Shown piece after piece: positions 1 through 64,000 of a stretch of DNA of 64,000 nucleotides. Origin of the DNA: Halolamina salifodinae (lineage in GTDB: Archaea > Halobacteriota > Halobacteria > Halobacteriales > Haloferacaceae); assembly GCF_017874235.1 (NCBI RefSeq), contig NZ_JAGGLC010000002.1:62001-126000 (forward strand), given 5' to 3'. The notes under the pieces are model-generated. The model was not told the origin of the DNA, made no database searches, and worked only from the letters and a program-made list of their open reading frames with translations. A program made the position numbers and the translations under genes. Positions within the stretch are counted from its first letter, which is position 1. Each line of letters starts with the position of its first letter.

Positions 1-392
1 TGGAGCTCAGCGCCGGCGGCGGCGAGGCGACGGTGGTGGCGGAACTCGGCGCCGACGCGCCGGTTCGGGAGTTCGTCGACCTGTTCACCGACCGTTTCCC
101 GGGCACGAGCCTGACCGCCCAGCGCAGCGTCCAGCGCACCGACCGCTCGGTCGCCCAGCAGCGCGCCTCGGTCACCGAGACGCTGACGGACCGCCAGCTC
201 GAGGCGATCCGGACGGCCTTCTTCAGCGGCTACTTCGACCGCCCGCGGAAACACACGGGGACGGAGATCGCCGAGGCGATGGGCATCTCCCAGCCCACGT
301 TCAGCCACCACCTGCGGGAGGCCCAGCGACGGCTCTGTGCGTCACTGTTCGGCGACGGCGCCGCCGATGCGACAGCCGACGACGGCGAGTAG
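1..392 (+). CDS. Bat-like HTH-10 transcriptional regulator, 3' part
   Basis: The reading frame is open from base 3 and runs off the left edge, so only about the last 129 residues are present. The C-terminal 60 residues (LTDRQLEAIRTAFFSGYF..., then ISQPTFSHHLREAQRRL) form the HTH_10 DNA-binding domain of the haloarchaeal bacterio-opsin activator (Bat) family. In that family the domain usually follows PAS and/or GAF sensor domains. The 5' sensor part lies outside the window, so the signal cannot be named. The stop at 390-392 is followed by a long intergenic stretch. Confidence 0.9.
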   Translation, partial: ELSAGGGEATVVAELGADAPVREFVDLFTDRFPGTSLTAQRSVQRTDRSVAQQRASVTETLTDRQLEAIRTAFFSGYFDRPRKHTGTEIAEAMGISQPTFSHHLREAQRRLCASLFGDGAADATADDGE

Positions 393-846
393 CTTTCGAC
401 CCTATACTGATAGCCCACCCCCAGAAGACGGCTCGGTAAATATAGCCGACAGCACGATGGGGGAACACCCCGTTACATCGCATGCAGTAGAACGGAGGGA
501 CACGTCGACCGTTACGCCGACGCATTCCGGCATCCCCCCCACCCCACATCCCAACGGTCGGTCGTGAACCACGCCCGCCCCACATCGGGCGTGCCCCGCC
601 GTTTACCAGTTCTCTACCCGCGAACGGGAGTTATACCCAAACCAGTTAGGCCGTAACGTAAGGTGTCCCCAGACGTATCTAGTAAATGCATACCACGGGT
701 CAGTGTGACTCGGGTACTGCAGTCGTGACAGAACTGGCGTGGGCCGGTCGGGGAACCGATCGGCTCGTGGAGTGGTGGGTCGGGGTGGACCCGTCAGGCC
801 GGCGCCGTGGACGCCGGCCGTGGGATCTTTCGAGAAAACGCGTCGC
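393..846. other. 454-bp intergenic region with no convincing gene
   Basis: This gap lies between the Bat-like regulator and the ribbon-helix-helix gene, which converge on it. A/T-rich TATA-like stretches occur at 438-444 (AAATATA) and around 631-636 (TTATAC). A 54-codon plus-strand ORF (686-850) is Trp/Arg-rich, unlike the acidic proteins around it, and its stop overlaps the stop of the facing gene. I do not call it. A short inverted repeat GCCCG/CGGGC lies at about 575-590. A small RNA cannot be excluded. Confidence 0.5.
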
Positions 847-1092
847 TTAGAACGTCGGTTCGTCCTCGCTGCTGCCCTCCTGCATCGCGGGGTCCTGTTG
901 GTCTTCGACGGTCTGGGTGAACAGGTCGCTCTCGAGTTCCTCGCTGGGTTCCTCCTCGATATCGTACGCCGAGACGCCGCGCTGGAGCAGGTCCTCGACG
1001 GCGCGCTCGCGGTTCAGGAACTCCCCGGACTCGACGAGTCGGTTCAGTTCGCCGGTGATACGGTCGGGTAGGTCGACCTCTATCTGTGCCAT
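847..1092 (-). CDS. Ribbon-helix-helix (CopG-like) small protein
   Basis: This is an 81-residue acidic protein. Residues 1-45 (MAQIEVDLPDRITGELNRL...GEFLNRERAVEDLLQRG) have the beta-strand plus two-helix layout of a CopG/ribbon-helix-helix DNA-binding domain. The C-terminal 35 residues are an acidic tail (EEEPSEELESD). The ATG at 1092 is chosen because the RHH strand starts directly at it. The longer frame to 1254 would overlap the divergent esterase gene. An A/T-rich box (AAAATTC, about 1121-1127) lies about 31 nt upstream. Similar proteins are common in haloarchaea without a known target. Confidence 0.75.
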   Translation of the reverse strand: MAQIEVDLPDRITGELNRLVESGEFLNRERAVEDLLQRGVSAYDIEEEPSEELESDLFTQTVEDQQDPAMQEGSSEDEPTF

Positions 1093-1183
1093 ATCACCCT
1101 TCGATGCTGGAGGGGTGTGAATTTTCCGCTCCGCACGGGGGGGACAGGTCTGCTTTTTCACCCCGCCGACGGTACGCTCCCCT

Positions 1184-2110
1184 ATGCAGGCTGACGCCAT
1201 CGATCCGCGAGCGGCGGCGGCGCTCGAGCGCCGTCGATTCTCCATCCCGCACAACCGCTACGCCCTCAAGGCCGTCCGGACGGTTGCTCGCCTCGCCAGC
1301 AAGTACGGCATCCGGGACCGCCCCGAGGTGGCGGACGTAACCGATCTCACCCTTCCCGGGCCCGGCGGCGATGTCGCGATGCGCCGGTACATCCCCACGA
1401 CTGACGGCGACGTACCGACGGTCGTCTTCTTCCATGGCGGCGGCTACGTCCTCGGCGGCCTCGAGACACACGACGCGCTCTGTCGACGACTTGCCCGGGA
1501 GAGCGGTTGTGTCGTGCTCTCGGTGGCCTACCGATTGGCGCCCGAACACCCGTTCCCCGCGGCCGTCGAGGACTGCTACGCGGCGACCGAGTGGGCTGGG
1601 GCCAATCCCGAGCAGTTGGGTGGCGTGCCCGGGCTTGCGGTCGCGGGCGACAGCGCGGGCGGGACGCTCGCGGCCGTCGTCTCCCTGCTGGCCGCTGAGC
1701 GCGACGGGCCCGAAATCGCCCATCAAGCGCTCATCTACCCCGCCATCGGCGTCGACGAGGAACAGGGGTCCGTACAGGAGAACGCGGGCATCGTGCTCGC
1801 CGAGGCGGATCTTCGCTTCTTCCGGAACTGCTACCTCGAGAGTTCGATCCACGAACGCAACCCCTACGCCGACCCCGCACAGGCGGCCGACCTCTCGGGA
1901 CTCCCCCCGGCGACCGTGATCACGGCGGGGTTCGATCCGCTCCGGGACGGGGCGAAGGAGTACGCCGAGCGACTCGTCGGCGACGGCGTTGACGTGCGCT
2001 ACAAGAACTACCCAGCACAGGTCCACGGGTTCGCGACGATGCAGATCGACGCCGCCGAGGCCGTGGCCGCCGACGTTGGCAAGGATCTCGGGTCAGCGCT
2101 GCGGGAGTGA
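1184..2110 (+). CDS. Alpha/beta hydrolase, HSL-type esterase
   Basis: This 308-residue protein belongs to the hormone-sensitive-lipase (GDXG) family of carboxylesterases. HGGG (about residue 85, in FFHGGGYVLGG) is the oxyanion-hole motif and GDSAGG (about 155) holds the nucleophile Ser. The late Asp (GFDPLRDG) and His (VHGFATM) complete the triad. There is no signal peptide, so it is predicted to be cytoplasmic. A TATA-like GCTTTTTC at about 1152-1159 lies about 28 nt before the ATG, which fits a leaderless transcript. The natural ester substrate cannot be predicted. Confidence 0.9.
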   Translation: MQADAIDPRAAAALERRRFSIPHNRYALKAVRTVARLASKYGIRDRPEVADVTDLTLPGPGGDVAMRRYIPTTDGDVPTVVFFHGGGYVLGGLETHDALCRRLARESGCVVLSVAYRLAPEHPFPAAVEDCYAATEWAGANPEQLGGVPGLAVAGDSAGGTLAAVVSLLAAERDGPEIAHQALIYPAIGVDEEQGSVQENAGIVLAEADLRFFRNCYLESSIHERNPYADPAQAADLSGLPPATVITAGFDPLRDGAKEYAERLVGDGVDVRYKNYPAQVHGFATMQIDAAEAVAADVGKDLGSALRE

Positions 2111-2184
2111 GCGCGATCTGGTTCTGCATCCGACAGTATCGGTGCCCGCTATCGAACAGATAAACCGCATACAGCGATATTGAT

Positions 2185-3711
2185 TCAGGGGCGGTTCCCG
2201 CTGTTCGCCTCCCGCCAGAGCGACTCGTACAGCGAGTCGGCCACCTGTTCCCGGAGCCGTTCGGTGGTTTCGGCGTCGACGTCCACCGCTTTCGCGTCGT
2301 CGCCGACGAGGCTGCGGGCGCCCGCAGTGTCGATAGTCACCGTTCCGAGGCGACGACGCCGCTGGAACACCGTCTCCGAACTCAGCACGGTCTGAACCCG
2401 GTAGTAGGGGACGACTTTGAGCCGCTGGACCCAGAACCCGTTCCGGGTCACGACGTGGTCCTCGCCGACGTAGTAGCCGCGGTGCTTCCACTGGATGTGG
2501 GCCGCGAGGGGCACGAGGGGGAGCGCCACCAGCGGCGCCCACCAGTACAGCGAGCCCCCGATAGCGGTCTGGAGGAGGAAGACGAGCCCGGCGAGAACTC
2601 CCAACGCGCCAGCGTAGCGCACCGCGTAGCGCTGGCGCGCCCGTTTCGGCGGCCGCTCGAACTGCACGTCCCCGACCTGCTCGATGGAGTTCGCGAGTTC
2701 GATCACCCGGTCGCGCTCGGCGACCGGGACCGCCGACTGTGAGCCGCCCTGACTCCCCTCGCCGCCGCTCTGTCCCGCGGTCTCGATCTCCAGCGAGGCG
2801 TAGCCCAGCGCCCGCGCGAGAACGTTCTCGGTGACGGTGAGTGACTGCACCTTCGAGAGAGGGATCGTCCCGCTGTATCGCTGGATGAGGCCGCGCTTGT
2901 AGCGCAACTCCCCCGGGGCCCGTGAGAGGGTGAAGCCGTAGTAGAGGGTCGCATTGATCGCGCCGTAGGCGAGTCCCAGGGCGACGATGCCCGCGAGCGT
3001 GGCCAGCGGGCCGAACAGCCCGCCGAGCCCCTGATCGAGCGCGAAGAACCACTCGCTCTCGGTCAACGACCCCAGCGCGGGGAGGACCACCGAGCCGACG
3101 ACGAACAGGATCGAGACGAGCTGGATGTCCGCGGAGACCAGCGCGAGCACGCCCAGTTCGCGGTCGCTGATCTCGAACAGCGTCTCGGTCGCCGCGTCGG
3201 CGGCTGGCTCGCCGTCCTCCGCGCGGCTCAGTCGGCTGATCTCCCGCTGGAGCGCGCCGGCCCGATCTTTGCCCACGAACTTGAGGTGGGCCTCGGCGCC
3301 GCTCGCGCCCGCGGTTTCGAGACGGACCGCGGCGATGTCGAGCACGCGCTGAACGATGTTCTGGCTGATGTCGACGTTCTGGATCCGGTGGAGCGGGATC
3401 TCGCGGTCGCGCCGGGCGAACACGCCCGAACGGATATCGAACGTGTCCGCGGTGAGTTCGTACTCGAAGCGACGGTAGTAGGCGACGCCGTAGCCGACGA
3501 CCACGGCGGCGATCAGCCCCGCGAGTGCGACGGCACCGGCGGCGCCGAGAACCCCCTCGACCGCGCCGAACGCGGGCGCGCCGACGAACAGCACGAAGAC
3601 GACGACCCCCAGCCCCTGTTCGACGACGCGGTACGGCACCGACAGCGGGTGGAGGCGGAACGGCCGGTCCGTGAGCGGCGTCTCGGCGGCGGTCGACTCG
3701 GCATCAGTCAT
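2185..3711 (-). CDS. PH-domain membrane protein, YdbT-like
   Basis: This 508-residue protein has several bPH2 (DUF304) domains, each next to hydrophobic segments: about 55-85 then ADTFDIRSGVFARRDREIPLHRIQNVDI, about 210-270 then LRYKRGLIQRYSGTIPLSKVQSL, and a third unit ending VTRNGFWVQRLKVVPYYRVQTV. This is the architecture of Bacillus YdbT, usually paired with YdbS. Start at 3711 gives the classic 4-nt overlap (ATGA) with the upstream ydbS-like gene. A longer frame to 4167 exists but would overlap that gene. YdbS/YdbT are linked to resistance to some antimicrobial peptides in Bacillus. The haloarchaeal role is unknown. Confidence 0.85.
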   Translation of the reverse strand: MTDAESTAAETPLTDRPFRLHPLSVPYRVVEQGLGVVVFVLFVGAPAFGAVEGVLGAAGAVALAGLIAAVVVGYGVAYYRRFEYELTADTFDIRSGVFARRDREIPLHRIQNVDISQNIVQRVLDIAAVRLETAGASGAEAHLKFVGKDRAGALQREISRLSRAEDGEPAADAATETLFEISDRELGVLALVSADIQLVSILFVVGSVVLPALGSLTESEWFFALDQGLGGLFGPLATLAGIVALGLAYGAINATLYYGFTLSRAPGELRYKRGLIQRYSGTIPLSKVQSLTVTENVLARALGYASLEIETAGQSGGEGSQGGSQSAVPVAERDRVIELANSIEQVGDVQFERPPKRARQRYAVRYAGALGVLAGLVFLLQTAIGGSLYWWAPLVALPLVPLAAHIQWKHRGYYVGEDHVVTRNGFWVQRLKVVPYYRVQTVLSSETVFQRRRRLGTVTIDTAGARSLVGDDAKAVDVDAETTERLREQVADSLYESLWREANSGNRP

Positions 3712-4355
3712 ACTGCGTCTGCCCCCTCGGACTCGGTAGTGAGCCGTTCGAGGCGGCGCTGCAGTGTCGCGGCGCGGTCGGGGGTCAGCCCCGGGACCGT
3801 CACGTCGGCGCCGCGGGACCCGGCGGTGTAGACGACCAGCGTCGACAGGCCGAGCAGCCGTTCGAGCGGGCTCCGCCGCGTGTCGATATGCTGGACGCGG
3901 ACGTACGGGACGGCCGTCTGCACCCGGGTCAGGACGCCGCGGCTGAGAAACAGCGAGTCCGCGCGAACGACGTACATCCACGACCGATACAGCAGCACGG
4001 CCCGGACGACGCCGATGAGGACGAACAATACGAACACGGCGCCGCCGACCGTGGCTGCGGTCCGGATGCTCCCGTCGAGGAACGACGTCGCTACCCCGAC
4101 GCCGTAGGCGATAGCGGTGGCGAGCGCGCCGATGACTGCCGCCCCGATGGTCGAGCGGAGGATCCACTGGAGCCGAACCGTCGACGCCAACTCCCGCGGG
4201 GTGTCGAGAACTGCCTCGTCGATCCCCGCGGCGGCCGCGACGGAGGGCTGGTCGCTCGGGTCGCCGTCAGCACTGGCAGCCGCATCGTCGGGCGCCGAAT
4301 CATCAGCGGTCGGCGTCGGCTCCGCGGCTGGCGGCTCGTCGGGAGGGTCGCTCAT
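3708..4355 (-). CDS. PH-domain membrane protein, YdbS-like
   Basis: This 215-residue protein has an acidic, Ala/Pro-rich N-terminus of about 70 residues, two transmembrane helices (about 85-140: TIGAAVIGALATAIAYGVG and AVFVLFVLIGVVRAVLLY), then one bPH2 domain (YVVRADSLFLSRGVLTRVQTAVPYVRVQHIDT...). It is the partner of the larger YdbT-like gene and overlaps it by 4 nt, so the two are probably translated in a coupled way. ATG at 4355 is preferred over the TTG two codons upstream. Confidence 0.85.
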   Translation of the reverse strand: MSDPPDEPPAAEPTPTADDSAPDDAAASADGDPSDQPSVAAAAGIDEAVLDTPRELASTVRLQWILRSTIGAAVIGALATAIAYGVGVATSFLDGSIRTAATVGGAVFVLFVLIGVVRAVLLYRSWMYVVRADSLFLSRGVLTRVQTAVPYVRVQHIDTRRSPLERLLGLSTLVVYTAGSRGADVTVPGLTPDRAATLQRRLERLTTESEGADAV

Positions 4356-4460
4356 ACCCAAATAATGGCCGACGGCGGCTTAATCGTACCGCCGGCGTCG
4401 GGGTATGGACAGTTTCGCAGCCTCGCTGGCCGACGGGGACGCGAAAATCGGCTGCGGCGA

Positions 4461-6536
4461 TCAGTGGTCGTCGAACCAGGTCGAGAGCTCCTCGAGCCGG
4501 TGGATCGCGCGGTCCGGGTCGCCGATGTTGTGGTGCTCGTTCGGGTAGATCACCAGCCGGGAGTCGACGCCCTGCTTGCGGACCGAGACGAACAGCTGTT
4601 CGGCCTGCGTCGGCGGGCAGCGCCAGTCCTTCTCGCCGGCGGTGATCAGCAGCGGCGTGTCGACGTTGCCCACGTCGGTGATCGAGGAGATCTCCCGGTA
4701 GGTGTCGACGTTCTCCCACGGGAGGCCGAACTCGTCCTCGTGCCAGAGGTGGTTGTCGTCGGTGCCGAACGTGGCGTAGAAGTCGTAGATCCCGTGTTCG
4801 GCGGCGGCGCCGGCGAACAGGTCGGACTTCGTGACCGCCGCGGCGGTTGTGATCCCGCCGTAGGAGAAACCGGTGAGGTAGAGCCGATCCTCGTCGGCCC
4901 AGCCCTCGGAGACGAGATGTTCGGCGCCGGTGACCACGTCGTCGACCTCCTTGTCGCCGCGGGTGCCTCGCAGGCGCTCAGCGAACTCTTGGCCGTAGGA
5001 GGTCGAGCCGCGGTAGTTGGTCCGCAGGACGATGTAGCCCTGGCTCACCCAGAACAGCTGATCGAAACCGAAGGTAGGCGAGTCGTACGCCATCGGCCCG
5101 CCGTGGACCGAGGAGACCACGGGATGGGGTTCCGGGTCCTCGGGGTCGAACTCCGGCGGGAGGTACGCGAGGCCGTGGATCGTGACGCCGTCGGAGTTCT
5201 CCCACGAGACCCGCACACAGTCGTGAGGCTCGTCGACGAGGTCCGCGTTGACGGCGCTGACCTGCGCCAGCCCCGCCTCGTCGGCTTCGGCACCCTTCTC
5301 CGCATCCAGACCCTCGCGGCCCATCGCGTAGATGTCGGCGCCCTCGGTCGGGTCGGCCATCCGGAACGCGAGCGTGTCGCCGTCGTCCGAAACGGAGAGC
5401 CCCGAAACCGAGCGACTGCGACCCTGTGCGACGAACACGCGCTCGGGGTCGTCACCATGGGCGTTCAGCCGGACCAACCGGGTGTTACCCTCGTCACCGA
5501 ACAGGCCAACGAGGGTGTCGCCGTCGAGCCATTGGGGCTCGCCACCGAACGCGATAGTTCGGTCGAGCGATGCGGAGATCGACTCCAGCTCGCCGGTATC
5601 GAGGTCGAGGACGTACGCTTCGCTGGGTTTGTACCAGTTGTACGGGTCGCCGCCACTGAGGGCGAGTCGGCTGCCGTCGGGCGACCATTCGGGGCCGCCG
5701 ATCCGGAGGCCGGCGTCGGTCACCTGCTCGTAGCCGGTGCCGTCGGGGCGGATGGTGTAGACGTTCCGGACGTGGGTGTCGTCGGGGTCCTCCTCGTGCT
5801 GAGCGACGAAGGCGATCCGGTCGCCGTCCGGCGACCACGAGGGCTGGAGGCCGTAGCGGTCGCCCTTCTGGTCGTCGTCGTAGGCCTGATCCAGCCGAAC
5901 GGTCTCGCGGCTGTCGACGTCGACGACGAACAGGTAGGTGCTTACCTCGTCCAGCCAGCCGGCGCCGTCGGATTTGTGCTGGAGGCGGTCGATCTCGATG
6001 GGTCCGTCGTCCTGGCGCTGGCGGAGGTACTCCTCGTCCTCCTCGGTCGGGTCGCGGGCGGCGACGACGAGGCGCTCGCCGTCGGGCCCCCAGTCGAACT
6101 CGTTGACGCCGTAGTCGCGGTCGGTGACCTGCCGGGCGTCGCCGCCGCGGGCCATGTCGAACGACCAGACCTGCGGTTTCGGGCCGTCGCCGACCGGTTC
6201 GCTCTCCGCTTCTTCCTCGTCGGCGGCGTCCTCGTCATCGGCGTCCTCCTCGGCGCCGTTCTCGACGGCGAGGCCGGCGTCGGTGTCCCGGGCGGCGACG
6301 AACGCCAGCCGGTCGCCGTCGGGCGACCACTTGGGGGAGGACGCGCTGGAGGCGCGGGTGAGTCGGTACGGGTCGGCGGAGCCGTCGGTCGGGGCGACGA
6401 ACAGCGACGTGTGGCGGTCGTCCTCCTCGCTGTCGAACTCACTGACGAGGAACGCCACGCGCTCGCCGTCCGGGGAGACGGCGGCGCCCGTCGCGATCGA
6501 GAAGTCGTAGAACCGCTCTGGTGAGAGTTCGTCCAC
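4461..6536 (-). CDS. S9 family prolyl oligopeptidase-type peptidase
   Basis: This protein of about 691 residues has an N-terminal beta-propeller with WSPDG-type (TolB/WD40-like) repeats and a C-terminal alpha/beta-hydrolase domain. The catalytic triad is visible: Ser in GFSYGG, Asp in GEKDWRCP and His in NEHHNIGD. The family includes dipeptidyl aminopeptidases and acylaminoacyl peptidases that trim peptides in the cytoplasm, and no signal peptide is seen. An acidic insert (EEDADDEDAADEEEAE) sits in the propeller. I chose GTG at 6536 because CTTTTG at about 6560-6565 lies 27 nt upstream (leaderless). GTG at 6560 is the alternative. A paralog is at 55883-58021. Confidence 0.85.
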   Translation of the reverse strand: MDELSPERFYDFSIATGAAVSPDGERVAFLVSEFDSEEDDRHTSLFVAPTDGSADPYRLTRASSASSPKWSPDGDRLAFVAARDTDAGLAVENGAEEDADDEDAADEEEAESEPVGDGPKPQVWSFDMARGGDARQVTDRDYGVNEFDWGPDGERLVVAARDPTEEDEEYLRQRQDDGPIEIDRLQHKSDGAGWLDEVSTYLFVVDVDSRETVRLDQAYDDDQKGDRYGLQPSWSPDGDRIAFVAQHEEDPDDTHVRNVYTIRPDGTGYEQVTDAGLRIGGPEWSPDGSRLALSGGDPYNWYKPSEAYVLDLDTGELESISASLDRTIAFGGEPQWLDGDTLVGLFGDEGNTRLVRLNAHGDDPERVFVAQGRSRSVSGLSVSDDGDTLAFRMADPTEGADIYAMGREGLDAEKGAEADEAGLAQVSAVNADLVDEPHDCVRVSWENSDGVTIHGLAYLPPEFDPEDPEPHPVVSSVHGGPMAYDSPTFGFDQLFWVSQGYIVLRTNYRGSTSYGQEFAERLRGTRGDKEVDDVVTGAEHLVSEGWADEDRLYLTGFSYGGITTAAAVTKSDLFAGAAAEHGIYDFYATFGTDDNHLWHEDEFGLPWENVDTYREISSITDVGNVDTPLLITAGEKDWRCPPTQAEQLFVSVRKQGVDSRLVIYPNEHHNIGDPDRAIHRLEELSTWFDDH

Positions 6537-6596
6537 GACGACGGTGTGGGTCCGTCCCACAAAAGCGTACGGACCGCGGCCGTTCTGACAGCCTTC

Positions 6597-7910
6597 CTAG
6601 CTGTCGCCCTCGCCCCGGATCGCGCGGCCGACGATCCGGCGCGTGTCGCCCACGAGGCGGATCAGCGCGCCCCGGCGGGAGACAAACAGGAACAGCGCGA
6701 GCAGCACGTACGCCAGCGTGAACAGGTGCAGCAGGTCGATCTCGGAGATCGGGATGTGGATGATCTCACGCAGCGCGAGGAACTCCACGATCACCTGCGA
6801 GAGGAACAGGAGCAGCAGGCCGACCGCCTCGCGCACGTCGATCTCGAAGTTGATGATCAACGCGATGGCGAACAGCGACTGGGCGGCCGTGATCCAGATC
6901 TCGGCGGCCTGCTTGGCGTCGAACTCGAGGGCGCCGTACTGGCCCAGCGCGATGGAGTGGACGATCACGAGCGTCCCGATCAGCAGCGTCCACTGGTTCA
7001 GCTTCGAGGAGACCAGCGCGTTGAAGCCGGCCGTCGAGCGGGCCTTCCGGACCAGCACGACGACGACGATGAGTTCGGGCGATTCGGAGGCCAGTGGGGC
7101 GATCCACTGGATCATGAAGAAGGAGGGGACGCCGACGGCCTCGCCCATCAGTTCGAGGCTGTGAGCGAACGGCTCGACGGCGGTGAAGATGATGACGCCG
7201 GAGAACGCAAAGAGCGCGATCACGGTCAGCGCGCGATAGGGGTTGGGGATCTCCCCAAGCATCGCCGGTACGCCGACGTGTTCGACCTCCTCCTCTGGCT
7301 CACCCCTGAGGACGACGCCGATGTAGAGGACGTAGAGACCGACCAGGAACAGCATGTCGAAGATGTCGATCCCGCCGCCCAGCGGGACGAGGAACGCCCA
7401 CGCGGTCGCGGCGAGCAGGAACGCGACCTCGAGGCTGATGTCCCGGTCGAGCGAGACGGCGTCCTTGAGGTAGCCCGCGCGGTCCTTTACCGCGGGGTCC
7501 TCGCTGGCGCCCGAGCGGAACACGGTGAAGAGGGCAACGCCAGCCCACCCGATCCCGATCAGGATGCGGTTGGCGCCGGTCATGTTCGCGACTGCGAGGT
7601 TGCCGGCCTCGGCGCCGGCAGGGGTGCCGGCCTGCACGCCGGCCTGCCAGGCGTAGAGGGCGTCGACGGCGTACTCCGGTGCGACAGCGAGCACCGCGAG
7701 CACGGCGATGGCGAACGCGCGGGGGACGTCCTTCTCGGCAGTCTCGGCTCCCCAGGTCAGCAGGAACGAGGCGCCGAGGATCCCCACGCCGGCGACGACG
7801 ACGGTCAGCCCGGGAGAGAAGCCGTGGGCGGCCCCGCCAAGCCAACTCCCCAGCCACGGGATAGTCAGTAGCGCTGCGGCGACGAGTACGGCCAGTTTTC
7901 TCGTGTTCAT
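6597..7910 (-). CDS. Na+/Ca2+ exchanger-family membrane antiporter
   Basis: This 437-residue, roughly 11-TM protein shows the two inverted alpha-repeats of the cation/Ca2+ exchanger superfamily. The first is GAETAEKDVPRAFAIAVLAVLAVAPEYAVD (about 53-82) and the second is WIAPLASESPELIVVVVLV (about 270-288). The acidic residues in APEY and SPEL are expected to bind cation. A hydrophobic first helix begins right after the ATG. It probably exchanges Ca2+ for Na+ or H+ across the membrane. A smaller, distinct exchanger is at 41264-42184. Confidence 0.85.
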   Translation of the reverse strand: MNTRKLAVLVAAALLTIPWLGSWLGGAAHGFSPGLTVVVAGVGILGASFLLTWGAETAEKDVPRAFAIAVLAVLAVAPEYAVDALYAWQAGVQAGTPAGAEAGNLAVANMTGANRILIGIGWAGVALFTVFRSGASEDPAVKDRAGYLKDAVSLDRDISLEVAFLLAATAWAFLVPLGGGIDIFDMLFLVGLYVLYIGVVLRGEPEEEVEHVGVPAMLGEIPNPYRALTVIALFAFSGVIIFTAVEPFAHSLELMGEAVGVPSFFMIQWIAPLASESPELIVVVVLVRKARSTAGFNALVSSKLNQWTLLIGTLVIVHSIALGQYGALEFDAKQAAEIWITAAQSLFAIALIINFEIDVREAVGLLLLFLSQVIVEFLALREIIHIPISEIDLLHLFTLAYVLLALFLFVSRRGALIRLVGDTRRIVGRAIRGEGDS

Positions 7911-8193
7911 GTCCGTTCGGTCTGCTCTGAGCGAACAGCGGCCACCGTAAAAACCACAGGATACCGCCGCCGCCGGCGTTCAGTGGCCATAGCGGCCCGC
8001 TCCCGGCCATCCACGCTGATCCCCGCATCGACACAGATACTTGTTTGAGAGCCCCCGAGGCGGCCGTGAACGGAAGATAGAGGGGCTAACGGACGGTTCG
8101 GCGGCGTTCGGACGTAGCATGGTGGGACTGTTCACAATTTCTAAAAATCATGAATAGTCCGGAATGTATCGGCGGCGCACAGTTCGTGAGAAC
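7911..8193. other. Divergent intergenic region between exchanger and parA
   Basis: This stretch of about 280 bp separates two divergently transcribed genes. A T-rich run (TGTGGTTTTTACGG on the minus strand, near 7948-7960) may serve the exchanger gene. No ORF with coding character was seen. The mid-part (8040-8160) is less GC-rich (ACTTGTTTGAGA, AATTTCTAAAAATCATGAATAG) and could hold regulatory sites for the parA operon. Confidence 0.4.
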
Positions 8194-8200
8194 TCTTAAG
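8194..8200 (+). promoter_or_regulatory. TATA-like box for the parA transcript
   Basis: TCTTAAG in an otherwise GC-rich stretch is centred about 28 nt upstream of an ATG at 8226. That spacing is typical of haloarchaeal leaderless promoters and implies transcription starts at or next to that ATG. Confidence 0.5.
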
Positions 8201-8225
8201 TGCGCTGCGGCGGATCTTCGGACGT

Positions 8226-8306
8226 ATGCAACCGGACGCAGCGGTCGGCCGCGCGGGCGGGCGTGAGTCGCCCGTACCGGCCAGTCGCCGCGGGGTGGGG
8301 GCCTGA
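8226..8306 (+). CDS. Possible 26-residue leader ORF overlapping parA start
   Basis: ATG at 8226 opens a 26-codon frame that ends in TGA at 8304-8306. This stop overlaps the parA ATG (8306-8308) as TGATG, the usual arrangement for translation coupling. The ATG lies about 28 nt downstream of the TCTTAAG box. parA itself would otherwise have a leader of about 80 nt. The encoded peptide (MQPDAAVGRAGG...) resembles nothing known, and it may matter as a coupling device rather than as a protein. It is inferred from spacing only. Confidence 0.4.
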   Translation: MQPDAAVGRAGGRESPVPASRRGVGA

Positions 8307-9118
8307 TGGGCCGCGCCGTCAGCGTCTCGCTCCAGAAGGGCGGCGTGGGCAAGACCACCGTCGCGATCAACCTCGCGGACGCGCTCGCGGGCCGCGGCCA
8401 CGACGTACTGCTCGTGGATCTGGACCAGCAGGGCAACGCGACCGAAGGCGTGGGACTCAAAAACGAATACGAACGGGACTCGCCCCACGTCGGCGACGTG
8501 CTGACCGACGACGATCCGGTCGATGCCACGGAAGTGGTCGTCGCCCGCGAGGGGTTCGACGTGCTGCCGGCCCACGTCGACCTCGACGAGATCGAGGACC
8601 GCATCCGCAACTCCACGTTCGGGATGCTGTGGGTGCGCCGCCGGATCATCGACCCGCTGCTCGAGGCGGAGTACGACTACGTCGTCGTCGACTCGCCGCC
8701 GAGTCTGGGCCCGCTCTCGGACGCGGCGCTGATCGGCACCGGCCACGTGATCGTCCCACTACTCATGAGCGAACCCAGTGTCAGCGGCTTCGAGCGCATG
8801 TGGGACCAGCAGATCCTCCCCATCCGCAACGAGGTTGACCTCGAACTGCTGGCCATCGTCCCGAACGACCTCTCGGGCAACAACGAGGAGCGCCGCATCA
8901 TCGAGGATCTGGAGGACTCGCCGTTCGTCGACAGCCTCCCCGACTTCTGTCGCTCCGCGGCGTTCGACAACCCCGACTCTCCCGGGCCGGGGATCCGCCA
9001 CCGCATCGCGTTCAGCCGCGCGTGGCGCGACGGGCAGACGCTCCGGGAGTACGACCCAGAGAACGACATGCTCGACAGATTCGACCAACTCGCCGAGATC
9101 GTAGAGGACCATGCCTGA
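8306..9118 (+). CDS. ParA/Soj-family partition ATPase
   Basis: This 270-residue P-loop ATPase of the ParA/MinD family has a deviant Walker A, QKGGVGKTT, at about residues 8-16, Walker A' DLDQQGNAT at about 39-47, and Walker B VVVDSPP at about 125-131. It is probably a DNA-segregation or intracellular positioning ATPase that forms ATP-dependent dimers. Its last 8 nt overlap the next gene, which encodes a small acidic protein, as ParA genes often do with their DNA-binding or adaptor partner. No ParB homolog is adjacent. Confidence 0.9.
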   Translation: MGRAVSVSLQKGGVGKTTVAINLADALAGRGHDVLLVDLDQQGNATEGVGLKNEYERDSPHVGDVLTDDDPVDATEVVVAREGFDVLPAHVDLDEIEDRIRNSTFGMLWVRRRIIDPLLEAEYDYVVVDSPPSLGPLSDAALIGTGHVIVPLLMSEPSVSGFERMWDQQILPIRNEVDLELLAIVPNDLSGNNEERRIIEDLEDSPFVDSLPDFCRSAAFDNPDSPGPGIRHRIAFSRAWRDGQTLREYDPENDMLDRFDQLAEIVEDHA

Positions 9119-9461
9119 CGACAACCGCTTCGCCGGCCTCTCGGACGCCGAGAAGGAGGAACTCGACGCCGCCGCCCCCGAGGAATCGGGGAGCGAGGAC
9201 GGCGACGACGAGGGCGAGGAAGAGGGTGGGGGCGGCCCCGCCTTCGAGTTCGACGCGACCACGGCCAAGAGCATCTACGTCCGGCCAGAGACGCTCGAAA
9301 CGCTGGAAGACGCCGAGTTCGAAGTCGAGATGCTCCTGCGCCGCGAGCACGGCATCCGCGACGTGACCGGCCGGGAGTTCCACGACGCCGCGGTGCAGGT
9401 GCTCGCCGAGCACGCCGACGAAGTCGTCGAACAGATCCTCGACGAACGCGACACCGAGTAG
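9111..9461 (+). CDS. Small acidic ParA-partner candidate
   Basis: This 116-residue protein has a very acidic, low-complexity N-terminal half (about 1-45: EEL..., EDGDDEGEEEGGG) and a folded-looking C-terminal half (TTAKSIYVRPETLETLEDAEFEVEMLLRREHGIRDVTGREFHDAAVQVL). The family is not recognised. The C-terminal strand-helix-helix pattern recalls a small dimeric DNA-binding or adaptor domain. The 8-nt overlap with the ParA gene indicates co-translation and argues for a functional pair. It is acid-tailed like many halophilic regulatory proteins. Confidence 0.7.
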   Translation: MPDDNRFAGLSDAEKEELDAAAPEESGSEDGDDEGEEEGGGGPAFEFDATTAKSIYVRPETLETLEDAEFEVEMLLRREHGIRDVTGREFHDAAVQVLAEHADEVVEQILDERDTE

Positions 9462-10430
9462 CTACAGGCCGAGTTCGTCGCTCACGTCCTCGATGAACTG
9501 CGCCTGATCCGGACTGGTCGAGAGGAACTCAATCTCGTCGAAGCCGGCGCCGCGGTGGCGCTCGACCGCTTCGCGCACGTCCGTTGGGTCGTCGGTGACC
9601 AGTCCCCAATCTGCCCAGTCCTCGCGGGGAATCTTTCGCCCCCGACGCTCCACCTCGCGGGGGTCGTACACGTCCTCCGAGAAGTCGACCGCCATCGACC
9701 CGGTCCAGAACTCCACCCCGTCGACGGCGGCCTCGGGGTCGTCGGCGTAGGCGACGCCCATCTGTCTGATCCGCTTGATGTCGCTAGGGTCTCGACCCGC
9801 TTCTTCGGCGCCGGCCTCGATAGCCGGCGCCAGTTCCTCCCGGTAGGTCTCGGGATCGACTAGCGTGAGCAGGCCGTCGGCGTACTCCCCGGCGACGCGG
9901 GCGCTCTTTGGCCCGTTGGCGGCGACGAACAGCGGCGGTCGCTCGTCGGGCAGCGTGTACAGTTTCGCGTCGTCGGTCGACCAGTAGTGGCCGTCGTAGC
10001 TCACCCGCTCGCCGTCCCAGAGGCGGCTGATGATCTCGCAGGCGTCCCGCATCCGGCGGTTCCGCTCGGGGTAGTCGGGCCAGTCGTAGCCCAGCGGGCG
10101 CTCGTTCATCGCCTCGCCGGTCGCGAGCGTGAGGTGGACCCGCCCGGGCGCCATCGACGCCAGCGTCGCGAACGTCTGGGCGATCAGGCCGGGGTGGTAG
10201 CGGCCGATGGCCGGGGTGACGCCGGTGCCCATGCGCACCTCGTCGGTACGTTCGAGTGCGGCGCCGAGCCACGGCCACGCGGCGCCGCAGTGGGCGTCGG
10301 TGTGCCACCACGGATGGAAGTGGTCGCTGGTCCAGACGCTGTCGAAGCCGGCGGCTTCGGCCTGTTCCGCGTGGTCGAGAAGCGTCGTCGGGCTGTACTG
10401 CTCGTGGGCGGCGAACACGCCGATATCCAT
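9462..10430 (-). CDS. F420-dependent LLM-class oxidoreductase
   Basis: This 322-residue protein belongs to the luciferase-like monooxygenase/F420-dependent oxidoreductase superfamily. It opens with MDIGVFAAHEQYSP and continues WTSDHFHPWW and GTGVTPAIGRYHPGLIAQTFATL, features of the F420-dependent glucose-6-phosphate dehydrogenase-like (TIGR03557-type) group. The TIM-barrel fold would bind reduced deazaflavin F420, which haloarchaea make. The substrate is unknown. The gene is monocistronic on the minus strand, and its stop abuts the stop of the ParA-partner gene. Confidence 0.85.
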   Translation of the reverse strand: MDIGVFAAHEQYSPTTLLDHAEQAEAAGFDSVWTSDHFHPWWHTDAHCGAAWPWLGAALERTDEVRMGTGVTPAIGRYHPGLIAQTFATLASMAPGRVHLTLATGEAMNERPLGYDWPDYPERNRRMRDACEIISRLWDGERVSYDGHYWSTDDAKLYTLPDERPPLFVAANGPKSARVAGEYADGLLTLVDPETYREELAPAIEAGAEEAGRDPSDIKRIRQMGVAYADDPEAAVDGVEFWTGSMAVDFSEDVYDPREVERRGRKIPREDWADWGLVTDDPTDVREAVERHRGAGFDEIEFLSTSPDQAQFIEDVSDELGL

Positions 10431-10481
10431 GGCTCCTCACTCGGGCGCCTGCGGCAAAAAACGGCGGCGTGGTCGTGGTCT

Positions 10482-10883
10482 CTACCAGGGGGTCTGGTCG
10501 TCGGGCGCGCCGACGAACTCGAACAGGTCCTCGTAGTCCGCGGGGAGGCCGTCGGCGACGTCGTCGACCTCGCCGGCCGGCACCACGTCGGCGACGAGCG
10601 CCACGATGGCCTGTGTGCGGACGTTCGCCTCGCCCTCGTCGACCTCGGCCGTCTCGGCCACACGCGCGATGAACTCCTGGTAGTCGAAGCGCTGGCCCGA
10701 CTCGGCGTCGCGGAGGTAGTAGCCGATCTCGCGGGGGAGGGGGCCGGCGAGGTCCTTGGCCTCGTCGGCCTGCAGCCGTTCGCCGAGTGTCGTCAGGACC
10801 GCCCGGGTGTTCCGGACGGCCGCCCCCATATCTGCCTCGTCGATGCGGTGTTGCACTTCGCCGATGAATTCGCTGTAGTCCAT
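10482..10883 (-). CDS. DUF2267-family protein
   Basis: This 133-residue acidic protein is made of two similar helical halves. The first is MDYSEFIGEVQHRIDEADMGAAVRNTRAVLTTLGERLQADEAKDLAGPLPREIGYYL. The second is FDYQEFIARVAETAEVDEGEANVRTQAIVALVADVV. This internal duplication and the LxADEAxDLAxxLP motif match DUF2267 proteins. They are widespread, often stress-associated, and have no known biochemical role. The gene lies 51 nt upstream of the oxidoreductase in the same direction and may be co-transcribed with it. Confidence 0.8.
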   Translation of the reverse strand: MDYSEFIGEVQHRIDEADMGAAVRNTRAVLTTLGERLQADEAKDLAGPLPREIGYYLRDAESGQRFDYQEFIARVAETAEVDEGEANVRTQAIVALVADVVPAGEVDDVADGLPADYEDLFEFVGAPDDQTPW

Positions 10884-10974
10884 AGTAGAGTCTCTTGTCG
10901 GTGGTTGGCACTCGGTGCGTTCTGTCGCTCCACCGCGAAACGATGCTCCGAGAACTTGTAACGCTACTGGCCGA

Positions 10975-12828
10975 TCAGTTCGGCTGGGCTTCGGTGTCGA
11001 TCTCGACGTTGGTGTACTTCGAGAGCGCGCCGAGCTGGCCGTACATCGGCATGTCGACCCAGTCGTAGCTGAACCGCTCCATCGACGGGTAGCCGTAGTT
11101 GATCAGCGCACAGTCCTCCCAGTTAGCCTCCTCGAGTTTGCGGATCGCGCCCGCACGGATCTGGCGGTCCTCCTCGGTGTCGCGCTTGTTGTTCTGCATC
11201 GTCTGCCACGCCTCACGGGCGCGCTGGGAGGCGTCGGTACCGGTCCAGTTGAGGCCGACCAGCGGCGCCCCGCTGACGCCCTCGTGGTTGGTCGTCCGGG
11301 TGTTCTCGGGGTACAGCAGCGCGAGCACGTTCATCGGGTCGGCCCACGCCATCCCCCAGGAGCCCAGCCCGGAGTCGCGGTTGCCGGCGAACTCCCGGTC
11401 GAGCAGCGTCGAGAACTCTGCCGTGTTGATTGTGAGTTCGATGTGGGCGGCCGAAAGCTGGTCACGGAGCCGCCCCGAGATCTGATCGTTGGTCGCCCCC
11501 GGCGTGTTGATGATCTCGAACTGATAGGGGTCGCTCTGGCTGTAGCCGGCGTCCTCCATGAGCTGTCGGGCCGACTCGAGGTCGGACTCCCCGTAGCCGT
11601 AGGGGTAGTTCTCGCGAGCGTGCTCCTTGGCGGCTTCGGGACCGCCGGGCCACAGCGAGCGCGGCGTCATGTGGTAGCCCGGCGTGAGTCGGCCCTTGTA
11701 GGCACCCTCGGAGAGTTCCTCGTGGTTCATCACGTAGGCCACTGCCTTGCGGGCCGGCTCGATCACGTTGTTCGTGTTGAACAGCATGAACGCCGTCGAG
11801 AGCCCGGCGATGCGGAGGTAGTCCGCGGTCTCGTCGTTCTGGAGCGGGCCGTACGTCCCGATCTGGCGCCCGATGTCGTCGGTCTCCTCGACGGTGACCT
11901 TCCCGGAGTCGTACTGCGCGTTCGGGATCGGGAACACGTCGACGTTCCGGTTCATCGCGTGGTTGAACTTCGCGTTCGGGTCGGCCATCACCTGCCAGTG
12001 AACGCGGTCGATGCTCGGCGCCTCGCCGTAGTAGTCGTCGTACACCGTCACCGACGCCTCGTTGTCGGGGCTCCAGTTCTCGAACTCGAAGGGGCCCGTC
12101 CCGACTGGTTCGGACGTGAACTGGTCGTAGGCGACCTTCCCCTCGTAGCCCTCGATGTCGCCGACGATGCCCTCGGGGAGGACGACGAAGGAGACGTCCG
12201 ACATGATGTCGAGCGCCGCGTAGTACGGCGAGGAAAGCGTCACTTCGACGGTGTAGTCGCCGGTGGCCTCGACGCCGAGGCTGCCCGGAACGTAGTTCCC
12301 CTCGTCGTCGGTCTCGTGGGTGACGCCGAGGTCGTCGAGCAGCACGTAGTCCGAGGTGGAGTTGTCCGAGGCCGCGAGGCGCTCCCACGAGTAGACGACG
12401 GCGTTGGCGTCGATCTGGTCGCCGTTGTGGGCGACGACGTCCTCACGCATCGTGAACGTGTACACCGTCCCGTCGTCGGAGACGTCGACGCTCTCGGCGA
12501 TCAGGTTCGTGATGTCGGCGGTGCCGTGGGGCTTGCCCACGAGGCCGTCGAACATCTGGGCCACCTTCTCGGACTCGGTGGTCAGCACCGTCGCAATCGG
12601 GTCGAGCGTGTTCGCCGACTCGTTGATGAGTCGGAGCGTCGACTGATCGCCGTTCGAGGACGTCTCGGTCCCGTCGGTCTCTTGGGACTCCGTTGGGGTG
12701 TCGCTCCCGAGTTCCTCCGGCGGCGTCGAGTCGCCGCCGCTACTACAGCCAGCGAGCACGCCGGCCGTCGCGAGGCCGCCGGTCGCTTTCAGGAACCGCC
12801 GTCGCTGCACGCCGTCTGCATCAGACAT
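10975..12828 (-). CDS. Peptide ABC transporter substrate-binding lipoprotein
   Basis: This 617-residue family-5 solute-binding protein (DppA/OppA type) has a Tat signal (RRRFLKATGGLATAGV) followed by the lipobox LAGC at about residues 25-28. It should therefore be exported folded and lipid-anchored on the outer face of the membrane. A Ser/Thr/Asp-rich linker (about 29-60) precedes the binding domain. It is divergent from the permease/ATPase operon that starts at 12969. AAAACCTAA at about 12855-12863 lies about 29 nt upstream of the ATG. The ligand is probably di- or oligopeptides, but nickel or sugars also use this family. Confidence 0.9.
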   Translation of the reverse strand: MSDADGVQRRRFLKATGGLATAGVLAGCSSGGDSTPPEELGSDTPTESQETDGTETSSNGDQSTLRLINESANTLDPIATVLTTESEKVAQMFDGLVGKPHGTADITNLIAESVDVSDDGTVYTFTMREDVVAHNGDQIDANAVVYSWERLAASDNSTSDYVLLDDLGVTHETDDEGNYVPGSLGVEATGDYTVEVTLSSPYYAALDIMSDVSFVVLPEGIVGDIEGYEGKVAYDQFTSEPVGTGPFEFENWSPDNEASVTVYDDYYGEAPSIDRVHWQVMADPNAKFNHAMNRNVDVFPIPNAQYDSGKVTVEETDDIGRQIGTYGPLQNDETADYLRIAGLSTAFMLFNTNNVIEPARKAVAYVMNHEELSEGAYKGRLTPGYHMTPRSLWPGGPEAAKEHARENYPYGYGESDLESARQLMEDAGYSQSDPYQFEIINTPGATNDQISGRLRDQLSAAHIELTINTAEFSTLLDREFAGNRDSGLGSWGMAWADPMNVLALLYPENTRTTNHEGVSGAPLVGLNWTGTDASQRAREAWQTMQNNKRDTEEDRQIRAGAIRKLEEANWEDCALINYGYPSMERFSYDWVDMPMYGQLGALSKYTNVEIDTEAQPN

Positions 12829-12968
12829 ACCGTTCCCTGTTAGAGCGCACGGTTAGGTTTTGTGGTGGTTCCAGCCCCCTCGTTACGGAGGAGAAACACG
12901 TCGAGGACTCCGGTTTCGGACGGCTGGGGGAAGACGTATTAACGGGGGACTAATTGGTCCGGGCACGG

Positions 12969-13985
12969 ATGAGTCGCTGGAGTTACTTCGCGCGCAGGGT
13001 CCTCCTGATGATCCCCATCGTCTTTTTCGGCACCACCATCACGTTTCTGGTGCTGCGGATGGGGCCGATGGACCCGGCCGCCGCCGTGATCGCGGGGGCG
13101 GGAGATACGGAGGCCTACGAGTCTGTTCGGCAGAGTCTGGGGCTGGACCAACCGCTCTGGCTGCAGTACGTCGAGTATCTGCGGGATCTGTTCACCCTAC
13201 AGCTCGGCTACTCGTGGGTAGTGAATCGGGGGCGGCCGGTCTGGGAACTGATCGGGGTCTACGCCCCGCGCACCATCTGGCTAGGGTTCTGGGCGGTGAT
13301 GCTGCCGCTGTTCATCGGCCTCCCGCTCGGCTTCTACGCCGGCCTCAACCCCAACACGCTCAGCGACTACCTCGCTTCCTTCGGCGGCATCGTCTGGCGG
13401 GCGATGCCGAACTTCTGGCTCGCGGTGATTCTCGTCTCGGTGCTGACCCAGTCCGATCAGCTGTTCGGCTTCGACTGGGAGTCGTGGCTGGTCCAGACCC
13501 AGATCGTCACGCCACCGGAGCTCCAACGGCTCTGGGTGCCGTCGAACTTCCTCGCGGCGTTCAAGGCGATCCTCCCGGCCGCGCTGGTGCTCGGATCGGC
13601 GTCGATGGGCAACGAGATGCGGATCGGCCGGACCGCCGTACTGGAGACGGTCAACGAGAACTACGTGGAGACGGCCCGTGCGAAGGGCGTCCCGCGTCGG
13701 ACCATCATCTCGAAACACGTGTTCCGGAACGCGCTGATCCCGCTGGTGCCGATCATCACGGGTGAGGCGTTCCTCCTGCTCGGCGGCAGCGTGCTCGTCG
13801 AGACGGTGTTCAGCATCAACGGGCTGGGCTACCTGTTCTACTCGGCGACGATCAACGCCGACCTCCCGCTGGTGGGCTCGCTGATGTTCTTCTTCATCCT
13901 GCTCTCGGTCGGGATCAACATCCTGCAGGACCTGCTGTACACGCTGATCGATCCCCGCGTCGGCTACGGGGGTGAGGGCGCGTGA
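12969..13985 (+). CDS. Peptide ABC transporter permease (DppB-like)
   Basis: This 338-residue protein of about six TM helices starts MSRWSYFARRVLLMIPIVFFGTTITFLVL, the hallmark of DppB/OppB permeases. The conserved cytoplasmic loop that contacts the ATPases reads ETARAKGVPRRTIISKHVFRNALIPLV. ATG at 12969 is chosen over the TTG at 12954 because TATTAA (12937-12942) lies about 29 nt upstream. It is the first gene of a four-gene operon (permease, permease, ATPase, ATPase) with overlapping ends. Confidence 0.92.
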   Translation: MSRWSYFARRVLLMIPIVFFGTTITFLVLRMGPMDPAAAVIAGAGDTEAYESVRQSLGLDQPLWLQYVEYLRDLFTLQLGYSWVVNRGRPVWELIGVYAPRTIWLGFWAVMLPLFIGLPLGFYAGLNPNTLSDYLASFGGIVWRAMPNFWLAVILVSVLTQSDQLFGFDWESWLVQTQIVTPPELQRLWVPSNFLAAFKAILPAALVLGSASMGNEMRIGRTAVLETVNENYVETARAKGVPRRTIISKHVFRNALIPLVPIITGEAFLLLGGSVLVETVFSINGLGYLFYSATINADLPLVGSLMFFFILLSVGINILQDLLYTLIDPRVGYGGEGA

Positions 13986-15457
13986 GCGCCGTCGACTACC
14001 CCGTCGACGAGGACGAGCAGACGCTACTCGAACGGATTCAGGACGAACCCGGGCCCGCGCTGAAACTGCTCGCGGTCGTCGTGCCGCTGTTTGCCGTCGA
14101 GTTCGGCGCCGTCGCCAGCCTCGTGATGAGCCTCCCGTGGAGCGCCGTCGGCTCGGCGCTCCCCGGGTTCTTGCAGGGGCTCGCAGGCGCACTCGCGGGC
14201 GTCGGCGACGCGCTCGCGAACCTCCCGACGCTGCTCTCGCGCTCGGTGATCGACAACTCCGGCTACCAGCTGCCCTCGGGCGAGTGGGTCGGGACGACGC
14301 TGGGGCTCTCCCCGGCCGTCGCGTGGCTGCTCCGCGTGCTGCTCGTCTACGCCTACGGCTTCGCGTGGATGGCGGTCGGCTGGTGGGTGTATCTGGTCTA
14401 CCGCGACAACTACCGCTACGCCGACTGGGCGCCCGTCGACGACATGGTCAACCGCTTTCGCAACCACTCGTGGGGCCTGCTGGGGCTGGCGATCATCTTC
14501 GCGTTCGTCGTGCTTGCACTGTTCGCGCCGGCGCTCGGCCCGACCACCGTCGAGGCCAACATCTCCGACCCGTACCTCCACACCGTCGAGTACTTCGACG
14601 AGGAGGCCGGGTCGGTACAGGAGATCTACGTCGGCGACGCCAACCGCGACTCGCAGTCCCGCGGGCAGGGCGGCGACAACGTCGGCCCGCTCTCGTACGA
14701 CCAGTTCGGCCGCTTCCACCCGTTCGGCACGCTGCCCAGCGGGAAGGACCTCTTCACGTTCATGGCGGCGGGGGCGCGGGTGTCGCTGTTCATCGGCGTC
14801 CTCAGCCTGCTTATCGCGGGCGGCATCGCGGTAACGTTCGCGCTCGCGACGGCCTACTACAAGGGGCTGGTCGATCTGGGGGTGGTGATCGCCAGCGACT
14901 CGATCCAGTCGCTGCCCCAACTGCTGTTCATCATGCTCGCCTCGTTCGTGCTCTCAGGGACGTGGCTCGCGAACCTCTACAGCGGGGGTGTTGTGCTCGC
15001 GCTGCTGTTCGGGTTCACCGGCTGGCCGGGGCTCTGGCGGGCGGTACGTGGCCCCGCGTTGCAGGTGTCCGAACGCGAGTGGATCGACGCCGCCAAGAGC
15101 TTCGGTCAGCGACCGTCGGTCACGATGCGGAAGCACATGCTGCCCTACGTCGTGGGCTACCTGCTGATCTACGCCTCGCTCACGCTGGGCGGCGTGATCA
15201 TCGGCGTCGCCGGGCTCTCCTTCCTCGGACTGGGGATCAACGCCCCGACGCCCGAGTGGGGGCGCGCGGTCAGCGCGGGACAGCCCTACGTCCCCACGCA
15301 GTCGTGGCACATCTCGCTGATCCCGGGGATCATGGTCGTTATCGTCGTCACCGGCTTCAACGCGCTGGGTGACGGCATCCGCGACGCCATCGACCCGCAG
15401 AGCGACGTTGGCACCGGCCAACAGGACGAGAGCGCCGCCGCAGGGGGTGGTGCCTGA
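13982..15457 (+). CDS. Peptide ABC transporter permease (DppC-like)
   Basis: This 491-residue permease starts at GTG 13982 and overlaps the dppB-like stop by 4 nt. It is longer than bacterial DppC (about 300). An N-terminal extension of about 200 residues holds extra hydrophobic segments (LAVVVPLFAVEFGAVASLVM; AWLLRVLLVYAYGFAWMAVGWWVYLV) before the canonical part (LLGLAIIFAFVVLALFAP). The ATPase-contact loop is EWIDAAKSFGQRPSVTMRKHMLPYVVGYLLIY. A large extracytoplasmic segment (about 180-255) follows the first canonical helix. Confidence 0.9.
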   Translation: MSAVDYPVDEDEQTLLERIQDEPGPALKLLAVVVPLFAVEFGAVASLVMSLPWSAVGSALPGFLQGLAGALAGVGDALANLPTLLSRSVIDNSGYQLPSGEWVGTTLGLSPAVAWLLRVLLVYAYGFAWMAVGWWVYLVYRDNYRYADWAPVDDMVNRFRNHSWGLLGLAIIFAFVVLALFAPALGPTTVEANISDPYLHTVEYFDEEAGSVQEIYVGDANRDSQSRGQGGDNVGPLSYDQFGRFHPFGTLPSGKDLFTFMAAGARVSLFIGVLSLLIAGGIAVTFALATAYYKGLVDLGVVIASDSIQSLPQLLFIMLASFVLSGTWLANLYSGGVVLALLFGFTGWPGLWRAVRGPALQVSEREWIDAAKSFGQRPSVTMRKHMLPYVVGYLLIYASLTLGGVIIGVAGLSFLGLGINAPTPEWGRAVSAGQPYVPTQSWHISLIPGIMVVIVVTGFNALGDGIRDAIDPQSDVGTGQQDESAAAGGGA

Positions 15458-16620
15458 TGGCCGCCGACGCGAACGCGACCGGCGTCGACGAGCGACGCTC
15501 GTCTGCCCGTCAGACGCAGTCTGACGACGTCGACGCCGCCGAGAGCGCGGACGACCGCCTGCTCGAAGTCGAGAACCTCCGGACCGTGTTCCACACCGAG
15601 CGCGAAACGATCCGGGCGGTCGACGGCGTCTCCTTCGGCATCGAGGAGGGCGAGACGCTCGGCCTCGTCGGCGAGTCCGGCTCCGGGAAGTCCGTCACCG
15701 CCCGCTCGATCATGGGGCTGGTCGACGACCCCGGCGAACTCCTGCCGGGGAGTTCGGTCCGGTTCGACGGCCGCGAACTCACCGACCTGACCGAGAAGGG
15801 CTACGAGAGCGTCCGCGGCAGCGGCATCGCGATGGTGTTTCAGGACCCGCTCTCGACGCTCAACCCCGTCTATACCGTCGGCAATCAGATCGAGGAGGCG
15901 CTGTCGCTGCACCGCGGGCTCTCGGGCATCGACGCCACCGAGAAAGCCATCGAACTGCTGGAGGACGTCGGGATTCCGGACGCCGCACGCCGCGTCTCGG
16001 AGTACCCCCACGAGTTCTCCGGCGGGATGCGCCAGCGCGCCGTCATCGCGATGGCGCTGGCCTGCGACCCCGACGTGCTGGTCTGTGACGAGCCGACCAC
16101 CGCACTCGACGTGACGATTCAGGCCCAGATCCTCGAACTGCTTTCCGACCTGCAGGCGGAACACGGGCTGAGCATCCTCTTTATCACCCACGACATGGGC
16201 GTCATCGCCGAAGTCGCCGACCGCGTCGCCGTGATGTACGCCGGCGAAATCGTCGAACAGGCGCCCGTCGTGGAACTGTACGAGAACCCGCGCCACCCCT
16301 ACACTCGCGGGCTGCTCCGGTCGATCCCGAGCACCCAGCAGGGTGCCGAGCGACTGGAGACCATCGCGGGCGAGGTACCGACGCCGAACAAGGCGGCGAC
16401 GGACTGCCGGTTCGCGCCGCGCTGCCCGGAGGCGTTCGACGCCTGTGAGGAGGTCCATCCCGTCCCAGTGCCCGTCGAGGAGGGCGCCGAGGACCACACG
16501 GCCGCCTGCCTGCTCTACCCGGAAGACGAGCCTCGGAAGGCAGCGGTCGACCGACACGCCGCCGCAGGAGACGAGGACAGTCCTGAATCCGCCGGCAGCA
16601 CTGGAGGTGATTCCCGATGA
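15457..16620 (+). CDS. Peptide ABC transporter ATPase (DppD-like)
   Basis: This 387-residue ABC ATPase has Walker A GESGSGKS (about 70-77), signature FSGGMRQR, Walker B VLVCDEPTTALD and the H-loop THDMG. The C-terminal part carries the oligopeptide transporter extension with cysteines (ATDCRFAPRCPEAFDACEE), the CxRCP pattern linked to an Fe-S cluster or metal in DppD/OppD proteins. It overlaps the preceding gene by 1 nt (TGATG) and the next by 4 nt. It powers peptide uptake together with the DppF-like subunit. Confidence 0.92.
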   Translation: MAADANATGVDERRSSARQTQSDDVDAAESADDRLLEVENLRTVFHTERETIRAVDGVSFGIEEGETLGLVGESGSGKSVTARSIMGLVDDPGELLPGSSVRFDGRELTDLTEKGYESVRGSGIAMVFQDPLSTLNPVYTVGNQIEEALSLHRGLSGIDATEKAIELLEDVGIPDAARRVSEYPHEFSGGMRQRAVIAMALACDPDVLVCDEPTTALDVTIQAQILELLSDLQAEHGLSILFITHDMGVIAEVADRVAVMYAGEIVEQAPVVELYENPRHPYTRGLLRSIPSTQQGAERLETIAGEVPTPNKAATDCRFAPRCPEAFDACEEVHPVPVPVEEGAEDHTAACLLYPEDEPRKAAVDRHAAAGDEDSPESAGSTGGDSR

Positions 16621-17969
16621 GCCAACAGCCAGAACGCGGCGACACCGGCCTCGCGGGCCTCGACTGTGCGCCCGGCGAGACGCTGCTGTCGGTGCGTGAC
16701 CTCCGGACGTACTACGAGTCGGGCGACCTCATCGGCGGCCAGCCCGTGAAAGCCGTCGACGGCGTCAGCTTCGACGTGAAGAAAGGCGAGACCATCGGCG
16801 TCGTCGGCGAGTCTGGCTGTGGGAAGACCACGCTGGGGCGCACGCTGGTCCGCCTCGAAGCCGCCACGGGTGGCGAGGTCCGCGTCGGCAGCGACGACGT
16901 GACCGAACTCTCCGGCGAGGACCTCAAGGCGTGGCGCCGGAACGCGCAGGTCGTGTTCCAGGACCCCGAGTCCAGCCTCAACGACCGGATGACCATCGGC
17001 GAGATCATTCGGGAGCCACTGGATGTCCACGACTGGGGTACCCCCGCCGAGCGCCGCGCCCGCGTGCGGGACCTGCTGGAGAAAGTGGGGCTGCAGGAGG
17101 AGCACTACTACCGCTACCCCCACCAGTTCTCTGGCGGGCAGCGCCAGCGGATCGGGATCGCCCGCGCGCTGGCACTCGAACCGGAGTTCGTGGTGCTCGA
17201 CGAGCCAGTGTCGGCGCTGGACGTCTCGGTGCAGGCCCAGATCCTGAACCTCCTGATGGATCTGCAGGACGAACTCGGCCTCACCTACCTGTTCATCGCC
17301 CACGACCTCAGCGTCGTCCGGCACATCTGCGACCGCGTGGCCGTGATGTATCTCGGCAACGTGATGGAACTCGGCCCGACCGATGAGCTGTTCGAGGACC
17401 CCGCGAACCCCTACACTCGGGCGCTGCTGTCGGCGGTCCCCGAGCCTGATCCGACCGCCGAAATCGACCGCATGACACTGCGCGGGACGCCGCCGAGCCC
17501 CCGAGACCCACCCGAGGGCTGTGCGTTCTCGACGCGCTGCCCGGTCAAGATCCGGCCGGACGGGTCCGACGAAGTGGATGAATCGACGTGGGAGGCCGTG
17601 GAGGTGTTCCGCGAGACGCTGCGGGCCCGGAGCCGAACCGAGCGCTCGCTCTCGGAACGCGCCCGTGAACTGATCGGCCTCGAAACGCGCTTTGCGACCG
17701 TCGACGAGGTGGTCGGGGAGCTGTTCACCGACCGGGACATCCCGGTGTCGGTCAAGGAGCCGGTCGACCAAGCCGCTGACCTCGCCCGCGAGGGCGACGA
17801 GGACGCCGCGCTGGAGCACCTCAAAGGGGAGCTCGGCAGCGTCTGTGACCACGAGTCGCCTGAGGACCACGCTGTCGGCACAGAAGGGCGCGAGAGCCGC
17901 TGTCACCGCCACGCTGCGGAGTACGAGGAGCCGTCGGCGGTCGGCCCCTCGGTCGGCGGCGAGGACTGA
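16617..17969 (+). CDS. Peptide ABC transporter ATPase (DppF-like)
   Basis: This 450-residue ABC ATPase has Walker A GESGCGKTT (about 63-71), signature FSGGQRQR, Walker B FVVLDEPVSALD and the H-loop AHDLS. After the oligopeptide transporter C-terminal motif (CAFSTRCPVKI, about 300-310) comes an unusual acidic tail of about 140 residues, with ELIGLETRFATVDEVVGELFTDRDIPVSVKEP and Cys/His at the end (DHESPEDH, CHRHAAEY). That tail is not part of the usual DppF and may be a haloarchaeal addition. It ends in a TGATG overlap with a small membrane protein gene. Confidence 0.9.
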   Translation: MSQQPERGDTGLAGLDCAPGETLLSVRDLRTYYESGDLIGGQPVKAVDGVSFDVKKGETIGVVGESGCGKTTLGRTLVRLEAATGGEVRVGSDDVTELSGEDLKAWRRNAQVVFQDPESSLNDRMTIGEIIREPLDVHDWGTPAERRARVRDLLEKVGLQEEHYYRYPHQFSGGQRQRIGIARALALEPEFVVLDEPVSALDVSVQAQILNLLMDLQDELGLTYLFIAHDLSVVRHICDRVAVMYLGNVMELGPTDELFEDPANPYTRALLSAVPEPDPTAEIDRMTLRGTPPSPRDPPEGCAFSTRCPVKIRPDGSDEVDESTWEAVEVFRETLRARSRTERSLSERARELIGLETRFATVDEVVGELFTDRDIPVSVKEPVDQAADLAREGDEDAALEHLKGELGSVCDHESPEDHAVGTEGRESRCHRHAAEYEEPSAVGPSVGGED

Positions 17970-18445
17970 TGGCCGACGACTGGCAGCCGCCGGGCGGGCC
18001 GAGCGAGGGCGAGAGCCAAATCCGCTTCCGTCTCCGGCAGGCCGTCGATGCGCTGGTGTACGGCGTTGCCGTCACGCTCGTCGTCGGCGCCGCCGCCACG
18101 GCTCTCTCGTTCGCGCTCGGGGGTGGCTGGTTCGGCGTGGAGTTCGCGCTGTTTCTCGTCGGTGCCGCGGTACTGGCCTACGCCGCCTTCCAACTCCGGC
18201 CGGCGAAGCGCTGGAGCGTGGAGTTCCAGGAGGACGGCTACCGGATCACCCGCCCCGGCGACGACGCGGCGGTCGTCGGGAGCCGCGAGGAGACGCGCTT
18301 TCAGGCGACGGTCCAGCGCGTGCCGCCGCTGTCGTCGATGGGGCTCCCCGCCGAGTCGCGACTCTCGCCGGCCGCGAAGCTGTTGGTCGCGGGGATCGTG
18401 ATGCTGCTCGCCTCCGTCCTGCTGGAGGCGCTGCTGTTCTGGTAG
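17969..18445 (+). CDS. Small two-TM membrane protein
   Basis: This 158-residue protein has a hydrophilic N-terminus, a TM pair at about 28-70 (LVYGVAVTLVVGAAATALSFAL and FGVEFALFLVGAAVLAYAAF), a hydrophilic domain (WSVEFQEDGYRITRPGDDAAVVGSREETRFQATVQRVPPLSSMGLPAESRLSPAAK) and a final TM (LLVAGIVMLLASVLLEALLFW). It overlaps the dppF-like stop by 1 nt, so it is the fifth gene of the peptide importer operon by position. The family is not recognised, and similar uncharacterised DUF proteins occur in other haloarchaea. Confidence 0.75.
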   Translation: MADDWQPPGGPSEGESQIRFRLRQAVDALVYGVAVTLVVGAAATALSFALGGGWFGVEFALFLVGAAVLAYAAFQLRPAKRWSVEFQEDGYRITRPGDDAAVVGSREETRFQATVQRVPPLSSMGLPAESRLSPAAKLLVAGIVMLLASVLLEALLFW

Positions 18446-18480
18446 TCAGGCTTTTCCCCGCGCTGCCCCCTGAATCGGCT

Positions 18481-18981
18481 ATGAGCGAGGACGCCGACCA
18501 CGACGCCCGGAAGGAGGGAACCGCGGCGGCCGTCGACGACGCGCGCCGGATCGCCGAACAGCGCCGCGAGGACGGCTGGGACGCCGTCGTCGTCCCCGCC
18601 GTCGACACCGCGCCGGTGCCGGAGGACGCCGAGCAGGGCTACTCGGGGTTCGTCCACGTCGTCCCCGAGAGCGTCGCCGACGACGTCGAGGCGGCGTGTG
18701 CGCGGGCCGAGTTCCCGCAGTACGACGCCTACCGCCGACAGGTCGGCGAGGAGTTCTTCTTCGTCGTCGAACTGCTCGACCCCGACACCGAGACGGCACT
18801 GCTGATCGCGGGAACGTACCGAACCACCGACGCCGCGGCGCTCTACCGACAGGGCAGCCGCGAGGGCGTCGTTAGAACCCATCTCCGGCGGCTGAACGGC
18901 GAGACGCTCGGCTCCGTGGAACACGAGAACGTCGCGAAGCTGTTCCCCGAGGGGATGCAGACGGTCGCCGGGCGGCAGTAG
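18481..18981 (+). CDS. Conserved haloarchaeal hypothetical protein
   Basis: This acidic cytoplasmic protein has 166 residues. The start at 18481 is supported by GGCTTTTCC about 28 nt upstream (leaderless promoter), so it is transcribed separately from the peptide operon. The sequence (GWDAVVVPAVDTAPVPEDAEQGYSGFVHVVP..., then EEFFFVVELLDPDTETALLIAGTYR) looks like a compact alpha/beta domain without a recognisable catalytic motif. I know of uncharacterised haloarchaeal homologs by pattern but of no function. Confidence 0.75.
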   Translation: MSEDADHDARKEGTAAAVDDARRIAEQRREDGWDAVVVPAVDTAPVPEDAEQGYSGFVHVVPESVADDVEAACARAEFPQYDAYRRQVGEEFFFVVELLDPDTETALLIAGTYRTTDAAALYRQGSREGVVRTHLRRLNGETLGSVEHENVAKLFPEGMQTVAGRQ

Positions 18982-18982
18982 C

Positions 18983-19309
18983 TCAGTCGCAGGTGGCCGT
19001 GCACTCGGTGGCGTCGGCCTCGGTCGGCTCGGAGTCGGCGGGCTCGGAGTCGGCGGGCTCGGACTCCGACGGCTCGGTTCCCTTCGCGGTGTAGACGCGC
19101 TTGCGGGCGTCCTTCAGGCAGATCTCTTCGGTGACGAGTCCGGCCGACTCGAGGCGGCCGAGCGCGTCACGCACGGTCCGGCCCGCAAGCTGGGTCTCCT
19201 CGGTGACCTGGCTCTGGGTCATCCGGTCGTTCTCCTGGAGCACCAGATGCACCAGCTTCGCGCTCGGCGGGAGATCCGCCATCTCCGCCTCGGAGGCGGC
19301 CTCGCTCAC
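18983..19309 (-). CDS. Winged helix-turn-helix regulator
   Basis: This 108-residue protein has residues 12-75 (PPSAKLVHLVLQENDRMTQSQVTEETQLAGRTVRDALGRLESAGLVTEEICLKDARKRVYTAK) as a MarR/TrmB-like winged HTH. The tail is a low-complexity acidic repeat (SEPADSEPADSEPTEAD) ending in CTATCD with two cysteines. The in-frame GAGTCGGCGGGCTCG repeat at about 19028-19060 could slip during replication. Its stop faces the stop of the upstream hypothetical gene, and only one base separates the two genes. The target is unknown. Confidence 0.8.
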   Translation of the reverse strand: MSEAASEAEMADLPPSAKLVHLVLQENDRMTQSQVTEETQLAGRTVRDALGRLESAGLVTEEICLKDARKRVYTAKGTEPSESEPADSEPADSEPTEADATECTATCD

Positions 19310-19470
19310 GGCCGGCCCCCCGTGTCGCGGGTGATCGTGGAGGGGTGGCCGTCCGTCGCCGGGCTCGCTTGACGCGGGTGGTTCGTTTGCACAATGTCGC
19401 GTATGCGTGCGCGACCCTTAAGCGATTCTTGACCCCCAGGTAACCGGGTGACACGAGTGTTACCGGGCGC

Positions 19471-20115
19471 TCAGTCGTCGTCGATGCCGACTGCCCGGAC
19501 CGGCGCGCCGTCGCCGTCCAGCGAAAGCGGGAGTGCGCGGAGTTCGAACCGCTCCGGGACCGCGTGAAGGTTCGTGAGGTTCTCGAACACGAGCAGCCCC
19601 GCGCCGAGCAGCGCGTGGTGCGCGGCGAACGCGTTGCGATCCGCGGGCGCGTCGCCGTCGCCCTCCGCTGGCGGTGTCGGATCAGGGCTGAAGCCGTCTA
19701 TCCCGACCGCGTAGCCCGATTCGATACAGCGCTCCGCTGCTTCGACCGAGACGTAGGGATGGTCGCGGTAGCGCTCGCTCCCCCAGTGGCGGTCCCAGCC
19801 AGTCCGGAACAGCACGCAGTCGGCGTCCGTCTCCGGCACGCGCGTGGCGGGTATTGGCTCGCGCGCGCCGAGATCCGTACAGTCGACGACGACGGCGTCG
19901 CGGACGAACGCCGAGATCGGATAGTCGCCGAGCGTCGCGCCCTCGGCCTCGGTGTGGGAGGGGGCGTCGACGTGCGTGCCGGCGTGGCTCCCGAGGGTGA
20001 GTTCGGTGACCCGACAGCCGTCGTCGGCGTACGTGTCGGCGGCACAGACGGCCACGTCGGGGTCGTCGGGGTAGGTCGGCATCCCGGACTCGATGGGGTG
20101 GGTAAGGTCCAGCAC
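19471..20115 (-). CDS. Cyclase-family metal hydrolase (kynurenine formamidase-like)
   Basis: This 214-residue protein of the cyclase/kynurenine-formamidase superfamily has the metal-binding motif HAGTHVDAPSH at about residues 44-54, plus MLDLTHPIESGMPTYPDDP at the start, both diagnostic. It should be a metal-dependent hydrolase of N-formyl amides or cyclic substrates. The start codon is GTG at 20115. It sits 42 nt downstream of the MATE gene on the same strand. No tryptophan-degradation genes are nearby, so kynurenine formamidase activity is only one possibility. Confidence 0.85.
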   Translation of the reverse strand: MLDLTHPIESGMPTYPDDPDVAVCAADTYADDGCRVTELTLGSHAGTHVDAPSHTEAEGATLGDYPISAFVRDAVVVDCTDLGAREPIPATRVPETDADCVLFRTGWDRHWGSERYRDHPYVSVEAAERCIESGYAVGIDGFSPDPTPPAEGDGDAPADRNAFAAHHALLGAGLLVFENLTNLHAVPERFELRALPLSLDGDGAPVRAVGIDDD

Positions 20116-20157
20116 GGGAGTGCAGTCAGGAGCCGAGCGGAAATGGGTGACGCCGGC

Positions 20158-21654
20158 TCAGTCCACCGGCGACGCCCCCGACTCCTCCGGGCGGATCTCG
20201 CGGCTGATCTCCTTCCACTTCCCGCTGTTGAAGCGCCAGTAGTTGATCGCGGCGGGGATCAGCGTCTCGGCCATAAACGCGAGGTAGATGGCCCAGATCC
20301 CCAGCGCCGTCACGGAGCCGACGTACGCAAGCGGGATGGAGCCGCCGAACATCCCGAGTAGCTGACTCAGGAAGGGGACGCGGGTGTCGCCGCTGGCGTC
20401 CAGCGGGCCGATAGAGGACCCGGAGATGCCGCGGAACAGCATCGCCGCGCAGGCCGCGTAGATGAGGTTCACCGCGATGGGTTCGGTCGCCGGCGGGGAG
20501 TCGGGGTTGATGAACAGTCCCACTAGTGGCTCAGCGAATACCGCGGCGATCAGCGCCGAAACGGCGTAGGTGGCGACCGAGAAGCGGATGATGTCCCGGC
20601 CGTACGCCTCCGCGAGCGCCTCCTTGCCCTTCCCGAGTGCCTGCCCGGTGAGACTGGACGAGGCGAGGCCGAACCCCCAGCCGGGCGTGTTCATGATGCC
20701 CCAGATGCGCCGGGCGACGACGAACGCCGCCAGCGTGCCGTCGCGGTACGTGCCGAGGATGGCCAGCATCGGGAACTCCGCCACGGTCCAGACGAGGTTC
20801 CGGGCGCCGACGGGGGTGCCGATCCGCACCAGATCCTTGAGCGTCGAGGGGTCGGCGTAGGTACCCCACGGGTCGACCTCGACGGGGAAGTCGCCGAACG
20901 CGGGTGCGCTGCCCCGGGAGATCCCGATCGCGAACGCCGTCACCGCGAACACGTTCGAGAGCACGGTGCCCATCGCGGCGCCGGCGACGCCCCAGCCGAG
21001 CGCGAAGATGAAGATGGCGTTGAGTGCGATGTTGACGAACGCGCCGCCGGCCCGGACCTGCATCGCGGTGTAGGCGTCGTCGGCGCCGACGAGCACGCGG
21101 CTCCCGACGAGGTTCAGGCCGGCGAAGGGGATCCCCAGGCCGACCACCTTGAGGTACGTCGCGCCGAACTCGATCTGGGCGGGGTTGCTGTTGATCAGCG
21201 TCACCAGCCCTCGGGGGAAAAACCAGAAGGCGGCGGTCACCGGCAGCGAGATGACGACCACCAGCAGCACGCTCGAGCGCACGGCCAGTCCCAACTCCTC
21301 GTAGGCGTTGGCGCCGTAGCGTTGGGAGACCAGCGCGATGGTGCCGCCGGCGACGCCGCCGCCGATGGCGAACGCGAGCCCCCAGAACGGGCCGGCGACG
21401 CCGACCCCGGCGATGGCGTCGGCACCGAGGACGGCACCCACCATCGCCACGTCGGCGGCGTTTTTCGACATCCGGGCGACCCCGGTGACGATCCGGGGCC
21501 ACGCCAGGTCGGCCGTCTCGACGGCGCGCTGGCGGTCGATCAGACCGAATCGGGCCAGCGCGAGCCCGATGTAGAGGATCGGAAGTCGGAGGACGTCTCC
21601 AGTGCGGGACACTCGTCCGGGCGTTCTCCCCCGACCGCGAAATGGTTTGCCCAT
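20158..21654 (-). CDS. MATE-family efflux transporter
   Basis: This 498-residue protein has about 12 TM helices in two similar halves, typical of multidrug and toxic compound extrusion (MATE) transporters. Recognisable parts are NAADVAMVGAVLGADAIAGVGVAGPFW, GGTIALVSQRYGA and, in the second half, GVGARNLVW-like VGARNLVWTVAEFPMLA. It should export organic cations using Na+ or H+ gradients. ATG at 21654 is used. GTG at 21612 (before SRTGDVLRL) is an alternative that would remove an Arg/Gly-rich tail. Confidence 0.88.
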   Translation of the reverse strand: MGKPFRGRGRTPGRVSRTGDVLRLPILYIGLALARFGLIDRQRAVETADLAWPRIVTGVARMSKNAADVAMVGAVLGADAIAGVGVAGPFWGLAFAIGGGVAGGTIALVSQRYGANAYEELGLAVRSSVLLVVVISLPVTAAFWFFPRGLVTLINSNPAQIEFGATYLKVVGLGIPFAGLNLVGSRVLVGADDAYTAMQVRAGGAFVNIALNAIFIFALGWGVAGAAMGTVLSNVFAVTAFAIGISRGSAPAFGDFPVEVDPWGTYADPSTLKDLVRIGTPVGARNLVWTVAEFPMLAILGTYRDGTLAAFVVARRIWGIMNTPGWGFGLASSSLTGQALGKGKEALAEAYGRDIIRFSVATYAVSALIAAVFAEPLVGLFINPDSPPATEPIAVNLIYAACAAMLFRGISGSSIGPLDASGDTRVPFLSQLLGMFGGSIPLAYVGSVTALGIWAIYLAFMAETLIPAAINYWRFNSGKWKEISREIRPEESGASPVD

Positions 21655-21777
21655 CCCGCCGGGTTCGCCGGCTTCGGGATGGGGCTACGCGGCCAGTGAA
21701 TGAACCACCCCACCCGACCTGACTGTGTGCTCCTCGGCGACGCTGGAGTGATCCGAGCCGGCCCATCGAGCGCGTTC

Positions 21778-22974
21778 TCAGCCCGTCACTTCGGCATCGA
21801 CTGGCGACGCGACGACGTGGGCCAGCACTGCACCGACTACCAGCACGCCCCCAGCGGCGGCCAGCGCGGCGCCCGGCGAGACGGCGTCGGAAAGCAGGCC
21901 GCTGCCGAGTTGGAACGGGATCACCGCCAGCCCGCTCACCATCGACATCGCGCTGAGCGTCGTCGCCCGGCCGACGTCGTCGATGCGGTCGTTGACGTAC
22001 TGGCTCGCGAACACGCGCGTCGCCTCCGAGAGCCCGCGCACGAGCACGAACGCGACGAACGCCGAGACCGGCAGCACCCACTGGCCGACGAGCAGCAGGC
22101 CGACACCGACCGGGACGGCGACGAACCAGAGCCGAAGCCCCACGGTCTCCCGGATCCACTCCGCGCGGTAGGTGAAGGCGGCGGCCGCGAGGCTGATCCC
22201 CGCGTAGTACCAACCCAGCAGCGTCTCCACGTCGCCGAGTTGGTAGCCCGCGGCGACCGTCTCGATCCGGGGCTGGAGGAAGATGAAGGCGAGATACGTC
22301 GCCGCCGAGAACAGCACGTAGTAGAGCACGAGGAAGGCCCGGAGCCGCGGGTCCGCGAAGGCGGCGCGCACGGCGTCGAGGCTGGCCGAGAGCGTCGTCC
22401 GGTCGGCCGGGTCGTCGCCGCCGTCGTCCTCGACGGTGAGCAGGATGGCGGCGCCCAGCCCCGTCACCGCAGCAGCGGCGTAGAACGGATAGGCCAGTTC
22501 GATGGCGGCCAGATAGCCACCTGCGACGGCGGCGACGACGCCCGAGGCGAGCGCGAACGACTCGCCACGCCCCCGGAGATCCGAGAACGAGCGCCCCTTG
22601 CCGACTAGCGAGTCGTAGAGCCAGGCGTCCTCCGTGCCCGAACGGAACGTGTAGCCGAGCGACCAGCAGATGTACAGCACGAGAAAGGCCGGGAACGGGT
22701 CCGATAGGCCGCCTGCAACCCCAAGTCCTAGCAGGGTCAGGGTGATGAGGACCGTGCCGAGAATCAGCCCGTTCCGTCGGCCCAGTCGGTCGCCGAGATA
22801 GCCCGTCGGGACTTCCCCGAGCACCGTCGTCGCGTTGTAGGCGGCCTCGAGCACCGTGATCTGGAAAAAGGAGAGGCCGGCGCTCGCGAAGTAGAGGTAC
22901 ATGATCGGCCGGTAGAGTTCGACGGCCTTCGTAGCCTTGTAAGCGTAGTAGCGTGCGACGGCGGCGGAAGGCAT
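21778..22974 (-). CDS. MFS transporter
   Basis: This 398-residue major facilitator superfamily protein has about 12 TM helices. The motif-A loop between helices 2 and 3 reads GYLGDRLGRRNGL. The first helix begins in YRPIMYLYFASAGLSFFQITVLEAAYN. The frame is open further upstream to 23226, but that part overlaps the divergent zinc-ribbon gene and is not coding in character, so ATG at 22974 is chosen. The substrate is unknown. It lies about 120 bp upstream of the MATE gene in the same direction. Confidence 0.87.
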   Translation of the reverse strand: MPSAAVARYYAYKATKAVELYRPIMYLYFASAGLSFFQITVLEAAYNATTVLGEVPTGYLGDRLGRRNGLILGTVLITLTLLGLGVAGGLSDPFPAFLVLYICWSLGYTFRSGTEDAWLYDSLVGKGRSFSDLRGRGESFALASGVVAAVAGGYLAAIELAYPFYAAAAVTGLGAAILLTVEDDGGDDPADRTTLSASLDAVRAAFADPRLRAFLVLYYVLFSAATYLAFIFLQPRIETVAAGYQLGDVETLLGWYYAGISLAAAAFTYRAEWIRETVGLRLWFVAVPVGVGLLLVGQWVLPVSAFVAFVLVRGLSEATRVFASQYVNDRIDDVGRATTLSAMSMVSGLAVIPFQLGSGLLSDAVSPGAALAAAGGVLVVGAVLAHVVASPVDAEVTG

Positions 22975-23059
22975 CGCCCGAACACGGTAGCGCCGACGGG
23001 AAAAGCGCCCGGTTCGGCGAGCCACAAGAGCTACGACTGCTGGCGACCCACCTTCCGGC

Positions 23060-23449
23060 ATGAGCGAGACAGACGACGACACGGCGTCGACGCCCGGCGC
23101 GGGCGAGGTGTTCTGCCGGGACTGCGGCGCGGTGATCAGCGAGAAGGCGGAGATCTGCCCGGAGTGTGGCGTCCGCCAGCAGTCGCCCACGTCCTCGATG
23201 GACGACTTGGTCGAGGTGCTGACCAACGGGGAGAACCCCTTCGTTGCGGCGGTCTACTCCGCGATGCTGCCGGGGCTGGGGCAGTTCTACAACCGTGAGC
23301 CGCAGAAGGGGGCGATTCTGCTTATTGCGGGTATGGTTTTGACAATCAGCATTGTCGGGATCGTACTCCTTCCGGTTATCTGGCTGTACGCCGTCTATGA
23401 CGCCTACGTCGTCGCGGACGGCCGCTCGCCGCCCATCGGCGGCGACTAA
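23060..23449 (+). CDS. Zinc-ribbon plus TM2-type membrane protein
   Basis: This 129-residue protein has an N-terminal zinc ribbon (CRDCG...CPECG, about 16-37), then a linker and two TM helices with a TM2-domain look (NPFVAAVYSAMLPGLGQFYNREPQKGAILLIAGMVL; IVGIVLLPVIWLYAVYDAYVVADG). The GxGQFYN turn and the DAY motif after the second helix are typical of TM2 proteins. It is probably a membrane protein with a cytoplasmic metal-binding head. It ends in a 4-nt overlap with a convergent small membrane gene. Confidence 0.82.
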   Translation: MSETDDDTASTPGAGEVFCRDCGAVISEKAEICPECGVRQQSPTSSMDDLVEVLTNGENPFVAAVYSAMLPGLGQFYNREPQKGAILLIAGMVLTISIVGIVLLPVIWLYAVYDAYVVADGRSPPIGGD

Positions 23450-23661
23450 TCGAGGAGAACGGAGCCGACGACGAACAGGCCGTGATGGAGCACGATCCCC
23501 CACAGCAGCGCGGTCGCGACCGGGCCGGGCGGGCGCGAGACGCCGCCGCCGCTCAGCACGACGGCCACTGCCGGGAGGACGAAAAACGCCAGTACGAGGT
23601 AGGCGTGGACGTAGCGCTCGGGGAGCCGATCCAGCACCCCGACGTCGTCGCTCGTCTGCAC
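23446..23661 (-). CDS. Small two-TM hypothetical membrane protein
   Basis: This 71-residue protein with a GTG start has two hydrophobic helices: about 20-40 (YLVLAFFVLPAVAVVLSGG) and about 48-68 (PVATALLWGIVLHHGLFVVGSVLLD). It converges on the zinc-ribbon gene with a 4-nt overlap of their stops. Charge distribution and hydrophobic pattern look like a genuine membrane protein rather than a shadow frame. No family is recognised. Confidence 0.55.
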   Translation of the reverse strand: MQTSDDVGVLDRLPERYVHAYLVLAFFVLPAVAVVLSGGGVSRPPGPVATALLWGIVLHHGLFVVGSVLLD

Positions 23662-23843
23662 ACCTCGGCTCTCGCCGTGCCGGGCTATAACCCCAGCGGA
23701 GCGCGGCGGCAGACGACCCCGCGGCTCGCGGCGATGCCGCTCGCGTTCGAGGCTGTTTGCCGCCGCGCCGACGGCACGGCGTTTCCCAGCCTCGCCCTCG
23801 CCGAAAACTGAAGCTACAAACCCGCTCGGACACAGGTGCCGGT

Positions 23844-24812
23844 GTGTACAACGTCGCCATCGTCGGCTGTGGCGTGATCGGGAACCGACTCGCGGACGCG
23901 TTCGTCGCGCACGGCGACACGACCGTCTGGGCTGCCTGCGACCTCGTGGAGGAGAAGGTCGAATCGTTCGCCGCGGAGTACGACTGTGCGGCTTACACCG
24001 ACTACGAGGCGATGGTCGCCGAGGAGGCGGTCGACATCGTCTACGTCGGCGTGCCGCCGAAAGTCCACCGCGAAGTCGTCGAGGCCGCCGTCGACGCCGG
24101 GAAGGCGGTGATCTGTGAGAAGCCCATCGCGGCGGACGCCACTGTCGGCGCCGAACTGGTCGCGCTGGAGGAGGCCACCGACCAGCCGACGGCGGTCAAT
24201 CTTCCCTTCCGCTACACGCCCGGGGTCCGGGAGCTAATCGACCGCGTCGAGGCCGGCGAGATCGGCGAGGTCCAGCGGATCGAACTCACGTTCCGCTTCC
24301 CGCAGTGGCCCCGCGAGTGGCAGGACGTGGAGTGGCTGGCAGGCCGCGAGCAGGGTGGCCCCCTCCGGGAGGTGGGAACCCACTACCTGTTCGGCGTGCA
24401 GGAGGCGTTCGGCTCCATCGAGTGGGTCGACGCCGACATCGACTACTCCGCGCCCGGGCGCTACGAGGAGTCCATCACGGGCTACTTCGGCGTCGAGGGG
24501 ATCCCAGGCATTATTGACCTGTTGACCGACTGTGATGTTGACGAGGAGAACTCCATGACCGTCGTCGGTACCGAGGGATCGCTCGAACTGCTCGACTGGT
24601 ACCGTCTCGCCGAGAACGCCGGGGGCGAGGAGCAGCGCGTGGTCGTCGACGAACCGGGCGACACGACGCTCTCGCTGGTGGAGGCGTTCGTCGCCGAGTT
24701 GGAGGGCGAGGACGGCGATCTGGTGAGCTTCGCCGAGACTAACGACGTGCAGCAGGTCGTCGACGCGATTTTCGCGTCCGAGGGCGAGCGCGTGGTTGTC
24801 GGCGAGGAGTGA
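23844..24812 (+). CDS. Gfo/Idh/MocA-family NAD(P)-dependent oxidoreductase
   Basis: This 322-residue protein starts at GTG 23844 with the Rossmann motif VAIVGCGVIGNRLADAF. It continues with DIVYVGVPPKVHREVVEAAVDAGKAVICEKPIA, the EKP motif of the Gfo/Idh/MocA family whose Lys is catalytic. The C-terminal alpha/beta domain includes REVGTHYLFG with the conserved His. It probably oxidises or reduces a sugar or inositol derivative. The frame extends upstream to 23757 but the Rossmann strand starts at the GTG. The next gene downstream converges after a 417-bp gap. Confidence 0.87.
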   Translation: MYNVAIVGCGVIGNRLADAFVAHGDTTVWAACDLVEEKVESFAAEYDCAAYTDYEAMVAEEAVDIVYVGVPPKVHREVVEAAVDAGKAVICEKPIAADATVGAELVALEEATDQPTAVNLPFRYTPGVRELIDRVEAGEIGEVQRIELTFRFPQWPREWQDVEWLAGREQGGPLREVGTHYLFGVQEAFGSIEWVDADIDYSAPGRYEESITGYFGVEGIPGIIDLLTDCDVDEENSMTVVGTEGSLELLDWYRLAENAGGEEQRVVVDEPGDTTLSLVEAFVAELEGEDGDLVSFAETNDVQQVVDAIFASEGERVVVGEE

Positions 24813-25229
24813 GGAGACCGTCGGGGATCCTACAGTAGGGTGAGGGTTGATTTTGGGACTGTTTCCGCGGAGTTCCCTGGGCCACTTGTGACCGCACAGC
24901 AACGGCCTGCGGCCACAGCCTCCCCAGCCGACTCGCTCCTGTACAGTCGCTCGTCCTCCGAGGGAGCAAGCTCACGAGGACCTCGCACGCTCGCGCCGCA
25001 CACGGAGGTGCGGGCGCCTCGCGCGCCACCGCGACAGCGGTGTGGTGGACGCCTTGCGCTCGCGGAGGCCGCGAGCGCGGGGGAGTGGTGGGGAATCGGC
25101 GCTGCGGTCTCCAGTTGCCAACGAACGAGATGCTGTCGCGGTCGCTGTCCCAGTAGCTACCGGTCAAGACACCGTAGCGACCGCTGTCTACCCAGAACCT
25201 CCCCAACCAAAACCACTCCAAAAGACCTC
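24813..25229. other. Convergent intergenic region with hairpins
   Basis: This 417-bp gap lies between two facing stop codons, so it needs no promoter. It contains several inverted repeats. The strongest is GCGCTCGCG at 25056-25064 pairing with CGCGAGCGC at 25070-25078 (9-bp stem, 5-nt loop), and GGTCGCT/AGCGACC occurs at about 25140-25182. The reading frames across it are Arg/Pro-rich and look non-coding. It resembles the repeat-rich non-coding stretches common in haloarchaea and may be an element remnant. Confidence 0.45.
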
Positions 25230-26480
25230 CTACCGCCGCATCAGCAGCAGGCCGATCCCGCTCGCACAGGCGGCGATGACCGCGAACACGAGGAACAGCA
25301 CCGTCTGGTTGGAGTACGTCAGGATCGTTCCGGCCATCCCGGCGCCGAGCGCACCGATGCCGAAGTTCCCCAGATAGGTGTAGCCATAGGAGAGGCCACG
25401 GGCGGCCTCGGGGGTGTACTCGGCGACGGCGGCCTGATACATCGGCTGGACGATGAACAGCGCGAAGCCGAGCACCGCACTCACCGCGAGCAGCGGCGCG
25501 GCGCCCATCGACGCCAGCGGGAGGAAGACCAGCGCGAGCACCGAGAGGCCGCCGAACGCGTAGGCGATCCCGCGGGCCGGCGACATCATGTCCGTGAGGC
25601 GGCCGCCGGCGTACTGGCCGAGGATGCCGACCGCCAGCAGGCCCGAGTAGACGTAGTTCGCGGGCTCCTGTTGCTTGCCGGCGATCTCGAGGGGCTGGAA
25701 CGTCTCCAGGCCCGCCAGCAGATCAGGTAGGAACGTCAGCACGCCGCGGTAGTAGAGGCCGTTGAGTGCGACCACGAGGAAGACGAACGCGAACGCGCTG
25801 TGCACGACCGTCTTGGAGACGGCGAGGAATTCTCTGATGGAGTCGGGCGTCTCCTCGTCGTCGTCCTCGTCGGGTTCGCGCTCGTCGACGTCGATCCACA
25901 GCGCGGCGACGGCGGCGATGAACGCCGGAATCGCCAGAATCGCCGTCACCGTCTCCCAGTCGATGAACGCCAACATGATCGTCGTCGCCAGCGGGCCGGC
26001 GGCGATGCCGATGTTGCCGGCCATCCCGTGGAGCGCGAAGCCGCGCCCCTGCTCGGAGACGCCGGTACTGATCAGCGTCAGCCCCGCCGGGTGGTAGACG
26101 CTCGCTGCGGCGCCCCAGAGCACCAGCGCGACCGCAATCGCGATCACTGCGGGACTGACCGAGAGTATCGGGAGCGTCCCCAGCGCGCCGGTGGCGGCCG
26201 CGGGCGCTACCGAGAGCACGAGGAACGATCCCCCCATCCCGACCAGACAGAGCGCGATCAGCTTCCGCGAGCCGTAGCGGTCCGCGAGCACGCCGCCGGG
26301 GAGCGCGCCGAGGCCGAGCAGCGCCATTCCCACCGAGACGACGATCCCGAGCTCCGCGGGGTTCGTGGCGAACTCGGTCAGCCAGATGACGACGAGGATC
26401 GGCACCGACAGCTCGTAGGTGTGCAGCAGCGCATGGGCCGTCCCTGTCAGCCCGACGATACGCCGGTCGTTTCCGTCCAT
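25230..26480 (-). CDS. MFS transporter
   Basis: This 416-residue major facilitator protein has about 12 TM helices. The motif-A loop is GGVLADRYGSRKLIALC, followed by a second-half equivalent QYAGGRLTDMMSPARG. An acidic cytoplasmic loop (DVDEREPDEDDDEETPD) separates the two halves. ATG at 26480 (MDGNDRRIVGLTGTAHALLHTYEL) is preferred over the ATG ten codons upstream, as MFS proteins start close to helix 1. It is divergent from the MetE-like gene. The substrate is unknown. Confidence 0.87.
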   Translation of the reverse strand: MDGNDRRIVGLTGTAHALLHTYELSVPILVVIWLTEFATNPAELGIVVSVGMALLGLGALPGGVLADRYGSRKLIALCLVGMGGSFLVLSVAPAAATGALGTLPILSVSPAVIAIAVALVLWGAAASVYHPAGLTLISTGVSEQGRGFALHGMAGNIGIAAGPLATTIMLAFIDWETVTAILAIPAFIAAVAALWIDVDEREPDEDDDEETPDSIREFLAVSKTVVHSAFAFVFLVVALNGLYYRGVLTFLPDLLAGLETFQPLEIAGKQQEPANYVYSGLLAVGILGQYAGGRLTDMMSPARGIAYAFGGLSVLALVFLPLASMGAAPLLAVSAVLGFALFIVQPMYQAAVAEYTPEAARGLSYGYTYLGNFGIGALGAGMAGTILTYSNQTVLFLVFAVIAACASGIGLLLMRR

Positions 26481-26581
26481 ACCCACCCTCCCAACCCCTA
26501 TCGGTTTCAAAGGACGGATTCCGCTCCGGCGACGGGTGAGAAAACCACCAGTTATATCTTATCGGCAGAGTATTACCGAGT

Positions 26582-27739
26582 ATGGCGATAGACGACACCT
26601 CCCGGATCGAGACGACACATATCGGCAGCCTCCCGCGGCCGCCGGAACTGCTCGACCTCCTCCGCACCCGGCAGTCGGGCGGCGATGTGGACCCAGACGA
26701 GTGGGAGCGCGTGAGCAGCGAGGCGACCGACGACATCGTCGACCGCCAGTTGGCGACGGGGATCGACGAGATCAACAACGGCGAGCAGCCCCGCGTCTCG
26801 TTCAACTACTACGTCGGCGAGCGACTCACCAACATCGGCGGCCAGCGCGAGCAGGCGCTCTGGGCCGACCTCGAGGAGTACCCCGCGGTCGCCGAGGACA
26901 CGTTCGAGACTGACGTGATCGACCTCGCCAGCCAGCCAGCGGTGACGGGCGAGATCCGCTACGACGGCTACGACGAGGCCGAACGGGAGATCGAGCAGTT
27001 CCACGACGCCCTCGAGGGTACGGATGTCGACATCGAGGACACGTTCTTCACCACCGCCTCACCCAGCGTCGTCGCGGCGACGCACGTCGACGAGCACTAC
27101 GGCGACCACGAGGAGTACGTCTCCGCCATCGCCGACGCGATGGCCGAGGAGTACCAGCTATACGCTGACACGGGCGCGACCATTCAGATCGACGCGCCCG
27201 ACCTGCTGGCGACGGGGCATTCCCACCTGTTCGCGGACAACTCCGTCGAGGAGTTCCGCGGCATCGTCGAGATGCACGTCGACGCGCTCAACGAGGCGCT
27301 CTCGGGCATCCCCGAGGAGCAGGTCCGCCTGCACACCTGTTGGGGGAGCTACGAAGGCCCCCACCACCTCGACACCGACCTCGCCGACATGCTGCCGACG
27401 CTCTACGAGGCCGACATCTCCGGGCTCAGCGTCGAGCAGGCGAACCCACGTCACCAGCACGAGTACCGCGCGTTCGCCGAGCACCCGCTGCCCGACGGCT
27501 GGACGCTCATCCCCGGCGTCGTCGACGTGAAGACGAACATCATCGACCACCCGGAAACCATCGCCGACCGCATCGAGCGCGTCGCGAACACCGTCCCGGA
27601 CGACACCAAAATCGTCGCCGCACCGGACTGCGGGTTCGGCACGCAGGCCGGCCTCGGCATGGTCCACCCCGACATCGCGTGGCCCAAACTCGAGGCGCTC
27701 GTCGAGGGTGCCGAGATCGCGTCCGAACGACTCGACTGA
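26582..27739 (+). CDS. MetE C-terminal-like, cobalamin-independent methyltransferase
   Basis: This 385-residue protein is related to the catalytic C-terminal domain of cobalamin-independent methionine synthase (MetE) and closest in look to the YxjG/YxjH-type group. It has THIGSLPRPPELLDLL at the start, HTCWGSYEGPHH with the His and Cys zinc ligands at about 255-257, and APDCGFGT with the second Cys near the C-terminus. It could transfer a methyl group to homocysteine or another thiol. Homocysteine and the methyl donor are not proven. TTATATC at 26551-26557 lies about 28 nt before the ATG (leaderless). Confidence 0.85.
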   Translation: MAIDDTSRIETTHIGSLPRPPELLDLLRTRQSGGDVDPDEWERVSSEATDDIVDRQLATGIDEINNGEQPRVSFNYYVGERLTNIGGQREQALWADLEEYPAVAEDTFETDVIDLASQPAVTGEIRYDGYDEAEREIEQFHDALEGTDVDIEDTFFTTASPSVVAATHVDEHYGDHEEYVSAIADAMAEEYQLYADTGATIQIDAPDLLATGHSHLFADNSVEEFRGIVEMHVDALNEALSGIPEEQVRLHTCWGSYEGPHHLDTDLADMLPTLYEADISGLSVEQANPRHQHEYRAFAEHPLPDGWTLIPGVVDVKTNIIDHPETIADRIERVANTVPDDTKIVAAPDCGFGTQAGLGMVHPDIAWPKLEALVEGAEIASERLD

Positions 27740-27806
27740 GGCCCCGACGACCGCGATTTCTTGCGGTTTTTCCCACGTCCACCAGCGACTACTGTCGGCC
27801 CGACTG

Positions 27807-27826
27807 TGTTTTGGCTGGCCAAAACA
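27807..27826. promoter_or_regulatory. 20-bp palindrome upstream of RGP/Fe-ABC operon
   Basis: TGTTTTGGC-TG-GCCAAAACA is a perfect 9-bp inverted repeat with a 2-bp spacer. It is centred about 21 bp upstream of the TATA box of the operon starting at 27865. It also lies 67 bp past the stop of the MetE-like gene. Position and symmetry fit an operator for a dimeric regulator. A transcription terminator is less likely because no T-run follows. Confidence 0.55.
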
Positions 27827-27835
27827 TCGACACGC

Positions 27836-27851
27836 TTTAGGTGATCCTAAA
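27836..27851. promoter_or_regulatory. TATA box inside a TTTAGG/CCTAAA palindrome
   Basis: TTTAGG-TGAT-CCTAAA is a perfect 6-bp inverted repeat with a 4-bp spacer. Its left arm overlaps the TATA-like element (CTTTAG, 27835-27840), about 28 nt upstream of the ATG at 27865. A protein bound here would block TBP. The half-sites resemble the TTAGG/CCTAA pattern of DtxR-type metal regulators, which would make sense before an iron-type ABC importer. The regulator assignment is inference. Confidence 0.55.
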
Positions 27852-27864
27852 CAACGCTGAGTCT

Positions 27865-29028
27865 ATGAGCCAGCAGGACATCTGCGTGGTCGTCCCCACT
27901 ATCAGGGAGTACGAATGTATGCGCGAGTACGTCGCCAACGCCCGTGAACACGGGTTCGACACCGACCGCCTGTTCGTCGTGCTGGTCACGGAGGCGTTCT
28001 GTGACACCGACGAGATGGCGGCGATGCTCGACGACCTGGGCGTTGACGGCGCCGTCTTCGACGGCACCGCACGCGAGGCGTGGTTCGCCGAGCAGGGGGT
28101 CAGCGAGTACGCCCACCTGATCCCCGCGGCCAGCCACGCCCAGACTTCCTTCGGCCTGCTGTACATGTGGGCCAACGAGCGATTCGACTACGGCGTGTTC
28201 ATCGACGACGACACCCTCCCCCACGAGGGGGAGGACTTCTTCGGCACCCACCTCGAGAACCTCGCCTACGAGGGCGAAATCGAGTCCCGCGCCTCCGACG
28301 AGTCGTGGGTCAACGTCCTCGATGACGCCGACGCGAACCTCTACCCCCGTGGCTACCCCTACGCGGCGATGGACGAGGACATCGAGCGCAAGACCACCGA
28401 GGTCGACGATGTCGTCGCCTCGCAGGGCCTCTGGACGAACGTCCCGGACCTCGACGCCGTGCGCATCCTGATGGACGGCGACCTGCAGGGGCAGGCCCAG
28501 AGCCGCACAAGCGCCGACGACTTCGGCGAGGACTTCGTCGCCGCCGAGGGCCAGTATCTCACCGTCTGCTCGATGAACCTTGCCTTCCGCCGGGAGGTGA
28601 TCCCGGCGTTCTACCAGCTCCCGATGGACGACAACCGTTGGGATGTGGGCCGGTTCGACGACATCTGGTCGGGCCTGTTTCTCAAGCGCGCCTGTGACGT
28701 GCTGGGCAAGCAGGTGTACAACGGCGGCCCGCTCTGTGAGCACAACAAAGCGCCGCGCTCGACGTTCGACGACCTCCAGAACGAGGTCGCTGGCCTCGAA
28801 CTCAACGAGCACGTCTGGGAGGTCATCGACGACGCCGCCGCGGGCGCCGAGAGCTACCACGACGCGTTCGCCGCCATGGCTGACGCGCTCGCTGAGGGCG
28901 AGTTCGAGTCGTGGAACAACGGCGAGTTCCTGAACTACTGCGGCGCCCACATGCGCGACTGGCTCGACTGCCTCGACGCGCTGGAGGAACCCGCCGCGGA
29001 GCCCGTGGAGGTGCCCGCCGATGACTGA
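27865..29028 (+). CDS. RGP-like protein (reversibly glycosylated polypeptide family)
   Basis: This protein of about 387 residues resembles the plant RGP/UDP-arabinopyranose mutase (alpha-1,4-glucan-protein synthase) family. It has ICVVVPTIREYECMREYV at the start, a DDD motif (GVFIDDDTLPHEGEDFF) in place of the GT-A DxD, and NLAFRREVIPAFYQLPM plus RFDDIWSGLFLKRACD in the C-terminal half. It probably binds a UDP sugar and may isomerise or transfer it. ATG at 27865 fits the leaderless TATA spacing, and an in-frame GTG at 27841 lies inside the palindrome. It is the first gene of an operon with an iron-type ABC importer, which is unusual. Confidence 0.78.
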   Translation: MSQQDICVVVPTIREYECMREYVANAREHGFDTDRLFVVLVTEAFCDTDEMAAMLDDLGVDGAVFDGTAREAWFAEQGVSEYAHLIPAASHAQTSFGLLYMWANERFDYGVFIDDDTLPHEGEDFFGTHLENLAYEGEIESRASDESWVNVLDDADANLYPRGYPYAAMDEDIERKTTEVDDVVASQGLWTNVPDLDAVRILMDGDLQGQAQSRTSADDFGEDFVAAEGQYLTVCSMNLAFRREVIPAFYQLPMDDNRWDVGRFDDIWSGLFLKRACDVLGKQVYNGGPLCEHNKAPRSTFDDLQNEVAGLELNEHVWEVIDDAAAGAESYHDAFAAMADALAEGEFESWNNGEFLNYCGAHMRDWLDCLDALEEPAAEPVEVPADD

Positions 29029-30208
29029 GGAGTTCTCGAAGCGACGCCGCCGACTGCTGGGCACCCTTGCGGGCGCCGGCCTCGTCGGCATCGCTGGCTG
29101 TTCGGGCGGCGACGACACCACGGGGACCGAAACGGACGGAACGCCGGGCGTGACTGATACGCCGACCGAGGGCGCCGACACCAGCGGCTCCGCGGAGTTC
29201 TCGGAGTTCCGCGGCTCCGGCGCGCTGGCAGAGGGACGCAGCGAGATCGGCGGCACCCGGATCTCGGAGCTTCCGGCGCTCTCGGGCGAACTCACCGTCT
29301 ACCTCGGCGGCGGGGAGGGTGGGCTCTACCGCGATCTGCTCACCAAACTGGAGAACATCTACCCCGACTTCACGGCGACGCCGCGGCCCTACGGCACCAG
29401 CGAGGGGGCAAACACCATCATCACCGAGGGCTCCTCCACCCCGGCGGACGTGTTCTGGTCCGTCGACGCTGGCTCGCTCGCGGCCGTCGCCGCCGAGGGG
29501 CTGACCTCGACGCTCCCGGACGAGGTGACCGACCCCGTTCCCGAGCAGTTCCACCCCGACGGCGACTGGGTGGGCACCGCTGGCCGCGCTCGCGCCATCC
29601 CGTACAACACCGAGGCGCTCGATGAGTCGGACGTTCCCGACGACGTGATGTCGCTCCCGGACTCCGATGTCGCCGGTCAGATGGGCTGGGCGCCGACCTA
29701 CGGCGCGTTTCAAGCGTTCGTCACGGCCATGCGGATCACCGAGGGCGAGGAGGCGACCCGCCAGTGGCTCCAGTCGATGGTCGACGCCGGCGTCACGGAG
29801 TACGACAACGAGTTCTTCGTCTCCAACGCCGTCGCCGACGGCGAACTGCAGGCTGGCTTCGCCAACCACTACTACGCGCTCCGAGTGCAGGAGGCTCGCC
29901 CCGAGGCGCCGATTGACCTCGCCTTCACCAGCGGCGATGCGGGCGCGCTGATCAACGTCGCCGGCGCTGCCGTGCTCGAACCCAGCCCCCAGCAGGAACT
30001 GGCCCAGAACTTCGTGCGCCACCTGCTCTCGGCTGAGGCGCAGGAGTTCTTCGCCACGCGGGCGTACGCCTACCCGATGATTCCGGGCGTGCCGCCGGTC
30101 GGTGGCCTCCCCCCCATCGACGAACTCGAACCGCCGGAGTTCGACCTCGCGCGGCTCTCCGAAATCGGGCCGACGGTGGACCTCATGCGGGAGGTGGGCG
30201 TGCTCTGA
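29021..30208 (+). CDS. Fe3+-type ABC transporter substrate-binding lipoprotein
   Basis: This 395-residue family-1 binding protein has the Tat signal KRRRRLLGTLAGAGLVGIAGC with the lipobox IAGC, then a Thr/Asp/Gly-rich linker. The binding domain (ELTVYLGGGEGGLYRDLLTKLENIYPDFTATPRPYGTSEGANTIITEGSSTPADVFWSVDAGSLAAVAAEG) is of the FbpA/FutA type used for ferric iron, with thiamine and 2-aminoethylphosphonate proteins as relatives. It overlaps the RGP-like gene by 8 nt and the permease by 1 nt. Iron is the most likely ligand from the fused permease layout. Confidence 0.85.
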   Translation: MTEEFSKRRRRLLGTLAGAGLVGIAGCSGGDDTTGTETDGTPGVTDTPTEGADTSGSAEFSEFRGSGALAEGRSEIGGTRISELPALSGELTVYLGGGEGGLYRDLLTKLENIYPDFTATPRPYGTSEGANTIITEGSSTPADVFWSVDAGSLAAVAAEGLTSTLPDEVTDPVPEQFHPDGDWVGTAGRARAIPYNTEALDESDVPDDVMSLPDSDVAGQMGWAPTYGAFQAFVTAMRITEGEEATRQWLQSMVDAGVTEYDNEFFVSNAVADGELQAGFANHYYALRVQEARPEAPIDLAFTSGDAGALINVAGAAVLEPSPQQELAQNFVRHLLSAEAQEFFATRAYAYPMIPGVPPVGGLPPIDELEPPEFDLARLSEIGPTVDLMREVGVL

Positions 30209-31875
30209 TGGGCGCGGTCGGCGACGCTCCGGGAAACCTCGGATCGCGACTCCGCGAGCTACTGGGCCGGCTACTCGGCCTCGACGACGACGGCGTCTCG
30301 ACGCCGTTGGTGCTGCTGTCGGCGGCCGTCGCGGCCGCGGTGCTGTCGCCGCTGCTCTGGCTCCTGCTCCGGGCCAGCGAGGTCCCCCTCGACGAGGCGC
30401 TGTCGCTGCTCCGTGGGTCGACGGAGGTGTTCGCCAACAGTCTCGTGCTTGTCGGCGTCGTCACGGCGGCCTCGGTCGCACTCGGGGTCCCGCTCGCGGT
30501 ACTCACCGTCCAGACCGACCTCCCGTTCCGGCGGTTCTGGACCGTCGCCGTCGCGCTCCCGCTGGTGGTTCCGAGCTACATCGGCGCGTTCGCGTACGTC
30601 TCGGCGTTCGGCCCCGACGGCGCGCTCGCCGACGCGCTGGCGCCGCTGGGCGTCTCGATTCCGAACGTGTACGGGCTCGGCGGCACCGCGCTGGTCCTGA
30701 CGCTGTTCGTCTACCCCTACGTGTTCCTCACCACCCGCGCGGCGCTGCTCTCCTTCGACGAGACGCAGTTGGAGGCCGCCCGGACCCTCAACGTCGGCTA
30801 CCTCGCGGCGTTCCGCCGGGTGATCCTGCCCCAGATCCTCCCGGCGGTCACCGCGGGCGCGCTACTGGTCGCGCTGTACGCGCTCTCGGACTTCGGCACG
30901 CCGTCGATCATGCAGTACGACGTGTTCACGCGGATGATCTACGTCGAACTCAACAGCTTCGGCGACGGCCGGGCGAACGCGACGCTGCTCTCCTTACAGC
31001 TACTCACCGTGACCGCGGTGGTGGTCGCGCTAGAGTCCCGGATCGGCGACGACGCCGACGCGGGCTACGGCGCGCCGGCGGCTTCGACGGCGATGATCTC
31101 GCTCGGTCGGCTGCGCTGGCTCGCCGTGCTGTTCCCGGCGGTGGTGTCGCTGTTCACACTCGCGCTCCCGGTGGGGATTCTGACGATGTGGTTCGTCCGT
31201 GCCGAGGCGCTCGCCTACGAGGTCGGTGGTCGGGCGTTCGAACTCGGCTTCGCGCTGAACTCCGTCTACGCGGCTGCACTGGCCGCGGCGGCGACGATGG
31301 TGATCGCGCTCCCGGTCGCGTACTACTCGGGGCGCTCGAACGCGCCGCTGGCGCGCCTGACCGAGCGCGCGACGTATCTGGGCTACGCGATGCCGGGCGT
31401 CGTGCTCGCGCTCGCGCTGGTGTTTTTCAGCAGCAATCAGCTCGCCGCGTTCTTCGGGCCGACGGTCTCCCGCGCGGTGTACCAGTCGCTCCCGCTGCTG
31501 GTGTTTGCCTACGTCGTTCGCTTTCTCCCGCAGGCCGTCGGCGCCACGCGCTCGTCGGTGCTGGGCGTCGATCCCGCGCTCATCGGCGCTGCGCGGGTGC
31601 TCGGCGCCCAGCCGAAAGCGGTGTTCCGGCGCGTGACGCTGCCGCTGATCGCGCCGGGTGTGCTCGCGGGCGCCGCGCTGGTCTTCCTCACGACGATGAA
31701 GGAACTGGACACCACACTCATCCTCCACCCGACAGGGTTTACAACACTGGTGACGTACATCTGGCGAGTTCAGGAAGGGGGGTACTACGGCCGGGCGGCG
31801 CTGCCGGCGCTGGTGCTGGTGGTGCTCTCCGGGCTCTCGATGATCCCCCTCCTCGTTCAACGCCGCGACACATGA
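30208..31875 (+). CDS. Fe3+-type ABC transporter permease (FbpB-like)
   Basis: This 555-residue permease has about 12 TM helices in two homologous halves, each with a binding-protein-dependent transport loop: EAARTLNVGYLAAFRRVILPQILPAV in the first and GAARVLGAQPKAVFRRVTLPLIAPGV in the second. This fused double-permease form is typical of FbpB/SfuB-type ferric iron transporters. The start overlaps the binding-protein stop (TGATG), and the stop overlaps the ATPase start by 4 nt (ATGA). The N-terminal 40 residues are hydrophilic. Confidence 0.87.
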   Translation: MGAVGDAPGNLGSRLRELLGRLLGLDDDGVSTPLVLLSAAVAAAVLSPLLWLLLRASEVPLDEALSLLRGSTEVFANSLVLVGVVTAASVALGVPLAVLTVQTDLPFRRFWTVAVALPLVVPSYIGAFAYVSAFGPDGALADALAPLGVSIPNVYGLGGTALVLTLFVYPYVFLTTRAALLSFDETQLEAARTLNVGYLAAFRRVILPQILPAVTAGALLVALYALSDFGTPSIMQYDVFTRMIYVELNSFGDGRANATLLSLQLLTVTAVVVALESRIGDDADAGYGAPAASTAMISLGRLRWLAVLFPAVVSLFTLALPVGILTMWFVRAEALAYEVGGRAFELGFALNSVYAAALAAAATMVIALPVAYYSGRSNAPLARLTERATYLGYAMPGVVLALALVFFSSNQLAAFFGPTVSRAVYQSLPLLVFAYVVRFLPQAVGATRSSVLGVDPALIGAARVLGAQPKAVFRRVTLPLIAPGVLAGAALVFLTTMKELDTTLILHPTGFTTLVTYIWRVQEGGYYGRAALPALVLVVLSGLSMIPLLVQRRDT

Positions 31876-33137
31876 GCGACAACGCCACCCCCACGACCGA
31901 CGACCGCGCGGAGCGAGCGGCGGCCGAGACGGCGAACTCGGTTGTCACCGACGCCCACGCGCCGGCCACCGAGGCCGACACGCCGCCGGCGGTGCTCGAA
32001 CTCTCGAACGTCGTCAAGCGATTCGCGGGCGAGACGGCCGTCGACGGCGTCGACCTCACGGTTCGAGAGGGCGAACTGCTCACGCTGCTCGGGCCCTCTG
32101 GCTGCGGGAAGACCACTACCCTCCGGATGATTGCGGGTCTCGAAACGCCGACTGAGGGGACCGTCTCGGTCGGCGGCGACGTCGTCGCCGGCGAGGGGAG
32201 TGTGGTCCCGCCGGAGGAGCGCGATGTGGGGATGGTGTTCCAGGAGTTCGCGCTGTTCCCCCACCTCTCGGTCGCCGAGAACGTCGCGTTCGGCCTCGAC
32301 GACCCCGATAGTGAGGCTGCCGACCGACGGGTCGCGGACCTGCTCGACCTCGTCGGCCTCGACGGCTACGGCGACCGCTCGCCGACGGACCTCTCGGGCG
32401 GGCAGCGCCAGCGCGTCGCGCTCGCGCGCTCGCTCGCCCCCGAACCCGACGTACTACTCCTTGACGAGCCGTTCTCGAACCTCGACGTGGCGCTGCGAGT
32501 CGAGATGCGCGAGGAGGTGACCCGGATCCTCAACGAGGCCGGGGTCACCGCCGTCTCGGTCACCCACGATCAGGAGGAGGCGCTCTCCATCTCCGACCGC
32601 GTGGCGGTGATGTCCGAGGGTCGCGTCGAGCAGGTCGGCAGTCCCGCGTCGCTGTTCGAGCACCCGAAATCCCGCTTCGTCGCCTCCTTCCTCGGGCAGG
32701 CGAGTTTCGTCCCCGGCCGGATCACCGAGGACACCGTGGACACGACTATCGGCTCCTACGGCCGCGACCTGCTGGAGGGCGTGACCGACGAGTACGTCAG
32801 CGCCGAGGTGGACGTGCTGGTGCGCCCGGACGACCTCCGACTGGCGCCACTCGACGGCGAGGCTGGCACGGTCGGTGCTGCGGAGGCCCGCCCCACCGCC
32901 GACGGCGGAATCGCGGCGCCCGCCGCCGACCAGTCTGCGACGTCGACGCCGCCCGCTGCCGATGGCGAAGTGATCCGGCGGCAGTACACCGGCCCCTCCT
33001 TCGTCTACCACGTCCGACTCGACGACGGCCCCGTGGTTCGCTGTCTCCACAACCACGCCGTCGAGGTCGACGTGGGCGAGCGCGTACGCGTCCGCCTCGT
33101 CGCCGACCACACCCTCGCCTGGTACCCCGCGGCGTAG
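31872..33137 (+). CDS. Fe3+-type ABC transporter ATPase (FbpC-like)
   Basis: This 421-residue ABC ATPase has an Ala/Thr-rich acidic N-terminus (about 1-40), Walker A GPSGCGKTT, signature LSGGQRQR, Walker B VLLLDEPFSNLD and the H-loop THDQEE. The C-terminal TOBE-like domain contains an Ala/Pro/Thr-rich insert (ARPTADGGIAAPAADQSATS). The CysA/FbpC/PotA group fits an iron, sulfate or spamine-type importer, and the neighbouring binding protein favours iron. ATG at 31872 overlaps the permease stop. The next gene starts immediately after its stop. Confidence 0.9.
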   Translation: MSDNATPTTDDRAERAAAETANSVVTDAHAPATEADTPPAVLELSNVVKRFAGETAVDGVDLTVREGELLTLLGPSGCGKTTTLRMIAGLETPTEGTVSVGGDVVAGEGSVVPPEERDVGMVFQEFALFPHLSVAENVAFGLDDPDSEAADRRVADLLDLVGLDGYGDRSPTDLSGGQRQRVALARSLAPEPDVLLLDEPFSNLDVALRVEMREEVTRILNEAGVTAVSVTHDQEEALSISDRVAVMSEGRVEQVGSPASLFEHPKSRFVASFLGQASFVPGRITEDTVDTTIGSYGRDLLEGVTDEYVSAEVDVLVRPDDLRLAPLDGEAGTVGAAEARPTADGGIAAPAADQSATSTPPAADGEVIRRQYTGPSFVYHVRLDDGPVVRCLHNHAVEVDVGERVRVRLVADHTLAWYPAA

Positions 33138-35312
33138 ATGTCCGAGCGCTCGCCCGACGACGGTGTTCGGCGGGCGCTCAGCCGGGTTGTTGACGCCGCC
33201 CGCGACCGACTCGACCGGGGCTGGCTCGCGATTCTCGTACTCGGCGCAATCGCCGCCGTCGTTTCCGTCGTCGTCGCCACCAGACTGTTCCCGTATCACT
33301 CGCTCAACCACGACGAGGGCGTCTACCTCCAGCAGGCCGAACTGCTGCGCGCCGGACGGCTGTTCCTCCGACCCCCAGTAGAAGGCTCCTACCGCCCGTG
33401 GTTCTTCGTCGACGGCCCACAGGGGCTCTACTCGAAGTATGCGCCCGTCACGGCCGCGGTGTTCGCACTGGGCCGGACGCTCGGTGCGTACCCACTCGCG
33501 CTGGCCGGCGTCTCGGCGACGGTCGTCGCCGGCACGGCCGCGGTCGGCCGGGAGCTGTTCGACGCCCGCGTCGGTGTGCTCGCGGGCGCGCTGGTGCTCG
33601 CGTCGCCGCTGTTCCTGCTGCATTCGGGCACGTACCTCCCCTACGCGGTGACGGCGGCGTTCGAGGTGACGTTCGCGTACGCCTACCTCCGTGCCGAGCG
33701 AACCGGGAGCCGGCGGCTCGCGACCGTCGCGGGCGCCGCCGTCGGCGTCGCATTCCTCGCCCGGCCCTACACCGCGGTGCTGTTCGCGGCGCCGTTCATC
33801 GGCCACGCCTGCGTCAGCCTCGCTCGCTCGGGGGCGTGGCGGGCGCCGTTCACGCAGGTCGACGAGGCGGCGCGCGCGCTGTTCGCCCGACGGCTGGCGA
33901 CCGCCGGCCTCGGCGTCCTCGGCGTCGCCGTCGCGCTGGGCTACAACGCGGTCGTCACGGGCGACCCGCTCGTCTTCCCGTATCAGGCGTTCGCACCCGA
34001 GGATGGGATCGGCTTCGGGCACCGACAGCTACTGGCTCACGAGACCCAGTACACCGTCGAGTTGGCGCTCGAAGCCAACAGCCGCGTGCTCGCGACGCTG
34101 TTCTCCGACTGGGTGGCGATGGGCGTCGTGGGCACCGCGCTCGCAGTTGCCGGCGTGGCGGCTTCCGTCGGCGTCGCGCGTCGTCGCGGCCCGACTCCCC
34201 AGTCGTGGCGGCGTGTTGCGCTCGGGGGGATGCTCCTCACGATTCCCGCCGGCAACGTGGCGTTCTGGGGGAACTACAACATCCTCGGCGCGCTGGACGT
34301 GGCCAATGACGGCCTGATCTACCACCTCGGGCCGTACTACCACTACGACCTGCTGATCCCCACGGCGATATTCGGCGCCGTCGCGGCAGTCTGGGGCGCG
34401 GACCGACTCAACGCGCTTCTCGACTCCCGGCTCTCGGACGATCTCCCGGCCGGCCGGATCGCTGTTGTGCTGCTCGTGATCACGGCCGGGATCGGCGGCG
34501 CCGTCGCGGCCGACACGGCAGCGGGGCCGATCCAGCGCAACGCGGCGGTCAGCGACGAACTCGAAGCCGCCTACGCGCCGTTCGAGGCCCAGGGCGGGCT
34601 CTCGGCCGGCAACGCCGTGATCGGCGGCGACCGGACCGCTGAGCCGACGGTCACCTTCCTTCCGACGGTGTACGGTCCGTGGCTGAACCATCCGTTCCAA
34701 GCAGTCCGGAACGATCCGGACTTCGACGGCGCGTCGCTGTATGCGCTGGCGGACAACCGCGAACTCGACGTGGCGGCGGCCCACCCCAACCACTCGCTCC
34801 GGCGCTACGTCTACCGGGGCGCGTGGAACCCCGTCGACGGCGAGGCCGTCACTGCGGAACTCCGGCCGGTCCAGCGCGTCTCGGGCGAGTCGGTCCGCCT
34901 CGACGCCTCAGTCGGCGTCCCCGGGAACGCGGAATCGGTGTCGATCCGCGCCGGCGGCGACGCCGGCCAGACGTACGCCACCGCGAACGCGAGCGAGCGC
35001 GCGCTGACTCTCTCGCTCGTCGTCGCCGACGGGGAGGCACGGCTCTCCGGGTCCGGCCTCTCAGGTGCCGGAAGCTTCGCCGTCGCCGACCGCGACGAAC
35101 TCACGGTCACGGTCTTCGTCTCCACCGGGCCGAGTTCGGGGTTCAGCTACGAACTCGTGTTCCCGGTCGAGACTGGTCCGGACGGGGTGCGCGCGCTCTC
35201 GCCGACCCGGGAGCGCTGTCCCGTCCCGGACCGCTGTGTGCCCGCGGGGCTGGGGCCGTCGCCGCCCGGGACGTTCGCCAACACGACGCTCGTGAGTGGG
35301 TCTGCGGAGTGA
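33138..35312 (+). CDS. Membrane glycosyltransferase, GT39/ArnT-like
   Basis: This 724-residue protein has about 10-11 TM helices in residues 1-460 and a soluble C-terminal domain of about 220 residues. The first loop contains the acidic HDEGVYLQQAELL motif, like the catalytic Asp/Glu loop of GT39/ArnT/PMT lipid-sugar transferases, followed by SKYAPVTAAVFALG. The C-terminal part (ELRPVQRVSGESVRLDASVGV...) is beta-rich and probably faces outside. The ATG directly follows the ATPase stop with no gap, so it belongs to the RGP/iron-importer operon. It probably moves a sugar from a lipid carrier to a surface glycan or protein. Confidence 0.8.
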   Translation: MSERSPDDGVRRALSRVVDAARDRLDRGWLAILVLGAIAAVVSVVVATRLFPYHSLNHDEGVYLQQAELLRAGRLFLRPPVEGSYRPWFFVDGPQGLYSKYAPVTAAVFALGRTLGAYPLALAGVSATVVAGTAAVGRELFDARVGVLAGALVLASPLFLLHSGTYLPYAVTAAFEVTFAYAYLRAERTGSRRLATVAGAAVGVAFLARPYTAVLFAAPFIGHACVSLARSGAWRAPFTQVDEAARALFARRLATAGLGVLGVAVALGYNAVVTGDPLVFPYQAFAPEDGIGFGHRQLLAHETQYTVELALEANSRVLATLFSDWVAMGVVGTALAVAGVAASVGVARRRGPTPQSWRRVALGGMLLTIPAGNVAFWGNYNILGALDVANDGLIYHLGPYYHYDLLIPTAIFGAVAAVWGADRLNALLDSRLSDDLPAGRIAVVLLVITAGIGGAVAADTAAGPIQRNAAVSDELEAAYAPFEAQGGLSAGNAVIGGDRTAEPTVTFLPTVYGPWLNHPFQAVRNDPDFDGASLYALADNRELDVAAAHPNHSLRRYVYRGAWNPVDGEAVTAELRPVQRVSGESVRLDASVGVPGNAESVSIRAGGDAGQTYATANASERALTLSLVVADGEARLSGSGLSGAGSFAVADRDELTVTVFVSTGPSSGFSYELVFPVETGPDGVRALSPTRERCPVPDRCVPAGLGPSPPGTFANTTLVSGSAE

Positions 35313-35383
35313 GTGGCCGGTAACGCGGCTGAGGCGCCGATATCGGGGGAACAGTTTTGCGCACGTAGCGCAAATCGTGTGGT

Positions 35384-35587
35384 ATGGCAACAAGCAGCAA
35401 ATCATCCGCGCTGGAGCGGCTGAAGGCGTACTACAACGACGAAGAGTGCGTCTGTACCGCGTGTGGGTTCGTCGATGACGAGGCCGACTGGGCCGGCGAG
35501 ACCGACGGCCGGGTCGTCGAATACTCCCACGAGTGCCCGTGCTGTGGCGCCGTCATGGAGCACACGGTCGATCTCACTGTGGCGTGA
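35384..35587 (+). CDS. Small haloarchaeal zinc-finger protein
   Basis: This 67-residue protein has two zinc-knuckle pairs, CVCTACGFVD (about 23-28) and CPCCGAVM (about 52-56), joined by a 25-residue linker rich in acidic residues and aromatic Trp/Tyr. It is similar in look to the HVO_0649-type small zinc-finger proteins of haloarchaea. The N-terminus (ALERLKAYYNDEE) is helical. The role is unknown. Such proteins have been tied to stress adaptation and biofilm formation in Haloferax. Confidence 0.75.
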   Translation: MATSSKSSALERLKAYYNDEECVCTACGFVDDEADWAGETDGRVVEYSHECPCCGAVMEHTVDLTVA

Positions 35588-35643
35588 GCGTCGACGTCCA
35601 GACGAGGTGATTTTCCGGCGAGTCGGTGGGTCGTGATCGACTG

Positions 35644-36345
35644 CTAGAACAGGCTCCGTAACTGCCGTTTTCGCTCCTCCGCACAGACGCGAAGGATCGA
35701 GCCCGCGATCTCGGCGCCGCCCGAGAACGGGTCGAGTTTGGTCTCCCCCAGTCGCTCGTCGTAGGCGATGGGCTCCTCACGCACGTTGTAGCCCCGCATC
35801 CCGGGCCTGATCAGCAGCTCCGCGGAGAGCCCGGTGTTCTCGGTCCAGGTGATGTCCTCGATCACGTCCCCGCGGTAGGCGCGCATCCCCGTGGTCACGT
35901 CGTGGAGATGGTCGCCTGCGAGCGCGCTCGACAACGCGGCAAAGGCGAGGTTCCCGTAGCGGTTCATCGTCGGCATCGTCTCGGCGCCGTGGTAGAGCCG
36001 GTCGCCACTGACCACGTCGTAGCCCTCGTTGATCAGATCGAGGAAGTCCGGGATGCGCTCCATCGGGTAGGTACCGTCGCAGTCGGTCGTGATCCGCACG
36101 GGGTTGCTCGCGGAGAGTAGCGCCTTACAGACCGCGTAGCCGTACCCCTGTGGCTCCTGTTCGATGACGGTCGCGCCGTGCTCGCGGGCGATGTCGGCCG
36201 TGTCGTCGCTGGAGCCGTCGACGACGACGACCTCTGCTTTCCCATCTGTGGCGTCGTCGATGTCCGAAAGCACCGGCCCAATGGCCTCGGCCTCGTTGTA
36301 GCTCCCCATCACGACGCTCACGTCCGCAAGCCCGTAGTCGCTCAT
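35644..36345 (-). CDS. Family 2 glycosyltransferase (DPM1-like)
   Basis: This 233-residue GT-A fold enzyme has VSVVMGSYNEAEAIGPVLSDI (nucleotide-binding strand), VVVDGSSDDT and TTDCDGTYPMERIPDF, where DCD is the metal/UDP-binding DxD. No TM helix is present, as in dolichyl-phosphate mannose/glucose synthases. It probably adds a sugar to a dolichol carrier for N-glycosylation. ATG at 36345 is used because the frame upstream (to 37023) overlaps the divergent SDR gene. The SDR start is 111 bp away. Confidence 0.85.
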   Translation of the reverse strand: MSDYGLADVSVVMGSYNEAEAIGPVLSDIDDATDGKAEVVVVDGSSDDTADIAREHGATVIEQEPQGYGYAVCKALLSASNPVRITTDCDGTYPMERIPDFLDLINEGYDVVSGDRLYHGAETMPTMNRYGNLAFAALSSALAGDHLHDVTTGMRAYRGDVIEDITWTENTGLSAELLIRPGMRGYNVREEPIAYDERLGETKLDPFSGGAEIAGSILRVCAEERKRQLRSLF

Positions 36346-36456
36346 GGATCGGGGGTGGGGCCACGATGGTTTAGGCTTGCCGAAAAACGACGCAGAACCC
36401 CCCGGACGTTTCCGGAGCGAGTCGGGTTTAAGGGCCCTCCCTCCCACCTCAGCGGT

Positions 36457-37248
36457 ATGGATCTCGGACTCGCAGACACGAGCGCACTGGTGACCGCATC
36501 GAGCAGCGGCCTCGGGAAGGCGTCGGCGACGGCGCTGGCCCGCGAGGGCGCGAACGTCGTGCTCAACGGCCGGGACGGGGAGCGACTCGCCGAGGCCGTC
36601 GAGGAGGTCGACGCGGTCGGCGACGGCGAGGTCGTCGGCGTACAGGGCGACCTGACCGAGAAGGCGGACATCGAGCATCTCGTCGAGCGAACCGTCGAAG
36701 AGTTCGGCGGCATCGACACGCTCGTGACGAGCGCCGGCGGCCCGCCCAGCGGACCCTTCGAGGAAACCACTGACGAGGACTGGTACCAAGCGTTCGACCT
36801 GCTGGTGATGAGCGCGGTCCGAACGGTGCGAGAGGCCGCGCCCCACCTCAAGGAGTCCGATCAGGGGACGATGACGTTCGTCACCTCCCGATCCGTGAAG
36901 GAGGCTATCGACTCGCTGGTGCTCTCGAACTCCGTCCGGATGGCCGTCATCGGCCTCGAGAAGACCCTCTCGAAGGAACTGGGTCCGGAGATCCGCTCGA
37001 ACGCGGTGCTGCCGGGCCCCCACGAGACCTCCCGGATCGAGGAACTCGTCGAGCAGGCCGTCGACCGCGGCGACTACGAGGACTACGAGGAGGGCCTCGC
37101 CGACTGGGGCGCGGGCATCCCGCTCGAGCGCATCGGCGACCCGATGGAACTCGGCGACGCCGTGGCGTTCCTCTCCTCGCCGAAGTCCTCCTACATCAAC
37201 GGCGTCGCGCTCCCCATCGAGGGCGGCGCGGGCGCGAGCAACCTCTAA
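36457..37248 (+). CDS. Atypical SDR oxidoreductase lacking the Tyr-Lys pair
   Basis: This 263-residue Rossmann-fold protein of the short-chain dehydrogenase/reductase family has the cofactor motif TASSSGLGKASA (about 11-22) and NxxG-like TSAGG. The usual YxxxK catalytic motif is replaced: after VTSRSVKEAIDS the sequence reads LVLSNSVRMAVIGLEKTLSKEL, with SNSVR where YSASK is expected. This belongs to a known FabG-like divergent group, so reductase activity should not be assumed. The ATG at 36457 is about 28 nt past GTTTAAG. Confidence 0.82.
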   Translation: MDLGLADTSALVTASSSGLGKASATALAREGANVVLNGRDGERLAEAVEEVDAVGDGEVVGVQGDLTEKADIEHLVERTVEEFGGIDTLVTSAGGPPSGPFEETTDEDWYQAFDLLVMSAVRTVREAAPHLKESDQGTMTFVTSRSVKEAIDSLVLSNSVRMAVIGLEKTLSKELGPEIRSNAVLPGPHETSRIEELVEQAVDRGDYEDYEEGLADWGAGIPLERIGDPMELGDAVAFLSSPKSSYINGVALPIEGGAGASNL

Positions 37249-37255
37249 GGCGTGG

Positions 37256-37558
37256 TTACGGCTCCATCCGGAGCGCGTAGATGATGCAGACCAGCCCGAC
37301 GATTTCGAGGGTCTGGACGAACGCCTGACTGACGGCCCCCGGAATCGACGGGAACAGCAACGATATCGCTACCAGCGGTATCGGGAGGCCGAGGATGATC
37401 CCGAAGCCGATGGCCAGATACAGCATCGGTCGGCTGTCGTTACGCCGGTAGCCGCGGTACGCGAGGAACGCGATGAACAGGCCGAGCGCCGCGCCGACCA
37501 TCTCGTAAGCCTGCAGCAGCGCGGCAGTCGTCCCGCCGACTTGGAGTGGTCCCAGCAT
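37256..37558 (-). CDS. Three-TM membrane protein paired with HTH regulator
   Basis: This 100-residue protein has three hydrophobic helices: about 17-37 (YEMVGAALGLFIAFLAYRGY), about 47-67 (LYLAIGFGIILGLPIPLVAI) and about 75-95 (SQAFVQTLEIVGLVCIIYAL). It is of the DUF7521-like haloarchaeal type that is regularly found directly downstream of a winged-HTH gene. Its ATG overlaps the last base of that gene's stop (TGATG-like, base 37558), so the two are translation-coupled. It may be a membrane sensor or effector of the regulator. Confidence 0.75.
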   Translation of the reverse strand: MLGPLQVGGTTAALLQAYEMVGAALGLFIAFLAYRGYRRNDSRPMLYLAIGFGIILGLPIPLVAISLLFPSIPGAVSQAFVQTLEIVGLVCIIYALRMEP

Positions 37559-37899
37559 CAGATATCCTCGATCAGGCGGGTGAACCGGTCGGACATGTCC
37601 TCCCGGCGGTCGATTTCGAGGTGGAGTTCGCCGTCGTCGAGTTCGACGGTCACGCGCCGGAGGTTCGGCGCGTACACCTGCGTGTGGTGCCCGCCGTCAG
37701 GATCCGGGCGAGTCTGTTCCTCGATCAGATCGCGCTCTCGGAGCCGTTCGAGTCGGCGGTAGATGGTCGGCCCCGACGCGTCACACTGCTGTTTGAGTTC
37801 GCTTGCGGACATGGGTTCTCGGCTCGTCCGAGTGAGGATAGCCCGGGCTGTCTCGTCCTCCAGCAGCCCCGCGACGGCCTCGATCTCCTCCTCACTCAC
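37558..37899 (-). CDS. Winged-HTH (ArsR-like) regulator
   Basis: This 113-residue protein has the pattern SEEEIEAVAGLLEDETARAILTRTSREPMSASELKQQCDASGPTIYRRLERLRERDLIEEQTRPDPDGGHHTQVYAP, a classic ArsR-type winged helix, followed by a beta-strand/helix tail. GTG at 37899 is chosen: it starts the domain, and TTTAGGTAC at about 37922-37930 lies about 28 nt upstream. The frame is open to 38595, but that overlaps the divergent CPBP gene. A 17-bp palindrome between the two promoters (37943-37959) may be its operator. Confidence 0.8.
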   Translation of the reverse strand: MSEEEIEAVAGLLEDETARAILTRTSREPMSASELKQQCDASGPTIYRRLERLRERDLIEEQTRPDPDGGHHTQVYAPNLRRVTVELDDGELHLEIDRREDMSDRFTRLIEDI

Positions 37900-37942
37900 T
37901 GTGGGCCAGTTGTTGGCAAAAGTACCTAAAGAGCTATCGAAC

Positions 37943-37959
37943 GCTTCAGGGTCTGAAGC
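37943..37959. promoter_or_regulatory. Palindrome between divergent HTH and CPBP promoters
   Basis: GCTTCAG-GGT-CTGAAGC is a perfect 7-bp inverted repeat with a 3-bp spacer. Its centre (37951) lies 52 bp from the GTG of the HTH gene and 55 bp from the ATG of the CPBP gene, almost midway between the two leaderless starts. That placement is what one expects for an autoregulated divergent operator. Confidence 0.5.
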
Positions 37960-38005
37960 ACTGGCTCCCGTTCTATCGTATGCCCCGGCGAAGCCGGGCG
38001 TACAG

Positions 38006-38881
38006 ATGACTGCTCCCGCATTCGACGCAGCCGACCGCCACCCGGCTGCAACGTACTTCGCACTCACGTTTGCCCTCTCCTGGGGAGTGTGGTTCCCAGT
38101 TCTCACGGCCGTCGAGGGCCCGATGCTCAAACTCGCCGCCATCCCCGGTGCGTTCGGGCCGCTGGTGGCTGCCGCCGTCGTCACGCGCCTGCGCGGCGAG
38201 TCCGTCCGGGGCTGGCTCGCGTCGACCCTCGACTGGCGCCGCTCGCCGCGGTGGTACGCCGCCGCGCTGGCGGTCCCCATCGGCGTCAGTCTCGCGCTCG
38301 GCGCCGTGATGGTCGCGCTAACCGGCGGCGTCGACGAGTCGGCGGTCGCCCCCGCACTCGGCGGGTTCGCGATCAACGTGGTGTTCGCCACGCTGCTCGG
38401 CGGCGGACAGGAGGAGTTCGGCTGGCGCGGGTTCGCGCTCCCGCACCTACAGGCCCGGTACGGTGCGCTGTCGGCGAGCGTCGTCGTCGGCGCCGTCTGG
38501 GCGCTGTGGCACGCACCGATGTTCGCCTTCGGCGTGTACGAGATGTCGCCCGCGGGGTACGCGGCGTTCGTCGTCGTCGCCTCCGTTACGTTCACGTGGC
38601 TCTACAACAGCTCTCGGGGCTGTGTGCCTGCAGCCGTCCTGATGCACGGGGCGCTCAACGCGAGCGTGAACGTCCCGCTGCAGGTCGTCGTCGGCCCGTC
38701 GGCGCTGCCCGTCCCGTTCACGGTCCTCCTGGTCGGCGGCTTCGGGCTGGTGGCGCTCGCGCTGGTGGCCCGATACGGCCCTGAGTCGCTCTCTGTCGGC
38801 GACGTGCAGGCGTCGACGTGGACGGCTGACCGACCTAAACAACGCTCCACGGCCGGCCCGGAAACGGTGGGGGAAGCGTGA
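38006..38881 (+). CDS. CPBP-family intramembrane protease
   Basis: This 291-residue protein has about eight TM helices and the CPBP (Abi/CAAX-like) motifs: GGGQEEFGWRGFALP (the EExxxR glutamates) at about 130-145, WALWHAPMFAFG (second conserved His) and LMHGALNASVNV (third). The family includes intramembrane glutamic proteases and bacteriocin self-immunity proteins. ATG at 38006 is supported by CTATCGTA at about 37974-37981. The frame extends upstream to 37763 but overlaps the divergent HTH gene. It overlaps the next gene by 4 nt. Confidence 0.85.
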   Translation: MTAPAFDAADRHPAATYFALTFALSWGVWFPVLTAVEGPMLKLAAIPGAFGPLVAAAVVTRLRGESVRGWLASTLDWRRSPRWYAAALAVPIGVSLALGAVMVALTGGVDESAVAPALGGFAINVVFATLLGGGQEEFGWRGFALPHLQARYGALSASVVVGAVWALWHAPMFAFGVYEMSPAGYAAFVVVASVTFTWLYNSSRGCVPAAVLMHGALNASVNVPLQVVVGPSALPVPFTVLLVGGFGLVALALVARYGPESLSVGDVQASTWTADRPKQRSTAGPETVGEA

Positions 38882-39219
38882 GGTCCGCACGTCGTACGCT
38901 CCCCGAACTCACCTCGTTCGCGCTGGTCGTCGCGACTGTTGCTGCTGGCGCCGTCGTCGCGCCCGCGCTCCCCGAGCGGATGATCGTCGGCTGGCACGTG
39001 GGGCTCGACGGGCAGGTCACGGTCAGGCGCGCGCCGCGCGTACTCGGTCTGGTCGCCATCCCCGCGGTTACGGTCGTGCTGTACGTCGCGCTCCGGACCA
39101 CGCGTCTCGTTCTCGACGAGGCGGCTGGCGTCGACGTTCGGCTGTTCGAGGTGTTGGCCCACCTCCTGCTCGCGGCGCTGGCGATCGGGCAGGCGTGGCT
39201 GCTCGCGACCAATCTGTGA
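38878..39219 (+). CDS. DUF1648/SdpI-like membrane protein
   Basis: This 113-residue protein with a GTG start overlaps the CPBP gene by 4 nt (GTGA). It has three TM helices: LTSFALVVATVAAGAVVAPALP, VLGLVAIPAVTVVLYVALR and LFEVLAHLLLAALAIGQAWLL. ALPERMIVGWHVGLDGQVTVRRAPR matches the DUF1648 signature (the LPxxxxxHWxxxGxxD type, with WHV...G). DUF1648 is the N-terminal domain of SdpI, an immunity and signalling protein in Bacillus. Together with CPBP and an HTH gene the set recalls an SdpR/SdpI-type module, by inference. Confidence 0.72.
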   Translation: MRSARRTLPELTSFALVVATVAAGAVVAPALPERMIVGWHVGLDGQVTVRRAPRVLGLVAIPAVTVVLYVALRTTRLVLDEAAGVDVRLFEVLAHLLLAALAIGQAWLLATNL

Positions 39220-39437
39220 CACCGGAGCCTCTTGGCTCGTGACGGGACGACGACTCGGAGAACGCGTATAGCTGCCGCTCAGTGTGTTGAGCAGACGGGG
39301 TAGGTCTGGCAGTCTACCCCGACGTGCAGAGCACGCGGGGCGAAAGGGACTGCTGACCGTGCCGTCTATCTACTACTCCCGGCTGTCGCTACAAAACCCC
39401 TCCGATACGCCGGGCCGAGCGGGGACCGGAACGGGAA

Positions 39438-39545
39438 CTACTCCGCAGGGAGGGATACCCCGCACTCAGGGCACTCCTCGTCGACGACCGTCACCTGCAG
39501 GTCACACGCCGGACAGTAGTCCCGGTAGCACGCGTCGTCGCCCAT
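39438..39545 (-). CDS. 35-residue zinc-ribbon protein
   Basis: This 36-codon ORF encodes two CPxC-type knuckles: CPAC at residues 11-14 and CPEC at 25-28, with a further Cys at position 6. The ATG at 39545 is supported by an excellent TATA box on the minus strand (GATATATGC, about 39570-39578) about 28 nt upstream, the strongest A/T box in this neighbourhood. It is of the tiny CPxCG zinc-finger class described in haloarchaea, with unknown function. It is too short for routine gene callers. Confidence 0.7.
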   Translation of the reverse strand: MGDDACYRDYCPACDLQVTVVDEECPECGVSLPAE

Positions 39546-39593
39546 ACCGCCCTGTACGGCCCCGGGACGCATATATCTCCGGCCGCGAGCGTT

Positions 39594-39728
39594 GGCGGAG
39601 GAGTCATCTCGATTCCCTTTCTCACTCCCGAGGATCGCGACCGCGTCGCCGACGCCGTTGACGGTGTCGCTGCCGAGGGGGCGAGGGTCCGCGTCGAGAT
39701 GCTCCTCGCCACCCCCTCTGAGGAGTAG
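39594..39728 (+). pseudogene. Possible C-terminal gene remnant
   Basis: An open stretch on the plus strand (GGVISIPFLTPEDRDRVA, continuing VRVEMLLATPSEE and ending in TAG at 39726-39728) has normal haloarchaeal codon character, with acidic residues and alternating helix/strand. No ATG, GTG or TTG in frame precedes it before the promoter of the facing zinc-ribbon gene. It looks like the end of a gene whose 5' part has been lost. I cannot name the family. Confidence 0.25.
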
Positions 39729-39791
39729 TCCGTCTCTCCGACGAATCTCGCAGGGTTCAACAGCGTCGACGCCTGGACCTAGGAGCCGGCG

Positions 39792-40296
39792 CTACCACTT
39801 CCTGTACGGCAGGAACTTCCCCTCGTAGGTGATCCGCACCCGGTCGCCCGCCTCGTGTTCGACCCTGTCGACGTGGCACTCGAAGTCGATGGCCGACATG
39901 ATGCCGTCACCGGAGCGCTCCGCGCTCCGGTTGGCAGACAGGAGCTTCGCTCCTGTCGACGTCGCCGAACTCCTCGTGGACGCAGGCTTTGATGGCGTCG
40001 CCGTACACCTGCGGGATCTCGTAGAGGCGGTAGAGCATCGGGTCCGAGGGGATGGTCGGGTCGTCCTCGCCTTTGTACGGCGCGCGCTTGAGCGCGTCGA
40101 CGACTTCCGACTCCTCGACGCCCAGTGCGTCACAGAGCGCGCGGGCCTCCTCCTCGGTGCCGCTCACGTCGCCCAGCAGCAGCGACGCGGTCCAGACTTC
40201 GTCCCGGCCGACCGCGTCAGCCAATTCAGTGAACGACACGTCCGCGTCAGCTTTCGCCGTTCGCAGTCGCTCGGTGGCTTCCTCGCGTTCGAGCAT
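39792..40296 (-). pseudogene. cynS: Cyanase (cyanate hydratase), disrupted by 55-bp element
   Basis: This is clearly a cyanase. The 5' part carries the N-terminal helical domain and [20 protein letters not shown]...[10 protein letters not shown] with the catalytic Arg and Glu. The 3' part, in another frame, carries GIMSAIDF with the catalytic Ser and ends [11 protein letters not shown]. Between them lie exactly 55 extra bases (39906-39960), which shift the frame and bring a stop. The region is 505 bp. Minus 55 it is 450 bp, a 149-residue enzyme close to the usual 156. The intact enzyme would convert cyanate and bicarbonate to ammonia and CO2. Active-site residues are now split, so activity should be lost. 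Confidence 0.88.
39906..39960 (+). mobile_element. 55-bp two-hairpin palindromic element, copy C (in cynS)
   Basis: The element consists of GTC, then hairpin 1 (ACCGGAGCGC, loop TCC, GCGCTCCGGT), then TGGCA, then hairpin 2 (GACAGGAGC, loop TTC, GCTCCTGTC) and final GAC. Both stems are perfect (10 and 9 bp). It interrupts cynS between ...ATGATGCC and GTCGCC.... Two relatives with the same skeleton lie at 58911-58967 and 58999-59053. There is no coding capacity, so movement would need a transposase elsewhere. The two-stem form recalls REP/IS200-type elements that are recognised as single-strand hairpins. Confidence 0.75.
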
Positions 40297-40376
40297 GGCT
40301 GCGCGTGCGGCCGCCGGCGAGGAAAGCGTGGTGGCAGGGGGAACGTTCAACAGCCGAGCGACCCTCGCTGTCGACC

Positions 40377-40493
40377 ATGAGCGACTGGCTGAAAGCCATC
40401 GGCGAGCACAGCGTCACCGACCAGTGGGAGTGTGCAGACTGTGGCGCTGCCTTCGACTGTCTCTCGCAGTTCCGGCAGACCGACTGCAACTGA
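40377..40493 (+). CDS. 38-residue Cys-rich small protein
   Basis: This short ORF has the sequence pattern MSDWLKAIGEHSVTDQWECADCGAAF then DC and a terminal TDC: four to five cysteines, with the first pair as CADCG. It is probably a small zinc-finger protein with an incomplete second knuckle. The frame continues upstream to 40305, but that part is Arg-rich and overlaps the cyanase promoter region. ATG at 40377 gives the compact form. It is divergent from cynS. Confidence 0.55.
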   Translation: MSDWLKAIGEHSVTDQWECADCGAAFDCLSQFRQTDCN

Positions 40494-40560
40494 GCGAGAG
40501 CCGCCGCTGGTCTCCCGACCGAACCGGCGTTCGAACAGCGATACCGGCAAAAGGGGCGAC

Positions 40561-41148
40561 TTACTCCGAGTCGGCCATCGCGCCGAACGCCTCCTCGGCG
40601 TCGGCCGGCACGTCGAAGTCGTGGTAGTGCTCGCCCTTCTCCTTGCTCAGGATGTTGAGCGCGGCCGAGGCGCCGTCGCCCGCGGAGATGACGGCCTGCC
40701 ACTCCTCGGCGCGGACCATCGCACCCGTCGCGTAGGCGTCCTCGACGCTGGTCTCCATCGTCACGTCGGCGTCGACGACGCCCTCGTCGGTGAGTTCACA
40801 GCCCAGATCCTCGGCGAGGTCGCGGTTCGCCCCCGTCGCGAGCACGACGTAGGGCGCCTCGTACTCGCCTGCCTCCGTCGTGACGGTGAAGCCGTCGCCG
40901 CTCTCGGCCACGTCGGTCACTTCCTCGCCCTGCTTTCGCTCGACGCCGAAGTTGTCGACCTGGTTTCGGAGGGTGTCGAGGAACACGCTCCCGTCCCGGG
41001 AGCCGACCCCGGGGTAGTTGAACAGGTGAGCCTTGTGCATCCACGTTCCGTCGGTGTCGAACACCGTGGTCTCGAGACCGTTCTTCTCGGCGAACAGTGC
41101 TGCGCTCAGGCCGGCGGGACCGCCGCCGACGACGAGTACGTCTGCCAT
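40561..41148 (-). CDS. FAD/NAD(P)-dependent oxidoreductase, thioredoxin reductase-like
   Basis: This short, 195-residue pyridine nucleotide-disulfide oxidoreductase-like protein has the FAD motif VLVVGGGPAGLSAALFAEKNG at residues 4-24, the ATG motif VVLATGANRDLA and the second FAD contact AYATGAMVRAEEWQAVISAGDGASAALNIL. It is too short (usual 310) for the full NADPH domain, and it lacks the CxxC redox pair. It may use another electron donor or be a membrane/partner-assisted reductase. A related protein is at 59064-59864. ATG at 41148 starts directly at the FAD strand. Confidence 0.82.
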   Translation of the reverse strand: MADVLVVGGGPAGLSAALFAEKNGLETTVFDTDGTWMHKAHLFNYPGVGSRDGSVFLDTLRNQVDNFGVERKQGEEVTDVAESGDGFTVTTEAGEYEAPYVVLATGANRDLAEDLGCELTDEGVVDADVTMETSVEDAYATGAMVRAEEWQAVISAGDGASAALNILSKEKGEHYHDFDVPADAEEAFGAMADSE

Positions 41149-41263
41149 GAATGAACGTTCGACCGCTTCTCCCGTAATTCTTTGCACGGCGGAACGCGAT
41201 TGAGTAACACGCCGTCGACCGCTACTCCCTTCCTTCCGGGCGGCATTGGGCCGACCGTCTGAC

Positions 41264-42184
41264 GTGTTACTCCATGCGCTCAGCCTCCTCGCCGGCCTGG
41301 TCACCCTCGTCGCCGGCAGTGACCGGACCGTGAAGGGGGCGTCGATGATCGCCCGGGATCGCGGCGTCTCGGCCTTCTTCGTCGGCGTCACCCTCGTCGC
41401 CGTCGGCAGTTCGCTGCCGGAAGTCGCCACCTCGGCCTACGGTGCCGCCTACGGGCAGGGGCCGCTGGTGATCGGCCACATCGTCGGCTCAGCCACCTCT
41501 CAGATCACGCTCGGGATCGGCCTCGTCGCGATCCTCGCGCCGCTCCCGGCCGCGCGGAGTGAGGTGCTGACCTACGGCGTCGGGATGGTGGTCGCGATGG
41601 CGACGATGCTGCTGGTCGTCTCCTCGGGCCGCGTGGGCCGTCTTCAGGGCGTTCTGATGGCGCTGGCCTACCTCGGCTTCATCGCGGCGCGCTACGAACT
41701 CACCGACGACACCGATGTCGTCGGCTCACGAGTGTCGACCGACGAGACGCTCTCGCACCCGGTGCTCTGGGCGGTCGCCGGCCTCGTGCTGGTGATCGTC
41801 GGCGGCCATCTGCTCGTGACTGGCGCCCGCGGCGTCGCCGACGCGCTGGGCGCGCCGACGTATCTGCTGGGGCTGCTCACCGGTCTGGGGACGACCACCC
41901 CCGAAATCGTCGTCGCTGCGCTCGCTGTCCGGCGCGAGGAGGGCGGGATCGCCGTCGGGACGCTGTTCGGCTCGAACATCACCGACCCGCTGTTCTCGCT
42001 GGGCGTCGGCGCCGCCGTCGCGCCGCTGGCCGTCGAGAACGTCGACGCCACACTCCTCTCGATCGGCTACATGCTGCTGGTCTCGGCCACTGTCGTCGTG
42101 GTGTTCTACCGCCGCGAGGAGGTGGGTCGTTGGGCGGGCGCCGCCTGTCTCGCGCTGTACGTGCCGACGCTGTTTCTGGGCTGA
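41264..42184 (+). CDS. Cation/Ca2+ exchanger (YrbG-like)
   Basis: This 306-residue protein has about ten TM helices with the two alpha-repeats of the CaCA family. These are GVTLVAVGSSLPEVATSAYGAAYGQGPLVIGHIVGSATSQ in the first half and LLTGLGTTTPEIVVAALAVRREEGGIAVGTLFGSNITDPLF in the second. It should be a sodium:calcium (or H+:Ca2+) antiporter. GTG at 41264 starts right before helix 1; TTG at 41246 is a less likely alternative. Unlike the exchanger at 6597-7910, it has the standard bacterial length. Confidence 0.85.
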   Translation: MLLHALSLLAGLVTLVAGSDRTVKGASMIARDRGVSAFFVGVTLVAVGSSLPEVATSAYGAAYGQGPLVIGHIVGSATSQITLGIGLVAILAPLPAARSEVLTYGVGMVVAMATMLLVVSSGRVGRLQGVLMALAYLGFIAARYELTDDTDVVGSRVSTDETLSHPVLWAVAGLVLVIVGGHLLVTGARGVADALGAPTYLLGLLTGLGTTTPEIVVAALAVRREEGGIAVGTLFGSNITDPLFSLGVGAAVAPLAVENVDATLLSIGYMLLVSATVVVVFYRREEVGRWAGAACLALYVPTLFLG

Positions 42185-42250
42185 GTGCGTTCTCAGTGCC
42201 GATATTCGCCACAAAACATTTATGGGGAACTCTACCCTCGTCTCGAGTGA

Positions 42251-42598
42251 ATGCTCGGTGGCTATCGTTCGGGCGCATCTGTGACCGGTGACCTGCTGTT
42301 GGTCATCTCGGTCGTCACCTTGGTGCCGTCGTGGATCGGCGCCGTCGAACTGCTTTCGGCGTTCGGCGTGGGGAACGTCCCCGCAGCGGCCGTCAGCGGC
42401 GTGTACGTCTGGGGTCGCGGCGGCCTCTCGGCCGCGCTACTGCTCCGTCGCTGGCGGCAGGGCACCCTGACGCTGACCCGGTCGTGGCTCGCCGAATCGC
42501 TGGAGGCGGCGGCCGCGATGAGTCCGATGGCCGACTACCCCACCCCGGCGCCGTACAGCCTCTCCGTTTCGACGGGCGCCAGCGCGGTGCCGGCCTGA
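42251..42598 (+). CDS. Small hypothetical membrane protein
   Basis: This 115-residue protein has two hydrophobic segments: about 12-36 (TGDLLLVISVVTLVPSWIGAVELL) and about 42-65 (NVPAAAVSGVYVWGRGGLSAALLL), followed by a hydrophilic tail. A TATA-like ATTTATG at 42219-42225 lies about 29 nt before the ATG, a strong leaderless promoter, which supports a real gene. No family is recognised. It sits alone between the exchanger and the ABC exporter. Confidence 0.6.
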   Translation: MLGGYRSGASVTGDLLLVISVVTLVPSWIGAVELLSAFGVGNVPAAAVSGVYVWGRGGLSAALLLRRWRQGTLTLTRSWLAESLEAAAAMSPMADYPTPAPYSLSVSTGASAVPA

Positions 42599-42697
42599 CG
42601 TTCTGACTTGCTCACCGTCCGATTCCCTGACTCCTGACTCTCCGACTCTCTTCGCCCAGAGCGAACGCTTTACCCCGATTCGTCGCCGACTCCGCGT

Positions 42698-43642
42698 ATG
42701 GACGCGGCAGTCGTCGCTGACGACGTGACCAAACGCTACGGCGACCTCATCGCCGTCGACGGCGTCTCGCTGTCGGTGCCGGCCGGGACCGTCTTCGGCC
42801 TCATCGGCCCGAACGGCGCCGGCAAGACGTCGCTCGTTCGCGCGCTCACCGGCACGACCGAGTACGATGGCGAGGTGTCGCTGCTCGGCACGCCGCCGGA
42901 ATCGGTCGAGCGCTCCCGGATCGGCCTCCTCCCGCAGTCGTTTTCCCCGCCAGAGCGCCTGACCGTCCGAGAGCTACTGGGCTACTACGCCGACCTCTAC
43001 GACGGGGCTCGGGACCCCGAGGCGGTCATCTCGGAGGTGGGCCTCGACAACGCGGCGGACACGTGGTACGAGGAGCTATCCGGCGGCCAGCAGCGCCGGG
43101 CCTGCGTGGGGATCACGCTGGTCAACGACCCCGACGTGCTCTTTCTCGACGAACCGACCACCGGGATCGACCCCGTGGGCCGCCGGGACCTCTGGATGCT
43201 GATCGAGGACCTCGCGGCCGCGGGGGTGACGGTGTTTCTCACCAGCCACTCGATGGACGAGGTCGAACGCCTCGCCGACGAGGTGGCGCTGCTGGCCGAC
43301 GGCGAGGTCGTCGCCACCGGAACCCCGGGCGCCCTGATCGCCAAGCACGGCGGCGACTCACGGCTCGTGGTCCGGACGGAGGCTAGCGCCAAGCTACTAA
43401 CCGATGCCGGCTTCGAGGTCGACGCCTCGGCGGGCCGGCTCACCCTCCACGACATCGACGCCGCCGACATCGACGACGCCGTCGACGCGCTGGCGGCCGC
43501 CGGTATCGCCTACGAGTCGTTCACTTGGACCGAACCGACGCTGGAGGACGTCTACCTCGAACTCACCGGTGAGTCGTTCCGGGGCGCCGGGACGGCCGCG
43601 CCATCGGAGGCACCGGCCGAGGCCTCGGAGGTGGAGCGATGA
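42698..43642 (+). CDS. ABC transporter ATPase (CcmA/NatA type)
   Basis: This 314-residue ATPase has Walker A GPNGAGKTS (about 37-45), signature LSGGQQRRA, Walker B VLFLDEPTTGID and the H-loop TSHSMDE. It is of the ABC-2-type exporter group. The C-terminal part (DAGFEVDASAGRLTLHDIDAADIDDAVDALAAAGIAYESFTWTEPTLEDVYLELTG) is the usual extension. It overlaps the permease gene by 4 nt, forming a two-gene exporter. GCTTTACC at about 42667-42674 lies about 27 nt upstream. The exported substrate (drug, lipid, polypeptide) is unknown. Confidence 0.9.
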   Translation: MDAAVVADDVTKRYGDLIAVDGVSLSVPAGTVFGLIGPNGAGKTSLVRALTGTTEYDGEVSLLGTPPESVERSRIGLLPQSFSPPERLTVRELLGYYADLYDGARDPEAVISEVGLDNAADTWYEELSGGQQRRACVGITLVNDPDVLFLDEPTTGIDPVGRRDLWMLIEDLAAAGVTVFLTSHSMDEVERLADEVALLADGEVVATGTPGALIAKHGGDSRLVVRTEASAKLLTDAGFEVDASAGRLTLHDIDAADIDDAVDALAAAGIAYESFTWTEPTLEDVYLELTGESFRGAGTAAPSEAPAEASEVER

Positions 43643-44421
43643 GCCGTCCCGGCCGGATCGCAAGCGAGTGCCGGGCCGGCGCGAAGGCGTTCCTGCGCCG
43701 CCGCACGGCCGTCTTCTTCACGTTCTTCTTCCCGGTGATCATCGTGCTCATCTTCGGCGTGCTCGTGGGTACCCAACCCACCGGCGGCGGCCTGTTCGCG
43801 GAACCGCCGGGCTACTACCTCCCGGGCTATCTCGCCGTCGTCGTGCTGTTCACGCCGCTTTCGCGTGTCGGCAGCGAGTTCGCGCGCCACCGAGAGGGCG
43901 GCCGGTTCGAAAAGCTCGCCACCACGCCGCTGCGGCGCTGGGAGTGGCTGCTCGCGCACACGCTGGTGAACGTCCTCGTCATCGGCGCCGCCTCGCTGCT
44001 GATCTTCGGCCTCGTGGTCGCGCTGGTCGACGCCGAGATCGCCGTCGGCGCGCACCTGCTCCTGCTGGTGCCGTTCGTGGTGCTCGGTGTCGCGCTGTTC
44101 TGCGGTCTCGGCGCCATCCTCGGCCGCCTCGCGGACTCCCAGGACGGCGTCGTCGCCGCCAGCAACTCCGTGGCGCTGCCGCTGCTGTTCCTCTCGGAGA
44201 CGTTCGTCACGCCCGACCTGCTGCCGGCGTGGTTCCAGCCGATCACGAACCTCTCGCCGCTGACGTACTTCGCCCGCGGCGTGCGTGCCCTGACCTACGA
44301 GGGGGCGACGCCCGGCGGCGCCGACCCGACGGCGGCGGCGCTACCTCAGCTCGCCATCCTCGCCGTGCTGGCGACGGCGTTCTTCGTCGTCGGCGCCTAT
44401 GCGGTACCCTATCGGGAGTAG
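43639..44421 (+). CDS. ABC-2-type transporter permease
   Basis: This 260-residue protein has six TM helices: VFFTFFFPVIIVLIFGVLVG, the GYYLPGYLAVVVLFTPLS region, TLVNVLVIGAASLLIFGLVVALV, LLLLVPFVVLGVALFCGLGAILG, the SVALPLLFLSETFV region and LAILAVLATAFFVVGAYAVPY. It is of the ABC2_membrane type, with the FLSETFVTPDLLPAWFQPITNLSPLTYFARGVRAL motif typical of these exporters. It overlaps its ATPase by 4 nt. The pair is the whole transporter. Confidence 0.87.
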   Translation: MSRPGRIASECRAGAKAFLRRRTAVFFTFFFPVIIVLIFGVLVGTQPTGGGLFAEPPGYYLPGYLAVVVLFTPLSRVGSEFARHREGGRFEKLATTPLRRWEWLLAHTLVNVLVIGAASLLIFGLVVALVDAEIAVGAHLLLLVPFVVLGVALFCGLGAILGRLADSQDGVVAASNSVALPLLFLSETFVTPDLLPAWFQPITNLSPLTYFARGVRALTYEGATPGGADPTAAALPQLAILAVLATAFFVVGAYAVPYRE

Positions 44422-44531
44422 GCCGACCCTCCCCGACTCGATGGCGTCGCCGCCGGCGTTGCGAGCCTCCCGAGCGGGGCGCGCCCCCGCTATCGCCCGA
44501 GCTTTAACACCCGGCCGGACCCAGCCTGAGT

Positions 44532-44783
44532 ATGCCAGAAACCACAGATCCGCCCGAGGGAACCGGGGGAATCGTCTTCTTCAGAACTGCTGACCGCGAC
44601 TCGGTCGTCGACTGGTACCGCGAGGTCGTCGGCGCCGAGACGTGGCTGGAACAGCCGGGCTGTACGATCCTCGCGTTCGAGAACTTCCGTTTTGGCTTCT
44701 GCGACGCCGAGGAAACGGAAACCGAGGGGATTCTGACGTTCGTCTATGATACGACCGAGGAAGTTGATGAGTTACATCACTGA
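44532..44783 (+). pseudogene. VOC-family protein, C-terminally truncated
   Basis: This 83-residue frame begins as a glyoxalase/bleomycin-resistance (VOC) protein: GIVFFRTADRDSVVDWYREVVGAETWLEQPGCTILAFENFRFGFCDAEE, ending VYDTTEEVDELHH. Family members run on for about 40 more residues, with a second beta-alpha-beta unit (DPDGRxxEF-type) that is missing here. From about 44745 the codon bias changes (GAT, GTT, TTA, CAT) and the DNA turns A/T-rich, so the gene was cut at the left edge of the accessory island. It may still be translated. Confidence 0.65.
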
Positions 44784-44975
44784 CTCGGTGAGGCTGCCCG
44801 TGAGAAACCCCATGAGAACGAACAGTATTGAATATACCAATTTTTCGCTGATGATCCTGACGGACGTACTGTAGGAATCAGTCGTTTCTCCACGGTACAC
44901 CCCCTGTATAAGGGAATATTGTGCAGTTGGCAGGTAGGAAGCAATCGGTGTTCCAGTAGGTCTGACTCTACTCAC
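44772..44975 (-). CDS. Possible small single-TM protein at island edge
   Basis: This 67-codon frame with a GTG start directly follows the DnaJ gene (gap of 3 bases). It ends with a hydrophobic helix (KLVYSILFVLMGFLTGSL). The region is A/T-rich and the frame overlaps the VOC fragment by 12 nt. It could be the last gene of the minus-strand operon or a chance frame at a recombination junction. Confidence 0.25.
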   Translation of the reverse strand: MSRVRPTGTPIASYLPTAQYSLIQGVYRGETTDSYSTSVRIISEKLVYSILFVLMGFLTGSLTESVM

Positions 44976-44978
44976 ACA

Positions 44979-45701
44979 TCACTGCAGGGTTTTTCTCACC
45001 GTTGACCACCCGCTTCGGGCCCGCCGTGCAGATCTGGTAGCGAACTCGGAGATACTTTCCCAGAGACGACGCTCTGTGTCGAGCAGCCATTCGGCGAAAA
45101 TCACGGCGAGAAGCGTGAGCGGGAGCACCACGACCAGTAAGAGGTCGCTTGTCACCCCAAATCCCGTCAGAAACTGCCCGATACTCCCCTCCAGCCCGAA
45201 GAAGAGGACGTACGCCAGAAGCGCCGGGACGCCGAAAGACAGCCCGTACGCGGCAACACGCTCTGACGTTTCCTCGTCGGAGGTGTCGTGTGGAGGGGCA
45301 GTATCTGCCGTCGGACCGGACCCCGGCTCCCACACGTGCTCTGCAGCCTCGTGTCCGCGAGTGTTTGCCCGCCAGTTGACGCTGGAGCCATCGCTCCGAG
45401 AACGGGAGTCTTCACTAGCGGACGACCGGTCGCGCTGATAAGCTTCCTTCGTTTCAGAGGATGACTCGTGGCCACTCCCACCGATGAACGCCTCGTGACC
45501 AACTTCGTCGTATCGCTCGCGCATATCGGGGTCCGAGAGCGTGTCGTACGCCTCTTTCAGTCGAATGAACTGCTGTTGGGCGTCAGGGTCGTCGTTCTGG
45601 TCGGGGTGTTTCTCCATCACGGCGCGTTTCCACGCCTCCTCAATCTCCTCCTGTGTCGCCGTCTCGGCTACCCCGAGTCGGTCGTAGTAGTTGGTCGTCA
45701 T
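44979..45701 (-). CDS. Membrane-anchored DnaJ-domain protein
   Basis: This 240-residue protein has a J-domain at about residues 3-70 (NYYDRLGVAETATQEEIEEAWKRAVMEKHPDQNDD..., with the HPD motif that stimulates Hsp70 ATPase). A Ser/Asp-rich polar linker (about 75-150) and two TM helices (AAYGLSFGVPALLAYVLFFGL; DLLLVVVLPLTLLAVIFAEWLL) near the C-terminus follow. It overlaps the HEAT-HNH gene by 4 nt (ATGA), so it is the third gene of the operon. It may recruit DnaK to the membrane next to the HNH protein. Confidence 0.82.
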   Translation of the reverse strand: MTTNYYDRLGVAETATQEEIEEAWKRAVMEKHPDQNDDPDAQQQFIRLKEAYDTLSDPDMRERYDEVGHEAFIGGSGHESSSETKEAYQRDRSSASEDSRSRSDGSSVNWRANTRGHEAAEHVWEPGSGPTADTAPPHDTSDEETSERVAAYGLSFGVPALLAYVLFFGLEGSIGQFLTGFGVTSDLLLVVVLPLTLLAVIFAEWLLDTERRLWESISEFATRSARRARSGWSTVRKTLQ

Positions 45702-46837
45702 TCGTTTGAGAATTTTCGTCCGTGTCTCGCCTCGTGACACCCACGACAGAGGGTTCGGAGGTTCTTCGGGTGGTCCGCACCGCCCTTGCTCCGAGGCATT
45801 GCGTGGTCGACGTGCAGTTCGCTCGAGCCACCCCGAGGTCCGCCGAGCGCTCCGCAATTGCGGCACTCGTAGCCGTCGCGCTGGCGAACTGACCGGGCAA
45901 TGGCACCCCAGTTATCCGGCAACGGCGGCGTTCGTTTCGTCCGATCTACCTTCGTCGGAGTCGTTCCAACGAACCAGGGAAGCACACCGGTCGGTGTCGC
46001 AATCGGCGACCGACGAACGTACAGTTGTGCCCGCGAGAACGGATAGAGCAGCGTTACGTGCTTCAGATGGCCGTAGGTAGTCCGTAGGGTTAGCTCGATA
46101 AGCTTGCCAACGGAGGTGTATTTGTTCACCCCGAGCGATCGGAAGTACTTGAGAGCGCGGTAGCTCCAGAAGAACACCGACGCTATTGCGAGCGGGACCC
46201 ACAGGAGGCCGGTAATCGCGGCACGAGTGGGCTTGCTGATTTTTGTCCTCAGTCCCGTCGACGCGAGGTCGTCCTCGAGCACACGGCTGGGCATATCGCC
46301 CCCTTCAAGCGCCTGTATCGCGCCGTCGAAGATATCTTCGTCGCCGTGGGACATCTCGACCTGGTCGATGTTTTCGACCGCTATTCGTGCTTTGAGAGTC
46401 TCTAGAGCTTCCTCCCGAGGCGTAACCAGATTGGGGCGGTAGTACGCTATCTTGGAGAGCGCCGAACCCGCGGCAACCCGTTCCTCGAACTCGTCAGCGT
46501 TGAGCAACTCGACCATCAGATCTGTCCCATCTCCGAAATCCTGCGGGAACCACGTGGCAAGGTTCGCAATCGTGAGGAGGATGTTTTGCCTCGCAACCGT
46601 GTGCTCGTCGTCGAGACGCGCGAGTATCGCGTCGCTGATGCTGCGTAGCTGTTCGGGAAAGTGCACGCTGAGCGGGACGAGCACGCGCGTCGCCTCTACC
46701 CTTGTTTCCGCATCATCGGCGACCAGGAGCGGCGGAAGGTCGGGCAAATGGTTCACTGCACTCGCTGGATCGGTTTCGGCGAGCAGCGCTAACCGCTTCG
46801 CCTGCTCACGTCCGTCCGCTGTAGAGTTGCCAGCCAT
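45698..46837 (-). CDS. HEAT-repeat membrane protein with C-terminal HNH nuclease domain
   Basis: In this 379-residue protein, residues 1-190 are helical repeats resembling HEAT/ARM units (VADDAETRVEATRVLVPLSVHFPEQLRSISDAI; ...VARQNILLTIANLATWFPQDF). At about 205-230 there is a TM helix (ITGLLWVPLAIASVFFWSYRAL). The last 75 residues are an HNH endonuclease domain: CRNCG, LHVDHAMPRSKGG, HPKNLRTLCRGCHEARH, with both zinc CxxC pairs and the HVDH/N/H core. A membrane-tethered nuclease with a scaffold is unusual. It is the middle gene of the operon, starting 6 nt after the lipoprotein gene and overlapping dnaJ. Confidence 0.8.
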   Translation of the reverse strand: MAGNSTADGREQAKRLALLAETDPASAVNHLPDLPPLLVADDAETRVEATRVLVPLSVHFPEQLRSISDAILARLDDEHTVARQNILLTIANLATWFPQDFGDGTDLMVELLNADEFEERVAAGSALSKIAYYRPNLVTPREEALETLKARIAVENIDQVEMSHGDEDIFDGAIQALEGGDMPSRVLEDDLASTGLRTKISKPTRAAITGLLWVPLAIASVFFWSYRALKYFRSLGVNKYTSVGKLIELTLRTTYGHLKHVTLLYPFSRAQLYVRRSPIATPTGVLPWFVGTTPTKVDRTKRTPPLPDNWGAIARSVRQRDGYECRNCGALGGPRGGSSELHVDHAMPRSKGGADHPKNLRTLCRGCHEARHGRKFSNE

Positions 46838-46843
46838 CCGTTC

Positions 46844-49105
46844 TCACCCGAAGCTGAGGACGACAGTCTGAGCGCTGGTGACAGTCAGTTGCTTTTCGGT
46901 GCTCTCTCCCTCGTACTCGCCGCTGAGAGTGATGTCACCGGTAAGTTCGAGCGTGTCGTTCAACAGTTCGAACCCGCTCCCGGCATCGTTCCGCATGTGG
47001 GACACGGATACCGTGGCGTCGTCGGTAACATCGTTACCGGACGAGTCCTCGACGCGGACAGTAACGTCGTACCCCTTCCCCAACTGGATGCCTCCGAGGT
47101 CGGTATCCGACCCGATTTCCTCACGCCCGATTGTAAACAGGTCGGGAACATCGTCGTCTGGACGCCCTCCCTGAACGAACTGGAGCGTATAGGGCTCGCC
47201 GGAACTCAACTCCAGTGAGAACGTGCCGTCGCTGGAGAGGAGCGCGGACGAGAACTCGCCACCTATCGCGAGCACCTCGCCATTCGTGACTGGCGACCCC
47301 GTCGAGTCCAAGATTCGACCGGAGAGCACCGGGTTCGAACTGGACTCTGTTCCCGTCGCGGTCGTGTCGAGCGTCAGTGTCACGGTTTGGGCGCTATCGA
47401 CGGTGAGTGACTTCCGAGTGCGGATGTCGTCGTGTTCCGCGACGATTGTCACGTCCCCGGTCAGTTCGATGGGGTTTTTCAGGATACCGAACCCGCTACT
47501 CGTGCCGTTGTTCGTGTGGCTGACGCGAATATTCGCGTCGTCGGTGATGTCGCTCCCGTCGGCGCCCTCGGCGACGATGGTGATCTCGTAGCCCGTTCCG
47601 ACGATAATCTCGCCCAGGTCAGTGTCCCCATCTGGCGTGACGGCGTCGATGGTGTACAGGTCGGGGATATCGTCGTCGGGGTAGCCTGCAGCACCCTGAA
47701 CGTACTGCAGCGTGTACTCGGTGCCCGACGCCAACTCCAGGGAGAAGCTTCCGTCACTCCCCATGGAACTGCTGGGAAGATTATCTGATCCGCCGAGTGC
47801 GAGCACTTCGCCGGTAGTGATGGGGCTCCCGTCTGTACCCTGGAGGTTCCCACTGACCGATGCCGCCGAACCCGACTCGCCACCGAGGTCGAGTTCGACA
47901 GTCCGTTCGCTCGTGACGGAGACCGTCTTGCGAGTCGTCGAGTTCTCGTACGAAGCCTGAACAGCAACGTCACCGCCCAGTTCGATTGGGTTCGCCGGGA
48001 GCTTGTTCGGGAACCCAGCACCGTCGTTCAACGGGGTAATGTGGATGTCAGCCTCGTCTGTCACGCCATCCCCGCTTGCGTCGGCGACCGAGATGGTCAC
48101 GTGGTACGCTTTCGGAAGCTCGACAGTCCCGATATCGGTCTCCGACGAGGGGGAGAACGCCCCGAATGTGTAGATATCCGGAATCGCATCGTCCGGGTAC
48201 TCTGCTTTCGCCTGCGTGTACTGGAATGTGTACTCCGTTCCAGCGGCAACTTCCAGTTCGAAGCCACCTTCGCTCCCCACATCCGCAACGGGAGCCTGGC
48301 CCGACGTACTGCCGCCAATCGCAACAACCCGCCCGACAGATACTGGTTCTCCACCTGCTCTCACGAGCGAACCGCTGACGGAGACGCTTCTCGAAGATTC
48401 GGTGGACGAGAAGGAGAACGTCACCGTCCGGGGACTCGTGACGTTCACCGTCTTTCGCTTCGTCGCTCCATCGTACTCCGCACGAATCGTGATTTCCCCC
48501 GTAACCTCGACCGGATTCTTGCGTAGTTCGTACATCGGCACGCCCTCGCCTTTCCTGTGGGTCAGGAACACCTCGGCGTCCTCTGTCACCGTCGTTCCAT
48601 CCGGTCCTTCCGCAACGACTTCCAGTTCGTGCCCCTTCGATAGTTGGATGGTCCCGAGGCCCACGTCTGATTCCGAAGAGACGGATTCTATCGCGTAGAG
48701 GTCCGGAACGTCGTCGTCGGGGAATTGCTCAGTTCCCTGATGGTACTGAATCACGTGTTCAGCACCGGCAGCGACTGACAGGGAGAACGACCCGTCTTCG
48801 TCGGGCGTCGTCGTGGTTGGTTCTCCACCCTTCGTGAGAACTGCGACCTGTCCCGAAGAGACGGCACTCCCGGAGGTGGTCGTCAGCTTTCCGGAGATAG
48901 TTATCGAACTAGCCGCCTCTTGGTCGGTCGCAGAATCGGTCGCGGTGTCGGTCCCGGTCGTCGTCGGCACCGCCGTTCCCGTAGCGGTTCCGTCCGGAGA
49001 CTCCCCACTCGCGCTCTCCGAGCTCTCACTGCACCCAGCAAGTCCGCCTGCTGCACCCACCCCGGCGATTTGAATGAACCGCCGGCGGGACGTGTCGTCG
49101 TTCAT
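46844..49105 (-). CDS. Tat lipoprotein with four tandem beta-rich repeats
   Basis: This 753-residue protein has the Tat motif SRRRFIQIAGVGAAGGLAGC (lipobox LAGC, about 24-27), then a Ser/Thr/Gly/Asp-rich linker (about 28-70), followed by four repeats of about 165-170 residues. Each has ISGxL/VSGSL..., a GEVLA(I/L)GG-like strand, YPDDDIPDLYTI, DLGxIQLxKGYxVTVxV and KNPIELTGDVTIxAEY. They resemble carboxypeptidase regulatory-like or Ig-like domains. It is probably anchored outside the cell. GAGTAAACC at about 49133-49141 lies about 32 nt upstream of the ATG. It heads the minus-strand operon. Confidence 0.75.
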   Translation of the reverse strand: MNDDTSRRRFIQIAGVGAAGGLAGCSESSESASGESPDGTATGTAVPTTTGTDTATDSATDQEAASSITISGKLTTTSGSAVSSGQVAVLTKGGEPTTTTPDEDGSFSLSVAAGAEHVIQYHQGTEQFPDDDVPDLYAIESVSSESDVGLGTIQLSKGHELEVVAEGPDGTTVTEDAEVFLTHRKGEGVPMYELRKNPVEVTGEITIRAEYDGATKRKTVNVTSPRTVTFSFSSTESSRSVSVSGSLVRAGGEPVSVGRVVAIGGSTSGQAPVADVGSEGGFELEVAAGTEYTFQYTQAKAEYPDDAIPDIYTFGAFSPSSETDIGTVELPKAYHVTISVADASGDGVTDEADIHITPLNDGAGFPNKLPANPIELGGDVAVQASYENSTTRKTVSVTSERTVELDLGGESGSAASVSGNLQGTDGSPITTGEVLALGGSDNLPSSSMGSDGSFSLELASGTEYTLQYVQGAAGYPDDDIPDLYTIDAVTPDGDTDLGEIIVGTGYEITIVAEGADGSDITDDANIRVSHTNNGTSSGFGILKNPIELTGDVTIVAEHDDIRTRKSLTVDSAQTVTLTLDTTATGTESSSNPVLSGRILDSTGSPVTNGEVLAIGGEFSSALLSSDGTFSLELSSGEPYTLQFVQGGRPDDDVPDLFTIGREEIGSDTDLGGIQLGKGYDVTVRVEDSSGNDVTDDATVSVSHMRNDAGSGFELLNDTLELTGDITLSGEYEGESTEKQLTVTSAQTVVLSFG

Positions 49106-49215
49106 TCCACCGGGCGTATGGGCGGGGGGTTGGTTTACTCATCCACCGATTTGCCTTCTCACCCCCTGAGAAGCTTCAGATATCCTCCGTTGTACGATTT
49201 GGAAACATAATTGTT

Positions 49216-50154
49216 CGGCTCTGGTGAATCGCTGTAAGGCGGTAGAGTAGGTCGCCAAATCAAAGGAAGTGAAGCGGGAAATCGTCGATGCCTATGTCGA
49301 AAATCTCCCGCTTCACGAGCAAAGCGGTGTCGTTAGCTAAAAATGCTGTTGGTGGCCGAGGCGAAGCCGCCGCCCCCGAAGGGGGTGGGGGATTCGCCGA
49401 CTACGCCGTCGTTTCGCTCCACTGTCTCCGGATTTACTTGGCGAAACCATATCGTGAAGCGCTTGATCTCCTGAGCGAGATGCCGCATATTTTAGCCGAT
49501 ATCGGCCTCGAAGACGGCGATCTCCCGCATCACTCGACGCTAGTAAAGGCGTTTGATAGGTTGCAGATGAAGATCTGGCGAGTGCTGCTGCGCCTCTCGG
49601 CGCAGCTACACGACACCGCTGATCACGCCGCGATGGACACGACCTTTTTCGACCGTGAAACCGCCAGCAAGCACTACTGTCGCCGGACGAACTACCGCGT
49701 TCAAACGGTAAAAACGACCGCGCTCGTCGATACAAAAACGCAAGCTGTGCTCGACGTTCACTGTACGACTGAGAAACGTCACGACACACAGATCGGCTGG
49801 CAACTCGCCCGCCGCAACGCGGGCGAGATTGCCAGCCTCGCCGCCGACAAAGGCTATGATTGGATGCGATTACGCGAGAAATTGCGCGAAGAAGGTGTGA
49901 GACCGTTGATCAAGCACCGTGAGTTCCGGCCCATCGACTGCGCGCATAACGCGCGCATCGATGGGTCTCTATATGGCCAAAAAGCACTGTCTGAGACCGT
50001 CTTCTCGACGATCAAGCGAACGCTCGGCCACGCGGTGAGTGCCCGAGTGTGGTACCGCGAATTTCGTGAGATCGTTCTGATGTGTACGGTTTACAACATC
50101 AATCGAGCCGTGAAACAGTGGAATCAAACGCCATCTGGCGATTCACCAGAGCCG
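49216..50154 (+). mobile_element. IS5-type insertion sequence, 939 bp
   Basis: The element is bounded by perfect 17-bp inverted repeats (CGGCTCTGGTGAATCGC at 49216-49232, complement at 50138-50154). It is flanked by a 6-bp direct repeat ATTGTT (49210-49215 and 50155-50160) that fits a target-site duplication. It contains one transposase gene. It lies in the intergenic space between the divergent lipoprotein and FilR1-NTPase genes, whose own promoter boxes are outside it. The repeat boundary could shift by one or two bases. Confidence 0.85.
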
Positions 50155-50169
50155 ATTGTTCCAATATGA
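49294..50169 (+). CDS. IS5-family transposase
   Basis: This 291-residue DDE transposase opens MSKISRFTSKAVSLAKNAV, typical of haloarchaeal IS5-family (ISH) elements. Catalytic residues are in AAMDTTFFDRE (first D), SLAADKGYDWMRLREKL (second D) and YGQKALSETVFSTIKRTLG (E, in the usual Y-x-x-E-x-x-F-S-x-x-K pattern). The frame has no internal stops. Its stop codon (50167-50169) lies outside the right inverted repeat, so the last residues come from the target site. An ATG two codons upstream is an alternative start. Confidence 0.88.
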   Translation: MSKISRFTSKAVSLAKNAVGGRGEAAAPEGGGGFADYAVVSLHCLRIYLAKPYREALDLLSEMPHILADIGLEDGDLPHHSTLVKAFDRLQMKIWRVLLRLSAQLHDTADHAAMDTTFFDRETASKHYCRRTNYRVQTVKTTALVDTKTQAVLDVHCTTEKRHDTQIGWQLARRNAGEIASLAADKGYDWMRLREKLREEGVRPLIKHREFRPIDCAHNARIDGSLYGQKALSETVFSTIKRTLGHAVSARVWYREFREIVLMCTVYNINRAVKQWNQTPSGDSPEPIVPI

Positions 50170-50211
50170 ACATTTTTATACTCTGTTCTGTTTCCTTCAG
50201 TCATACATTCT

Positions 50212-53200
50212 ATGGACGAGCCAGCAACTCTGTCCGTCCTCACCAAGCGAGCCGACTTCATTGCAGAACTGTCTCGGCGTCCGCTCGAGAAACGAGAGAT
50301 GGTGGATGTCCTCGGTTACTCCCGTGCGACTGTCAACCGAGCAATTCGGGACTTGGAGGAGGCTCGGCTGGTCAAGCCTGTGGATGGAGGCTACGAACCG
50401 ACACTTGCCGCGACAGAAGCAGTACAGACGTACGAGACGTTCCTCGAGCGGGAGGGATATATCCTCGACTCTTCCGATGTTGTCCATCCGCTGAACCACT
50501 CCGAAGAGTTACCTTCGGAGGCTCTTGTTGGGGCAGAGTTCTTCGCTGCCGGTGAGGGATGCACAGAATGGAACGCGTCTCGCCTCCGCGAGGAAATCGA
50601 GCAGGTCGAATCCGCACGCTTGCTTGTCTCATCCGAGGAAGGGCTGTTGCTTCTCGACAAGTGGCAAGACGCCTTGAAACCACAAGAGCAGGACGTGGAA
50701 CTGTTCCTCGACGAGGAACTGTATGCCAGCATCCGGACTACTCGACAATCACTCACCTCGCTCGCTGCGGAGGGTGGAAAGGTCACAACGGTTGACTCTT
50801 CCGACTTTTTCGTCGCCCTTCTGGGTGACGGCGACGAGCAGGTAGTTTACGTCTTGGTCTACGACCCGGAGGTCGGGGAGTTCGGTGCCCTCAGAAACGA
50901 GACGGAAGCAGCGATTGACTGGGCCAGGGGGTTCCTCGACCGATTGGACGGAAGGTTCCAGAGAGTTGACGACGAACTGGAGACCGCATATCTGAACGAC
51001 AGAGTCGATATCTCGAACGGGCAGGACGCTGTGGAGTCCGTTCCACAGGTCCTTGAGGGGGAGGGGTTCATCGCGCTCACCGAGCAGTATTTCGACTCAC
51101 ACGAGCCCAGAGCGTTAAACACCGCACTTCGAACTGGGCTGAGTCTTGCTGACGTTCGCGAAGGCCACGCTATCGAGCGCGTGACCGCGGACGGGGACTC
51201 ACTGGCCGAGCAGATTCTGAGCACTCTTCGTCGCGGACGGGACTGTGCAGTTACCGGGGAACCGGGGAATGGGAAAAGCACACTCTGTAAGGTGGTGGCA
51301 CACGAGTGGTACGACCGGGACCTCGGTGCCGTCATCTACCGTGAATCCGGGCGGGGTGCTCCCTTCGAGTCGCTTGCGAGCCTTCGAGGGTATCTCCGGC
51401 GGGTCGAACGGGACGTGCTCGTCGTCGTCGAGGACGCGATGCGTCCGGAGGCGAACAAGGTGTTCCGAATCGCCGAGGAGTTCGAAGGCTGGGACGGCGT
51501 TCACTTCCTCTTCGACGCCCGTGAGTCGGAGTGGAACGAGACGAGGAACCTTCCGGTAGACGCCAGCCTCAGGGAGTACCAGCAGGACATCGACGAGATA
51601 CGGTTGGAGTCTCCAGATGGAGGAGAGTGTCAGGCGTTCATGGAGAAGTATCAGGGCACGACCGGCCGGGAGCTACAAACGACCGGCGAAGACCTCGTAG
51701 TCGAACTTGAAGGCGACGACGCCACCTCCGGGGGAATGTTCCTGCTAGCGCACACCGTCTGTCTCAGTGCTGACCCACTCGTTTCGGACGACTCTATCAC
51801 TCCGACCAGACTCATCGAGGACGTTCAATCTCGGTTGAATGCGCTCGTGGACAAGGGCTCCAGACCGGTTCTCAGGGCGGCGATGCTCTCTCAGTTCCTG
51901 AACGTTACCGAGATGCCGCTCCACGAGGAGTTCTTCCACGCCGTATCGCTCGATGACTCCGAGGAGGTCGATGTCGTCGCTCCGTTGAAGGAGTATGGAC
52001 TCGTCTTCGAGGAAAACGAGCGAGGGACGTTCCTATCCGTGCACAACCAATGGTCGAAACTGTTCGTCGAGGAGGCGCTTGAACTGCTCCCCGATTCGCC
52101 CGAGTTGTTCGGCGAGGCGGTGAACAGCGCCCTCCGTCTTGCAGCGGATGAATCGTTCCGAGAGGATGTAACGAGGCACGGTAGCCGCGGTTCACTCGCG
52201 CGGCGGTTGAAGGCTGATGCGACGAAGTGGGCGGACGATTTCGTACAGGGACTGTTCAGGGTTGGAGAGGAGATCCACTCCTTGGCGCCGTACTACGGCC
52301 GTTTCGACGACCCGACTTTCGAGATTCGGGAGAGCTGCTCTCCGGGAGTCGTTTACGACTGTGGATATCGGCGAGCCAAGATACTCGGACGCAGCGGCAA
52401 GATGGAGGAATCGTTAGACGAGTACCAGACGGTCATCGGAAGCATCTATCGGACGTGGAGCTCGGACCGATTCAGTGAGCAACTGGCGAACTGCATCGCG
52501 GGAGTCGGAATGGGGCTTCGGTATCAGGGGTGGTTCGATGCTGCGGAAGCACACGTTCGACACGCACTTCGAATCCACCAGGCACAGGACAATCGAGTGC
52601 GTGTCGGGGACTGCCTACTGTCTCTCGGGCAGATCGCGAACTATCGAAGCCAGTACGACGAGGCAGCACAGTACTACGGCGGGGCACGCGATGCCTTTGA
52701 GGAGACGGGTGCACGGGAAAAGCTCAGTAACGCCCTCGGGAATCTGGCTGTCAGTCACGCCGATAGAGGAAACTACGACGAGGCAGAGAACTACGCCAGG
52801 GAGAGCCTCGAGATTCGACGTGAAATCGGGTTCGACCTCGGAATCGCACAGTGTTACAACCTTCTCGCCAGAGCGGTGATCAGTCGTGGCGAGACACGGA
52901 CGGGGCTGGAGTATCACCGCGACTCGCTTGCGATAGCGATGGATCTCGGAAATCCAGAGTGGAAGTGTACGGAACTCAGTAATCTCGGGAGAACCAGCCT
53001 CATGCTCGGTCATCTGGACGACGCAGAGAAGTACCTCCGCCGGGGGCTAGACGTGTTCGAGGACAGGGACGATGCAAACACGCGGTACAACCTCGCGAGA
53101 ACGCTCCGGAGGAAGGGAAAGCGCAACGAGGCGAAAGAGCACGCCGAATCCGGGTTGAAGCGAGCGGAGACGGTCGAAGACCGGAGAGGGCAAGCTCGCT

Positions 53201-53733
53201 GTCGTCACGTACTCGGAGAAATCGCTCGAACAGGGGGCGACTACGAGGCTGCTCGCGAACAGTTCTCAGCGTCGATTGCCACGTTCCGTGAACTCGGCCT
53301 CCAAGGACCGGAGGTCTCCTCGCAAATCGCTCTCGGAAGACTGGAGGTCGACACTGGGAACCTCGATGCAGCACGAGATTCCGTCCAAGCGGTTCGAAAG
53401 AGACTCGAGACGGGTGATTCCTTCGACGAAGGGACGGAGGTTGCGTTGCTTCGGCTTCGGGCGGCTCTCGCCAGGGAAGCGGGAGAGACGAGCGAAGCGC
53501 GACGCCTGTTCGATGAGGCTGAAAAGACGGCAGCGGGCCTCGACGATAGTTACATGAAGGCGCAGGCACTCATCGATTCGGGACGCTTCGCTGCGAAACA
53601 CCGAGACGAGACGAAAGCGGAGGAGAGCCTCCGAAGGGGTCTTCGTATCGCCTGCGAAATCGGCGCGGAACCGCTCGAACAGGAGGCTGCCGGGGCGCTG
53701 AACGCCATCGAAGAGGTCCCGGCTGGAGACTAG
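50212..53733 (+). CDS. FilR1-type regulator fused to P-loop NTPase and TPR array
   Basis: This is a 1173-residue multidomain protein. Residues 1-70 are a winged HTH (LTKRADFIAELSRRPLEKREMVDVLGYSRATVNRAIRDLEEARLV). About 75-275 resemble the FilR1 sensor domain of archaeal regulators. About 325-600 are a STAND/AAA-like NTPase with Walker A GEPGNGKST at 349-357 and a Walker B-like VLVVVEDAM at about 402-410. From about 718 to 1160 there are TPR repeats (AxxxxRxALxIHQ, EEAENYARESLEIRRE types). The composition is less acidic and lower GC than the core genes. TTTTTATA at 50173-50180 is the likely promoter. It has no close named relative known to me and could be an inflammasome-like sensor or transcription regulator. 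Confidence 0.8.
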   Translation: MDEPATLSVLTKRADFIAELSRRPLEKREMVDVLGYSRATVNRAIRDLEEARLVKPVDGGYEPTLAATEAVQTYETFLEREGYILDSSDVVHPLNHSEELPSEALVGAEFFAAGEGCTEWNASRLREEIEQVESARLLVSSEEGLLLLDKWQDALKPQEQDVELFLDEELYASIRTTRQSLTSLAAEGGKVTTVDSSDFFVALLGDGDEQVVYVLVYDPEVGEFGALRNETEAAIDWARGFLDRLDGRFQRVDDELETAYLNDRVDISNGQDAVESVPQVLEGEGFIALTEQYFDSHEPRALNTALRTGLSLADVREGHAIERVTADGDSLAEQILSTLRRGRDCAVTGEPGNGKSTLCKVVAHEWYDRDLGAVIYRESGRGAPFESLASLRGYLRRVERDVLVVVEDAMRPEANKVFRIAEEFEGWDGVHFLFDARESEWNETRNLPVDASLREYQQDIDEIRLESPDGGECQAFMEKYQGTTGRELQTTGEDLVVELEGDDATSGGMFLLAHTVCLSADPLVSDDSITPTRLIEDVQSRLNALVDKGSRPVLRAAMLSQFLNVTEMPLHEEFFHAVSLDDSEEVDVVAPLKEYGLVFEENERGTFLSVHNQWSKLFVEEALELLPDSPELFGEAVNSALRLAADESFREDVTRHGSRGSLARRLKADATKWADDFVQGLFRVGEEIHSLAPYYGRFDDPTFEIRESCSPGVVYDCGYRRAKILGRSGKMEESLDEYQTVIGSIYRTWSSDRFSEQLANCIAGVGMGLRYQGWFDAAEAHVRHALRIHQAQDNRVRVGDCLLSLGQIANYRSQYDEAAQYYGGARDAFEETGAREKLSNALGNLAVSHADRGNYDEAENYARESLEIRREIGFDLGIAQCYNLLARAVISRGETRTGLEYHRDSLAIAMDLGNPEWKCTELSNLGRTSLMLGHLDDAEKYLRRGLDVFEDRDDANTRYNLARTLRRKGKRNEAKEHAESGLKRAETVEDRRGQARCRHVLGEIARTGGDYEAAREQFSASIATFRELGLQGPEVSSQIALGRLEVDTGNLDAARDSVQAVRKRLETGDSFDEGTEVALLRLRAALAREAGETSEARRLFDEAEKTAAGLDDSYMKAQALIDSGRFAAKHRDETKAEESLRRGLRIACEIGAEPLEQEAAGALNAIEEVPAGD

Positions 53734-53757
53734 ACGCTGGCGGTACCATCGGTGTCG

Positions 53758-54507
53758 TCACTCCACCCGCCGGATCCGGTCGGCGTCGACGGGCACGCCG
53801 GGCGAGTAGTGGACAAGCGGGTCGGTGTCGGGGCGCTCGAAGCCGTTTACGTCGAAGAGGTTCGTCGAGCGCAGGTCGAAATCCGTCTCGTAGAGGTCCC
53901 ACGGCGGGTGGGCCACGTCGCCGTAGAAGAGATCCGGGTCGGCGATTTCGTCGCCAACGTCGCCTTCCGCGAGGTAGAACCGGTAGTTCTCGACGAGGAA
54001 CCGGGCCAGCGATCCCTCCTCGGGCAGAAACCGATCACCTTCGGGGCCGTAAGTCGCATCGAAGTGGGCGTCAGCGACGCCCCGGTGGGCGCGATGGCTG
54101 GTGAACTCGACGGATCGCTCGTGGGGGCCGGTTTCGCCCGGCAGCGCGCCGAGACGGTCGATATCCATGTGGGCGCGGTAGTACGGTAGTTGGTAGAACT
54201 GCCGGGCGATGGCCACGCTGAGTCGGTCGGCGGCGTCGAGGTTGTAGAAGTAGATCCCCTCGCCGCCGTCGGGGCCCTCGACGTACGTCCGGAGGTTCAC
54301 CTCGCCGAACGTCAGTCCTAGCGGTCGCGGAACGCCGCGTGGGCGGATGTCCTCCATCACGAAGGCGATGATGCCCAGCCAGCCGCTGCCGTCGTGGGTC
54401 CGCGGCGTGACGCCGGGTGGGAGGCGCTCCGCAATGACATCGGCGTCGACGGGCCAGTGGGCGAACAGCGCGTCCCGCCACCCCATCGAGATGTAGTGGC
54501 GCTCCAT
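53758..54507 (-). CDS. DUF2071 (YqjF-like) protein
   Basis: This 249-residue protein of the DUF2071 family has MGWRDALFAHWPVDADVIAERLPPGVTPRTHDGSGWLGIIAFVMEDIRPRGVP, then FGEVNLRTYVEGPDGGEGIYFYNLDAADRLSVAIARQFYQLPYYRA, both diagnostic. The function is unknown; acetoacetate decarboxylase-like folds have been proposed for the family. GGAGGGT immediately upstream of ATG 54507 is Shine-Dalgarno-like. The frame extends upstream through a tandem-repeat region that is not coding. Confidence 0.85.
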   Translation of the reverse strand: MERHYISMGWRDALFAHWPVDADVIAERLPPGVTPRTHDGSGWLGIIAFVMEDIRPRGVPRPLGLTFGEVNLRTYVEGPDGGEGIYFYNLDAADRLSVAIARQFYQLPYYRAHMDIDRLGALPGETGPHERSVEFTSHRAHRGVADAHFDATYGPEGDRFLPEEGSLARFLVENYRFYLAEGDVGDEIADPDLFYGDVAHPPWDLYETDFDLRSTNLFDVNGFERPDTDPLVHYSPGVPVDADRIRRVE

Positions 54508-54549
54508 ACCCTCCGTTGGATCTCCCGGGACTTCCCCGTGTTGGCCGTG

Positions 54550-54765
54550 GTGAGCCACGGCGCACGAGCGGGCACGGCTCTTCGGCCGTGTTCGCGGAGA
54601 CTGTGCCGTGGCTCGACCGTCGTGACCGACGGCGCACGAGCGGGCACGGCTCTTCGGCCGTGCTCGCAGAGACTGTGCCGTGGCTCGACCGTCGTGACCG
54701 ACGGCGCACGAGTGGGCACGGCTCTTCGGCCGTGTTCGCGGAGACTGTGCCGTGGCTCGCCCGTC
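54550..54765. repeat. Three tandem 72-bp repeats with internal hairpins
   Basis: Units lie at 54550-54621, 54622-54693 and 54694-54765 and differ at only a few positions. Each contains CACGGC-TCTTCG-GCCGTG (6-bp hairpin). In the first unit GAGCCACGGC (54552-54561) pairs with GCCGTGGCTC (54606-54615). The block fills most of the 321-bp gap (54508-54828) between the divergent DUF2071 and DUF4349 genes. The remaining 63 bp hold the promoter of the latter (CTTTTA, 54798-54803). No conserved protein is encoded. Confidence 0.8.
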
Positions 54766-54828
54766 GTGACTCAAACGGCTCTTTGTTGCTAGCCAATCTT
54801 TTACTGGTAACAGGTCACAGAGCAACGC

Positions 54829-55827
54829 ATGCAACGGAAACGACTCCTCGTGGCTGTCGGGCTGGCCTGCCTGCTCGTACTCGCAGGCTGTACGGGCGGG
54901 GGCAACGGCGGCGACGGCGCCACACAGGCGTCGTTGGGCGGTGACGACCCCGAGTACGCCGAGGCGACCGGGACGCCCGCCGGCGACGAGGAATCGTCGG
55001 CGGCGGACGGCCGCATGCGGATCTACCGCGCCGAACTCTCGGTCCGGGTGAGTGAGTTCGACGCCAGTCGGTCGAACCTCACGAACGCCGCCCAGGGGTA
55101 CGGCGGCTACGTCAGCGACTCCCAGATTCAGGCGAACGAGCGCAACAACGAGACGTACCGCGACGGGAAGTTCACCTACCGCGTGCCCGCCGAGAACTAC
55201 TCCGCGTTCCTCGAGACGGTCCGCGCACAAGGGACAGTTACGCAGGAAAACGAGAACGTCCAGGACGTGACAGGCCAGCACGCTGATCTCCAGGCCCGAC
55301 TGGAAAACCTCCGGGCCGAGCGCGACCGCCTCCGCGAGCTCTACGAGCAGGCCAACGACACCGAGGACGTGCTCGCAGTCCAGCGCGAACTCTCGGACGT
55401 ACAGGGCGAGATCGAGCGCACTGAAGCCCGACTCGAGACGCTCGAGGACCGCGTCGCGTACGCCACCGTGACCGTCGAACTCCGGGAGGAGCGCCCCGAC
55501 GTGGACTACGACAGAGACCACTGGTACGACACCGGGGTGATCGCGGCGTTCCTCCAGTCCGTCGACGGCGCCATCGTCGCGCTCCGGGCGCTGGTGATCG
55601 GCATCGCCTACGCGCTGCCGTATCTGATCGCGTTCGGCGTCCCGCTGGCGGCGCTGGGGCTGGTGTTCAAGCGGATCGTGATCGGTGGCGGCCTCCCGTC
55701 GATCCGCGGCGGTGGCGATGGCAGCGGTAATGGAAGTGGCAGCGGTGGTGGCGGTGCCAGCAGCGACGCCGGGGACGCCGGCGACGATGCCGCGGCGTCG
55801 AGCGACGCCGACAAGCGCGAACGGTAG
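54829..55827 (+). CDS. DUF4349 lipoprotein
   Basis: This 332-residue protein has a Sec-type lipoprotein signal (KRLLVAVGLACLLVLAGC, about 4-21) and an acidic linker. The DUF4349 domain (about 65-250: RIYRAELSVRVSEFDASRSNLTNAAQGYGGYVSDSQIQ...) contains a coiled coil (DLQARLENLRAERDRLRELYEQANDTEDVLAVQRELSDVQGEIERTEARLETLEDRVAYATVTVEL). A C-terminal TM segment (LRALVIGIAYALPYLIAFGVPLAALGLVF) and a Gly/Ser tail follow. The role is unknown. CTTTTA about 28 nt upstream supports ATG 54829. Confidence 0.85.
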   Translation: MQRKRLLVAVGLACLLVLAGCTGGGNGGDGATQASLGGDDPEYAEATGTPAGDEESSAADGRMRIYRAELSVRVSEFDASRSNLTNAAQGYGGYVSDSQIQANERNNETYRDGKFTYRVPAENYSAFLETVRAQGTVTQENENVQDVTGQHADLQARLENLRAERDRLRELYEQANDTEDVLAVQRELSDVQGEIERTEARLETLEDRVAYATVTVELREERPDVDYDRDHWYDTGVIAAFLQSVDGAIVALRALVIGIAYALPYLIAFGVPLAALGLVFKRIVIGGGLPSIRGGGDGSGNGSGSGGGGASSDAGDAGDDAAASSDADKRER

Positions 55828-55882
55828 CGCACGCTTCCGCTTGCCGAACGCTTTTTCGCCGCCGCGGGGAACCCCGTGGACG

Positions 55883-58021
55883 ATGAGCGAGCTACCACTC
55901 GACGCGTACTACGACCTGACGCAGGTCGGCGCCGTCGCCGTCTCCCCGGACGGTGAGCGCGCGGCGTTCACGACCACCGAGTACGACCCCGACGCCGACG
56001 AGTCGGTGTCGTCGCTGTTCGTCGTCCCCACCGACGGCAGCCGCGACCCACACCGACTCACCCGGGTCGCCGGCGCCTCCGCGCCGACGTGGTCCCCCGA
56101 CGGCGACCGACTGGCCTTCCTGGCCTCCCGCGACGAGGACAGCGACCTCCGGGTCGGCCGGGAGGAGGAAGACGAGGACGAAGCGGAGGAGGAAGCAAAC
56201 GGCAACAACGGCGGCAATGGCGACGAGGAGCCCAAGTCACAGGTCTGGGCATTCGACCTCGCGATGGGTGGCGACGCCCGCCAGATCACCGACTTCGAGG
56301 AGGGCGTCCGCGAGTTCGACTGGGCGCCCGACGGCGAGCGGATCGTCGTCACCGCCCGCGACCCGACCGACACCGAGTCGGCGTACCTCGACGAGCGCCG
56401 CGAGGGCGGCCCCATCGAGACCGAGCGAACTCAGCACAAACTCGACGGCGCCGGCTACCTCGACACCGTCACCAGCTACCTGTTCGTCGTCGGCGAGGAC
56501 GCGGTGCTCGGCGACGCGGCCGCAGATACAGACTCCGCCCGAAAGCTGGCGGACGCCTACGGCCGCGGCGCGTTCGAGGGCCTGAGCGGCCTCCAACCGG
56601 ACTGGGGCGAGAGCGGCGACATCGCGTTCGTCTCCTACCGCGGTGAGGGTCCCGACAGCACCCTCGTGACGGACATCTTCACCGTCTCACCCGAGGGTGG
56701 CGAGGCGACCGCGATCACCGACGGCGATCTGAGCTGTAACAGCCCGACGTGGTCGCCCGACGGCGAGCGGCTGGCGTTCTCGGCCGGCGACGACACGAAC
56801 TGGTGCATCCCGACCGAAGCGCGCGTCTGGGACGGCGAGGAGCACGTCTCGGTCACGGGTGACCTCGACCGCACGCTCGCGCGTGCCTCCAGTTTCGAGT
56901 GGGTCGACGACGAGACGTTCTACACGCTGGTCGGCGACGAGGCCCGGACGCGGGTCCTGCGGTGTGATGCTGCCGGGCCCGACTGGGAGCGCACGTTCGA
57001 GGCCCAGGGCGACGACCGCGCCGTTTCGGGCCTCTCCATCGGCGGCGAGACGGTGGCGCTGGGCCTCTCACACCCAAACGAGGGCCACGACCCGTACGCG
57101 CTCCCCGTCTCGGACCTCGACGCCGAGGAGGAACCGGACTCCCTGACTCGACTCGCCGAGGTCAACGACGACCTGACCGACGAGTACGAGATGCCCGAAG
57201 TCCGCCGTGTCACCTTCGAGAACGACGGCTGGGAGGTTTCCGGCGTGCTCTACCACCCGCCGGACTACGAGCCCGGCGAATCCGATCCGGCGCCGACGGT
57301 GTGTGCGATCCACGGCGGCCCCGTCTCCTACGACGAGCCAGTGTTCGACTTCAGCCACGCGGCGTTCACCTCGCGTGGCTATCTCGTCTTCCGTCCGAAC
57401 TACCGCGGTGGCTCCTCGTTCGGCCGGAAGTTCTGCGAGACGCTCCACGGCCAGTGGGGAACCGTCGAAGCCAGCGACATCGCCGCCGGCATCGAGGAAC
57501 TCGCCGACCGCGGCTGGACTGATCCCGACCGCGTGTTCGGCCACGGCTTCTCCTACGGCGGCATCGCACAGGGGTTCCTCGTCACGCAGTATCCCGACCT
57601 GTTCACTGCCGCGGCGCCCGAGCACGGCATCTATGACCTGCGCTCGGCGTACGGGACCGACGACTCCCACATCTGGATGGAGAACGAGTACGGCTACCCG
57701 TGGGAGAACCCGGACGCCATCGACGCGTCCTCGGCGATCACCGATATCGGCAACGTCGAGACGCCGCTGCTGGTCGCCGCCGGCGGCGCCGACTGGCGCT
57801 GCCCGCCGTCCCAGTCCGAACAGCTCTACGTCGCCGCCCAGCAGGCCGGCGCGGAGTGTCGGCTGGTCGTCTACGAGGACGAAAACCACAACGTCGGCGA
57901 CCCCGACCGTGCGATCCACCGCTTGGAGGAGATCACGTCGTGGTACCGCCGCCACGATCCCGAGGTGACGGATCCGGACGCCGACGACCCGCACGGCCGC
58001 GAGAACGAGGACGCGCCGTAG
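55883..58021 (+). CDS. S9 family prolyl oligopeptidase-type peptidase
   Basis: This 712-residue paralog of the gene at 4461-6536 has a beta-propeller with WSPDGERLAF repeats, then an alpha/beta hydrolase. The triad is Ser in GHGFSYGGIAQG, Asp in GGADWRCPPSQSEQ and His in DENHNVGDPDRAIHR. An acidic/Asn insert (EEDEDEAEEEANGNNGGNGDEE) is again located in the propeller. ATG at 55883 fits GCTTTTTCG about 30 nt upstream. The frame is open upstream to 55685 but overlaps the DUF4349 end. It probably degrades peptides in the cytoplasm. Confidence 0.88.
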   Translation: MSELPLDAYYDLTQVGAVAVSPDGERAAFTTTEYDPDADESVSSLFVVPTDGSRDPHRLTRVAGASAPTWSPDGDRLAFLASRDEDSDLRVGREEEDEDEAEEEANGNNGGNGDEEPKSQVWAFDLAMGGDARQITDFEEGVREFDWAPDGERIVVTARDPTDTESAYLDERREGGPIETERTQHKLDGAGYLDTVTSYLFVVGEDAVLGDAAADTDSARKLADAYGRGAFEGLSGLQPDWGESGDIAFVSYRGEGPDSTLVTDIFTVSPEGGEATAITDGDLSCNSPTWSPDGERLAFSAGDDTNWCIPTEARVWDGEEHVSVTGDLDRTLARASSFEWVDDETFYTLVGDEARTRVLRCDAAGPDWERTFEAQGDDRAVSGLSIGGETVALGLSHPNEGHDPYALPVSDLDAEEEPDSLTRLAEVNDDLTDEYEMPEVRRVTFENDGWEVSGVLYHPPDYEPGESDPAPTVCAIHGGPVSYDEPVFDFSHAAFTSRGYLVFRPNYRGGSSFGRKFCETLHGQWGTVEASDIAAGIEELADRGWTDPDRVFGHGFSYGGIAQGFLVTQYPDLFTAAAPEHGIYDLRSAYGTDDSHIWMENEYGYPWENPDAIDASSAITDIGNVETPLLVAAGGADWRCPPSQSEQLYVAAQQAGAECRLVVYEDENHNVGDPDRAIHRLEEITSWYRRHDPEVTDPDADDPHGRENEDAP

Positions 58022-58256
58022 CGCTCGCTCCTCCCAGCGGCGCCGCGCCGCGAACTCGTCCTCGCTGTGTTTGGTGTGAAGCGTCGACGAACCCGGCCAA
58101 CAGCGTGACGAGCGTGAGCACCGAACGCATCGCCGACGACTGGGTCAACAGGGTCTGGCCGACGCCAGTAAGCCAGCGGTCGAGCGCATCCGGAAGCCAC
58201 GGGATGCGGGCCATACCCGGACGCTAGGAGAGCACTGTCAAAACGTATCTATGGCC

Positions 58257-58820
58257 TTATCCGTCGCCTTCCTCGTCGATGATGACGACCTCGCCGTCCT
58301 CGACGCGGACGTTGATCAGCGTCTTGTAGTCAACGACGCCGTCGAGCTCGTTGTCGCCGGCTTTCTTGATCACCGTGAGCACGTCCGAGACCTCGGCGCC
58401 GATGTCTTCGAGGGCCTCGGTGATGGCCGAGAGCGTGCCGCCGGTCGAGAGCACGTCGTCGAGCACCAGCACCGTGTCGCCCTCCTCGACATCGTTGATG
58501 AACATCTCGGACTCGGAGTAGCCGGTCTGCTGGGAGAGCGAGACCTCACCAGCCAGCCCGTACTGGCGCTTGCGGATCACGACAATCGGCACGTCGCTCA
58601 TCAGCGAGACGGCCGTCGAGATGTGGATCCCCATCGCGGCCGGGGTGACGATCTTGTCGACGTCCTCGAGTTCGACCTTCCGGCAGATCTTGATCACGAT
58701 CTCGCGGAGGAGGCTCGGCTGCAGTGTGGGAATCCCGTCGCTGATGGGGTGAACGAAGTACTCGTACTCGCCTTTCTCGATGATCGGCGCTTCGAGGAGC
58801 GACCGGCGGAGTTGATCCAT
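58257..58820 (-). CDS. hpt: Hypoxanthine/guanine phosphoribosyltransferase, archaeal type
   Basis: This 187-residue type I phosphoribosyltransferase has the PRPP motif [14 protein letters not shown] at about 118-131 and the archaeal Hpt pattern [41 protein letters not shown], similar to haloarchaeal HGPRTase and adenine-PRT-like proteins. It salvages hypoxanthine and guanine to IMP and GMP with PRPP. GTTTTACC on the minus strand (about 58845-58852) lies about 28 nt upstream of the ATG (leaderless). Assignment to hypoxanthine/guanine rather than adenine rests on overall similarity. Confidence 0.87.
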
Positions 58821-58910
58821 GTCGCCTGTTCCGGAGGTGGGAGGTAAAACGTGGCGGTCTGCACCGGGGGTGGGTCGGGGTTACACGATCACGGCGTGGG
58901 CTCGACGGTC

Positions 58911-58967
58911 GTCACCAGAACTCGGAGTGTTCTGGTTGGCGGACGAGAGCCAACGGCTCTCGTCAAC
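58911..58967 (+). repeat. Two-hairpin palindromic element, copy A
   Basis: The element is GTC, then hairpin 1 (ACCAGAAC, 7-nt loop, GTTCTGGT), TGGCG, hairpin 2 (GACGAGAGCC, loop AAC, GGCTCTCGTC) and AAC, 57 bp. It has the same skeleton as the cynS insertion (39906-39960), with stem sequences changed on both arms together. A further short hairpin (CGCGGA/TCCGCG, 58967-58984) follows. It lies between hpt and the FAD oxidoreductase gene. Confidence 0.7.
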
Positions 58968-58998
58968 GCGGAACAGAGTCCGCGACAGATCGCGCGCC

Positions 58999-59053
58999 GT
59001 CACCAGCAATCTTCGATTTCTGGTTGGCTAACGGGAGCTTTGCTCCCGTGAAC
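58999..59053 (+). repeat. Two-hairpin palindromic element, copy B
   Basis: The element is GTC, then hairpin 1 (ACCAGCAAT, 5-nt loop, ATTTCTGGT with one mismatch), TGGCT, then hairpin 2 (ACGGGAGC, loop TTT, GCTCCCGT) and GAAC. It is 55 bp, exactly the length of the cynS insertion. It starts 88 bp after copy A. It ends 11 bp before the stop codon of the FAD oxidoreductase gene (59064). Confidence 0.7.
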
Positions 59054-59063
59054 GTGATCGGTA

Positions 59064-59864
59064 TTACTCACTACCGAGCCGTCCCGTCTCGTCGTCGACG
59101 AGGCTGGGGTGGGTCCGCTGGCGCTCCCCGTGTTCCTCGGCGAAGTACTCCCGCATCGCCGCGCGGGACTCGGCCCGCCGGGCCGCGCGCTCGGTCTCGT
59201 CGATCTCTTCACAACCCGGGGGGACCTCGCGGTCGCGGTCGGTGAAGTAGCCCTCGGGCGCCACCCAGTCGTGGTAGAACGGCGTCTCGGAGTCGTGGAT
59301 CAGCGTGATCGCCGTCTCGGCGCCGTCGCCGGCCGCGACGACCGCCTGGTGGTAGCGCTCAGCGAGTCGTCCCGCGGCGTAGAGGCCGTCGACACTGGTC
59401 CGCCCGTGCTCGTCGTCCTCGACGAACGCCTTGCTCCCAGCCGAGCGGATGTCGGGCGCGACCGGATCGAGGTAGTCCGTGTCGGACCACGAGGCGGCGA
59501 CGACTCTGTCGGTGCGGATCGACTCGCCGTCCTCGGCGGTCGCGAGGAATCCGCCATCCTCACCGCTCTCGGCGTGCTCCAGACGGGTGACCTGGCCGTC
59601 CACGAGGTCGACACCGTTCCGGGTCGCCTGCGCGTGGAGCATATCCGCGAACAGACGGGGGTTGACGCCCGCGGGGAACCCCGGGAAGTTCTCGAGGTGG
59701 GCGTTCCGACGCAGGATCGACTCGCCGCCGTCGTACACCAGCGTGTCGAGGCCGGCGCGGGCGGTGTAGACCGCCGCGGTCAGGCCGGCGACCCCGCCGC
59801 CGACGATCAGGACTTCCCGGTGCTGTGGCTCGCCGTCGCTTCCGGTGTCGGTTGGTTCGGACAT
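59064..59864 (-). CDS. FAD-dependent oxidoreductase, thioredoxin reductase-like
   Basis: This 266-residue protein has the FAD motif VLIVGGGVAGLTAAVYTARAGLDTLVYDGG at about 19-48, NFPGFPAG and the second FAD site DGLYAAGRLAERYHQAVVAAGDGAETAI. There is no CxxC, so disulfide reduction by the usual mechanism is not expected. It has a C-terminal extension of about 70 residues (PEGYFTDRDREVPPGCEEIDETERAARRAES...). It is related to the shorter protein at 40561-41148. ATG at 59864 is preferred to GTG two codons upstream. Confidence 0.82.
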   Translation of the reverse strand: MSEPTDTGSDGEPQHREVLIVGGGVAGLTAAVYTARAGLDTLVYDGGESILRRNAHLENFPGFPAGVNPRLFADMLHAQATRNGVDLVDGQVTRLEHAESGEDGGFLATAEDGESIRTDRVVAASWSDTDYLDPVAPDIRSAGSKAFVEDDEHGRTSVDGLYAAGRLAERYHQAVVAAGDGAETAITLIHDSETPFYHDWVAPEGYFTDRDREVPPGCEEIDETERAARRAESRAAMREYFAEEHGERQRTHPSLVDDETGRLGSE

Positions 59865-59889
59865 GCCCACCGAGAGAGCGGGTGCCGAG

Positions 59890-60171
59890 TTAGGAACTTC
59901 GGAGTTCCGGGAGGCCGTTCCGGGCGAGATAGAGCACGACGTTCGCGCCCACCAGCGCGTAGATGAGGTAGCCGTCGCTCAGAATCCCGGCACAGACCAC
60001 CGCCCCGGCCAGCAGCACCGGCGGCGCCGAGAGGCTGCCGTCGCGGTCGTGGGTGATGGCGGCCCAGACCACCGTTGCGGCCGCGACGCCGCCCAGCAGC
60101 GGCTTCCCGAGGACGAACACGCTCGGCAGAAAGACCGCGAGCGCGGCGGCCGCGACGAGCCACTTGGTCAT
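59890..60171 (-). CDS. Small three-TM membrane protein
   Basis: This 93-residue protein is almost entirely hydrophobic: KWLVAAAALAVFLPSVFVLG, LLGGVAAATVVWAAITH and PPVLLAGAVVCAGILSDGYLIYALVGANVVLYLARNGLP, which is three or four helices. It sits 25 nt upstream of the FAD oxidoreductase start in the same direction and is probably in the same operon. ATG at 60171 is chosen, with GTG three codons upstream as the alternative. The family is not recognised. Confidence 0.65.
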   Translation of the reverse strand: MTKWLVAAAALAVFLPSVFVLGKPLLGGVAAATVVWAAITHDRDGSLSAPPVLLAGAVVCAGILSDGYLIYALVGANVVLYLARNGLPELRSS

Positions 60172-60447
60172 GGTTTCCACTGTCCCGACGTTCCGGGTTC
60201 GCGGAGGTAAGGGTTCCTACTGACCCCCGCGATGGCGAACAGAGGGTGCTTCCCGTCCCGGAGCGACACACCCCACGACCGCTTCACGCTCCGGGTCGTT
60301 CTCAGACCACGGGCTGGGTGATCGCTCGATGGTACTTGAAAAGCGGGTCGCAGGAGTGATGTGGTCGGCCGAATCAGTCGCCTCGGCCGGCTCACCGTGC
60401 CGGCGAGATCAGTCGCCCTGTCCGGCGGACCGTTGCCGGCCGAATCA
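60172..60447. other. 276-bp intergenic region with short repeats
   Basis: This gap lies between the small membrane gene (whose promoter would be at its left) and the stop of the ABC exporter. Near the right end, CGGCCGAATCA occurs at about 60366 and again at about 60438, and GATCAGTCGCC or ATCAGTCGCC occurs twice between them, interspersed with CCGGC palindromes. No convincing ORF or RNA gene was seen. Confidence 0.35.
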
Positions 60448-62406
60448 CTAGTCGTCGTCCACGTCGGTATCTTCTTCCAGCATGTCCGTGCGCTCGGCGG
60501 CGCGCTGGCGTGCGCGCTCGACGAACTCCTCGGGCAGGTCGTCGATCTCGCCGGCCTGCACGCCCCAGAGTTTGGCGTAGAGGCCGTCCTCCCTGATGAG
60601 TTCGTCGTGGTCGCCGCGCTCGACGATCTCGCCGTCCTCCAGCACGAGAATCGTGTCGGCGTCCCGCACCGTCGAGAGCCGATGGGCGATCACGAACGTC
60701 GTGCGGTTCTCGCTCAGGCGGTCGAGGCTCCGCTGGATCAGCATCTCCGTCTCGGTGTCGACGGCGCTGGTCGCCTCGTCGAGTACGAGGATTTCGGGGT
60801 CCTGCAGCATCGTTCGGGCGATGGAGAGTCGCTGCTGTTGCCCGCCCGAGAGCTTCACGCCACGCTCGCCGATCCGGGTGTCGTACCCTTTCGGCAGCGA
60901 CTCGATGAACTCGTGGGCCTCGGCGGCCTTCGCGGCCTTGACGACTTCCCCGCGTTCGGCGTCGAAGCGGCCGTAGCGGATGTTCTCGGCGACGGTACCG
61001 TCGAACAGGAACGTCGACTGGGAGACGTAGCCGATGGTCGAGCGCAGGCTTTCGAGGGATAGCTGTCGCACGTCGACGCCGTCGATGCGGACTTCGCCGT
61101 CGATGGGGTCGTAGAGTCGCATCAGGAGTTTCAGCAGCGTCGACTTCCCGGCCCCCGTCGGGCCGACGAACGCGACCGTGTCGCCGGGGTCGGCCTCGAA
61201 ACTCACGTCCTCGAGCACCAGTTCCTCGGGCGCGTCGTCCTCGACGCCCATGTAGCCGAAGTCGACGTGGTCGTACTCGACGCCGCCCTCGGGGTCCTCG
61301 AGTTCGACGGGATCCTCGGCCTCGGCGATCATCGAGGGGATGTCCATCAGGCCGAAGATGCGCTCGCTGGAGGCCTTGGCGTTCTCGTACTGGTCGATGA
61401 TGTTCGATACCTGCGAGAGCGGCGTGACGAACCGCTGGGTCATGAACAGGAACGTGACGAACTCACCCGTCCGGAGGTCGCCAGTGAGCATCCACGGCGC
61501 CTCGCTCTGGAAGATCCAGAGGCCGCCGACGATGAACGTCACCGCGAAGGAGAGGCCCGCCAGCATCTCCATCCCCGGCCGGTAGACGTAGTTCAGGCGC
61601 AGCACCGCCATCGTGTCCCGAAAGTAGCGCCACGAGGCGTCCTCGACGCGCTCGGACTCGTAGCTCTCGGTGCCGCTGGTCTTGACTAGCTCGACGCCCG
61701 AGAGCGCGTTTTCGAGCCGGGTGTTGAGGTTGCCGACGCTGGCCCGGCGGTCGACGTACCGCGGCTCGACGGCCCGCATGAACCAGACCGTCAGCCCGAA
61801 CAGCGCGGGCACGGCGACGAGCGTGATCAGCGCCAACTGGGCGTTCATCGAGAACAGGATGATCGCGATCCCGACGATCATCACCGTCAGCCGCACGGAG
61901 TTCTGGAGGCCGTTGTCCAGGAAGTTCTCCAGGTTGTTGGCGTCGTTGTTCAGCACGGACATGACCTCCCCCGTCTGCTTGTCGTCGAAAAAGGTCATGT
62001 CCAGCCGTTGCATCGTCGCGAAGCTGTCGGTCCGGACCGCGTGCATCACGCGGTGGGCGAAGTTGTTGGCGGAGACGCCGTAGATCCACGTGAACGCGCC
62101 GGTGACGACGAACGAGGCGACGATCAGCTCCGAGGAGAACCAGAACTGAGCCGTCTGCCCCTCGGGGATCCAGCCGTTGGGCACCAGCGGCAGGGTGTAC
62201 GGCGACTCGTTGTTCAGCACGCTGTCGATGGCGACCCCCAGCACCAGCGGGGGGAGCAGGCTCGCCCCCCGGGCGATGATGTTGGCGATCATCCCGACGG
62301 CCATCCACTTCAGCCGGCCGGGGCCATACTCCGTGAACAGTCGGTAGAGCGGCCGTTCGACGCGCTCACGGTAGACATCGAAGACGCTCCCCTCTTCCGC
62401 ACTCAT
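60448..62406 (-). CDS. ABC exporter, fused permease-ATPase (MsbA-like)
   Basis: This 652-residue half-transporter has an N-terminal ABC transmembrane type-1 domain with six helices (about 30-345) and an ATPase with Walker A GPTGAGKST, signature LSGGQQQRL, Walker B ILVLDEATSAVD and the H-loop AHRLST. The linker between helices 1 and 2 has an unusual external loop (NNESPYTLPLVPNGWIPEGQTAQFWF). It likely works as a homodimer exporting lipids or drugs. ATG at 62406 is used because the frame upstream overlaps the divergent SRPBCC gene and trkA. Confidence 0.9.
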   Translation of the reverse strand: MSAEEGSVFDVYRERVERPLYRLFTEYGPGRLKWMAVGMIANIIARGASLLPPLVLGVAIDSVLNNESPYTLPLVPNGWIPEGQTAQFWFSSELIVASFVVTGAFTWIYGVSANNFAHRVMHAVRTDSFATMQRLDMTFFDDKQTGEVMSVLNNDANNLENFLDNGLQNSVRLTVMIVGIAIILFSMNAQLALITLVAVPALFGLTVWFMRAVEPRYVDRRASVGNLNTRLENALSGVELVKTSGTESYESERVEDASWRYFRDTMAVLRLNYVYRPGMEMLAGLSFAVTFIVGGLWIFQSEAPWMLTGDLRTGEFVTFLFMTQRFVTPLSQVSNIIDQYENAKASSERIFGLMDIPSMIAEAEDPVELEDPEGGVEYDHVDFGYMGVEDDAPEELVLEDVSFEADPGDTVAFVGPTGAGKSTLLKLLMRLYDPIDGEVRIDGVDVRQLSLESLRSTIGYVSQSTFLFDGTVAENIRYGRFDAERGEVVKAAKAAEAHEFIESLPKGYDTRIGERGVKLSGGQQQRLSIARTMLQDPEILVLDEATSAVDTETEMLIQRSLDRLSENRTTFVIAHRLSTVRDADTILVLEDGEIVERGDHDELIREDGLYAKLWGVQAGEIDDLPEEFVERARQRAAERTDMLEEDTDVDDD

Positions 62407-62526
62407 TACGAAGCGAAACCCCGTCCCCCCGGAAGAAGGCATCGAAGCCGGGTGACACGTACCGGAAGGGGCTGCCGGTGTCGGCCGAGTCGGGGGGCTC
62501 AAGCCGCCGGAGCCACGTGGTGGGTC

Positions 62527-63096
62527 ATGGACCGTCTCGTCGTCGACACAGTCGTCTATCGGCCGGCCGAGGAGGTGTTCACGTTCCTGCGAGAGTTCCC
62601 GGGCTACGCGAACTACTCCGAGTATCTCGAACGCGTCGACGAACTCGACGCCGAGGCCGGCGAGCAGGCGCGCTACGCGCTGCGGTTCTCGTGGTGGAAA
62701 CTCGACTACACCGCGCGCTCGGTCGTGACTGCGGTCGACGAGGACGAGCGTATCGAGTGGGAACTTTTGGGCGACTTCGACGCCGGCGGGCGGTGGCTCG
62801 TGGCCGAGCGCGAGACCCCGGCAGGAGCTCCGGAGTGGGCCGAGACCGCGACGGCAGTGCGCTTCGAGGTGGAGTATGCCCCCGAGACGGCCCACTCCGG
62901 GCTGGTCGACCTGCCGCGGCTGGTGTCGCTCGACTGGGTGATCGAGAAAGCCAAGCCGCTCGTGGAGCGCGAGGCCCGGACCGTCGTCGAGCGCGCCGCC
63001 GCGGACCTCGAGGGGCGGGCACGGTCGGTCGATCTGACGGTCCGTACGGGCGCCGACGCGGCCGATTCGGCGTTCCCGCCCGAAGAGAAAGCATGA
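62527..63096 (+). CDS. SRPBCC/START-like (coenzyme Q-binding type) protein
   Basis: This 189-residue protein has the start pattern MDRLVVDTVVYRPAEEVFTFLREFPGYANYSEYLERVDEL, typical of polyketide cyclase/COQ10-like SRPBCC domains that bind a hydrophobic ligand in a helix-grip fold. RSVVTAVDEDERIEWELLGDF follows. The end (about 150-189) is a helical tail. The ligand is unknown. It is divergent from the ABC exporter with 120 bp between the starts, and it ends 39 bp before trkA. Confidence 0.85.
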   Translation: MDRLVVDTVVYRPAEEVFTFLREFPGYANYSEYLERVDELDAEAGEQARYALRFSWWKLDYTARSVVTAVDEDERIEWELLGDFDAGGRWLVAERETPAGAPEWAETATAVRFEVEYAPETAHSGLVDLPRLVSLDWVIEKAKPLVEREARTVVERAAADLEGRARSVDLTVRTGADAADSAFPPEEKA

Positions 63097-63135
63097 TGGG
63101 GGGCGGCCGAGTGGTGTTCGACAAGTGAGCTTCCC

Positions 63136-64000
63136 GTGCGTGTGATCATCGTCGGCGCCGGTCAGGTCGGAGAGAGCATCGCGGCCGACCTGAGCGACGC
63201 CCACGACGTCGTGATCGTCGAGCAGGACCCGGATCGTGTCGAGGAGATCAACTACAACCTCGACGTGCTGGCCGTCGAGGGCGACGGCACCAGCGTCTCG
63301 ACGCTGGAGGAGGCCGACGTGGCCGACGCTGACATGGTGATCGCCTCGACCGACGACGACGAGACCAACATCGTCGTCTGTTCGACGGCCAAGGCCGTCT
63401 CGGACGCGTTCACCATCGCCCGCGTCAAGAACACGGAGTATCTCCGGACCTGGCGCCGCTCGCGCTCGGCGTTCGGGATCGACTTCATGGTCTGTACCTA
63501 CCTGCTGGCGGCGGAGTCCATCGTCCGCGTTGTTGGTCTCCCGGCCGCGCGCGACGCCGACACGTTCGCCGACGGCCGGGTGGAGATGGCGGAGTTCGAC
63601 GTGGGTGAGGAGTCGCCGCTGGCCGGCCAGACCGTCGCCGAGGCCGACACGTACGACTCGCTGACGTTCGCCGCGGTCGTCCGTGGCGAGGAGATGCTGA
63701 TCCCCACCGGGAGCACGGAACTCCGTGCGGACGACCGACTGATCGTCATCGGCACGCCCCGGAGCGTCCGCGCGTTCGCCGGCGACGTGGCGCCCGACGA
63801 GACGGCACTCTCCGGCGAGGTGGTGATCATCGGCGGCAGCGAGATCGGCTACCACGTCGCCCGGCTGTTGGCCGACCGCGGCGTCGACGCGCGCCTGCTC
63901 GAGCAGGATCCCGAGCGCGCGCGCCAGCTGGCCGAGGAGCTCCCCGAGACCATCGTGATGGAGACCGACGCGACCGATATCGAGTTCCTCGAGCGCGAGC
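63136..64000 (+). CDS. trkA: Trk potassium uptake regulatory protein TrkA, 5' part
   Basis: The frame starts at GTG 63136 and runs off the right edge, with 288 codons visible. It opens with VRVIIVGAGQVGESIAADLSDAHDVVIVEQDPDRVEEI, the RCK_N Rossmann motif (GxGxxG) that binds NAD(H). An RCK_C domain (EMAEFDVGEESPLAGQTVAEAD...LRADDRLIVIGTP) and a second RCK_N (VVIIGGSEIGYHVARLLADRG) follow. This duplicated layout is that of TrkA, which gates the TrkH K+ channel. K+ uptake is essential to salt-in haloarchaea. Confidence 0.9.
   Translation, partial: MRVIIVGAGQVGESIAADLSDAHDVVIVEQDPDRVEEINYNLDVLAVEGDGTSVSTLEEADVADADMVIASTDDDETNIVVCSTAKAVSDAFTIARVKNTEYLRTWRRSRSAFGIDFMVCTYLLAAESIVRVVGLPAARDADTFADGRVEMAEFDVGEESPLAGQTVAEADTYDSLTFAAVVRGEEMLIPTGSTELRADDRLIVIGTPRSVRAFAGDVAPDETALSGEVVIIGGSEIGYHVARLLADRGVDARLLEQDPERARQLAEELPETIVMETDATDIEFLERE

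What the first reader, a model, noticed from the sequence alone, without database searches (positions are those of the whole stretch)
44979..53733. Candidate four-gene module: lipoprotein, HEAT-HNH, DnaJ and divergent FilR1-NTPase-TPR
The lipoprotein, HEAT-TM-HNH and DnaJ genes form one minus-strand operon (gap 6 nt, overlap 4 nt). The FilR1-NTPase-TPR gene is divergent from it. The IS between them is 939 bp with a 6-bp target duplication. Without it, the gap falls from 1106 to about 161 bp, a normal divergent promoter region. An outside lipoprotein, a membrane-tethered nuclease, a membrane J-protein and a sensor NTPase with its own DNA-binding domain could form a surveillance system, for example against phage. 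Function is inference.
Basis: partly seen in the sequence, partly recalled or inferred. Interest (0 to 1): 0.82.

Follow-up and report, generated by a model that had tools for sequence, protein, structure and literature searches.

The report
Mobile membrane nuclease–J-protein gene pair
Inside a foreign stretch of a salt-loving archaeon's chromosome lies a gene pair, a membrane-anchored DNA-cutting enzyme and its own Hsp70 co-chaperone, that always travels together between unrelated haloarchaea and looks like an undescribed, chaperone-controlled (perhaps antiviral) nuclease; the other two genes of the proposed module are not part of it.

Summary
All five genes sit in one ~8.9-kb, low-GC insertion, replaced by 37 bp in a sibling genome. 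The four-gene module is not supported. Only HEAT-TM-HNH and DnaJ form a conserved unit. Among 392 haloarchaeal genomes, 7 (three families) encode full-length HEAT-HNH, and every one has this J-protein gene directly behind it; none of the other 385 has the J-protein. The two proteins diverge in step (Mantel r = 0.93). HNH residues and the J-domain HPD are invariant. The lipoprotein has no ortholog; the FilR1-STAND-TPR gene belongs to a widespread stand-alone family. Two of eight cassette loci carry an extra Hsp70 gene nearby. Best reading: a mobile two-gene, membrane-anchored nuclease whose folding, assembly or release is run by its own Hsp40 with Hsp70. Antiviral action at the membrane is the likeliest role but is inference. 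No known family fits; SNIPE is the nearest functional analogue.

The parts
45698..46837 (-). HEAT-TM-HNH protein (379 aa): N-terminal helical ARM/HEAT-like solenoid (res 1-178), conserved juxtamembrane motif GGDMxSRxLExDL...SKP (179-203), one transmembrane or membrane helix (206-224), C-terminal HNH nuclease (317-376). Core part.
   Evidence: homologs in 7 genomes
44979..45701 (-). Dedicated membrane J-protein (240 aa): J domain with HPD (32-34), conserved linker WxAxTRGHEAAEHVW-GSGPTADTAPP, two C-terminal transmembrane helices. Core part, translationally coupled to HEAT-HNH by an ATGA overlap.
46844..49105 (-). TAT lipoprotein (753 aa) with CarboxypepD_reg-type beta repeats; same strand, 6 nt upstream of HEAT-HNH. 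Local passenger or accessory; not conserved with the pair.
49216..50154 (+). IS5-family insertion sequence (939 bp, 17-bp terminal inverted repeats, 6-bp TSD ATTGTT); transposase ORF 49288-50169 reads slightly past the right end
50212..53733 (+). HTH (HVO_A0261_N) / FilR1-like / STAND NTPase / TPR protein (1173 aa). Member of a widespread stand-alone haloarchaeal family; neighbour, not part of the conserved pair.
44870..53757 (.). Variable genomic slot / foreign insertion (about 8.9 kb, GC 0.60 against 0.68 around it) between a truncated glyoxalase-like ORF and a DUF2071 gene; 37 bp in sibling genome G132, another gene in G213

Best explanation
The real unit is a horizontally mobile two-gene cassette: a membrane-anchored HNH endonuclease with an N-terminal HEAT/ARM protein-binding solenoid, and a dedicated membrane J-protein (Hsp40) made from the overlapping next gene. 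Shown: constant adjacency, parallel divergence, intact nuclease and J-domain residues, patchy distribution, foreign composition, insertion/empty-site polymorphism. Inferred: the J-protein recruits the cell's Hsp70 (DnaK) through its HPD to the membrane and there folds, holds inactive or releases the nuclease; the HEAT solenoid binds a protein partner or trigger; anchoring keeps the nuclease off the chromosome so that it cuts foreign DNA arriving at the membrane. The most likely purpose is defence against viruses or other incoming DNA. The lipoprotein and the FilR1-STAND-TPR gene are separate passengers of the same hot spot.
For: HEAT-HNH + J together in 8 of 8 loci from 7 genomes, 6 genera, 3 families. 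By profile, J occurs in 6 of 392 genomes, all among the 7 with HEAT-HNH; the seventh (G347) has J next to an IS-split HEAT-HNH; Fisher p = 1e-12 for 6/7 against 0/385, ignoring relatedness. Overlapping or near-touching junctions in six intact loci. Identity matrices correlate, r = 0.93, Mantel p = 2e-4. Invariant C325, C328, H342-V-D-H345, N359, C364, C367, H368 and HPD; HNH most like IscB/McrA HNH. One TM in each HEAT-HNH; two predicted TMs in most J-proteins. An extra Hsp70 gene lies close by in 2 of 8 loci: G268b (next but one upstream) and G292 (2.7 kb away); the G292 Hsp70-GrpE-like protein is unique among 106 genomes of its family. Own genome has one canonical DnaK elsewhere to serve the J-protein. 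Foreign GC3 0.69-0.72 against mean 0.87, and an empty site in a sibling. Precedents: SNIPE (PMC13190303), bNACHT25-DnaJ (PMC12169576), CmdTAC (PMC11618068).
Against: No experiment. No known defence system is beside the window copy, and defence-like neighbours elsewhere are few and heterogeneous. Six of eight loci have no Hsp70 gene nearby. A single TM would place HEAT and HNH on opposite sides of the membrane, and flanking charges are equal on both sides, so which side the nuclease faces is unresolved. The structure model is poor beyond residue 180 (pLDDT < 50), so HNH and membrane part are not modelled. HEAT-HNH is broken in 2 of 8 loci.
Confidence: 0.45

Rival explanations
1. Four-gene surveillance module: the external lipoprotein senses, the STAND NTPase relays and regulates, the J-protein and nuclease act.
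For: Shared strand and spacing for three genes, divergent promoter once the IS is removed, shared low GC3 and one insertion site.
Against: Lipoprotein has no ortholog; STAND-TPR is a widespread stand-alone family with no fixed neighbours; neither lies beside any other HEAT-HNH/J locus.
Confidence: 0.08
2. Toxin-antitoxin-like or addiction unit: HEAT-HNH is a self-toxic nuclease and the J-protein, with Hsp70, is its keeper; the pair persists as a selfish element, with defence secondary (TAC-like logic).
For: Constant pairing and tight translational coupling; HEAT-HNH is the partner that is broken in G268b and G347, while the J gene stays largely or wholly intact.
Against: Gene order is nuclease first, keeper second; J-proteins are catalytic co-chaperones, not known antitoxins; the G268b J-protein lacks its C-terminal end.
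Confidence: 0.2
3. Envelope DNA-processing nuclease: the pair handles DNA uptake, cell-cell DNA exchange or plasmid transfer at the membrane rather than defence.
For: Membrane anchoring; plasmid-like or mobile-element neighbours in several loci.
Against: Too rare (7 of 392 genomes) for a housekeeping uptake function; no transfer or pilus genes in constant association; not found in full length on any of 72,556 plasmid records.
Confidence: 0.12
4. Satellite of Hsp70-centred NTP-dependent conflict systems: HEAT-HNH/J is an effector plugged into HSP70/GrpE/GTPase/vWA clusters such as the one beside it in G292.
For: G292 has HSP70, Hsp70-GrpE, vWA, P-loop and J-CarboxypepD proteins within 15 kb; G268b has a divergent DnaK and degenerate membrane J-protein directly upstream.
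Against: The other six loci, the window included, have no such cluster; the putative GTPase and its partner match no Pfam family.
Confidence: 0.15

Closest known systems
SNIPE (membrane-bound anti-phage nuclease, PMC13190303)
   Same: Nuclease domain at the C-terminus of a membrane-anchored protein; anchoring as a way to spare host DNA and hit incoming DNA (for ours inferred).
   Different: SNIPE has an N-terminal TM, DUF4041 and GIY-YIG; ours has a HEAT solenoid, a central TM and HNH, plus a constant J-protein partner.
bNACHT25 with host DnaJ (PMC12169576)
   Same: An immune protein that depends on DnaJ to sense phage; shows J-proteins can be the sensing link.
   Different: There DnaJ is the housekeeping protein and the effector is a NACHT protein; here the J-protein is dedicated, membrane-bound and paired with a nuclease lacking NACHT.
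CmdTAC toxin-antitoxin-chaperone defence (PMC11618068)
   Same: A dedicated chaperone gene in the defence operon gates an effector.
   Different: SecB-like chaperone (from memory), separate antitoxin, mRNA ADP-ribosyltransferase; none of these is present here.
GAP1-N2 GTPase-centred conflict systems, HSP70/GrpE theme (Kaur et al. 2020, PMC7159879)
   Same: HSP70, GrpE and DnaJ-fused repeat proteins next to effectors; resembles the G292 neighbourhood.
   Different: No GTPase, GAP1, HSP70 or GrpE gene in the window island; GAP1 not detected even in G292.
ZorE (type II Zorya) and IscB/McrA HNH nucleases
   Same: HNH domain of the same broad type.
   Different: Similarity limited to the HNH stretch of about 60-75 aa; no ZorA/B motor and no RNA-guided features.

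Membership tests
SNIPE | DUF4041 domain | tested here: not met
   Pfam scan shows HNH and weak HEAT only
SNIPE | GIY-YIG nuclease domain | tested here: not met
   Nuclease is HNH, 9.7e-12
SNIPE | Membrane anchor of the nuclease protein | tested here: met
   One hydrophobic helix at 206-224 in the window protein and its equivalent in five homologs, central rather than N-terminal
[quoted passage not shown]
   Needs virus challenge
GAP1-N2 GTPase/HSP70 conflict system | GTPase and GAP1 genes | tested here: not met
   None in window; in G292 a P-loop protein and partner match no Pfam family
GAP1-N2 GTPase/HSP70 conflict system | Linked HSP70 and GrpE | tested here: not met
   Absent from the window island; present beside the pair only in G292 (HSP70 + weak GrpE match 0.006) and HSP70 alone in G268b
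Type II Zorya | ZorA/ZorB motor genes with ZorE | tested here: not met
   Only the HNH portion matches ZorE (5.9e-7, about 75 aa); no ZorA/B hit among the four island proteins
Toxin-antitoxin-chaperone (CmdTAC-like) | Chaperone of that kind and a separate antitoxin | tested here: not met
   Chaperone-type gene is a J-protein; no third conserved gene
J-domain proteins (Hsp40), membrane type | J domain with HPD motif | tested here: met
   DnaJ Pfam 5.8e-20; HPD invariant in 8 sequences
HNH endonucleases | Zn-binding CxxC pairs and catalytic H...N...H | tested here: met
   C325, C328, H345, N359, C364, C367, H368 invariant; activity not tested
HTH-STAND-TPR regulators/NLR-like proteins (FilR1 gene) | HTH + STAND NTPase + TPR in one chain | tested here: met
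   HVO_A0261_N 5e-12, nSTAND5 3e-8 (just under its cut-off), TPR_12 5e-35
Defence island gene | Consistent neighbourhood of known defence genes | tested here: inconclusive
   Type IIG RM fragment in L062, helicases and DpdA/Orf5-like genes near G268 copies; none in the window island

The most novel reading that the evidence does not exclude
An immune system built on a dedicated Hsp40: a membrane nuclease licensed by its own J-protein and Hsp70, so that disturbance of proteostasis or of the membrane by an entering virus unleashes DNA cleavage at the entry site. In some genomes it is wired to private Hsp70/GrpE/vWA clusters.
Probability: 0.25. Interest if true: 0.85.

Novelty: new variant of a known kind. 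Interest (0 to 1): 0.56.

Why it matters
A J-protein that is inseparable from a membrane nuclease was not found in the papers and family libraries searched here. If the pair is immune, it extends membrane-anchored nuclease defence to archaea with an unrelated architecture and makes chaperone-gated immunity directly testable in genetically tractable haloarchaea with just two genes. If it is not immune, it is still an unusual link between Hsp70 chaperones and DNA cleavage.

Tried and rejected
Four-gene module: rejected by gene neighbourhoods. Viral origin: no full-length HEAT-HNH in IMG/VR, phages or plasmids, only the HNH domain; the J family has only a J-domain match in one viral contig. Small RNAs or tRNA integration site: none in the island or window. 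Known defence family: PADLOC gives only HNH-, HTH- or TPR-level matches. HEAT proteins of G273 and G148 share the N-terminal region but are other proteins. The whole-length lipoprotein genome search failed twice on the server; a 350-aa part was used instead. The G268 contig join (HEAT-HNH#2 on C21, J#3 on C8) is plausible from orientation but no overlap was found.

Full report
Observation. DnaJ (44979-45701), HEAT-TM-HNH (45698-46837) and lipoprotein (46844-49105) are on the minus strand with a 4-nt ATGA overlap and a 6-nt gap; the HTH/FilR1/STAND/TPR gene (50212-53733) is divergent. The IS5-family element is exactly 939 bp (49216-50154) with 17-bp perfect terminal repeats and the 6-bp duplication ATTGTT; taking it and one duplicate away reduces the gap from 1106 to 161 bp. 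The longer DnaJ ORF start at 45866 listed by the ORF finder is not the likely start: the J domain begins at the ATG at 45701, and homologs start there.

The island. In sibling genome G132 the sequence on both sides aligns continuously, with 37 bp in place of about 8.9 kb of window sequence (44870-53769); in sibling G213 the same slot holds an unrelated aminotransferase-like gene. The left neighbour, a glyoxalase-like ORF, is truncated by stop codons in the window but intact in a sibling. Island genes have GC3 0.64-0.72 against a mean of 0.87 (s.d. 0.055) for 33 other window genes, and GC 0.60 against 0.68. So all five genes are foreign material in one variable slot; this explains why they lie together without requiring that they work together.

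What is conserved. A protein search over 293 haloarchaeal genomes gave full-length HEAT-HNH only in G268 and G292 besides the window; elsewhere only the short HNH domain or, rarely, the HEAT part matched. The J-protein occurred in the same genomes and nowhere else. A scan of 84,980 species genomes added Natronorubrum thiooxidans (it corresponds to G362). With profiles over 392 genomes, HEAT-HNH was found in seven and the J-protein in six of the same seven; the seventh, G347, has a J gene directly behind a HEAT-HNH that an IS has split. G268 has a second, broken HEAT-HNH at one contig end and a matching J gene at another contig end. In all intact loci the two genes are on the same strand, overlapping or a few bases apart. 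The seven genomes belong to six genera and three families, and the window's copy is closer to one from another family (58%) than to G367 in its own family (38%), so the cassette moves horizontally. Identities of HEAT-HNH and J over the eight loci correlate with r = 0.93 (Mantel p = 2e-4). Gene neighbours other than the pair are not shared, apart from a few mobile-element genes.

What is not conserved. The lipoprotein finds only generic CarboxypepD_reg-like repeat proteins (the whole-length query failed on the server). A weak 28% match over 133 aa to a PQQ-repeat lipoprotein downstream of the Natronorubrum pair is best read as shared lipoprotein composition, though a functional parallel cannot be excluded. 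The FilR1-STAND-TPR protein belongs to a large family found in 45 of 293 genomes, with a second member in the same genome at C1:177320; its closest relative (40%, G285) is not near a HEAT-HNH gene, and 29 family loci show no fixed neighbour. It resembles HTH-STAND-TPR regulators of the MalT/AfsR type and may be a stand-alone regulator or NLR-like protein.

Anatomy. HEAT-HNH: the model is confident for about 150 N-terminal residues, all helical, and matches designed and natural armadillo-repeat, peptide-binding solenoids. Next come an invariant motif GGDMxSRxLExDL and SKP, a single hydrophobic helix, a basic linker, and an HNH domain with invariant zinc cysteines and H/N/H residues. By sequence the HNH is nearest IscB and McrA. 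J-protein: J domain with invariant HPD, a linker with a conserved WxxxTRG motif, and two predicted C-terminal transmembrane helices in most members. Basic residues are equally common on both sides of the HEAT-HNH helix, so topology cannot be read from charge.

Hsp70 link. In G268b a divergent DnaK (43% to the window organism's DnaK) and a degenerate membrane J-protein without HPD lie directly upstream of the broken HEAT-HNH; in G292 a divergent DnaK, an Hsp70-GrpE-like protein, a vWA protein, a P-loop protein and a J-like/CarboxypepD protein lie within 15 kb. The Hsp70-GrpE-like protein occurs in 1 of 106 genomes of that family, only beside the pair. This resembles the HSP70/GrpE theme of GAP1-N2 conflict systems (Kaur et al. 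2020, PMC7159879), but GAP1 and GTPase domains were not detected. The window genome has one ordinary DnaK elsewhere. That the J-protein works with Hsp70 follows from its HPD and established J-domain biology; that it acts on HEAT-HNH is inferred from the constant pairing.

Mechanism. Most likely the J-protein holds, folds or remodels the membrane nuclease with Hsp70, and the nuclease attacks foreign DNA at the membrane. SNIPE shows that a membrane nuclease can cut phage DNA at entry and that anchoring spares the host (PMC13190303); bNACHT25 shows that DnaJ can be the sensing link of an immune protein (PMC12169576); CmdTAC is a precedent for chaperone-gated effectors (PMC11618068; only its abstract start was read here). 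None of these is homologous in the tested defining features. I put 0.9 on the two genes being one functional unit, about 0.75 on an active nuclease, and about 0.45 on the whole account with defence. Literature searches found no description of such a pair, within an open-licence library only.

Noticed in passing
L071:13890-19840 and L078:673-3477 (G292): Rare cluster of divergent DnaK, Hsp70-GrpE-like protein, vWA, P-loop protein and J-like protein with CarboxypepD_reg repeats, next to the HEAT-HNH/J pair; possibly a haloarchaeal Hsp70-centred conflict system.
   Followed up: partly
L070:1413-3902 (G268): Divergent DnaK followed by a degenerate membrane J-protein (no HPD) directly upstream of a broken HEAT-HNH gene.
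   Followed up: partly
L121:8428-10885 (G347): HEAT-HNH gene split by an insertion sequence, with the J gene behind it intact.
   Followed up: partly
window 44532-44870: Glyoxalase-like gene with in-frame stops near its 3' end; intact in sibling genome G183 (L102), so decayed at the island edge.
   Followed up: partly
window 54545-54770: 72-bp tandem repeat, 3.1 copies, 94% match, upstream of the DUF2071 domain and read in frame by the long ORF 53758-55521.
   Followed up: no
L083:7291-10557 (G000:C1:177320-179662): Second HTH-STAND-TPR gene in the same genome, with native GC3, followed by a putative lipoprotein gene.
   Followed up: no
L100:3855-5000 (G213): The same chromosomal slot holds an aminotransferase-like gene in a sibling genome: a small integration hot spot between the glyoxalase and DUF2071 genes.
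   Followed up: partly
L080:3484-12378 (G268 contig C21): TGT/DpdA-like genes and an Orf5/SspE-like gene near the second HEAT-HNH copy; possible DNA modification or defence island.
   Followed up: no
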